A stretch of DNA of 29,013 nt from a virus, in IMG/VR virus record IMGVR_UViG_3300037487_000907, positions 1 to 29,013 of that record; one strand, written 5' to 3'. Under the pieces are notes generated by a model, which made no database searches, had not been told where the DNA came from, and saw only the letters and a list, made by a program, of their open reading frames with translations. The position numbers and the translations under genes are program-made. Positions 1 to 29,013 of this stretch are shown here, in pieces (positions within the stretch are counted from its first letter, which is position 1; each line of letters begins with the position of its first letter).

Positions 1-1127
1 TTATCGATCCAATCCTGGTAGTCTTGGGCGAGAATCCGGTATTTCCGACCGACCACATACTTGGTGGTGTCCTCAACGTGCACGATGGTTGCCGCCGCCG
101 GGATATTTCCGCCGGGTACCGTATGGGAGCTGATCGCGTCTAGCACCGGCGAGCCATTGGAAATGTATGTGCCGTAGTACACAAAATTGTAGTAATCGGA
201 TTCACCAATTTGTGAACCTAGCAGAAATCCGTCTTTGCTCCCCACGCAAAGCAACGCGGTTGACCCGTCTCCGTCAAAACCAACTTTCGGCGCGCTAGTA
301 TGGTGCGCCCAATTAGCGCCCGCCCGTTCGTCTCGACGAGAGACGCACGGGAGAAATCCCTGGGAGACGATATCGCAATTGACTGGCCCGGGTGCGCTGA
401 AAAACGGCGCGTAAGACAAATCCCCGGCAACGTCTGCCCAGATAGGCCGGACCTTGCCCGCGTGATCCCCCTCGAGCACGCGCAGAAGCGCCCCGTACTT
501 GAAAGCCCCGGATTTGTATCCATCCAGCCCGGTAACGGCTCCTGTCGTGGTAGCAATACCCAGTACCCAGGTAACCCCCAAAGCATCATCCGACTCGGCG
601 ATGGAATGGATCAAATCCCGGTAAGAATACAGATCAAAATAGGGCTTGAAAAACCCGCACTGCACCACTACCTCTCGGCTAAAATGAGCCGCCTTGGTAG
701 ATCCATCCGCCTCCCGGGTGCAGCCGGTCAGCTCATTGGCCGCAGCGCCGGTATAAGTGATCAGCTCGCCTCCGATTTTCACCCGCCCGGTAGCGGCAAA
801 AACGCTGGAGTCATTGACTGGAATAGTGGTCACCGTGTCATCGATATTCGCGGACAGGTAAGAATAGGAGGGGCAGGACATCGGCGAGGCGCTATCCTCC
901 TGCACCCCCATATGCAGGTGCAGATCCTTGGTGCCGTCCTCGCCATTGGAATGCAGATACCAGCCCAGGATATGCCCATGGAGGTCATCCTGCGCGGTAC
1001 GCATGGCCGCCGTCGCCGTGGGGCCCACTAGCTTCCAGCCGCAGGCCAGAAGGAAATCCCGGATGATTTCGATCTGGTGGTAGGCCGATCCCAAAAACGA
1101 TGTGTAGACTTTGCCTTTGTACGCCAT
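1..1127 (-). CDS. Large tail/baseplate structural protein, partial (3' end outside window)
   Basis: The frame is open from an ATG at 1127 to the left edge, giving 375 complete codons and no stop, so the C-terminus is missing. A GAGGTG ribosome binding site lies 5 nt before the ATG and begins at the stop of the preceding gene. I do not recognise the family. Residues about 95-150 form a small beta-rich module (TTIPVNDSSVF, then GGELITYTG, then a TREADGST turn), and residues about 344-370 look like a second, weaker copy (ATIVHVEDTTKYVVGRKYRI). Such modules are common in phage tail and baseplate surface proteins. Its place after the baseplate J gene, where wedge, appendage or fibre genes usually lie, supports a structural role. 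It has no signal peptide or membrane segment. The reading frame is certain; the function is inferred from position. Confidence 0.8.
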   Translation of the reverse strand, partial: MAYKGKVYTSFLGSAYHQIEIIRDFLLACGWKLVGPTATAAMRTAQDDLHGHILGWYLHSNGEDGTKDLHLHMGVQEDSASPMSCPSYSYLSANIDDTVTTIPVNDSSVFAATGRVKIGGELITYTGAAANELTGCTREADGSTKAAHFSREVVVQCGFFKPYFDLYSYRDLIHSIAESDDALGVTWVLGIATTTGAVTGLDGYKSGAFKYGALLRVLEGDHAGKVRPIWADVAGDLSYAPFFSAPGPVNCDIVSQGFLPCVSRRDERAGANWAHHTSAPKVGFDGDGSTALLCVGSKDGFLLGSQIGESDYYNFVYYGTYISNGSPVLDAISSHTVPGGNIPAAATIVHVEDTTKYVVGRKYRILAQDYQDWID

Positions 1128-1135
1128 ATGTCACC

Positions 1136-1540
1136 TCAGATAGGGGCCACCTGGTCAATGTCCCTCGGGCCAGTTTTGTAAAAATTCGGGAGTAGCTTGC
1201 GAATCGAAAAAACCGCAGACGAAAACCACTCGTAGCATACCGTGAGCGCCGCAGCCAGCGTCTCGATTTCGGGAACAGTGAGATCCCGTACCGTGACGTG
1301 CTGCCCAGATCCGAGATACAGTCGCGGGGTGTACGCCACCAAAGCGGTTGCGGTATACGGCCGAATTACGTTACCCTGCCCGGGTACTCCCGAATAGCAG
1401 GCATGATCGAAAATTCCGTTTTTGGTCCCCAGGTAGATCATGTATTCATGCCCGAGGTTGAAAGTTCCCGTCACCTCAATTTTATGACCCCCGTTTTCCA
1501 GCACGACTTCGGGGGAGATAGCTGAAATTTCCATGGCCAT
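1136..1540 (-). CDS. Small Ig-like (IPT/TIG-like) baseplate or tail protein
   Basis: This 134-residue protein starts at an ATG at 1540 with a GGGGG stretch about 5 nt upstream; a second ATG two codons later is possible. The N-terminal 90 residues read as an Ig-like beta sandwich: an opening AISPEVVLENGGHKIEVTG pattern typical of IPT/TIG folds, then strands around EYMIYLGTKNG, TALVAYTPRLYLG and QHVTVRDL. The last 35 residues are more helical and hydrophobic. It lies 9 bp after the J-like gene and 8 bp before the large edge protein, so it is probably co-translated with them and is a baseplate or tail accessory component. The fold is recognised by eye only and the exact role is unknown. Confidence 0.65.
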   Translation of the reverse strand: MAMEISAISPEVVLENGGHKIEVTGTFNLGHEYMIYLGTKNGIFDHACYSGVPGQGNVIRPYTATALVAYTPRLYLGSGQHVTVRDLTVPEIETLAAALTVCYEWFSSAVFSIRKLLPNFYKTGPRDIDQVAPI

Positions 1541-1549
1541 GGCAACCCC

Positions 1550-2962
1550 CTAGTTCACAGTAATGGTCTGGTCGGAAACCCGCGCTAGCTGGTCATCCAA
1601 TAGAATCACGTTCGTCGCTGGAGTGGTCAGCACGATGTCGTAAACCCCAGTCACTCGCTGGGCTCTGGAAATCAGCTCCGAGCGGAGCACATCCCGAGAA
1701 ATACCCAGGCTATTGATGTATGTCTTGATCGCCTCGGCCACCTCCACCTTCACGCTTACGTCATCGTACCCTTCCGCCACCGTCACAGATATTGATACCG
1801 TCTGCATGAGCACCTGGGGGGCCTGCACCACCACCAGAATCCCCGCCGCCCGGTAGCCAGGATAATTCACTCGATCGTCCGGATCGCCATCCACTACTTT
1901 TTGCGCCAGAGCAATCAGCCCCAGGTATTTGTGATAATGCGCCGTGATTGTTTCTGTCGCCACCAGCGCCGGGTCAAAAACAATCTGCCCACTGGCTGGG
2001 TTGACAAAATAGGTGTCGTCCTCGGTCAACTCCCCACGCTCCGAGCTAACCAGGGTGATGCCAGCATTCAGCTTGATCGGCGCGTAATCCAGATACAGCG
2101 TAGTTTCTCCTCCGGCCGCGGTATCCGCCGGAGGCCCTCCGAGCCCCTCGGTCAGCTCTTCCCCGGTGACCGCTTCCGCGCTTTCGGCATAACCGGTGCC
2201 GTCATCGATGTACAGCGTTACATTCCCCGGGTTGATGATGTCCTCCACCGCCTTGCTGTAAAGGACCACCGCCCCGGTATCCGGATCAATTAACTGAAGG
2301 ACGCAACTTTCGATCGCCGGCACCGTAGATCGCCCAAGTGAGGCCACAAATAGCTTGATCCGCGCTCGAAATGCCGCGTCGGTCTCGGTGTCCACCCCGT
2401 GGATGCAGCCGGAAGGGTTTGTCACTGAATCGACCCCTACCGGTTTACTGACAAACTTTATGATCGTGTTCGAGGTCACATTTCCAGCCACGCCAGCAAC
2501 TTCCGCGATAACAGGGATCACCCCAGAATCCCGGCCGACCCCATGCCCGCCGATCTGCTCGGGGCTCGACGCGGTGATACTCCCCGCCGCCGTAGTCACA
2601 AAAATTATTCCCCCCGCAGTTTTCATCCGAATTCCCGCCGGAAGGATGATAGTCCCCGTGGTACCCGCGCGCGTGAGCACCACCGTCCCCACGGCTTTAG
2701 TCGCAGCCGCCCGCACGATGGTCCCGGGCTGGATATCCATCGCCCGCTCGTCCAGATCCTCGCCGGTCGCTTTGTCTATGGAGAAAAGCTGCAAGAGGAG
2801 GTGCATCTGGTAGTATTGCTCGTCATCTTGTCGGGCCGCCGTAGCCAGCAAGTGTTTCACCGCCGCTGAATCGGAAATATCGGATAGGTCCGTGCGCGCC
2901 ACGAGCTTGGCTAGCATTTCAGTCAGGATTTGCTCGTATCGTTTCGTCTGAAATCGGGGCAT
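1550..2962 (-). CDS. Baseplate J-like wedge protein
   Basis: This 470-residue protein fits the baseplate J family (P2 gpJ, Mu gp47, T4 gp6 relatives), which forms the wedge ring around the hub and signals sheath contraction. An N-terminal helical part (about 1-70) leads into a stretch holding ATGEDLDERAMDIQ, the typical position where J proteins describe the ordered ring. Beta-rich repeats follow (VLTRAGTTGTIILPAG, AEVAGVAGNVTSNTI), then a TDAAFRARIKLFVASLG helix that is characteristic of the family, and a C-terminal domain ending in LRSELISRAQRVTGVYDIVL. An acidic insert around 255-340 holds extra beta strands. The start at 2962 has a GAGGTG site that overlaps the stop of the gp25-like fusion gene just upstream, as expected for adjacent wedge genes. 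Confidence 0.9.
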   Translation of the reverse strand: MPRFQTKRYEQILTEMLAKLVARTDLSDISDSAAVKHLLATAARQDDEQYYQMHLLLQLFSIDKATGEDLDERAMDIQPGTIVRAAATKAVGTVVLTRAGTTGTIILPAGIRMKTAGGIIFVTTAAGSITASSPEQIGGHGVGRDSGVIPVIAEVAGVAGNVTSNTIIKFVSKPVGVDSVTNPSGCIHGVDTETDAAFRARIKLFVASLGRSTVPAIESCVLQLIDPDTGAVVLYSKAVEDIINPGNVTLYIDDGTGYAESAEAVTGEELTEGLGGPPADTAAGGETTLYLDYAPIKLNAGITLVSSERGELTEDDTYFVNPASGQIVFDPALVATETITAHYHKYLGLIALAQKVVDGDPDDRVNYPGYRAAGILVVVQAPQVLMQTVSISVTVAEGYDDVSVKVEVAEAIKTYINSLGISRDVLRSELISRAQRVTGVYDIVLTTPATNVILLDDQLARVSDQTITVN

Positions 2963-2971
2963 GGGCTCACC

Positions 2972-4945
2972 TCATTGGATCGTAGTATGGATCTCTTGTT
3001 TTTCCGAAAAACCCCTTACCTCGGCCACTAAATCCACTTCCAGCATATCGTCTGTTTGCACGAGATCCACGCTCTTTACAGTCACAATTCGCGGATCGCC
3101 GGAGATAGCTTGCGAAATCCGAAAGCGGCAAAGCTCGAGGTCCACCAGGGTGCTTCGCAATCCGATTAACCGCTTGACGCCTAGACGGCGATACAACAAA
3201 TCAGTGCCCTGTTCAGTGCACAAGCGGATCACGATCGCCTGTTTCAGATTGGCCATCCCCCGCACGATCTTGGCGTCGGTCGATCCCATTTCCGTATCAA
3301 TCGGGATATCGTATTTGACCTGGCTGGAATTGACCGTTACTGGAACCGCTTCCAGGCAAAAGTCCGCCCCGAGGGCCCGCTCTTCCGCCGGCAATTCCGT
3401 GCGCGCACCCAGCACCGGCAAAATACCCATATCCTGCACCGATCGCGTATTGGTCGGGATTGCGATTTTCGATCCAATACCCAGCACACCGGTGAACGGA
3501 CGCTCGAGCGGGCCAGAAGCTCCTCCGATACCCGTCGAACCTGTACCCACGCCTCGAGCCAATGGGGGAGACGCTTGGTTATCGATGTAAGGGGGTTTGA
3601 GCCCATTAAACATCGCCAAAAGCTGCCATTTCCGCGCGTCTCCCAGATACCGTGCTGCCAGGCTGGGCAAGGTGTCATCCGCGGTGAGGACGATTTGCCG
3701 AGCATTGCGGTACACTGGAATGGTGCTCCCGGCCAGAATATCCCCCTCGCCGATCTGCACGTCCCCAGGAGTCAGCTCGGTGCCCCTTTCCCGCACCGCC
3801 TCGAACGAGGTCGGCGCCGGGCTTATGAGGGCCTGCACTTGTCGATTGGAATTGATCCCTCGGCGGAATTCCTGGTCCTCCCGCGTCTTTCGCACCGCGG
3901 CCTCGACGGGCTCCTCGAAAAGCTCCGGGTGCGCCAATATCAAATTGATCGCATCGGCCACCTTTCGGATTTTCTGTAATACCTCCTCTGGTACCGATTT
4001 ATCCCCTTCATTGCGATCCATGTACATCGCGATTGTCCCGGCCGCGGTTTCCCAATTTGTAAGGTGCGCCGCCACATAATCAAAAGTAGCATCGATCAAT
4101 TCCGCGCGCCCCTCGACATAATCCTGGACCGCTTCCCCCACCTCGACACCTCGAGCGATCAGGGTATCGATGTTTTTCACAAACCCCATAATCACGCCCT
4201 CCAGCGCGATCAAGTCATTGATGGCCCCCTGCAATAGATCGAGCCCTAATTTCACCAGGCTCATAGCGCCTTTTACGAGATCGAAAATGGATTTGTCCTC
4301 GGAAAAATCCGCGTCAATGTCTTCTCCGCGCTCGACGGCAAACAATTCGATATCGTAGTTGTACAGCAACGGCTGGGCGCGATCCCGCAGAAGGGTAAAC
4401 CGGTTAGGGACCACCACCCAGTGCTCCATATCCTGGGGGTTGTGGTAAATCAGCTTGGTGTCTTTCGCCGTGGCTGGGTCGGCTTTCAGGTCCGCGTAGG
4501 CCCGGAATACTGAATCCTGGAGATACTGGAAATGGCGCTGCCCGGAAATTGCGGAAAGTACGGTATCCGGCAATTTCCGCGAGTATGATTGTTTCGAATT
4601 CGCAATATCCACCGCTTTGGGGGAATTAAATTCTACTTTGAGCGATCGCGGTTTCCAGCCAGTATTCCCCCGCAACCGGATTATTCTCCGGACGATCCCA
4701 TTTTCTTCTGCCCAGAGCCCGCCCCCCTGGGTAAAGCTCAATTCCGCGGCAAACGGCTCCTCCATGGAATAGCTCTGGGGCGGAAGGATAATCGGGAAAA
4801 GAAAAGTAAGATTTTCGATATAAGCGACTTCTTTCGGGACCTGCAATTCAAAAAAATGGAGAAATCGTTTCTGAAAATTTTCATCTTGGGCCATTTTTTG
4901 CCGGAGAAGCTCTTTGACATATGCGAGCGTTGAAGCTACCGCCAT
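2972..4945 (-). CDS. Baseplate wedge fusion protein: N-terminal adaptor, LysM-like and gp25-like domains
   Basis: This 657-residue protein starts at ATG 4945, which has AAAGGAG 7 nt upstream; the longer open frame upstream lies inside the neighbouring gene and is rejected. Residues about 30-210 are a beta-rich adaptor that includes KLPDTVLSAISGQRHFQYLQ. Residues 215-360 are mostly helical. Residues about 412-455 look like a LysM fold (VLTADDTLPSLAARYLGDA, then WQLLAMFNGL), closed at 488-498 by LGIGSKIAIPT; T4 gp53-type wedge proteins carry such a fold. Residues about 525-645 resemble the T4 gp25/GPW family: KIVRGMANLKQAIVIRLCTE, then LYRRLGVKRLIGLRST, then an alternating-strand end. In other phages these parts are often separate genes. 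It immediately precedes the J-like gene, as gp25 genes normally do. Confidence 0.8.
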   Translation of the reverse strand: MAVASTLAYVKELLRQKMAQDENFQKRFLHFFELQVPKEVAYIENLTFLFPIILPPQSYSMEEPFAAELSFTQGGGLWAEENGIVRRIIRLRGNTGWKPRSLKVEFNSPKAVDIANSKQSYSRKLPDTVLSAISGQRHFQYLQDSVFRAYADLKADPATAKDTKLIYHNPQDMEHWVVVPNRFTLLRDRAQPLLYNYDIELFAVERGEDIDADFSEDKSIFDLVKGAMSLVKLGLDLLQGAINDLIALEGVIMGFVKNIDTLIARGVEVGEAVQDYVEGRAELIDATFDYVAAHLTNWETAAGTIAMYMDRNEGDKSVPEEVLQKIRKVADAINLILAHPELFEEPVEAAVRKTREDQEFRRGINSNRQVQALISPAPTSFEAVRERGTELTPGDVQIGEGDILAGSTIPVYRNARQIVLTADDTLPSLAARYLGDARKWQLLAMFNGLKPPYIDNQASPPLARGVGTGSTGIGGASGPLERPFTGVLGIGSKIAIPTNTRSVQDMGILPVLGARTELPAEERALGADFCLEAVPVTVNSSQVKYDIPIDTEMGSTDAKIVRGMANLKQAIVIRLCTEQGTDLLYRRLGVKRLIGLRSTLVDLELCRFRISQAISGDPRIVTVKSVDLVQTDDMLEVDLVAEVRGFSEKQEIHTTIQ

Positions 4946-4956
4946 GGAAGTCTCCT

Positions 4957-5433
4957 TTACAAAATGGGCATGGGCCCAATCGGAGGCGGAAAAACACCCA
5001 AGCCACCCACGATCATAATTGCATGAATCGCGTTCGCGATTGTCTGGGCTGAATCCGCCTTGCTTTTTTTCCCGGTAGTATTGGCCAGGAATACCGCCAC
5101 CAGCGCCGGAGCCAAACCAGCAAGCCCTGGAGGGGGGGTAATGACCGTCGCAGGAGGCCAGGCTACCGCTGGGATCAGGGCCCCCCAGTAGGCGACAATG
5201 GCCGCCTGGAGCTTCACCGACCCCTGTCCTGGCCCGCTCATGCCCGCCAGCGCCCCTTGCATGGCGGCCTTGGCCGCCACCAGTGCCGCCGGAGCTACCG
5301 GAGCCCCATTGCACCCTGCGCCCTTGAAATACTCATCGAAGCCCGTAGCCCAATTGCTACAAGCGGTCACCTCGGTGTCCGTATTCGCCATATTCTCGAT
5401 CTGGCTTTTCAACGTGCTCGCACTCAGCGCCAT
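4957..5433 (-). CDS. Conserved-looking baseplate-region protein of unknown function
   Basis: This 158-residue protein starts at ATG 5433, one base after the stop of the spike gene, with GGAGCG about 6 nt upstream inside the spike coding end. It is unusually rich in Ala, Gly and Pro and quite hydrophobic: APAALVAAKAAMQGALAGM, a PPPGLAGLAPALVAVFL stretch and a C-terminal IHAIMIVGGLGVFPPP. None of these is a clean signal peptide. Two Cys (25 and 41) sit in the N-terminal third. I do not recognise the family. Its position between the OB-fold spike and the wedge fusion suggests a small tail-tip or baseplate component. The hydrophobic stretches could pack in an oligomeric helix bundle or against membrane during infection. 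Confidence 0.65.
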   Translation of the reverse strand: MALSASTLKSQIENMANTDTEVTACSNWATGFDEYFKGAGCNGAPVAPAALVAAKAAMQGALAGMSGPGQGSVKLQAAIVAYWGALIPAVAWPPATVITPPPGLAGLAPALVAVFLANTTGKKSKADSAQTIANAIHAIMIVGGLGVFPPPIGPMPIL

Positions 5434-5434
5434 G

Positions 5435-6385
5435 TTACGCTCCGTTGTCGGGAAATTTGAGCTGATTGGAATTGATGTTTGTGTTCCAGGCGGTCGCTGG
5501 GGTGTTGCTTGGCGTCCCGCTGGGCCCCATCCCCGTGGGCACAGTCACCGCCTCCAGCCAGCTCTTGAGCGTCCCCCAAAGCTGCTGCAAGTGGTCGGCG
5601 ATGGCCGCCTTGACCGCCCCGTTGCCCACGATTAGCTGGGCTGTCGCCGCCGACCCCGACCACTCAATTGACGCCCCGTCGGCGATCTTCAGAATGAGCT
5701 TGGCTCCGGTCGGAAGTCGGACGGTGAAATTCCCGGCCGAGCCGTCGGTTTTCGGCGCGGCCTCTTTCCCATCCGCCGCCAGCTTGCCGTTGTTCGCGTA
5801 AGTGGTATCTACCAGGAAATCCCCCGCGTCGGTCACGCCCCACCAGATCCCATGGTGTTTCCAGATTTCTGGGTCCCCGTCCGCAACCTTGAGCTTCATG
5901 CGAAAACCCAGGTCTTTGGTCTCGTTTCCCATGTCCGTGGACGGGTGCGGCAACCCAGACAGGATCACCGGCTGGGATAGATTGTCGTTCAAAAACCCGA
6001 TCAGGACGTGATCCCCGTCGAGATAGGCGGGATTCGCGATCGCGCCAGAGGAGTCCAGGCTGCTCGAGAGGTCCACCGTGGTGGCTCTGGGCTTCCAGAC
6101 GGCCCCGTGGTGCATTCCCCCGCGGGGTTGGGATACCAGCACCCCCCGAAGCCCAAACCACCTCTGGCGGGAGATGGAGGGCATTACGAGCACATCGCAG
6201 TAGACGGCCACCGGCGGATTGCTGGTGTCCTCCTCGTGCGGGTGCCCGGGGGAGTCAGAGACGTAGGTGGCCATGACCACCCCCCGCAACATGAGCCCGC
6301 CCGCGCGCTGCTCGCCCCGACTCGCCGGCCGTCGGGGAATGCCCTCCTGGATTCTTGTGCCAAACCCTATGACATTACTAGCCAT
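5435..6385 (-). CDS. Baseplate spike protein with OB-fold (gpV/gp45-like)
   Basis: This 316-residue protein starts at ATG 6385, overlapping the hub stop as TAATG with GGGGAG upstream; the longer frame to 6496 overlaps the hub gene and is rejected. Residues about 33-148 fit the OB domain of tail spikes: a core open strand region, then DGDHVLIGFLND followed by QPVILSGLPHP, the characteristic end where the OB fold turns into the shaft. Residues 155-260 carry short repeating beta strands (DAGDFLVDTTYANNG, NFTVRLPTGAKLILKI, ASIEWSG) compatible with a triple beta-helix spike. Relatives sit under the hub and pierce the outer membrane or cell surface. I see no lysozyme domain and no HxH metal-binding tip at the C-terminus. 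Confidence 0.8.
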   Translation of the reverse strand: MASNVIGFGTRIQEGIPRRPASRGEQRAGGLMLRGVVMATYVSDSPGHPHEEDTSNPPVAVYCDVLVMPSISRQRWFGLRGVLVSQPRGGMHHGAVWKPRATTVDLSSSLDSSGAIANPAYLDGDHVLIGFLNDNLSQPVILSGLPHPSTDMGNETKDLGFRMKLKVADGDPEIWKHHGIWWGVTDAGDFLVDTTYANNGKLAADGKEAAPKTDGSAGNFTVRLPTGAKLILKIADGASIEWSGSAATAQLIVGNGAVKAAIADHLQQLWGTLKSWLEAVTVPTGMGPSGTPSNTPATAWNTNINSNQLKFPDNGA

Positions 6386-7884
6386 TATGCCATTTCTCCC
6401 CAGCCGATCAGCGACTCGTCCACGATGGCCGGCACCTTGTAGCGGTTCGAGATTTTCTGGAGGGTTTCGCGCATGGACGCGTCTTTCCCGATCCACCCGC
6501 GCGTGACCCCCACCTGGGTGCGCGTACCGCGCCCGAACGTCCAGGAATGCCCTACAGTTTCAACGTAATAGGTTTCATTCTGATCCTGGGAAATAGCTCC
6601 AGGGATCACCAGTTTATTCCCGATCCGGATGTCTGGCCGACCCATCCCGAGCCCCAAGGTCCCCGAGAGGAAATAGGGGTTGAGACAATACCAATCTCGC
6701 ACGATCCGCCGCTGTTTTTCAGCCATGACGGTGGGATCCAGGTCATCGGGCATCTGGGAGCTTTGCACGTCGAAACGGCGCATCCCGTGGCGCTTGATGT
6801 CCTCCTTATCGACGAGCGGGGCCATGAGAGTGAGCCCGTGCTTGCCCATGGTCTCCTGGTGCAGCATGCTGGCCACAAAATAAGCGTTAAACCGCTCGTG
6901 ACCCGATCGACCGATTTCTACCGTCTGGAGCTGCTGTCGCGGGACCGTGTGGGTGGGCAGTCGATCCCAGGAGTCAGAGAAATTTCCGATCAAAGGGTCC
7001 GTCACCGGGAAAGGGCGATCGCGCAGCACCACCGTCATTTGAGTATCGGAAGGCTCGAGGGGGTCTCCAGCCTCCAGCCGGCCGCTGAACGGGTCCCCGT
7101 CCGGGAGCACATCGCAATATAGCTCGGTGAAAACCGGGTCAGAGTGCTGTTTTGCCAGAGCCCAAAGGGTACCGTCGGGTTGCATGAAATTCGGATTGAA
7201 TGCCTTGCGGCCAGGCTCGTTCAAGAAATTATCGGCATTGAACGTCACCGAACCCAGGAAATCCCCCTCGGTCGCCGATGGCATCCCATCTGGTGGCCAC
7301 CAATTCACCCCAGCCGATTGCCCTACGGCCTCCAGGAATTTTTTCAAGTAGGCCTGCACCGCGGTTGCCGGGTCCCCGATGATTTCAGGAATTCCTTTGA
7401 ACACCTCGAAAGCAATTGACTCGGAGATAAGATCCGCGCCGGCATAGGGCGAAAACCAGACTGGGGTCAGCTCCCAGATTTTTTGGAAATCCCGGCCGCT
7501 AATCGTATAGGTCTGCACCGTCGCGGCGTTGACCACCGTCTCCGAGCGTCGAATTTCATCCACCAGCCCGCGCATGACATGCCAGGGTTGATCGTGCCGG
7601 TAGAACACCAGGTCCACCCACGCGTCATCCACGATGATATTCAGTAGGTCCGATATTTCGGAGTCAGCTTTTACAGTGAAATTGAAATTACCTGGAACAC
7701 CAATTGCTTTATCTGTATTCACCCCGATCAGCGCGGGATTTTTATCCGATGCTCGTTTTCCAGAAAATTCGATCGGCACCCCGTCCGAGGCCAGAAATGG
7801 ATCGTCCGTGCGCTGGTACACCACCACCTTGACCCAGCTTGTTTCAGAGCCCTGGTACCCGGGGCGGTAATCAGTGGTCGGCAT
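6385..7884 (-). CDS. Baseplate hub protein (gp27/gpD/gp44-like)
   Basis: This 499-residue protein starts at ATG 7884, abutting the tape measure stop as TAAATG, with GGGAG about 8 nt upstream. The N-terminal region (residues 15-135) alternates strands with GNFNFTVKADSEISDLLNIIV, DLVFYRHDQPWHVMRGLVDE and TVQTYTISGRDFQKIWE. This pattern of a local-coordinate beta barrel with a perturbation and return is typical of hub proteins of the Mu gp44, P2 gpD and T4 gp27 superfamily. The C-terminal part (about 400-480) has a second barrel: IRIGNKLVIPG, YYVETVGHSWTF and RTQVGVTRGW. The gene lies between the tape measure and the spike, the canonical order. The hub would plug the tube and carry the spike trimer. 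Confidence 0.85.
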   Translation of the reverse strand: MPTTDYRPGYQGSETSWVKVVVYQRTDDPFLASDGVPIEFSGKRASDKNPALIGVNTDKAIGVPGNFNFTVKADSEISDLLNIIVDDAWVDLVFYRHDQPWHVMRGLVDEIRRSETVVNAATVQTYTISGRDFQKIWELTPVWFSPYAGADLISESIAFEVFKGIPEIIGDPATAVQAYLKKFLEAVGQSAGVNWWPPDGMPSATEGDFLGSVTFNADNFLNEPGRKAFNPNFMQPDGTLWALAKQHSDPVFTELYCDVLPDGDPFSGRLEAGDPLEPSDTQMTVVLRDRPFPVTDPLIGNFSDSWDRLPTHTVPRQQLQTVEIGRSGHERFNAYFVASMLHQETMGKHGLTLMAPLVDKEDIKRHGMRRFDVQSSQMPDDLDPTVMAEKQRRIVRDWYCLNPYFLSGTLGLGMGRPDIRIGNKLVIPGAISQDQNETYYVETVGHSWTFGRGTRTQVGVTRGWIGKDASMRETLQKISNRYKVPAIVDESLIGWGEMA

Positions 7885-10149
7885 TTAATTTGCTCCCAGC
7901 ATACCTAGCGCCTTGGCTACTCCGTATTTTTCGACGTTTTTCGTGAATTCATCCAGAGCAACCGTCGCGCCCTCTATGACTTTCAGAAATTTGTTGAGCG
8001 CCCCGTGCTCCCCGCCGGCGAGGTTCGAGAAGGCCTCGGCCATGGTCGCCGAGGTCCGCGCCAAGGTCTGCATGGCTGGAATCATTTTCAGGCCTACCGC
8101 AAGCTGCTCCTCTTGCACCTGCGCCTGGTTTTTGACCACACCCGGGACCATACCGGCTGCCAATTTTTGGAGCCCCCCAGGGGTCGCAATATCTGCCCCG
8201 AGCTGGGCTCCGGCTTCCCGCCGTTTCTTGTCGGCTGCCATCTGATCTCGCTGCTCGGGGGTCAAGAGCTGCTCGCCGGTGAGCCGCTCGGCCATGGCAT
8301 TGATTTCCAGTCCCGAGGTCTGGATACCCATCTGCCCGAGCTGCCCGCGAAGGAAGCGCCGGCCAGAAGCTCCCCCACCGCCCATCTCCATCATGCGCTG
8401 CATGAAGTCGCCCATCGGGCCCCCGGCCTCTACCGCATTGACCCCGCCCTGCTGCTGCATGGATTCGAGCTGGAGGGTTGCCTGCTCGAGGTCATCGGCA
8501 CCGCCCCCCTTGAAGCCTCCCATCATCTGGAGGAGCATCAAATCCCGGCCTCCGGAAATCCCCCGCTGCCCCATTCCTTGGGTGTAATTCTGGAAGCCGC
8601 TAGCGATATTCATTGCCCGCGACATGGCGATCCCCCCGGAATTGAGCGAATCGGCCATATTGCGAAACGAGTCTTTGTTGAATTCAATTCCGGATTGCTC
8701 CCAGGCCGCGATCCCCGATGCAATGGTCTGGAGGTATTTGATTGCGTCCGAACCCGTCAAACCCAGCTTCACGGCGTCCGATAAGGACCTGGACAGGCCT
8801 TCAGCCCCCTTGCCCGCTCCTCCGACAAGGCCCCCTCGCCTCCCAGCCGCCAGAAAGGCCCCGGAGGTCTCCGAGCCCACCCCGAAAGCGGTTTTCGCCG
8901 CGAATGCCGTCGGGAGCATTCCCGACTGGAGTGCTCCCTGGACCGTCCCGCCACCGGCCTGTACCAGGCCCAGCGCCTCCTCGGTGGATTGTTGGCGGGT
9001 CTTGCCCATGAGATTGTATCCAGCGCGCCTAGCCCCCTCAAAAGGCGCTTCGCGTGCGGCGTGAATGGGGGCTAGTTCCTCTTTGCGTTTCAGGTCAAGC
9101 AATCGGCTTCGATCTTCAATAGCCAATGCGGCCGATTTATCGAATTGCTTTAAGTAATCCTCTTTAACCGATCCCCATTGGTATTCTGCTTTTTTTTTCA
9201 ATTCAGCGTTAGCCCGCCTAAATCCCGGGCCTTTTCCCGCTAATTGGCTTATATCAGGCGCATTTTCTGGGTCCCACGCATGCTTTTCAGCATCATAATT
9301 CATTTTCGCCATTGGCATCTGGCGGTTAAATTCCTTGGTATAGTTAGCTTTTATCGCATCAGCTCCTCCAAAGCGCAAATCTGCTTTTTGCCTATCGTAA
9401 TCCGCATTGATATCTTGCATAGGGCCTATATTCCCCAATGCACCGCCCCCCATGAAGGGTGCCGCCGCGAATTGCTGCTCTCGCCAAGCCATCCCGGTAT
9501 CCGCGTGCTTCATCGCGTTTTCCATCATTCCCGCAACAAGGCCCCCGCCCGGGAGCACGGACATCGCCCGGGAGATCCCCCCGAGGCCCTGTACAGGCGA
9601 CGAGAGAAGCCCTCCGAGCCCTTCCTTGGCTCCATGCCCAATCATCTGCCCCAGGAATTGTTGCTTCATCCCAGGGCCCCGCTGGAGGAAACCAGCCCCT
9701 CCTGGAGCCACCCCCTGGAGCAAGCCCTGGGTGAAAGAACCGCGCGCCTCTCCCTTCTGGGAGGTTTGCTTGTCGTTCACGCCCTGGAGGGCTTCGGCCA
9801 ATTTCTTGGCTGCATCCGCTTCTGACCGGAAAGCCCGGGTGGTGAGCTGAACCTGTCGCTCAGTGCTTTGCATTTCCTCATTAGTAGCTTTTATCGACTC
9901 TTTCAAAGAATCGTATGCCTCAGTACCGCGCTCGAGCTTGGTGATTTCCTGATTCAGCACCATTTGCTGTTTGGCTAGCTCCGCGATCTTGCCTTGCAGC
10001 AACGTCACCTGTTTTTGCACGGTCGTATAGACGGACGCCTGGTCTTTGAGGCCCTGGAGTGCGCCCTGGGTGAGGCCCAAGGTCTCCCGCAGCGCCTTGT
10101 CGAATCCGCGGGTTTCGGCCTGGATCACCACATTGGTCTTAATGTCCAT
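7885..10149 (-). CDS. Tail tape measure protein
   Basis: This 754-residue protein starts at ATG 10149 with GGAGGAG upstream; it overlaps the chaperone stop by 11 bp. Residues about 30-130 are a long coiled coil rich in Gln, Lys and Glu (KQVTLLQGKIAELAKQQMVL and similar). Next comes a Gly/Met/Gln-rich low-complexity stretch (140-240), then charged helical segments and an Ala/Gly-rich region (380-480) typical of tape measures. The C-terminus is helical, from about 690 on. I find no lytic transglycosylase, peptidase or LysM motif. If the usual relation of about 0.15 nm per residue holds, the tail would be roughly 110 nm long. It sits directly after the chaperone pair and before the hub, the standard order in myophages. 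Confidence 0.9.
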   Translation of the reverse strand: MDIKTNVVIQAETRGFDKALRETLGLTQGALQGLKDQASVYTTVQKQVTLLQGKIAELAKQQMVLNQEITKLERGTEAYDSLKESIKATNEEMQSTERQVQLTTRAFRSEADAAKKLAEALQGVNDKQTSQKGEARGSFTQGLLQGVAPGGAGFLQRGPGMKQQFLGQMIGHGAKEGLGGLLSSPVQGLGGISRAMSVLPGGGLVAGMMENAMKHADTGMAWREQQFAAAPFMGGGALGNIGPMQDINADYDRQKADLRFGGADAIKANYTKEFNRQMPMAKMNYDAEKHAWDPENAPDISQLAGKGPGFRRANAELKKKAEYQWGSVKEDYLKQFDKSAALAIEDRSRLLDLKRKEELAPIHAAREAPFEGARRAGYNLMGKTRQQSTEEALGLVQAGGGTVQGALQSGMLPTAFAAKTAFGVGSETSGAFLAAGRRGGLVGGAGKGAEGLSRSLSDAVKLGLTGSDAIKYLQTIASGIAAWEQSGIEFNKDSFRNMADSLNSGGIAMSRAMNIASGFQNYTQGMGQRGISGGRDLMLLQMMGGFKGGGADDLEQATLQLESMQQQGGVNAVEAGGPMGDFMQRMMEMGGGGASGRRFLRGQLGQMGIQTSGLEINAMAERLTGEQLLTPEQRDQMAADKKRREAGAQLGADIATPGGLQKLAAGMVPGVVKNQAQVQEEQLAVGLKMIPAMQTLARTSATMAEAFSNLAGGEHGALNKFLKVIEGATVALDEFTKNVEKYGVAKALGMLGAN

Positions 10150-10447
10150 CGGGTCGCTCCTCCAGGTTGGGGATTTTTCCTTCGGCCAGCTCCCTTTCCC
10201 ATTTGTCGATCAAATCGTCTTCTCCATCCACTTTCTCGCCGAGCGCCTTGCCTATTTCCCTAATCTTGCGCTCAGCCTCCCGCAACGCGTCTCCAGAAAG
10301 ATCCTCCAGGTTCGCCTCCAGCTCGGCCCGCTGGTAATAGAGGTCCTCGTATTGCTCGAGCACCAGCTCGGCCACCGATTGCGTTTCAAAAAGCGAATGA
10401 TTGGGGGGGAGCTTGTACTTGCCCGCCCACCAGTGCTTCAGCCGCAC
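10139..10447 (-). CDS. Tail assembly chaperone, second reading frame (T-like)
   Basis: This 102-residue open frame starts at a GTG at 10447, 13 bp after the stop of the first chaperone gene, with an AAGGCGGGG stretch about 3-5 nt before the GTG. The sequence opens with a Trp-rich KHWWAGKYKLPPNHSLF segment and continues as charged helices (ELVLEQYEDLYYQRAELEAN), a pattern seen in the second half of tail chaperones next to tape measure genes. The same frame is open upstream for roughly 45 codons into the first gene, in the +1 (or -2) register. It could therefore be made as a frameshift fusion, as its own GTG-started protein, or both. These proteins bind the tape measure during tail assembly and are absent from the virion. 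Confidence 0.7.
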   Translation of the reverse strand: MRLKHWWAGKYKLPPNHSLFETQSVAELVLEQYEDLYYQRAELEANLEDLSGDALREAERKIREIGKALGEKVDGEDDLIDKWERELAEGKIPNLEERPDGH

Positions 10448-10460
10448 CAGCCCCGCCTTA

Positions 10461-10946
10461 TTATTGCGCTCCGCTTGCCGCTTTATCCTTTGCGTATCCG
10501 AGAAAATGCGCCTCGTGAGAGGCGACCTCCAGGTATAGCTCTTGCAGCAACCGGATGTCGTCCAGGTTTTGCAGATCCTTGGCCCAGTCCGGCCGCTCGG
10601 TCAGAGAAAACGTGAGGTGCGCGATCATGAGATTGATCTCTTGGGTCATGTCATCCAGGGCCACCACCGGCACCCCGGAGGCCAGCCGCGCCCGCAACAC
10701 CCCCACCGACTGGCGGTCTCGGATGGTCAGCACCTTGTTCGTGAAATTCCCTTTCCAGATTTTCCCATGCCCATCGGTGTGAGAAAAAACGAACGGGTAT
10801 TCCCGATTATCTTTTGGGTTGGGCTTTTTCTCCGACGGGATAACCAGGAAGGGGTCCTCTTCGGCCATGGCCGCCTGCAAGGCCTCTACTTCGGGCACTT
10901 CCAGGTGACGCGGGTTCAGTCGATTGGCTAGCTCTTTCGAGTCCAT
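10461..10946 (-). CDS. Tail assembly chaperone, first reading frame (E-like)
   Basis: The chosen start is the ATG at 10946, which has AAAGGA 8 nt upstream; the ATG three codons earlier directly touches that AAAGGA and so is unlikely. The product is 161 residues. It begins with a helix rich in Leu, Glu and Ala (SKELANRLNPRHLEVPEVEA), followed by a beta part with a DGHGKIWKGNFTNKVLTIRD segment and a helical C-terminus. The gene lies between the tail tube terminator and the tape measure, the place of chaperone genes in almost all long-tailed phages. The coding end has two TAA stops in a row, and the next chaperone frame lies in the +1 register. The assignment rests mainly on gene order and size. 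Confidence 0.7.
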   Translation of the reverse strand: MDSKELANRLNPRHLEVPEVEALQAAMAEEDPFLVIPSEKKPNPKDNREYPFVFSHTDGHGKIWKGNFTNKVLTIRDRQSVGVLRARLASGVPVVALDDMTQEINLMIAHLTFSLTERPDWAKDLQNLDDIRLLQELYLEVASHEAHFLGYAKDKAASGAQ

Positions 10947-11016
10947 TTTGAGCATCCTTTGCGAAAAGTGATCTGGATCAAAAATGACAGATAGGAGGGC
11001 CCGGGGGCAAGATCAT

Positions 11017-11061
11017 AAAAAAAGAGCTTTAAGGTGGGGGGAAACCTTGAAAGCTCTTTTT
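11017..11061 (-). terminator. Strong Rho-independent terminator after the tail tube gene
   Basis: Bases 11019-11030 pair perfectly with 11050-11061 (12 bp, AAAAAGAGCTTT on the plus strand). The stem continues with AAGGT (11031-11035) against ACCTT (11044-11048) across a one-base bulge, with an 8-base loop. In the minus-strand transcript the stem ends in a run of seven U. It lies 30 bp after the tube stop and about 70 bp before the chaperone start. The A and U tracts on both sides mean it could also stop transcription from the other direction. Confidence 0.9.
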
Positions 11062-11091
11062 CGCCAGTCTTAAATAGTCCGGCACTTCTCG

Positions 11092-11547
11092 CTAGACTTC
11101 CGATTCATCCTTCACGCGGATCGCCACGAATTCCACGTCATTGCCCATGATACCTCGAGCGTCCAGGTTCCAATTGTTTGAGACTAGCTTGACTTGCTCC
11201 AGGGTAGCAAGAACTTTGCCAGTCTTGGTGTCCTCGATCGTCGCCTGGAGCACATCGGACACCGTGAGGATGTTGGTCAGGTGGTCGTCGGAGCTGGTGC
11301 CCGCGGTGGGAAAATACCCCAGGCTCTTGACCGTCTCCCCCACCAGCCGGAAAAATGCGGCGGTCATGCTCACCCGGTAAGCCACCGGGACGTGCTCCTC
11401 GACCTCGATATTTCCGATTACCTCTACCGGCTGATAATCGATCGACTCCGCGACGGTCACCGTCTTGGCGTACCCGACCTTGACTGAATTGATCATGAAC
11501 AGGGCCCGTGCCCCAGTCATTATCCTACCTTTTGCGGCGGTTGCCAT
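11092..11547 (-). CDS. Tail tube protein
   Basis: This 151-residue protein starts at ATG 11547 with AAAGGAG 6 nt upstream, 12 bp after the sheath stop. Its length and pattern fit the tail tube fold of myophages: an N-terminal arm (GARALFMINSVKVGYAKTVTV), then a beta barrel with EVIGNIEVEEHVPVAYRVSM, a helix-containing loop (FFRLVGETVKSLGYFP), and closing strands (VLATLEQVKLVSNNWNLDAR, VEFVAIRVKDE). Tube proteins stack as hexameric rings inside the sheath to form the DNA channel. The gene follows the sheath and is followed by a strong terminator, which fits a very abundant product. The assignment is well supported by order and by the beta pattern. Confidence 0.9.
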   Translation of the reverse strand: MATAAKGRIMTGARALFMINSVKVGYAKTVTVAESIDYQPVEVIGNIEVEEHVPVAYRVSMTAAFFRLVGETVKSLGYFPTAGTSSDDHLTNILTVSDVLQATIEDTKTGKVLATLEQVKLVSNNWNLDARGIMGNDVEFVAIRVKDESEV

Positions 11548-11559
11548 TTTTTCGCTCCT

Positions 11560-13863
11560 TTACACCGCGGCGATCCGCGTCGTGACGAGGTGGACGGTTG
11601 TTTTCACAAAATTCACCGGAATGACTGGGGCCATCTCCACGGACACCTCCATCACATCCACGGCTAGCTCCACGGCCAGCGACCGATCGGCCACGATGAT
11701 TTCCTCGTCTTTGAGCAACCCGAGGGAGGCGATTGCCACGCCCTTGGTGCCGTTGACCGTCCCGGAGAAGCCCTTGCGGCCGACGGCCACCTCGAGGTTT
11801 CCGCGCAGGTTGTAAACGGCAAAATTCACCGCCTCATTGACGCTTGCTTCGACATAACTGGAATTGTTGGTCGCCAGATGGGTGGTGTTGTTTCGGACCA
11901 CCCGCCGACCGATCCCGTCCACCAGCTCCAGGAAGCAAAGGCCCGCCTGGATCATCTCCTCGGCGTCATCGGTCGGGTTCCAGCTCGAGGCCTGCCGGAG
12001 CTTGAGCACGTTTGCGTACTTGAAAGTCAGCGACTCGCCCACGGTCGAGCCCGCCTGCATCCCAGCGACCACCGCAGCCAGGTAACAGGGGTCAAACTCC
12101 TCCCGCTCGCCGGCCGTGTTGTACCGCTCCATCGCCTGGGATACCGCCCGGGTGTGCCGCGAATTGAGCGCCACGATCTGGGTCTTTGTTTCGGTCTTGG
12201 TGGCCAGGTCGGTCATGGCCGTATTTTTCAGGCCTACCACCTGGTCGCGCTCGCTCCGGCCGATCCCGCACATATAGGCGCAGTGCGCGTCGCCCATGGC
12301 GTGCACCGCCGGGTCAGCGGTCAGGGGCACCACCGTGTTGACTCGGATCTGTTTCAGGAGGTTGAAAGCCAACTGCCAGTGCTCGGCCGTCGTGGTCCCC
12401 TCGCTACCGCCGGACAGATATACCGCTGCTGTAGTGTTGCTCGGGGCTCCGCCCTTGGCGCCGGTCGCCGCTTCCGCAGTGACAAAGGCGCTATTCTGAT
12501 TGATCCAATCCACGATCCGCCACAGGTTGGCATAATAGCTCGGGCTCACCGTGTAGCAGTCCACCGCGCCGCCTGCGCCCAGCGTCACGTCCAGGTTGGC
12601 CGGGTCGAAGGTGTACAGCCCCAAAATCTGGGTGAGGACGAAACCATTGGTCCCGTTGTTTCGCCCGTTCACGTAGTCCGCGACCTTCTGCATGGTGTTT
12701 TGCAGGGTCGTGGTCTGGAGCGCCACCGCCGAGAAAGTGATCGTCTGGGCCGCCTCGACCTCGCCGAGGGCGATATAAGTGATCTCGCTCCAGGTGGAAA
12801 CTCCGGGCTTGGAAACCACCCCGGTCAACACCACCTTTTCGATCTGCGCCGCTCCGGCCGCGCTCGTACCGATCAGGATCACGCTCTTGGTGCTGGCCCC
12901 GCTGGATATCGCGTAAACGATCGTATTGCCCACGTACAGAGTAGCGCAGGGGGTCAAGCCCTTCATCGTGTTGGCCCCTGCTGCTACCGTCAACACCGTT
13001 GCCCCGGCCGCTAGGAGCTGGAGCGTGATTGTTCCCACGGCCGTGCCGACTATCCGCGCGCCCATGACTTTCGAGAAAGTCAGAAGCCCCGCCACCACCG
13101 TGGTGCCGGCGAGGATGATGCTCTCTTGCTGGACCGTTCCCGCCGCTGCCAGGCCGTAAACGATCAACTGGATGGCTGTATCCGAAGCACTCGACGATTT
13201 CGCCTCGACCCGACTATTGCCCGACAACTGCCCCGCGATCTGGTCGTCCAGCCCGAGGTTGGTACGGGTCCCGCGGCAAGCGATCAGGCCACCACTGGCG
13301 ACCTCGCTGGTCATGGTGCCCCAGCCACCGGTCCCCTTGGTGTAAGTGATCGTGAAAAACGCGTCACCGCCCAGATCGTCCGCCGACTCCACCACGTCCT
13401 CGAACGTGATGGTCACCAGCTTGCCCTGGCTGGTCCCGGTTTCGATCGTGACATTCACCTGGCTGGTGAAAGCCCCGTAGTCCTTGCTGGTCAACGTGAG
13501 CGCATCCCCGTAGGTGTTGGCCAGGGGTGCCGTGGCTTGGGTGGCCGGGTTGACCTTCATGGCCACCATCTCGACCGCCCCGCCCGGGATGGCCACGTCC
13601 TTCGCCGGAGCGAATACCATGTCCGCCGCTTCCCGGAGCGGGCCCGCGCGGAAATACTCCCGCGCCTTTTCCGGCTTCCGGCACCGGATGAAATCGTCGA
13701 TGTCGGCGATTTCCGAAACCGGGATACCGCCCTCGGCCTCCCCAATCACCGCCACGATCCCGGCCGCGCTCAGCCCGACAGACTCCAGCCCACTGGCGTC
13801 CACCACACTGTAAGAGCCCGGCACGCTGATCAGCCTGCCTCCGAAAAAAATGCTGCTGGCCAT
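11560..13863 (-). CDS. Tail sheath protein with inserted Ig-like repeats
   Basis: This 767-residue protein starts at ATG 13863 with AGGAG 6 nt upstream. Sheath features include an N-terminal VPGSYSVVDASGLESVGLSA, an early GIVAVIGEAEGGIP segment, a central domain with AVYLSGGSEGTTTAEHWQLA and AFNLLKQIRVNTVVPLT, and the C-terminal domain around RGNLEVAVGRKGFSG and AVDVMEVSVEMAPVIPVNFV, which carries the strands that interlock neighbouring subunits. It is longer than many sheaths because residues about 220-380 hold two related beta units (QESIILAGTTVVAGLLTFSK and IEKVVLTGVVSKPGVSTWSE). These probably form surface-exposed Ig-like insertions. The gene directly precedes the tube gene. The protein contracts around the tube to drive it through the cell envelope. 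Confidence 0.95.
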   Translation of the reverse strand: MASSIFFGGRLISVPGSYSVVDASGLESVGLSAAGIVAVIGEAEGGIPVSEIADIDDFIRCRKPEKAREYFRAGPLREAADMVFAPAKDVAIPGGAVEMVAMKVNPATQATAPLANTYGDALTLTSKDYGAFTSQVNVTIETGTSQGKLVTITFEDVVESADDLGGDAFFTITYTKGTGGWGTMTSEVASGGLIACRGTRTNLGLDDQIAGQLSGNSRVEAKSSSASDTAIQLIVYGLAAAGTVQQESIILAGTTVVAGLLTFSKVMGARIVGTAVGTITLQLLAAGATVLTVAAGANTMKGLTPCATLYVGNTIVYAISSGASTKSVILIGTSAAGAAQIEKVVLTGVVSKPGVSTWSEITYIALGEVEAAQTITFSAVALQTTTLQNTMQKVADYVNGRNNGTNGFVLTQILGLYTFDPANLDVTLGAGGAVDCYTVSPSYYANLWRIVDWINQNSAFVTAEAATGAKGGAPSNTTAAVYLSGGSEGTTTAEHWQLAFNLLKQIRVNTVVPLTADPAVHAMGDAHCAYMCGIGRSERDQVVGLKNTAMTDLATKTETKTQIVALNSRHTRAVSQAMERYNTAGEREEFDPCYLAAVVAGMQAGSTVGESLTFKYANVLKLRQASSWNPTDDAEEMIQAGLCFLELVDGIGRRVVRNNTTHLATNNSSYVEASVNEAVNFAVYNLRGNLEVAVGRKGFSGTVNGTKGVAIASLGLLKDEEIIVADRSLAVELAVDVMEVSVEMAPVIPVNFVKTTVHLVTTRIAAV

Positions 13864-13875
13864 GGTCTTCTCCTC

Positions 13876-14193
13876 TTATTTGGTTGGCTTTTTCTGAAAC
13901 TTCAGGAATTCGGCGCGCCATTCCGGAACCGATCGAGGGGCCAGCTTTTGCTGGGTGGCCCAGGCGCGAAAGCCAGCGAATTGATCCCATTTTGCGCCGT
14001 GCACTCTGGCGAAAACCTCGAGGCGCACCGCGGGCAATTCTACCGCCGGCGGAATATCCACCTGGGTGATTTCCGGGGCCTCGAGCCCTTCGGACGCGGG
14101 GGGGTTCGCCTCCACAACGGGATCTGCTTTGGAAGGGGGAATTTTCGAAGTGCCTGCCATGGTGTAATCCGGATTATAGGTGGTTTTTCCCAT
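13876..14193 (-). CDS. Small neck/sheath-adjacent protein of unknown function
   Basis: This 105-residue protein starts at ATG 14193 with AAGGAG 9 nt upstream, right after the stop of the previous gene. The first 55 residues are disordered and rich in Pro, Ala and Glu. The last 50 form a compact helical segment (VRLEVFARVHGAKWDQFAGF, then a WATQQKLAPRSVPEWRAEF motif). I recall that short proteins ending in a similar FA..G...Q..GF..WA....R....EW...F pattern occur beside tail sheath genes in several myophages, but I cannot name their function. The position between a neck protein and the sheath suggests tail assembly or tail completion. The Pro-rich half may be a flexible tether. Confidence 0.7.
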   Translation of the reverse strand: MGKTTYNPDYTMAGTSKIPPSKADPVVEANPPASEGLEAPEITQVDIPPAVELPAVRLEVFARVHGAKWDQFAGFRAWATQQKLAPRSVPEWRAEFLKFQKKPTK

Positions 14194-14194
14194 A

Positions 14195-14866
14195 TCAGGA
14201 ATCTCCTTCTGTATACGTGGTCACCAGAGATAATGTTTCCCCACCAGGATCGCTAGGACTGCCAGAGCTGTCAATATGTACACCGGCCACCTCAAAGGCT
14301 TTACCCGCGATTGTATGCCGGTGGATGATTTCCATTTCTCGCTTGCACTCCACCGTCAATTGACGCCCAAAAAGGTGCTCAGGCATGTAAGCTGGGTCCG
14401 GGGCCATGTCCGAACCCGAAAGCTGAATTTCAAACACACCCCGATCGATGAAAAAATCCCGCGCGTCCTGGATTATCTGTTTGGCGATCTCGTAATACCA
14501 GGTCACCACGTCCGGATTCTCGGCGTAAATTTCCAGATTATAGACAAACTGCCAGATCGCGCCGGTAATGTCGGCATTGAAAAGATCGTCCTCCTCGTCC
14601 GTCACCACGCCCGCCGACTCCCCGAGGTATTTGTCCGATTCGGATTCTCGCCCCAGGACGATCGCGATTGCCGGAAATTGCACATCCACCCGCGCGTACC
14701 CGTTGACCACCGTGGGTGGGTGCGCAGCAAAATACGTTTTGATGGCCGCGACCTCGGAGGCCTCCAGCCCGTAGCTCCGGGTGAAAATGTCATCCAGGTA
14801 TTCCGGGGTGCTGGTCAACTGGGCAATCCCGATCTTGAGCGCATCGTACAGATATCGGTGGATCAT
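14195..14866 (-). CDS. Neck or tail-terminator-like protein
   Basis: This 223-residue protein starts at ATG 14866, overlapping the previous stop as ATGA, with AAAGGA upstream. It has an N-terminal helix (YLYDALKIGIAQLTSTPEYL), a second helix before the strands (SEVAAIKTYFAAHPP), then beta strands ARVDVQFPAIAIVLG and WQFVYNLEIYAENP, and a long helix VTWYYEIAKQIIQDARDFFI. This alpha-beta order is compatible with the tail-terminator family that caps the tube and sheath at the neck. The acidic loop ESESDKYLGES...TDEEDDLF is prominent. The next gene upstream has the pattern of a morphogenesis protein, which agrees with a connector block. The assignment is by pattern and order, not by a clear motif. 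Confidence 0.6.
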   Translation of the reverse strand: MIHRYLYDALKIGIAQLTSTPEYLDDIFTRSYGLEASEVAAIKTYFAAHPPTVVNGYARVDVQFPAIAIVLGRESESDKYLGESAGVVTDEEDDLFNADITGAIWQFVYNLEIYAENPDVVTWYYEIAKQIIQDARDFFIDRGVFEIQLSGSDMAPDPAYMPEHLFGRQLTVECKREMEIIHRHTIAGKAFEVAGVHIDSSGSPSDPGGETLSLVTTYTEGDS

Positions 14867-15708
14867 GATGCTCGTCCTTTGAGGTAGGCTTCGAACGCGC
14901 CAGCCGCTATTTTATCCACGTAATCGCCAACCTTTTGCGCATAATGCCTGGCGCGAATAGCCCCGCGCATCCACCCCTCGGTGACATTGGTGGAGATGGT
15001 CCGAAAGGTCACAAACGACGCTTGGGTTTTTGCCTTGTAGGTCTTCTCCATGCGGTACATGCCGGCATAGATATCGGTCTTGTGGTGGGGCTTGAGCAGG
15101 CCCACGCCCCCGACACCAGCGGGCAATTTCGCGCCCCACTGGGTCTTTCCCCCGTAGGGGTTGGTCCGGGTGGCGGCATTAGCCGCCCCGGCCGGCCCGG
15201 TAAATTGAGAAACGGCCCCGTAAACCGTCTTGCCCAATTTCTTGGCCGCGACTTCGCCGAGCTTGCCTGCGTAGGCTTTGCCCATCTCCTGCCCGAACGT
15301 CTGGCCTCGAGGTTCAGCCGCAGTGCCCGGGGTCATATGCCGCATGGGGATAAACCGGTAGTAGCCGCCCTTTTTCGCGGCGTGCTTTCCGCGCTTTCCG
15401 CGCGCTACCGTCGGGACATTCGGCCCGAGGAGAAAATCCCGCATGTCGGTCGCACCAGATCCGTTTTCTAGCAGGTGCGGGACCTCGCCAGTCAGCGCGA
15501 TCGTCGCCATTCCCGGGGATAGCTGCACCTCTTTGATCCCGTCGATATACTCGAAGCGGAAATGCGACTTGTCCTCTCGAGCCAGTGATATCCACTTGTC
15601 CCGCGCCCCCGCGGCGATATTCTCCAACACCGCGTCCACCTCGGGAGGCTGGAGCTGCCCCATTACCTCCAGGGGAATGATCCGCTCGATATTACCGATC
15701 ACGATCAT
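14863..15708 (-). CDS. Head-tail connector / tail completion protein
   Basis: The start is ATG 15708, with TAGGAG 5 nt upstream formed over the stop of the previous gene; the longer open frame reaching 16080 lies inside that gene and is rejected. The product is 281 residues. The N-terminal half is alpha-beta (EVDAVLENIAAGARDKWISL, then strands FRFEYIDGIKEVQLS and ATIALTGEVPHLLENG). The middle is rich in Gly, Lys and Arg and basic (KRGKHAAKKGGYYRFI), and the C-terminal part has aromatic strands and a helix (ARHYAQKVGDYVDKIAAGAF). This resembles the gp10-like and virion morphogenesis proteins found between head and tail genes, including the VPHLLENGSG turn. It probably acts at the neck. Confidence 0.65.
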   Translation of the reverse strand: MIVIGNIERIIPLEVMGQLQPPEVDAVLENIAAGARDKWISLAREDKSHFRFEYIDGIKEVQLSPGMATIALTGEVPHLLENGSGATDMRDFLLGPNVPTVARGKRGKHAAKKGGYYRFIPMRHMTPGTAAEPRGQTFGQEMGKAYAGKLGEVAAKKLGKTVYGAVSQFTGPAGAANAATRTNPYGGKTQWGAKLPAGVGGVGLLKPHHKTDIYAGMYRMEKTYKAKTQASFVTFRTISTNVTEGWMRGAIRARHYAQKVGDYVDKIAAGAFEAYLKGRAS

Positions 15709-15716
15709 GCGCGCTC

Positions 15717-16529
15717 CTATCCGGGCAAAAAGTCGTATCGGATGATCGCCTGATTGGGTAGTGCCCGCGGCGTACCCACGGGGGTCTTGTTCACGGCGGC
15801 CTTGAATTTCGTTACCGTCACCCGCGCAACGTGCGGGTGCTCGGTCACCAGATAGGTCGGGTGGCACAGGTAGTGGACCGTGAGCCGATCGCCCGTCTCG
15901 GGCCGGTGCTCCTCGTAAAACCAGATTTCGCCGTCCTCGAGGTAGTAATCCACCCCGATCTGATAAACCTGGGTGTTGCTCCGCACCATGTTGATCGCCG
16001 TGATCAGATACCGGGTGGGCAATTTGTTTCCCGACGGCATTTCTCTCAGCTCGGCATAGACGATCTGGGCATCCAGGCATACCAGCTTATCGTAAAACCC
16101 GAGCATGTTTTCCGCGCGGACCGTGATCTGCATGGTGCCGGCCATCCAATTGCCCAGCTTATCCCAGGGGCGATATTCGGCCTGGATCGAGGTCGCGATC
16201 CCGCGAATCACCATGGCGCTGGTAGCGGTCACGATTTTTTCCTGCACCTCGGTCAGGGTCCCGATCTGCGCTTGCGGCTGGGGTACGCTCCCGCCGAAAT
16301 AGATCCACCCGCCTCCGTTGCACAGCGGGCAATTGGGATCTGCTGTTTTGGTTTGCGTCGCCACCGACTCACAAGGGCACATCGTCGCCCGCGTCCACGC
16401 GTATTGATACCCTTTGGTCTCGATCAACATGTCGAACGACTCGGCCTTGAAGTCGGCGCGATTGCCGCTCTCTTTCGCCCCGTAGGGCACCCCGAGCACT
16501 GGAACCGCTGGCATTGTGATCGTCGGCAT
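15717..16529 (-). CDS. Neck protein with a four-Cys zinc-knuckle-like motif
   Basis: The start is ATG 16529, one base after the stop of the previous gene, with a GGTGG stretch upstream; a TTG at 16544 would add five residues inside the previous gene and is less likely. The product is 270 residues. Residues 51-70 hold CPC, then CPLC followed by NGGGWIY, a four-Cys arrangement that probably binds a metal. From memory, similar motifs occur in head-tail connector proteins of several myophages. The rest is beta-rich: strands AGTMQITVRAENML, KLPTRYLITAINMV and DRLTVHYLCHPTYLV, with short helices. The position in the connector block supports a neck role. The domain meaning of the Cys motif is inference. 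Confidence 0.65.
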   Translation of the reverse strand: MPTITMPAVPVLGVPYGAKESGNRADFKAESFDMLIETKGYQYAWTRATMCPCESVATQTKTADPNCPLCNGGGWIYFGGSVPQPQAQIGTLTEVQEKIVTATSAMVIRGIATSIQAEYRPWDKLGNWMAGTMQITVRAENMLGFYDKLVCLDAQIVYAELREMPSGNKLPTRYLITAINMVRSNTQVYQIGVDYYLEDGEIWFYEEHRPETGDRLTVHYLCHPTYLVTEHPHVARVTVTKFKAAVNKTPVGTPRALPNQAIIRYDFLPG

Positions 16530-16530
16530 G

Positions 16531-17553
16531 TTACGCCACCACAAACCCTATTCCATGGTACGCCTTGCGCATTTCTGGGAGCATGTCCTTGATTTCCTTC
16601 AAGTATTGCAAAATTCTGGCCCCGTACCCCGCGTTAGTCGCGCTGGAAGTAGTTGATATTGCTTGAGAAAGTCCGTCAATGGAAAGTGACTGGCTGGCAA
16701 TTCCGGCCCCAGCAATGAGGTCTCCGGCGATATTGAGCGGGCCCATGGCCGCGTACATTCCGATCAGGTGCCGGATATTCTCCGGGACCTCGCCCGGGGC
16801 GAAGCCAGCGGTATAGGTCACGCGCCACGCGTGCGGGATACGCCGCACGAGGTTGCGGGCCCACGGGTAGGCCCCCGCGCCCGAGAAAAGCAAGACGCTG
16901 CCCGCATCCAGCGCCGGAGGCACGATCTGGATCACCCCGAATTGCTGGTCGAGCAAAATATCGTCCCCGGTGAATGTCTGCACCAGGCTATTGGCCGGCA
17001 TCACCAGCTTCACGGACGTGATGCTCTGCACCGGCTTTTCTTTGGTTTTGATCCACATATACTCCCGGTAGTCATCGGGGATCAGATCGTGCGCCTCGTC
17101 CGTGATTTCCTTGCTTCGGATCATGATGTCGAGCTTTTTTTCGACCGTATCCACCGCCGAGCGCAGATAGAATTCCATCATGGAATCCGGGTACGGCGAG
17201 CCAAAATCGTCGGTCAGGTTCACACCCCACAGGTAATTGATCTTCAATTCCTTCACCGACATGATGTCCAGGGCCGCGTCCAGGGTGCCCTGGAAAGCCG
17301 CAGTAGGCTCCGACTCGATCCCCGAGCCCTCATTGAGGTAGGCCGACTTGTACCAGAAATCCGCGTCCCCGTAAAAATCGGTGAAATCATACTGGGTCAG
17401 GTATTTGTGCAACACCGGCCTGGAGTGGGGCTCGCTGATCTCCACGTATTCCCCGGTCAGCCCATCGGTGGATCGGTAAATTTTTATGTGAGTCCAGGCC
17501 GCGATTACCGCCTGGAGGTCCTCGATTGCCATCTGGATCACGATCGACGCCAT
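16531..17553 (-). CDS. Head-tail connector protein with N-terminal fibronectin-III-like domain
   Basis: This 340-residue protein starts at ATG 17553 with AAAGGG about 8 nt upstream. Residues about 15-90 fit a fibronectin type III fold: strand IKIYRSTDGLTGEYVEIS, then TQYDFTDFYGDADFWYKSAY and a final NEGSGIESEPTAAF. The next part has a helical SMMEFYLRSAVDTVEKKLDI segment, then strands TSVKLVMPANSLVQTF and FGVIQIVPPAL, and a YTAGFAPGEVPENIRHLIGM segment characteristic of connector proteins that stack on the portal. The C-terminus holds an Ala/Ser-rich loop and a helix ending in LPEMRKAYHG. Its place upstream of the other neck genes fits a role as the adaptor closest to the portal. The Fn3-like part probably faces outwards. 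Confidence 0.7.
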   Translation of the reverse strand: MASIVIQMAIEDLQAVIAAWTHIKIYRSTDGLTGEYVEISEPHSRPVLHKYLTQYDFTDFYGDADFWYKSAYLNEGSGIESEPTAAFQGTLDAALDIMSVKELKINYLWGVNLTDDFGSPYPDSMMEFYLRSAVDTVEKKLDIMIRSKEITDEAHDLIPDDYREYMWIKTKEKPVQSITSVKLVMPANSLVQTFTGDDILLDQQFGVIQIVPPALDAGSVLLFSGAGAYPWARNLVRRIPHAWRVTYTAGFAPGEVPENIRHLIGMYAAMGPLNIAGDLIAGAGIASQSLSIDGLSQAISTTSSATNAGYGARILQYLKEIKDMLPEMRKAYHGIGFVVA

Positions 17554-17617
17554 CGCCTGGCCCTTTCTCTGGTGGTGCTACCCACTATCTTGCCGCAAAT
17601 GCTGGAAATTGGAAAGA

Positions 17618-17995
17618 CTAGGGCTCTTTGAAACATTCTCGCAAATCCCACTCATCGATCAGCGGAATGGTGGGCACCACGCGAATGGTCATGAGCCCGA
17701 TAGGCGGAAGGGAAAAATGCCGCAAAATATCGCCCTGGCCCTTTATCAGCCCAGCCGTTTGCGTCTCAATATTATCCAGGCGGGTATCCATGGCCTGGAA
17801 TTGCTGCTCGAGGACAAGGGCGAGCTGCTGGGTCTGGGCGCAGATACCTTTCCAGGGGGTCAGCGCCTTGGCCTGGTCGGGCCCCTGCTGGCTAATAAAC
17901 TTCTGGGCCAGGCTTGCGGACAACAATCCGATAAACAACCCGAGCAATACGCCTACCAGCTCACCCCACCCAAAACGCTTGACGATAATGGTCAT
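17618..17995 (-). CDS. Membrane-anchored protein with coiled coil, unknown function
   Basis: This 125-residue protein starts at ATG 17995, overlapping the previous stop as ATGA, with AAAGGGG 6 nt upstream. Residues 10-30 are one hydrophobic segment with Gly spacing (ELVGVLLGLFIGLLSASLA), preceded by basic KRF, so it may be an uncleaved signal anchor. Residues about 52-90 look like an amphipathic helix or coiled coil (QQLALVLEQQFQAMDTRLDN), and the end is a short Pro-containing segment. The family is not recognised. The size and topology (one N-terminal anchor and a helical body) resemble inner-membrane spanins or holin-associated proteins, but no endolysin or outer-membrane partner is visible nearby. 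It is the last gene of a tight four-gene cassette. Confidence 0.7.
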   Translation of the reverse strand: MTIIVKRFGWGELVGVLLGLFIGLLSASLAQKFISQQGPDQAKALTPWKGICAQTQQLALVLEQQFQAMDTRLDNIETQTAGLIKGQGDILRHFSLPPIGLMTIRVVPTIPLIDEWDLRECFKEP

Positions 17996-18195
17996 GATTT
18001 GCCCCTTTCTAGGCTAGCTCCCAATTCCCCCGAGGGTTCCTGCATCAATTCCCGAAAAGATCGGATTTCATCAAGCATGGATTCGAAAACCGCTTGCAGC
18101 AAATCAAACTGCTCTAGCATGCCTCTATTATCCCATAGTGGGCTGTACTCTGCGCTGTATCGCGGGGTGGGGGTAGCGTCGGTTTCAATGTCCAT
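17992..18195 (-). CDS. Small acidic protein, unknown function
   Basis: This 67-residue protein starts at ATG 18195 with AAAGGTG about 8 nt upstream and overlaps the next gene as ATGA. It has a polar N-terminus with many acidic and aromatic residues (DATPTPRYSAEYSPLWDN), followed by an amphipathic helix (MLEQFDLLQAVFESMLDEIR) and a polar end. There is no membrane segment, Cys pair or recognisable motif. It is three bases away from one membrane-anchored protein gene and overlaps another, so it is probably made together with them and could be a soluble partner. I cannot assign a function. Confidence 0.6.
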   Translation of the reverse strand: MDIETDATPTPRYSAEYSPLWDNRGMLEQFDLLQAVFESMLDEIRSFRELMQEPSGELGASLERGKS

Positions 18196-18198
18196 GGC

Positions 18199-18675
18199 CT
18201 ACGCACCTTTCCGTAAATCTGCCCGGATTTCTTGGATCACCTCTGTTTTTATTTTGCGGTATCCCTCATCCAGCCGTTGAAATATCACTGGCTTCAATCC
18301 GCGCACCTCTTCTTTTACATAATCGACGACGTTGAATAGGGCATCCACCTTGCGCCCGCGGGTGGCTTCCATGGCCGCGTCATCCCGGACAAACTGCTCC
18401 CATCTGTCCCGGATTTTTTCGATCCCGTCCTCGAGCCGCTTCAACGCGCCATTCTCCCGCAATTCGCATTCTCTTCGCGCTTCGATCGTATCCTGCGCGC
18501 TTTTTCGGAGCGCCTCTATCTGCATGGTGTACTCGCTCCGGAGCACCTCGAACCGTTGCGCGTCGTGGTCTCGATAGCTCTTGAGCAATTGCCGGAAAAG
18601 GATACCAATCACCGTTGTGGTTACGGCGAAACTACCCACCACGGCCGTGATCAGAGTGCGCGTTTCACTGTCCAC
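18199..18675 (-). CDS. Membrane-anchored helical protein, unknown function
   Basis: This 158-residue protein starts at a GTG at 18675 with AAGGGG 6 nt upstream. The start lies within the last codons of the receiver-domain gene (11-bp overlap), so the two are probably translationally coupled. Residues about 8-27 form one transmembrane segment (ITAVVGSFAVTTTVIGILF). The remaining 130 residues are highly charged helix with heptad-like spacing (EALRKSAQDTIEARRECELR, then LEDGIEKIRDRWEQFV), ending in a basic helix. A single Cys sits at about 70. The topology suggests a membrane anchor with a long cytoplasmic or periplasmic coiled coil. It could be a spanin-like lysis protein or a signalling partner of the receiver protein. 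The family is not recognised. Confidence 0.7.
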   Translation of the reverse strand: MDSETRTLITAVVGSFAVTTTVIGILFRQLLKSYRDHDAQRFEVLRSEYTMQIEALRKSAQDTIEARRECELRENGALKRLEDGIEKIRDRWEQFVRDDAAMEATRGRKVDALFNVVDYVKEEVRGLKPVIFQRLDEGYRKIKTEVIQEIRADLRKGA

Positions 18676-19075
18676 TGGTAGCCCCTTCTAGCCCGAGTAG
18701 GGCTCGTATTTTAGGTAGCAGTAAAGCCAGCGGACATACGGGCTTTTCTAGCCAGTCGTTAATTTCTTCCCGCATGAGGGTCATTTCGATATCCACCCCC
18801 AGAATAGGGGCGAATACTATGATCGGCAATTGCACCGGGGTGATTACCAGCGTCCGCCGAATATATCGGATCAAGTGCCAATCCCCCGCTTTTGCGATTT
18901 CGAAATCCACCAAAAATAAATCAATAGGAGGCCCGGCCTCGATAAGCTGGGTCAACGCCCCTACCGTTGATTGGGTGGTAATTGCGCAAAAAGCATTTTC
19001 GCGCAGGTATTCCGCAAAATTGTGGAGTACCGAGCGATCGGTATCCGCGATCAGGATTCTATTTTTCGCGCGCAT
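18665..19075 (-). CDS. Stand-alone response-regulator receiver (REC) domain protein
   Basis: The start is ATG 19075, where the receiver fold begins (MRAKNRILIADTD); the open frame reaching 19279 runs through the previous gene and is rejected. The product is 136 residues, one REC domain with no output domain. The visible receiver features are an acidic pocket at D11 and D13, a phosphoacceptor position at D57 in IDLFLVDFEI, and the conserved Lys as K111 in DWLEKPV. The usual Thr/Ser after beta-4 (LPIIVFAPI) is Ala89, so switching may be weak or phosphorylation-independent. No Shine-Dalgarno sequence is visible before the ATG. It is the first gene of a four-gene cassette and overlaps the membrane-anchored gene. 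A stand-alone REC gene inside a virion operon is unusual. Confidence 0.8.
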   Translation of the reverse strand: MRAKNRILIADTDRSVLHNFAEYLRENAFCAITTQSTVGALTQLIEAGPPIDLFLVDFEIAKAGDWHLIRYIRRTLVITPVQLPIIVFAPILGVDIEMTLMREEINDWLEKPVCPLALLLPKIRALLGLEGATSGQ

Positions 19076-19112
19076 GTAAATATGGTAGCCGGATTGACTG
19101 GGATAGGGAAGA

Positions 19113-19436
19113 TTAACCGCGCCGCAGAAATGCCACCAGCTCCACGTCCGAGGTTGCGCTTTCCGTGCCTGCGCTTTGCAGCCAGACCTCTCGGCACTCG
19201 GCCGGGCCCTCCCAGCCATCGATAAACGAGGTCTCGGAGGGTACGGGCACCAGCACGTAGTTTTCGCCCGCGGTAGCATCCTCTTCCGTGAAAAATACCA
19301 TTACATCATTATCCGCCGCGCGGATTTTCAGGTATTTCGCCACGGACCCAAAACGGTGATTCGTCGGCTCGGAGTTAGACAGGCCGTCAATCCGATATAC
19401 GTGGGGCCATCCACCTCTCGACTCCATGATACTCAT
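19113..19436 (-). CDS. Small beta-rich virion-region protein of unknown function
   Basis: This 107-residue protein starts at ATG 19436 with AAAGGCGG about 6 nt upstream; another ATG three codons later is possible. It is almost entirely beta strands: VAKYLKIRAADNDVMVFFTE, ENYVLVPVPSETSFID, CREVWLQSAG and a C-terminal SDVELVAFLRRG. This looks like a compact jelly-roll or beta-barrel unit of the kind found in head decoration and tail accessory proteins. It follows the two 115-residue paralogues in the probable surface-protein block, at 18 bp distance. The exact role is unknown. Confidence 0.65.
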   Translation of the reverse strand: MSIMESRGGWPHVYRIDGLSNSEPTNHRFGSVAKYLKIRAADNDVMVFFTEEDATAGENYVLVPVPSETSFIDGWEGPAECREVWLQSAGTESATSDVELVAFLRRG

Positions 19437-19454
19437 GATCTACCGCCTTTCTGA

Positions 19455-19802
19455 TCAGGCCGCGCCGTCGCCCACCTGGCCCTTGAGCTTCCCGAGAATC
19501 AGGATGTCCAACTCGGCGCTGGTGCTCGGGCCCGTGATCGTGAATCCGGTAGTGAGCCGCACATTGCGGGCCAGCGTCGCCTCATTGGCGGGATTGGTAT
19601 GGTTGTGGATGATCAGCGCGTAATCCGCGTCCGCCATGTCCTGGAGGCCCTGATCCGCGAAAACGATCACCCCGTCCGCCGGCATGGGAATCATGAGGAC
19701 CTGTCCCGACAGACCTGTTTGCGCCGTACCCACAATTGTGGGCATCCCTTGATCCTTGCAAAACGGGATGAAATCCCGTGCCTTCTTGACTGAGTTACTC
19801 AT
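19455..19802 (-). CDS. Tandem paralogue B, probable virion surface or decoration protein
   Basis: The start is ATG 19802 (MSNSVKKARDFIPFCKDQG), with AAAGGTG about 9 nt upstream; the longer open frame overlaps the neighbouring gene in another reading frame and is rejected. The 115-residue product matches the preceding gene along its whole length: IPFC.DQG.PT near the start, QTGLS, a DMAD(A/G)DYAL.I.NHT(N/D)PA segment, RLTTGFTIT and the shared end LDIL..GKLKGQVGDG.A. This is a tandem duplication that has diverged. The pattern is beta-rich and fits a capsid decoration or small surface protein, an inference from the position after the head genes and from size. No catalytic motif is visible. Confidence 0.75.
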   Translation of the reverse strand: MSNSVKKARDFIPFCKDQGMPTIVGTAQTGLSGQVLMIPMPADGVIVFADQGLQDMADADYALIIHNHTNPANEATLARNVRLTTGFTITGPSTSAELDILILGKLKGQVGDGAA

Positions 19803-19821
19803 GGTCTTGCACCTTTCTGGA

Positions 19822-20169
19822 TCAAGCGGGCCCGTCGCCCACCTGCCCCTTAAGTTTTCCGACCACCAGAATATCCAGCACATCGGCCGCATCCGTGTTG
19901 GTGATGGTAAATCCCGTGGTCAATCGATCCACGCGTGCCACCAGCGCCTCGTCCGCCGGGTCCGTGTGATTCTGGATGAAAAGAGCGTAGTCACCATCCG
20001 CCATGTCCGCCAGCCCGAAAGTCGCGAAAGTGATCACGCCCGCCACCGGCATGGTGGTGAGGATCGTTTGAAACGAAAGTCCCGTCTGCGAGGCACCCAG
20101 AAAAGTGGGAATGCCCTGATCCTGGCAAAACGGGATTGAGTCATGCGCCTGTTTCGCTAGATTGCCCAT
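19822..20169 (-). CDS. Tandem paralogue A, probable virion surface or decoration protein
   Basis: The chosen start is ATG 20169 (MGNLAKQAHDSIPFCQDQG), which has GGAGGG 6 nt upstream; the ATG two codons earlier touches that site and is unlikely. This gives 115 residues, the same length as the downstream paralogue. Shared features are the SIPFC/FIPFC box, the QTGLSFQTILTTMPVAGVI strand pair, the DYALFIQNHTDPADE segment and the C-terminal LDILVVGKLKGQVGDG. A 19-bp spacer separates the two copies. Two similar small proteins can form mixed oligomers or decorate different capsid sites; which applies here cannot be told from sequence. Confidence 0.75.
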   Translation of the reverse strand: MGNLAKQAHDSIPFCQDQGIPTFLGASQTGLSFQTILTTMPVAGVITFATFGLADMADGDYALFIQNHTDPADEALVARVDRLTTGFTITNTDAADVLDILVVGKLKGQVGDGPA

Positions 20170-20215
20170 GATCATCCCTCCGGCTGGAGTACCCAGCCCT
20201 TGAATGGTTGCTCTG

Positions 20216-20608
20216 TCACCTGCCCTTGGGCCTCCCAGGGCCCCTCTTGTAGCTCGACGAGGGCTCGGGCAGGGGTGCCGGCTTCGGGGCCTCCACGGGC
20301 AACGGAGCGGGCTCGAACGCCGCTTCTGCTGCCCCCGAGGGAATCAGCTCGGGTCCGGGTCCAGGCATGGGGGCCGGAACTTCGACCATGGGCTCGGTGG
20401 GCACCTTGGGCTTTTGCTCCGCTTCCGGCTCTGGCTCCGCCTCCGCGGGTTGGCGGTACATTTTCCAGGCAACCTTGTCTTTCATGAGGCGCCTGGCGTG
20501 CTCGGGCGCGACCCCGTGGGCGATCCCTTTGGGGTCGATCTCGTAAACGTGCCCTTGCACCTTCACGGATGTCCCGCGCGCATGCAGGTAAGTATTTTTG
20601 AGGTCCAT
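20216..20608 (-). CDS. Pro-rich protein with C-terminal AT-hook-like motif
   Basis: This 130-residue protein starts at ATG 20608 with AAAGGGAG upstream. Residues 1-50 form a small beta-rich head (GTSVKVQGHVYEIDPKGIAH, then a helix EHARRLMKDKVAW). Residues 53-118 are a disordered linker dominated by Pro, Ala and Glu (AEPEPEAEQKPKVP and similar). The last residues read YKRGPGRPKGR, a basic GRP core flanked by Lys and Arg as in AT-hook motifs that bind the DNA minor groove. It lies between the duplicated-domain protein and the tandem paralogues. A virion protein with a DNA-binding tail could contact packaged DNA, but the motif is short and could also be a chance basic tail. The family is not recognised. 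Confidence 0.65.
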   Translation of the reverse strand: MDLKNTYLHARGTSVKVQGHVYEIDPKGIAHGVAPEHARRLMKDKVAWKMYRQPAEAEPEPEAEQKPKVPTEPMVEVPAPMPGPGPELIPSGAAEAAFEPAPLPVEAPKPAPLPEPSSSYKRGPGRPKGR

Positions 20609-20633
20609 CGCTATGCTCCCTTTCCTGGACCTA

Positions 20634-22304
20634 TCAAGTCAGGCCCATCTGGATGATTGCGTCGAGAATTTTGATCCCGTTGTAGGTGTGAGCACTCGAA
20701 TTCACGCCTGAAGTGCTCACGCCCGTGGCGATCGTCACGTCGGCATCGATCGTCCCGTCCAGCCGCACCAGCACCACCTCGGCGGCCGCCGCCAAATCCA
20801 CCGGCGTACCGATCAGGTTGCCCAAGCCAACGATTACGTGATCGTCATCACCCGATCCAGCGGATAGACTAATTACCACGCTTGAAACAGTTTTGAAAAT
20901 CTTGGTACCGGTCAAGCTCTTTCCGTTACCCGCACCGTCCGGGCTCATGGTCTCCACCACTGCCCGACCGTTTATGTCCAGGCCAGTTACCGTGATCGTG
21001 CCCGTAGTGGAATTGTCCCCATCGGTGAGCGTGATCACGATATTTCTTGGCACGTCTGGCTGGGCCGCGATGACGAGCGTACCATCATCCCAGTCCACTG
21101 ACTCCACGATCCGATCATCATCTACCAGGATCGGAGCGCCCAGAGACAGCGGGAAAGCCGCTGCTCCGGATAGGAGCGCAGTCAGCACCCCGCGCTCCGC
21201 TACCGTCACCGCCACCCGTCCAGCCGCCTGCTCGGTGGTCAGCCAGACTTTCTCTGCATGCGAGGGGAGGTGGGTCAGCTCATCGGCGGTCAAGCAATTC
21301 TTCTCGTGATTGGCTGTAACCCAGGACACCTCGTCCGCCGCAGGCAAACAGAAAGCCAGGACGTTTGTTCCCAGGAAAGCCTTTTCCGCCACCGTCGGGA
21401 TGTTATCGACCGAGATGTTTCCGCCGGTCCCGGTAACATAGGCTTCCAGCCGCTTGACGCCGTTGTACACCAGGGTCGAAACGTTCACGCCAGACAGACT
21501 CACGCCCGCCGCCAGCGTCGGAGCCGCCACCACTGCCCCGTTGAAAACCACCGAATGGACCTGATTGGTGTTGCTGATATTGGTGGGTAAACCGATCAGG
21601 TTCCCGGTACCGATCACGATCAGATCCGCGCCCGTCTCGCCCGACGTTCCCGAAATCACGCAAGAGACAATCGAGGCGAAAATCTTGGTTCCCGTGAGCG
21701 TCTTTCCAGTCCCGTTACCCGCCGGGCTCATGACTTCCACCACCGGCACGGCATTGCGATCGAGTCCGGTGATAGTCAGGGTCCCCGTGACCGAATTGTC
21801 CGCGTCGGTCAACGTCGCCGTGACGTTTCTGGGGACATCCGGTTGCTGGGCGATCGAGAGTGCTCCAGCCGCCCACGCCGCCGAAACCACGATCCGATCC
21901 ACGTCCGCAAGGGCTGGGGTACCCAGATTGGCATAAGCCGCGTCCTGGTCGCCGACCATGCCCTCCAGAAATTCCTTTTCTGCTCCCGTGGGCACCCGCG
22001 CATATTCCGCGTCAGTCAGCGCGTGATTGGCAACATTGGCCTCGAGCCACGATGCTTCATCCGTATCCACGCCGACATGAGTCGCCGCTTGCTGGGTAGT
22101 GACCCATGAGGCCTCGGTCGCAGTGACCCCGGTCAGGTCGTTTGTCTCCTGCCCCGTGAGCCACAATTTTTCTGCATGCGACGGGATGTCGTCCACGTCG
22201 ATGTCATTGACGGCTGCCCCCGACTCCAGGAATTCCTTTTCAGCCGCGGTTGGAATCCGCGCCTTTTCCTCCTGGGAAAGGGTGCATTGTAATTGATTCG
22301 CCAT
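20634..22304 (-). CDS. Virion surface protein with two copies of a beta domain and AEK-x-(F/W)-L repeats
   Basis: This 556-residue protein starts at ATG 22304 with AAAGGTGG upstream. Residues about 127-290 and 388-550 are two copies of the same beta-rich domain, marked by QPDVPRN, a TLTD.DNS.TGT strand, MSP.G...GK(T/S)LTGTKIF and GNLIG.P. Before each copy lie short helical repeats with a core such as AEKEFLE, AEKLWLT, DEASWLE or AEKVWLT, spaced about 19-26 residues. The next gene downstream has one copy of the same domain. The layout of adhesive-looking beta domains on helical linkers fits a head fibre, head decoration or tail surface protein. It is in the block after the capsid protein gene, which favours the head. 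Function is inferred. Confidence 0.8.
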   Translation of the reverse strand: MANQLQCTLSQEEKARIPTAAEKEFLESGAAVNDIDVDDIPSHAEKLWLTGQETNDLTGVTATEASWVTTQQAATHVGVDTDEASWLEANVANHALTDAEYARVPTGAEKEFLEGMVGDQDAAYANLGTPALADVDRIVVSAAWAAGALSIAQQPDVPRNVTATLTDADNSVTGTLTITGLDRNAVPVVEVMSPAGNGTGKTLTGTKIFASIVSCVISGTSGETGADLIVIGTGNLIGLPTNISNTNQVHSVVFNGAVVAAPTLAAGVSLSGVNVSTLVYNGVKRLEAYVTGTGGNISVDNIPTVAEKAFLGTNVLAFCLPAADEVSWVTANHEKNCLTADELTHLPSHAEKVWLTTEQAAGRVAVTVAERGVLTALLSGAAAFPLSLGAPILVDDDRIVESVDWDDGTLVIAAQPDVPRNIVITLTDGDNSTTGTITVTGLDINGRAVVETMSPDGAGNGKSLTGTKIFKTVSSVVISLSAGSGDDDHVIVGLGNLIGTPVDLAAAAEVVLVRLDGTIDADVTIATGVSTSGVNSSAHTYNGIKILDAIIQMGLT

Positions 22305-22319
22305 CTAGCGCCACCTTTC

Positions 22320-22946
22320 TCAGTCAGGGTTGGGGACAAGGCGGGTCGGCTGGATCACCACAAACATGACCTTGCTCCCGTCGTAGGTCGAGCCCGAGAC
22401 ATCCACGCCGCTGGTGTGCTCGCCGGTCGCGATCACCGGGGTTGCGACCCGCGCCACGCCCAGATACGCATGGCGCACCTCGTCCGAATCCTCGATGTCC
22501 ATCGGGATACCGATCACGGTACCGCAGCCGATATTGATCATATCGGTTGCCCCGCCCGCAGATCCCGTCACCCCTGAAAGAGTCGCACTTGTGATCTTGG
22601 CGAAAATCACCGTCCCGGTTTTGGTCTTGCCGACGGTCAGCGCCCAAGTGAACGACTCAGTGACCGCGCGACCCAGCATGTCGGTACCGATTACAACGCA
22701 AGTGCCGCTCGACGAGTCGTTTACGTCGGTAATCGCGTAAGTGAGGTTGCGAGGGACATCTAGCTGGGCCGCGAGGCTCAGTACGCCGTCGGCGATGGGC
22801 TGATCGTCCACCACCTGGTCAACGTCGGCCAGCTCGGGCGCACCCAGAAAAACCGTGAAGCCCATGGCCCGGAGCTTGGTCAGGAGTACTTTTTCTTCGG
22901 CGGTCGGGATACGATTCTTTTCGGCGCTGCTAACGGTGTATTCCAT
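22320..22946 (-). CDS. Single-domain homologue of the duplicated virion surface protein
   Basis: This 208-residue protein starts at ATG 22946 with AAAGGA upstream, in the narrow space after the capsid terminator. Residues 1-30 hold one of the AEK-type helical repeats (RIPTAEEKVLLTKL). The rest is one copy of the beta domain found twice in the next gene: GAPELADVDQVV, then LDVPRNLTYAITD, a strand with GTDMLGRAVTESFTW, TGTVIFAKITSATLSG and GTVIGIPMD. This is the first gene after the major capsid protein, the common place for decoration proteins. Its closeness to the two-copy protein suggests they came from one ancestor by gene and domain duplication and may share a binding site on the capsid. 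Confidence 0.75.
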   Translation of the reverse strand: MEYTVSSAEKNRIPTAEEKVLLTKLRAMGFTVFLGAPELADVDQVVDDQPIADGVLSLAAQLDVPRNLTYAITDVNDSSSGTCVVIGTDMLGRAVTESFTWALTVGKTKTGTVIFAKITSATLSGVTGSAGGATDMINIGCGTVIGIPMDIEDSDEVRHAYLGVARVATPVIATGEHTSGVDVSGSTYDGSKVMFVVIQPTRLVPNPD

Positions 22947-22963
22947 GGCACAAATCCTTTCTG

Positions 22964-23001
22964 AAAAAAAGGGGCGAGGCGATCTAGGTAGCCTCGCCCC
23001 T
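22964..23001 (-). terminator. Strong Rho-independent terminator after the major capsid gene
   Basis: Bases 22970-22980 pair perfectly with 22991-23001 (11 bp, GC-rich, AGGGGCGAGGC on the plus strand) around a 10-base loop. In the minus-strand transcript the stem is followed by a run of seven U. The stem lies 30 bp after the capsid stop. The U run ends only about 17 bp before the ATG of the next gene, which leaves no room for a separate promoter between them. Confidence 0.92.
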
Positions 23002-23031
23002 GTTCAGTGACGGTTGACTACTCGGCTTTCC

Positions 23032-24465
23032 TTACGGGGCTCCCACGTACCCGGCCGGACGGCCGATGTTCTTGATAAGAGCCACCTTTCCCGGGGTGTA
23101 GAGCACCGGCGTGCCGTAAAGCAACTGCATCCATCTGATACTGCTGTCGATTGTCGCCAGCGGGATTTTGACCATCGGAGCTAACTGCTTGAAACTCATG
23201 CACTCTAGGTTTTGCTGGAACAGGAAGGCGGACGTGGTGTAGGGAATGTTGGCATTCAGCTCGATGATGACCTGCTCACCGGCTCCCGCCGCATTGGCGA
23301 CCTTCAAGACGAGCCGGGTGGTCGTGATCGCGCCGGCCTTTTTGGTCTTGTAAATCTCGTACCACTCGACTTCGACCGCGCCCGAGGGGGTCACGCCGAA
23401 AGTCACCATGTCGCCGGCATCGACCGAGATGGCCGAGCCATCCACGTTCACGGCCGCCGAGCGGCCGAACCGATTGCAGGCCTGGATCTTGAAAAAATAC
23501 GAGCCCGCGTCATCCGCGCCATACTGCGAAAGCACGTTTGCGGTATCGGTTGCCGACGTGCTGATCACCGGAGAAGCCGGCCGCAGGGTGGCCGAGCCCA
23601 CAGCCGCCGTGGGGGCGCCGCCGTCGGTGACAAAAACATTGGATTCGAATTGCACGTCACCAGCCGGGCTCGTGAACGCCTTGACGTCCAGACCGACCGT
23701 GTTGCCGTTGCCCGCGAAAGTGTTGTGCCGCTCTTTGGGGAAAAAGGTTTTCACGAGGTCGGCCTTGCACTTAGGGTTGCAGTGCAGGTGGGTGGGAAAG
23801 CCATAATTCGGCGCATCGAAAACCGTGAGGCACGCGTCGGTCAGGCTGTCCTCGGACAACGGCTCGCCGCGCATGTCGATGATGTTGGTTGCGGGAGAAT
23901 TCGCCGTGATCAGCTTCTCGAAACCGTCGAATTGCAGAGCGCAAAGGTCGGAATTTCCGTAGAAAAGCGCCCGCTCCAGGATCTTGAGCAGGTGCATGGT
24001 GCCGTTGACTGTCTCATTTGCGATGATCGATCCGTGAGCCGGCTTCACAAGGCTCATTACGTGGCTAACTCGGCGAGAAGTCCCGAGAAACTTCACCACG
24101 GCGTATTTTCGCGCATAAACCGAATCGTCCTCGGCTGGGAGACTGCCCTCTTCGATGAAACCAGCATCCGGATTCTGGCCGTAGCTGCTGATTTCATTGT
24201 GTTCTTCAACCGTATTGAAGGCCGGAATCTTGGGGAGCGACTTGAATAGCTTGAGGTGTTCCATGCGGTAGGTTGTCGATTTGAGCGTTGACTCCAAGCT
24301 CTCGACTCTCAAGGGGAATCCTTCCCCAGCCGAAGATCCGGGATTGTTGATATCGGCGTTCGCGAGGAGCGCCTTATTTAATTCGTCCACATCCTGCTGG
24401 GACGACTGCCCAAAGCCCTCTACTCCCTGGTAATCCTTCCAAGAAACCATGTCGAGACCGAACAT
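23032..24465 (-). CDS. Major capsid protein (HK97 fold, SPO1/A511-like) with inserted Ig-like domain
   Basis: This 477-residue protein starts at ATG 24465 with AGGAGG 8-9 nt upstream. By recalled comparison it resembles the capsid protein of Listeria phage A511 and its SPO1-type relatives: ERALFYGNSDL followed by LQFDGFEKLI, the IIDMRGEPLSEDSL box, NTVGLDVKAFTSPAG, and the C-terminal FKQLAPMVKIPLATIDSSI with VALIKNI. Residues about 296-410 are an inserted beta domain (SYFFKIQACNRFGRSAAVNV, then VEVEWYEIYKTKKAG) of Ig or Fn3 type, at the place where A511 also carries one. The N-terminal 60 residues, rich in Gln, Asp and Asn, may be a delta-like region removed by the protease, though I see no cleavage-site motif. 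Subunits form the icosahedral shell. Confidence 0.9.
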   Translation of the reverse strand: MFGLDMVSWKDYQGVEGFGQSSQQDVDELNKALLANADINNPGSSAGEGFPLRVESLESTLKSTTYRMEHLKLFKSLPKIPAFNTVEEHNEISSYGQNPDAGFIEEGSLPAEDDSVYARKYAVVKFLGTSRRVSHVMSLVKPAHGSIIANETVNGTMHLLKILERALFYGNSDLCALQFDGFEKLITANSPATNIIDMRGEPLSEDSLTDACLTVFDAPNYGFPTHLHCNPKCKADLVKTFFPKERHNTFAGNGNTVGLDVKAFTSPAGDVQFESNVFVTDGGAPTAAVGSATLRPASPVISTSATDTANVLSQYGADDAGSYFFKIQACNRFGRSAAVNVDGSAISVDAGDMVTFGVTPSGAVEVEWYEIYKTKKAGAITTTRLVLKVANAAGAGEQVIIELNANIPYTTSAFLFQQNLECMSFKQLAPMVKIPLATIDSSIRWMQLLYGTPVLYTPGKVALIKNIGRPAGYVGAP

Positions 24466-24473
24466 TGTGAAAT

Positions 24474-24492
24474 CCTCCTGCCCGTACCGGGC
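24474..24492 (-). promoter_or_regulatory. GC hairpin directly touching the capsid ribosome binding site
   Basis: On the minus strand a perfect 5-bp GCCCG/CGGGC stem with a 3-base loop (24480-24492) is followed at once by AGGAGG (24474-24479), the capsid Shine-Dalgarno sequence. Such a stem can protect the message 5' of the ribosome site or insulate it from upstream structure. It is short and could be chance. Confidence 0.35.
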
Positions 24493-24521
24493 GAAAAGTG
24501 GGATGTACGTCTACAAGCCCG

Positions 24522-25406
24522 TTACTGGGCGACCCGTTTGCTGTTCAAATGTTCGCGGACCAACGCGAAAGCCTGGGGGTGCATGGTGTTGAACTGCTCG
24601 AATTTACTGATCGCCACGCCCATGTCCCCGATCCCGGGCACTGCGCCGCCCTGGCCCGAGTCCACCGATTTCTCCAAGAGGTCTTGCATGCCGTCGAGGA
24701 TCTGGGATTTCGAAAATTCCTCACCGGCGGCACCCGGCTTCTGCCCGCCGAAACTCTTCTCCAGCGGAGCCGCCGCGGAGACGCCGCGCGACTTGGGGCC
24801 GCGCACCGGCTGGCCCTCGATCACTTCCAGCCGCTCGCTCATTGCCTTGGCCAGCCCGCCGATGTCGGCCACGGCCTTGGCCAGGACGAGATTGAATTCG
24901 TGCTGTCGCGAATCCGACTTCTCGATGTGCTCGCCGAGGGCATCCAGTGATTTGCACAGCTCGGTGTGCTGCTCCTGGAGGTAGTCCGACACGTCCAGGG
25001 CCTTGGCCAGGGTCTCGTTATCCTCGAGGCCCTTCACGAGCTTCGCGCCCAAGCCCTCGGCCGCGGGAGTGCCGCCCCCGAGAATCTGGAAAAGCTCGTC
25101 GCGCTCGCTCTTGGCCAGCTCGCCGCTCTGGGCTTTCTCGAGGAGCTGGGCCTTGCGCGTCGGCTTGTCCCCGTCGGCCACGTAGGCCTCGAGCTTGTTC
25201 AGCGACTTTTCCAGATCGTCCTGGGTCAGATCCTCACTCTTTTTCGCGAAATTCTTGGGCACCTTGCCTCCATTTTCGTCCTCGTCGCCGTCCTCGTCCC
25301 CTTCGTCCTCGTCCTCGGTCTCGGGCCCGCCGCCCTGCCCGCCGCCCTCGCCCTCCTCGTCCTCTTCGGCTTTCTTCAGCTTGTCTTTCTCAATTTTCTT
25401 GGCCAT
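24522..25406 (-). CDS. Capsid scaffolding protein
   Basis: This 294-residue protein starts at ATG 25406 with GAGGAG upstream, formed over the stop of the protease gene (TGAGGAG). The first 50 residues are extremely acidic and Gly-rich (GPETEDEDEGDEDGDEDEN). The middle is long, charged, amphipathic helix (LEKSLNKLEAYVADG, KALDVSDYLQEQHTELCKSL), and the C-terminus is a compact helical segment (QAFALVREHLNSKRVAQ) of the kind that binds the capsid protein. It lies between the protease and the capsid gene, the normal order for scaffolds, which guide shell assembly and are then removed or digested. The name rests on position and composition, since scaffolds share little sequence. Confidence 0.8.
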   Translation of the reverse strand: MAKKIEKDKLKKAEEDEEGEGGGQGGGPETEDEDEGDEDGDEDENGGKVPKNFAKKSEDLTQDDLEKSLNKLEAYVADGDKPTRKAQLLEKAQSGELAKSERDELFQILGGGTPAAEGLGAKLVKGLEDNETLAKALDVSDYLQEQHTELCKSLDALGEHIEKSDSRQHEFNLVLAKAVADIGGLAKAMSERLEVIEGQPVRGPKSRGVSAAAPLEKSFGGQKPGAAGEEFSKSQILDGMQDLLEKSVDSGQGGAVPGIGDMGVAISKFEQFNTMHPQAFALVREHLNSKRVAQ

Positions 25407-25418
25407 GGTTTTTTCTCC

Positions 25419-26276
25419 TCAAAGGTTTCCCGCGCGTTTCGCCGTGCGGGTGAGCTTCAGAAATCGCTCAATTTGATCCGGCGTAGCCCGTGGCATCCGA
25501 GCCCGAACCCATGCAAAGGCCTCACTCTTGGTGAGTACCGTTGCCTTTTTGGCTTTCTCTTTTTCCTCGTCTTCCTTGGCGTCCAGTCGAGGCCTGGGAG
25601 CCCCGTGTTCAAGGCTCTGGCCAACCAGCACCTTGCCCGCTCCCGGGCCTGATTGCGGGCCCTGGGTGGCTACGCCCACGCCTGGAGTAGCCACGCCCAT
25701 GGTCAAAGCCTTCTCCAGCTCGTCGGGCTCGGCGTGCTCGACGGCTAGCAGGCTTTTTGCCAGGACCTCCATTTTGGCATCCGGATGGACCGGGCAATTG
25801 GTGATGGCCACATTGCGCACCAGGGCCTCGGCGATCACCTTGTTACCAAGTCCCTGGCGACGGAAAATCTTGCCCTCGACGCTCAGCCCGAGCCGCCGAT
25901 GGGTTTTTGCCAGTGCCTTGCCCAATTCCCAGACCTCATCTGCTTTCGGGGTGTCCAAAAGGTAACCCTCGACCCAATGGCAATTCGCCTTTGCCTTATC
26001 ACCGCTGGGGAGGGCCTGGCCCTTCCGAAAATAGCGCGCGGGGCCATCTGGGTAACCCAGGATGTCCACGGTTTTTTTCGAATGATTGTCATTAAACCAG
26101 CCATTTTTGTTGAAATCCTGCCAATTCAGGCCCGATTGTAGAACAACTTCCTGCTGTCGATCGTCGGAGTCCAGAGACGCCACCCCGCCAATGCGCCGGG
26201 TCTTGCCTACGCCCGCGTCGGCTTTTTCAAAAACGTGGAGGGGCATTTCAAAGTCAAAAGGCAATTCGGAGCGCAT
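25419..26276 (-). CDS. Prohead maturation protease (serine, HK97/S78-like)
   Basis: The start is ATG 26276, with AAGGAG 7 nt upstream; the longer frame to 26363 has no such site and runs through the leader. The product is 285 residues. Residues about 28-165 match prohead serine proteases: GGVASLDSDDRQQEVV, a conserved His in FNDNHSKKT (H65, candidate catalytic His), then LAKTHRRLGLSVEGKI with S132 as the candidate nucleophile, and LVRNVAITNCPVHPDA closing the core. The C-terminal 100 residues are Gly/Pro- and Lys/Glu-rich and probably flexible, as in proteases that carry a targeting or scaffold-like tail. The enzyme cleaves scaffold and capsid proteins inside the prohead. It is followed directly by the scaffold gene. 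Confidence 0.85.
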   Translation of the reverse strand: MRSELPFDFEMPLHVFEKADAGVGKTRRIGGVASLDSDDRQQEVVLQSGLNWQDFNKNGWFNDNHSKKTVDILGYPDGPARYFRKGQALPSGDKAKANCHWVEGYLLDTPKADEVWELGKALAKTHRRLGLSVEGKIFRRQGLGNKVIAEALVRNVAITNCPVHPDAKMEVLAKSLLAVEHAEPDELEKALTMGVATPGVGVATQGPQSGPGAGKVLVGQSLEHGAPRPRLDAKEDEEKEKAKKATVLTKSEAFAWVRARMPRATPDQIERFLKLTRTAKRAGNL

Positions 26277-26297
26277 GCAAAAACTCCTTAAAACGAT

Positions 26298-26340
26298 AGA
26301 GGCGACCCACCAGGGATGCTCATCCCAGCGAATCGCCCCT
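26298..26340 (-). promoter_or_regulatory. Two-tier hairpin in the protease mRNA leader
   Basis: Bases 26298-26305 pair with 26333-26340 (7 of 8 bp), and inside them GGGAT (26313-26317) pairs with ATCCC (26322-26326) around a 4-base loop. The structure lies about 10 nt upstream of the protease AAGGAG site, in one of the two largest gaps of the window. It has no U run, so it is not a terminator. It may stabilise the message or affect translation; the role is unknown. Confidence 0.45.
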
Positions 26341-26395
26341 ACCGGCGCACGCCTTAGCGCCAAACTTCTTTGGGCCTACCGCTCGATATAAATTC

Positions 26396-26425
26396 AAGGT
26401 AGCTGAATAATCAGAGAATTGTCAA
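26396..26425 (-). promoter_or_regulatory. Candidate sigma-70-type promoter before the protease-scaffold-capsid genes
   Basis: A perfect TTGACA (26420-26425) overlaps the stop of the zinc-ribbon gene. With an 18-bp spacer the -10 position reads TACCTT (26396-26401), only three matches to TATAAT. The weak -10 makes this uncertain, but the 145-bp gap and the leader hairpin downstream favour an internal start point here. A phage-encoded or alternative sigma factor might read it differently. Confidence 0.4.
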
Positions 26426-26628
26426 CTCTTGGTGGGAAGGAAAAATCTTTCGGCGGATATTGGCACCCCCTCTTGTATTTCGAGGGGTATTTCTATTGCG
26501 CTTTTGCACCAGAAACAACGGGTCCGGCATTTCCCGCCCTCGTCGAAAATAATCTGCCCCTGGGTGCGCAGGCGGATCTTGTCTCCGGATTTTTGCAGGA
26601 CATGATTGTCACAATGGGGGCAACGCAT
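26422..26628 (-). CDS. Small zinc-ribbon protein (Com-like?)
   Basis: This 68-residue protein starts at ATG 26628, abutting the previous stop as TAAATG, with an AGGGGG stretch about 12 nt upstream. Two Cys pairs (CPHC at the N-terminus, residues 3-6, and CFWC at about 38-41) flank a beta region (GDKIRLRTQGQIIFDEGG), the layout of a zinc ribbon. Small zinc-ribbon proteins of this kind occur in many phages. Mu Com, an RNA-binding translational activator of the mom modification gene, has a similar two-pair arrangement, so the nearby methyltransferase is suggestive. The sequence is not clearly a Com homologue, and it could instead be a minor head-region protein. Confidence 0.7.
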   Translation of the reverse strand: MRCPHCDNHVLQKSGDKIRLRTQGQIIFDEGGKCRTRCFWCKSAIEIPLEIQEGVPISAERFFLPTKS

Positions 26629-28470
26629 TTAATGGATTACCCCCTTTTCCTGCGACTCCTCCTCGTCCTCTTCTTTCGGCTTCTCCTCGTCCTCGGGCTC
26701 GCTGCTGATCGGCTTGTTTTTCGGCCGGCCGACATTCCGGAGGTAATTGTCCACAAGCCGCTGGTGCCGCTCCTCGCTCCCCTTCCGCGCTTCCTTTGAT
26801 TGGGCCTCGAGCGTATCCGCGCCCTCGAGCTTCCGAGGCACCACCGGCAACGGCTCTTTGTAGAGGTAAACGCGCTTATCCCGCTTGATCGACTTGCGAT
26901 TGCGCTTGACCTCTTGCTCGGCCCGGGGAGTGGTCAGCGCGATAGCCTCGGGCACCGACCGGCTGGGTACCGCCGTGTGCCGCTCGGCGTCCCCCAGGAG
27001 GTAATTGACCATGGTGCCGGGCCCCGGGTTACGAGCCACGGCCATCCCCGTGGCTCCCCCGATTTCCGTGCTCACCTGCACCCCACCATTTTGCGCGCTC
27101 TTCTCCAGCGGAATGATCAGCCGCGGGCCCTCGTGTTTTTTCAGCATGCCGTCTGAGATAGGCTTGGTGGCTTGCGCCCACCGCTTGAATTGCTCCATAT
27201 CCATCTCGCTGGTGGTCACAAAAAACGACTCCGGGTCCGTGTAGTGGATCGAGTAACAGGTCTCGGCCGCTTCCTTGCTCGTGAATCCGAGAAAAACTTT
27301 GTCCTCGTCGTACAACCCGCTTTTTGGATTCTGCTGGTGGATAACGAAGGCCTTCGGCGCGTCCGGCCAGGGCCCCAGGAAAACGTCGATACCGTCCCCG
27401 TCCGCGCCCTCGGTGCGCTCGATAAACCCGTAAGCCGCTTGCATGACCGTCTCGCCGGCCTCCCCGTCGGCGGTTCGCCATTTGCGCGTGCCGCCCACCG
27501 GCGTCTCAATGGTGATAGGCAAGCCCTGGAAATTGACCTTGCCGACGATCTGGTAGGATTTCTGCAAATCGTTTTCCTGGAGAAGCGCCAGCCGTAGCTC
27601 GCTCGAGCTGGCATAGGATTTCCCAAACTCCCCACCGGGCACCAGCTCGCCCTCCTCATTGTATCCCCAGCCGTCCGGGATACGCACGAGGACACACTGA
27701 CAATTCGGATGGATCGGGCCCACGGTCGGGAGCCAGTCATTGACCTTTCGCCCCACGTTTGTGGCATTGGCCTGGAGGTCCTCGAGCCGGAAGATCCGAG
27801 GATACCCGTCGGGGGAATTGTAGAGCGCCTTGCACCTCGGGCAGGCATCGGGCATCGATCGCTTGGCTACCTGCGCCCCCGACCCGTGCCGCTTGCGGTA
27901 GTGGTCCGCCTGGCCGTTCAGGGTGGCCGTCTGCTTTTCGGTGATAGCGATCCGATCCCAGTCCCGGGCCCAGTCCCTCGTTTTCCAGCCAAGATCCGAT
28001 TTCAGCTTTTTGATCGTCTCCCGCTTGGCGATATTTTCAGATACCTTTTCCCGAATATCGCTCTCGAGCCGTTGCCGGAGCTGGTGGTCGGCCTCGATCA
28101 GGACATTGCCGGTCTGGACATCCACCCTATTACCTAGTCCGCGGACATACTGCGCCCCCTGGTGCCGGGCCATGCTCACCGCATGCTTTTCCGCCGCGGA
28201 CAGGGGAATGGGATTTTTCGAAAGGTAGGCCTTGAATTCCGGATAGGACATCCTGGCCACCTGGGGATTTTCCAGGGTGGCGAGGAGCTGGCCGTACAGA
28301 TAGGCATCCTCGACGAAATTGACCTGGGGATTTACCAGCCCGAGCTTTTTCAGCTTCTCCAGGATCTCCCCGGCCACGGCCTCGGGGCCGATCGCCGAGA
28401 CGATAAAGGCCTCGTGGTAATTCTGGATGATCTCCCGAATCTGGTAAAGCTGGTGGTCATTCAAGAGCAT
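26629..28470 (-). CDS. MuF-like minor head protein fused to phage inorganic-pyrophosphatase-like domain
   Basis: This 613-residue protein starts at ATG 28470, overlapping the methyltransferase stop by 10 bp. Residues about 130-265 fit the MuF/SPP1-gp7 minor head family: a helix with IAITEKQTATLNGQADHYRK, then CPRC (210-213) and the family's closing IHPNCQC (253-259); the Cys and His probably bind zinc. Residues about 310-435 resemble the InPase domain seen in phage polyvalent proteins: a GETVMQAAYGFI strand region, GADGDGIDVFLGP with its acidic cluster, KAFVIHQQNPKSG and an acidic YDEDKVFLGF. Residues 440-560 are unassigned, and the tail is very acidic (EPEDEEKPKEEDEEESQEKG). MuF proteins sit near the portal and may be ejected with DNA. 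Pyrophosphatase activity is not proven by this sequence. Confidence 0.8.
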   Translation of the reverse strand: MLLNDHQLYQIREIIQNYHEAFIVSAIGPEAVAGEILEKLKKLGLVNPQVNFVEDAYLYGQLLATLENPQVARMSYPEFKAYLSKNPIPLSAAEKHAVSMARHQGAQYVRGLGNRVDVQTGNVLIEADHQLRQRLESDIREKVSENIAKRETIKKLKSDLGWKTRDWARDWDRIAITEKQTATLNGQADHYRKRHGSGAQVAKRSMPDACPRCKALYNSPDGYPRIFRLEDLQANATNVGRKVNDWLPTVGPIHPNCQCVLVRIPDGWGYNEEGELVPGGEFGKSYASSSELRLALLQENDLQKSYQIVGKVNFQGLPITIETPVGGTRKWRTADGEAGETVMQAAYGFIERTEGADGDGIDVFLGPWPDAPKAFVIHQQNPKSGLYDEDKVFLGFTSKEAAETCYSIHYTDPESFFVTTSEMDMEQFKRWAQATKPISDGMLKKHEGPRLIIPLEKSAQNGGVQVSTEIGGATGMAVARNPGPGTMVNYLLGDAERHTAVPSRSVPEAIALTTPRAEQEVKRNRKSIKRDKRVYLYKEPLPVVPRKLEGADTLEAQSKEARKGSEERHQRLVDNYLRNVGRPKNKPISSEPEDEEKPKEEDEEESQEKGVIH

Positions 28471-29013
28471 TTTTGATCCTCCAGTACAGGATACCGCTTA
28501 ATCTTATTTTGCATAGATACGGGTTGGTTTTCTGACAAAATCGGCTTTCGAATCCCATGAACAATTCTCCGCCGCGCGATTGTCAGATACTCCGGATCAA
28601 GTTCCACCCCGATAAATTGCGCACCCTCCATCAATACCGCTATCCCCGTTGACCCCGAGCCCAGAAAAGGATCGACCACCCGCCCACCTGGGGGAGTCAC
28701 CAGCCGCACCAGGTAGCGCATGAGCGCGACCGGCTTCACCGTAGGATGGAAATTACGCCCACCGCTGGAGCGCCCCGCGCCCGCCCGGGGGCTTTCCAGC
28801 CCAGCACTCCCCTCCTGTCGCCCGGTCATCTCCCCCGCCAGCACCCAGTCCATCGTCTCAAGCCCGGCATTACGCTCCGCGGGGGATACCTTGGCGCAGT
28901 AGAAAAACCGGGAAGCGCCTCCCGAATTAGCCTCTAAAACTGTAGAACGCTTCCCTGTACCGCGTGTAATACTCCCAAAAATAGCAATTGAATTATTTGC
29001 GGTATCTAACTTT
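28461..29013 (-). CDS. DNA amino-methyltransferase (N4/N6 type), partial C-terminal part
   Basis: The frame is open to the right edge, so the N-terminus is missing; an internal ATG at 28853 is not the true start because coding upstream continues with the typical ASRFFYCAKVSPAERNAG segment. The visible 183 residues hold HPTVKPVALMRYLVRLV (motif X region), the AdoMet-binding VVDPFLGSGSTGIA (motif I) and FIGVELDPEYLTIARRRI (motif II). The catalytic (D/S/N)PP(Y/W) motif must lie beyond the window, as expected for the beta class, in which it precedes motif I. The enzyme would methylate phage DNA at adenine or cytosine amino groups, probably to evade host restriction. Its stop overlaps the MuF-like gene, so it is co-transcribed with head genes. 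Confidence 0.9.
   Translation of the reverse strand, partial: KLDTANNSIAIFGSITRGTGKRSTVLEANSGGASRFFYCAKVSPAERNAGLETMDWVLAGEMTGRQEGSAGLESPRAGAGRSSGGRNFHPTVKPVALMRYLVRLVTPPGGRVVDPFLGSGSTGIAVLMEGAQFIGVELDPEYLTIARRRIVHGIRKPILSENQPVSMQNKIKRYPVLEDQKCS

Follow-up and report, generated by a model that had tools for sequence, protein, structure and literature searches.

Putative capsid decoration proteins built from helical arms and beta domains, encoded beside the major capsid protein gene of an SPO1-type myovirus

We have found, in a 29,013-base stretch of DNA from IMG/VR virus record IMGVR_UViG_3300037487_000907 (the whole of which we call the window), two adjacent genes whose products, B208 (208 aa) and A556 (556 aa), are probably capsid decoration proteins of an SPO1-type myovirus. 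Both would be built from one kind of unit, in which a jelly-roll-like beta sandwich of some 155 residues comes after a short helical hairpin at the N-terminus. The single hairpin of B208 would serve to dock it on the HK97-type shell formed from the product of the adjacent major capsid protein (MCP) gene, leaving the sandwich on the surface; B208 would probably be oligomeric and occupy three-fold or quasi-three-fold sites, as most known decoration proteins do. A556 would comprise two of these units in a single chain and carry more copies of the hairpin (five plus four, some degenerate), giving a longer decoration that would either strap several capsid subunits or hold one sandwich off the shell for contact with the host. 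Excerpts of PMC7602432 describe decoration proteins as mostly beta-rich and place the binding of most of them at three-fold or quasi-three-fold sites. The initial annotation had proposed a flexible fibre or a decoration protein; decoration is the better-supported half of that proposal, and a role at the virion surface gains support from gene order. The domain family to which both proteins belong is unnamed, lies mostly on phage contigs without an isolate, and is tied to capsid decoration by a gene order that spans several different capsid proteins. We also put forward a short arm as a candidate for docking on SPO1-type shells.

All recognised genes of the window are on the minus strand, in the order Mu-F-like minor head protein, maturation protease, scaffold, MCP, B208, A556 and then small head-region genes, after which come the adaptor, terminator, tail sheath and baseplate genes. 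The features discussed here are the following.

23032..24465, minus strand: MCP, SPO1 type (phrog_752, E 4.7e-82)
22320..22946, minus strand: B208, one putative unit with an N-terminal helical arm and one beta domain (open reading frame)
22857..22946, minus strand: N-terminal arm of B208, residues 1-30 (profile of homologous N-termini, B208 being one seed)
22380..22844, minus strand: beta domain of B208, residues 35-189 (profile match)
20634..22304, minus strand: A556, two putative units in the order five arm motifs, beta domain, four arm motifs, beta domain (open reading frame, BLASTP to B208, model)
21945..22283, minus strand: helical repeat block 1 of A556, residues 8-120 (motif starts 21, 44, 63, 82, 108)
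21462..21923, minus strand: beta domain D1 of A556, residues 128-281 (profile match)
21171..21428, minus strand: helical repeat block 2 of A556, residues 293-378 (motif starts 306, 324, 350, 369)
20679..21140, minus strand: beta domain D2 of A556, residues 389-542 (profile match; strand order of D1)
20216..20608, minus strand: C130, a small gene (counterparts in relatives, some recognised by eye only)
19822..20175, minus strand: small head-region gene of 117 aa (conserved in relatives; outside the repeat family)

The window MCP is 35-38% identical, across 91-97% of its length, to the MCPs of SPO1-like phages, which we take to be Herelleviridae, and it is the likely docking partner of the decoration units. 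B208 is the first gene 3' of the MCP gene (gap 85 bp), and relatives of B208 likewise lie directly 3' of an MCP gene of phrog_752 type. A556 is the next gene; both genes precede the recognised tail genes, and each has a purine-rich GAAAGG a few bases 5' of its ATG.

Domain duplication, which the initial annotation had put forward for two reading frames at 20634-22946, is borne out. Both frames are present on the minus strand at those coordinates, A556 contains two copies of a beta domain of about 155 residues and B208 one, and the profile boundaries in A556 (128-281 and 389-542) fall near the 127-290 and 388-550 given at first. D1 and D2 are 51% identical to each other and 40-41% identical to the B208 copy, and A556 matches B208 at a BLASTP E value of 8e-35. 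The AlphaFold model of B208, computed from 17 aligned sequences, has a mean pLDDT of 82.7 and is a beta sandwich with two short helices (residues 7-10 and 16-26) and twelve strands. The A556 model has a mean pLDDT of 59.8, with block means of 71-87 for residues 141-290 of D1 (52-60 before them) and residues 401-500 of D2 (49-62 after them), and of 30-58 in the repeat blocks; D2 was modelled without aligned homologues, except for stray tails of two rows. In this model all 13 D1 strands overlap D2 strands at a constant offset of 261 residues, and the two halves of A556 thus share a fold; the question raised with the original proposal, of whether the halves adopt different folds, was checked by structure prediction in this way, and the strand order is equal.

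As single queries, A556 and B208 found no relative among viral contigs, and profiles were required. A profile of the three window domains found the family on 27 viral contigs and in one bacterial genome record, and a wider profile on 15 further contigs; with the window and Microcystis phage Mwe-Yong1 these make up 45 records (L-numbers are our labels for the relatives' contigs or records). Family members lie nearly all on IMG/VR contigs, and Mwe-Yong1 was the sole tblastn match among 50,697 phage records with four family queries. Its hypothetical protein QXN68005.1 has a single beta domain, 31-34% identical to the window copies over the aligned part, and is encoded directly 3' of the annotated MCP, as B208 is; unlike B208, it adjoins an MCP of another family and has no recognisable helical arm. 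A convincing model of the family is absent from Pfam, PHROGs and NCBIfam. In Pfam neither A556 nor B208 had a match at E up to 1, and A556 reached phrog_8198 in PHROGs at E 0.0027. When 18 family members were searched, PHROGs returned one match (phrog_8198, E 0.0076), Pfam none at E up to 0.01 (with three single weak matches at 0.048-0.078) and NCBIfam one weak match, to an enzyme model (0.0031).

It is the position of the family gene that points most directly to the capsid. An identified MCP gene lies no more than 2.4 kb from it in 31 of the 45 records and directly adjoins it (gap up to 173 bp) in 23, counts that are less independent than they appear since the records include near-copies (L021/L022/L061, L018/L024, L028/L029 and L055/L056). 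Of these 31 records, 30 have the family gene 3' of the MCP gene; in L026 it is 5'. The adjoining MCPs belong to four PHROG families (phrog_752 in 12 records, phrog_10 in seven, phrog_1005 in three and phrog_247 in one); the relatives' MCPs were assigned to phrog_752 by means of a profile that took the window MCP as its starting point, the phrog_10 label of the MCPs of L064, L067, L068 and Mwe-Yong1 comes from similarity to L063 and L075, and the MCP assignment in L031 is weak (E 6.5e-5).

In the remaining 14 records (L016, L019, L025, L027, L032-L036, L038-L040, L042 and L074) we found no MCP in the available stretch. In these the domain occurs within proteins of 599-614 aa (L033, L035, L036 and L040) or in fusion with a beta-helix (L034; Beta_helix, 3.9e-23); elsewhere it neighbours a portal or terminase gene (L039, L032), lies near protease genes or has no clear context. 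The domain is thus a general module of virions, and its presence is not proof of decoration. We considered whether A556 and B208 could instead be neck or tail parts. The members inside 599-614-aa proteins, a weak match of L035 to the tail protein family phrog_807 (E 7e-4) and the 14 records with no MCP nearby would all agree with such a role, but in the window C130 and the small head-region genes come between A556 and the adaptor, terminator, sheath and baseplate genes, and we judge a neck or tail assignment to be highly improbable.

Decoration is also consistent with the scattered distribution of the gene. Among 12 relatives found by their MCP, three end too soon behind the MCP gene; in all nine that can be read there (L003, L005, L006, L008 and L010-L014) the family gene is missing behind the MCP, the domain profile is silent, and a small C130-like gene, recognised partly by eye, lies directly behind the MCP. 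On this sequence comparison C130 marks the insertion point, its counterpart being found directly behind the MCP where A556 and B208 are missing. The locus behind the MCP holds none, one or, in the window, three units. The family gene is accordingly an accessory gene, beside the MCP gene and missing from some relatives, and its absence from these nine suggests that it is dispensable, as decorations are. Counting domains that match the profile well, A556 is the sole two-domain member seen among the 45 records (a second L037 match at iE 0.38 and two partial matches in a 110-aa open reading frame of L038 were not counted), and L037 and L031 have additional separate genes with the beta domain. T4 Hoc and N4 gp17, which according to excerpts of PMC7602432 are strings of Ig-like domains on the capsid, resemble A556 in being elongated proteins with multiple beta domains, but in A556 helical blocks separate the domains, and A556 and B208 have no Pfam family.

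The predicted fold by itself does not single out a function. A Foldseek search of the PDB with the B208 model gave nothing at E 0.001 or better, and we therefore claim no fold family. Neighbours of B208 in Foldseek and VIA are largely jelly-roll-like and include viral capsid, nucleoplasmin-type and carbohydrate-binding folds. VIA ranks the trimeric cement protein of phage KHP40 first (7dou; Z 5.6, rmsd 4.8, 114 aligned) and a capsid chain of KHP30 second (7dn2; Z 5.3), both below the Z of 8 that VIA treats as telling and too low to establish kinship; these chains are beta-rich like B208 and have a similar core size, but they are 124-126 residues long and share 9% identity with it at an rmsd of 4.6-4.8. 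Lambda gpD-type beta-tulip proteins are not among the best 50 VIA matches listed for B208, which proves nothing. In BFVD the Foldseek matches at E 0.001 or better number nine, each to an unnamed or uncharacterised protein (A0A0F7L2V0, A0A6J5SB67 and others; E 1.4e-8 to 7e-4, 11-21% identity) without assigned function. Sequence searches of the PDB found nothing at E up to 10 with A556 or at E up to 1 with the three-sequence domain profile; such searches may miss remote kinship, that to the KHP40 cement protein included. D2 of the A556 model gave Z 8.2 to AlgX and 8.1 to an Sf11 tail chain; we set this likeness aside, as the model is of low confidence and the scores of many unrelated beta-sandwich proteins come close.

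Among the low-ranking structural neighbours are CBM16 and CBM32 (B208 model, Foldseek), with rows for CBM16, CBM61 and CBM6 when D2 of the A556 model is used. It is conceivable, if rather unlikely in our view, that the role of the beta domain is adhesion or carbohydrate binding, as a module that head, neck or tail proteins carry, and that A556 holds host or environmental glycans by presenting two such modules, a possibility that the beta-helix fusion in L034 and the several virion contexts of the domain would also fit. Jelly-roll likeness is very common, however, viral capsid jelly rolls score equally, and capsid binding accounts better for the direct MCP adjacency in 23 of the 45 records. We note that an adhesive role is compatible both with a decoration and with a head fibre.

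The segments that precede the beta domains of A556 had been described as regular AEK-x-(F/W)-L repeats, and the repeats are confirmed. A556 carries nine AEK-type motifs, five and four, with each block ahead of a beta domain, and their number is beyond chance. The exact sequence AEK-x-(F/W)-L occurs in only five of the nine, the other four being degenerate (TEASWV, DEASWL, DEVSWV and AERGVL), and the spacing is irregular, at 23, 19, 19 and 26 residues in block 1 and 18, 26 and 19 in block 2. B208 has one motif, starting at residue 17, ahead of its beta domain. The count of nine comes from a looser pattern composed after the repeats had been seen (shuffle mean 0.12, maximum 3; none of 5000 shuffles reaches nine), and a tenth match, at residue 508, was dropped because it lies inside a beta domain. 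A matrix seeded with six homologous N-termini, B208 included and A556 excluded, found five sites in A556 at a threshold of 4 (shuffle mean 0.05, maximum 2, in 2000 shuffles); these are the five nearest the consensus, and the four degenerate motifs were missed. Blocks 1 and 2 are alike, with a two-sequence BLASTP E value of 2e-7.

The homologous N-termini themselves follow, roughly, the motif ME-x-T-(I/L/V)-S-x-x-x-K-x-R-(I/V/L)-P-x-x-x-E-x-x-x-(L/I). This arm is recognisable in 13 of the 15 records that have a family gene near a phrog_752 MCP and in none of the 30 others; in the two remaining phrog_752 records, L023 and L051, it was not seen in the domain proteins. The arm profile was built from nine of the 13 positives and the other four (L022, L024, L056 and L061) look like near-copies of seeds, and the independent parts of this statistic are the absence of the arm elsewhere and the A556 repeats. 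Repeats 1 and 5 of A556, neither of which was a seed, match the arm profile at iE 6e-8 and 1.2e-3; two further repeats reach it only at iE 170, and the matches in block 2 are insignificant. Judged by these profile matches, the helical motif of A556 and B208 is the N-terminal arm of the family. Because the arm is seen only beside the phrog_752 capsid type, it may dock on the capsid. Beta-tulip decoration proteins bind the capsid mainly via an N-terminal arm, according to excerpts of PMC7602432, and it is for this reason that we read the A556 blocks as repeated docking arms; by analogy with those proteins, capsid docking by repeated arms is plausible. The nine-motif, two-domain build of A556 and the association of the arm with a capsid type are new elements, and the arm may be a docking element. 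If it docks, it would offer a simple tag for protein display on SPO1-type capsids, and A556 would be an example of a docking arm multiplied; if it does not, A556 would be another phage decoration or head-fibre protein made of shuffled parts.

The arm may not be confined to proteins with the beta domain. In L023, two genes further along open with MENTVSSAQ and then diverge, the first of them encoding a beta-helix protein (Beta_helix E 1.4e-5, just under the cut-off) that, as a query, found only its own contig among viral contigs. Both genes are insignificant against the arm profile (E 0.16-0.38), so that the link rests on some eight near-identical first residues; it hints that the arm is a reusable part tied to the phrog_752 capsid type. 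A DNA pattern for MENT-x-SDA found 12 stretches, of which seven are family genes on contigs already known and five are unrelated reading frames, with no new fusion among them. One could go further and suppose that the hairpin is a portable capsid-docking tag for this MCP family, which would head both the beta-sandwich decorations and the two L023 neighbour genes of other build (one a beta-helix), and that A556 is a polyvalent strap over several subunits. Its chain, with up to nine tags (five near the motif and four degenerate), would then link two sandwiches in a sort of non-covalent chain mail encoded by tandem docking-arm repeats. We offer this as a speculation that we would not ourselves expect to hold.

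A helix-turn-helix stalk such as that of phi29 head fibres would, by analogy, fit the A556 sequence equally well as docking arms. A556 might then be a trimeric head fibre like phi29 gp8.5, with a three-stranded helix-turn-helix stalk and beta domains at its base and/or tip, and B208 a plain decoration, although we consider this unlikely. The gp8.5 gene likewise lies beside the MCP gene, and the two proteins have in common tandem similar beta domains and repeated short helices; according to excerpts of PMC6542822, gp8.5 forms homotrimers, its N-terminal part being two beta barrels similar to each other and its stem a three-stranded helix-turn-helix. That stem has three T-x-x-N-K-x-x-L repeats, 26 residues apart, to which T-x-x-E-K-x-x-L in A556 is similar, and the pattern used matches gp8.5 four times against 0.49 expected (17 of 5000 shuffles reach four). 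This likeness was noticed after the fact, however, and the A556 repeats are irregularly spaced (18-26 residues). We detect no sequence kinship to gp8.5 (best BLASTP E 2.7), and the gp8.5 barrels have about 55 residues as opposed to 155 in A556. The order of parts also differs, since A556 runs helices-beta-helices-beta, with helices ahead of each beta domain, and not a pair of beta barrels followed by a C-terminal stem; nor is a stalk confidently predicted in the A556 model. A putative fibre cassette of relatives (L017, 7605-12223) has no counterpart in the window, so that A556 may fill the fibre role, although, the window being a fragment, there may be a fibre gene beyond its ends. One gene of the L017 cassette has a weak YadA-stalk match (E 4e-5, below the cut-off).

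With regard to how the decoration units came to be multiplied, a tree of the domains places D1 weakly with L027 (82/83) and D2 and B208 each alone; as D1, D2 and B208 do not form a group, a simple local duplication is not demonstrated. DNA likeness among the helical repeats survives as fragments only, with 78% identity over 46 nt between repeats 1 and 5, while repeat 2 of block 1 and repeat 3 of block 2 are 82% identical over 34 nt. The latter two lie 918 nt apart as compared with 783 nt between the beta domains, and the repeat blocks thus seem to have gained or lost repeats after duplication. Between the domain copies, identity at third codon positions is 0.35-0.43 while 40-51% of residues are kept, which we read as the mark of old duplications under purifying selection.

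We find that a head module of the window's phage type lies inside the 4.3-Mb chromosome of a Latescibacterota MAG (L043; CP070677.1 1765050-1777550), and that after the module comes an ORF that, judged by eye, resembles a Ser/Thr kinase. This gives a hint as to the host group, and a hint too that the L043 module is a provirus remnant.

The major capsid protein (MCP) gene of L043 is also one of four among the relatives that are interrupted by a group I intron (Rfam RF00028, 65-81 bits), which lies near the 3' end of the gene in L043 and near its 5' part in the other three.

Group I introns in MCP genes (Rfam RF00028)
L061 4437-4685
L057 4430-4695
L043 5443-5713
L014 8226-8480

The same Rfam search gave no match in the window. 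In a further relative, L023, two overlapping ORFs (4449-5821) make up the MCP; no intron match was found there with Rfam, and the split is a frameshift, either real or sequencing-derived.

Within the window, a gene of about 115 codons in the head region is duplicated in tandem, the copies being 62.6% identical, and a single copy was seen per relative among those in which it was recognised.

Copies of the ~115-aa head-region gene
19822-20175 (-)
19455-19892 (-)

Among the virion genes, with head genes on one side and connector genes on the other, is an ORF (18665-19279, -) whose product has a domain like that of response-regulator receivers (PF00072 at 2e-5, short of the cut-off); the real start of this ORF is probably farther inside. 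A similar receiver ORF precedes the protease gene of the relative L008 (4162-4587, +; 1.7e-6, also under the cut-off). A Mu-F-like minor head protein, a part for which the Pfam match is weak, is fused to an inorganic-pyrophosphatase-type domain (26629-28470, -; PF18823, 8e-37), and adjoining the head genes is an N6/N4 DNA methylase (28461-29012, -; PF01555, 1e-19) that is cut by the window end, with its C-terminal part inside.

Lastly, the beta domain is contained in proteins of 599-614 aa from four records (L033, L035, L036 and L040), which share a conserved N-terminal segment, LKDSGxLWSxxEL, and are perhaps neck or adaptor proteins.
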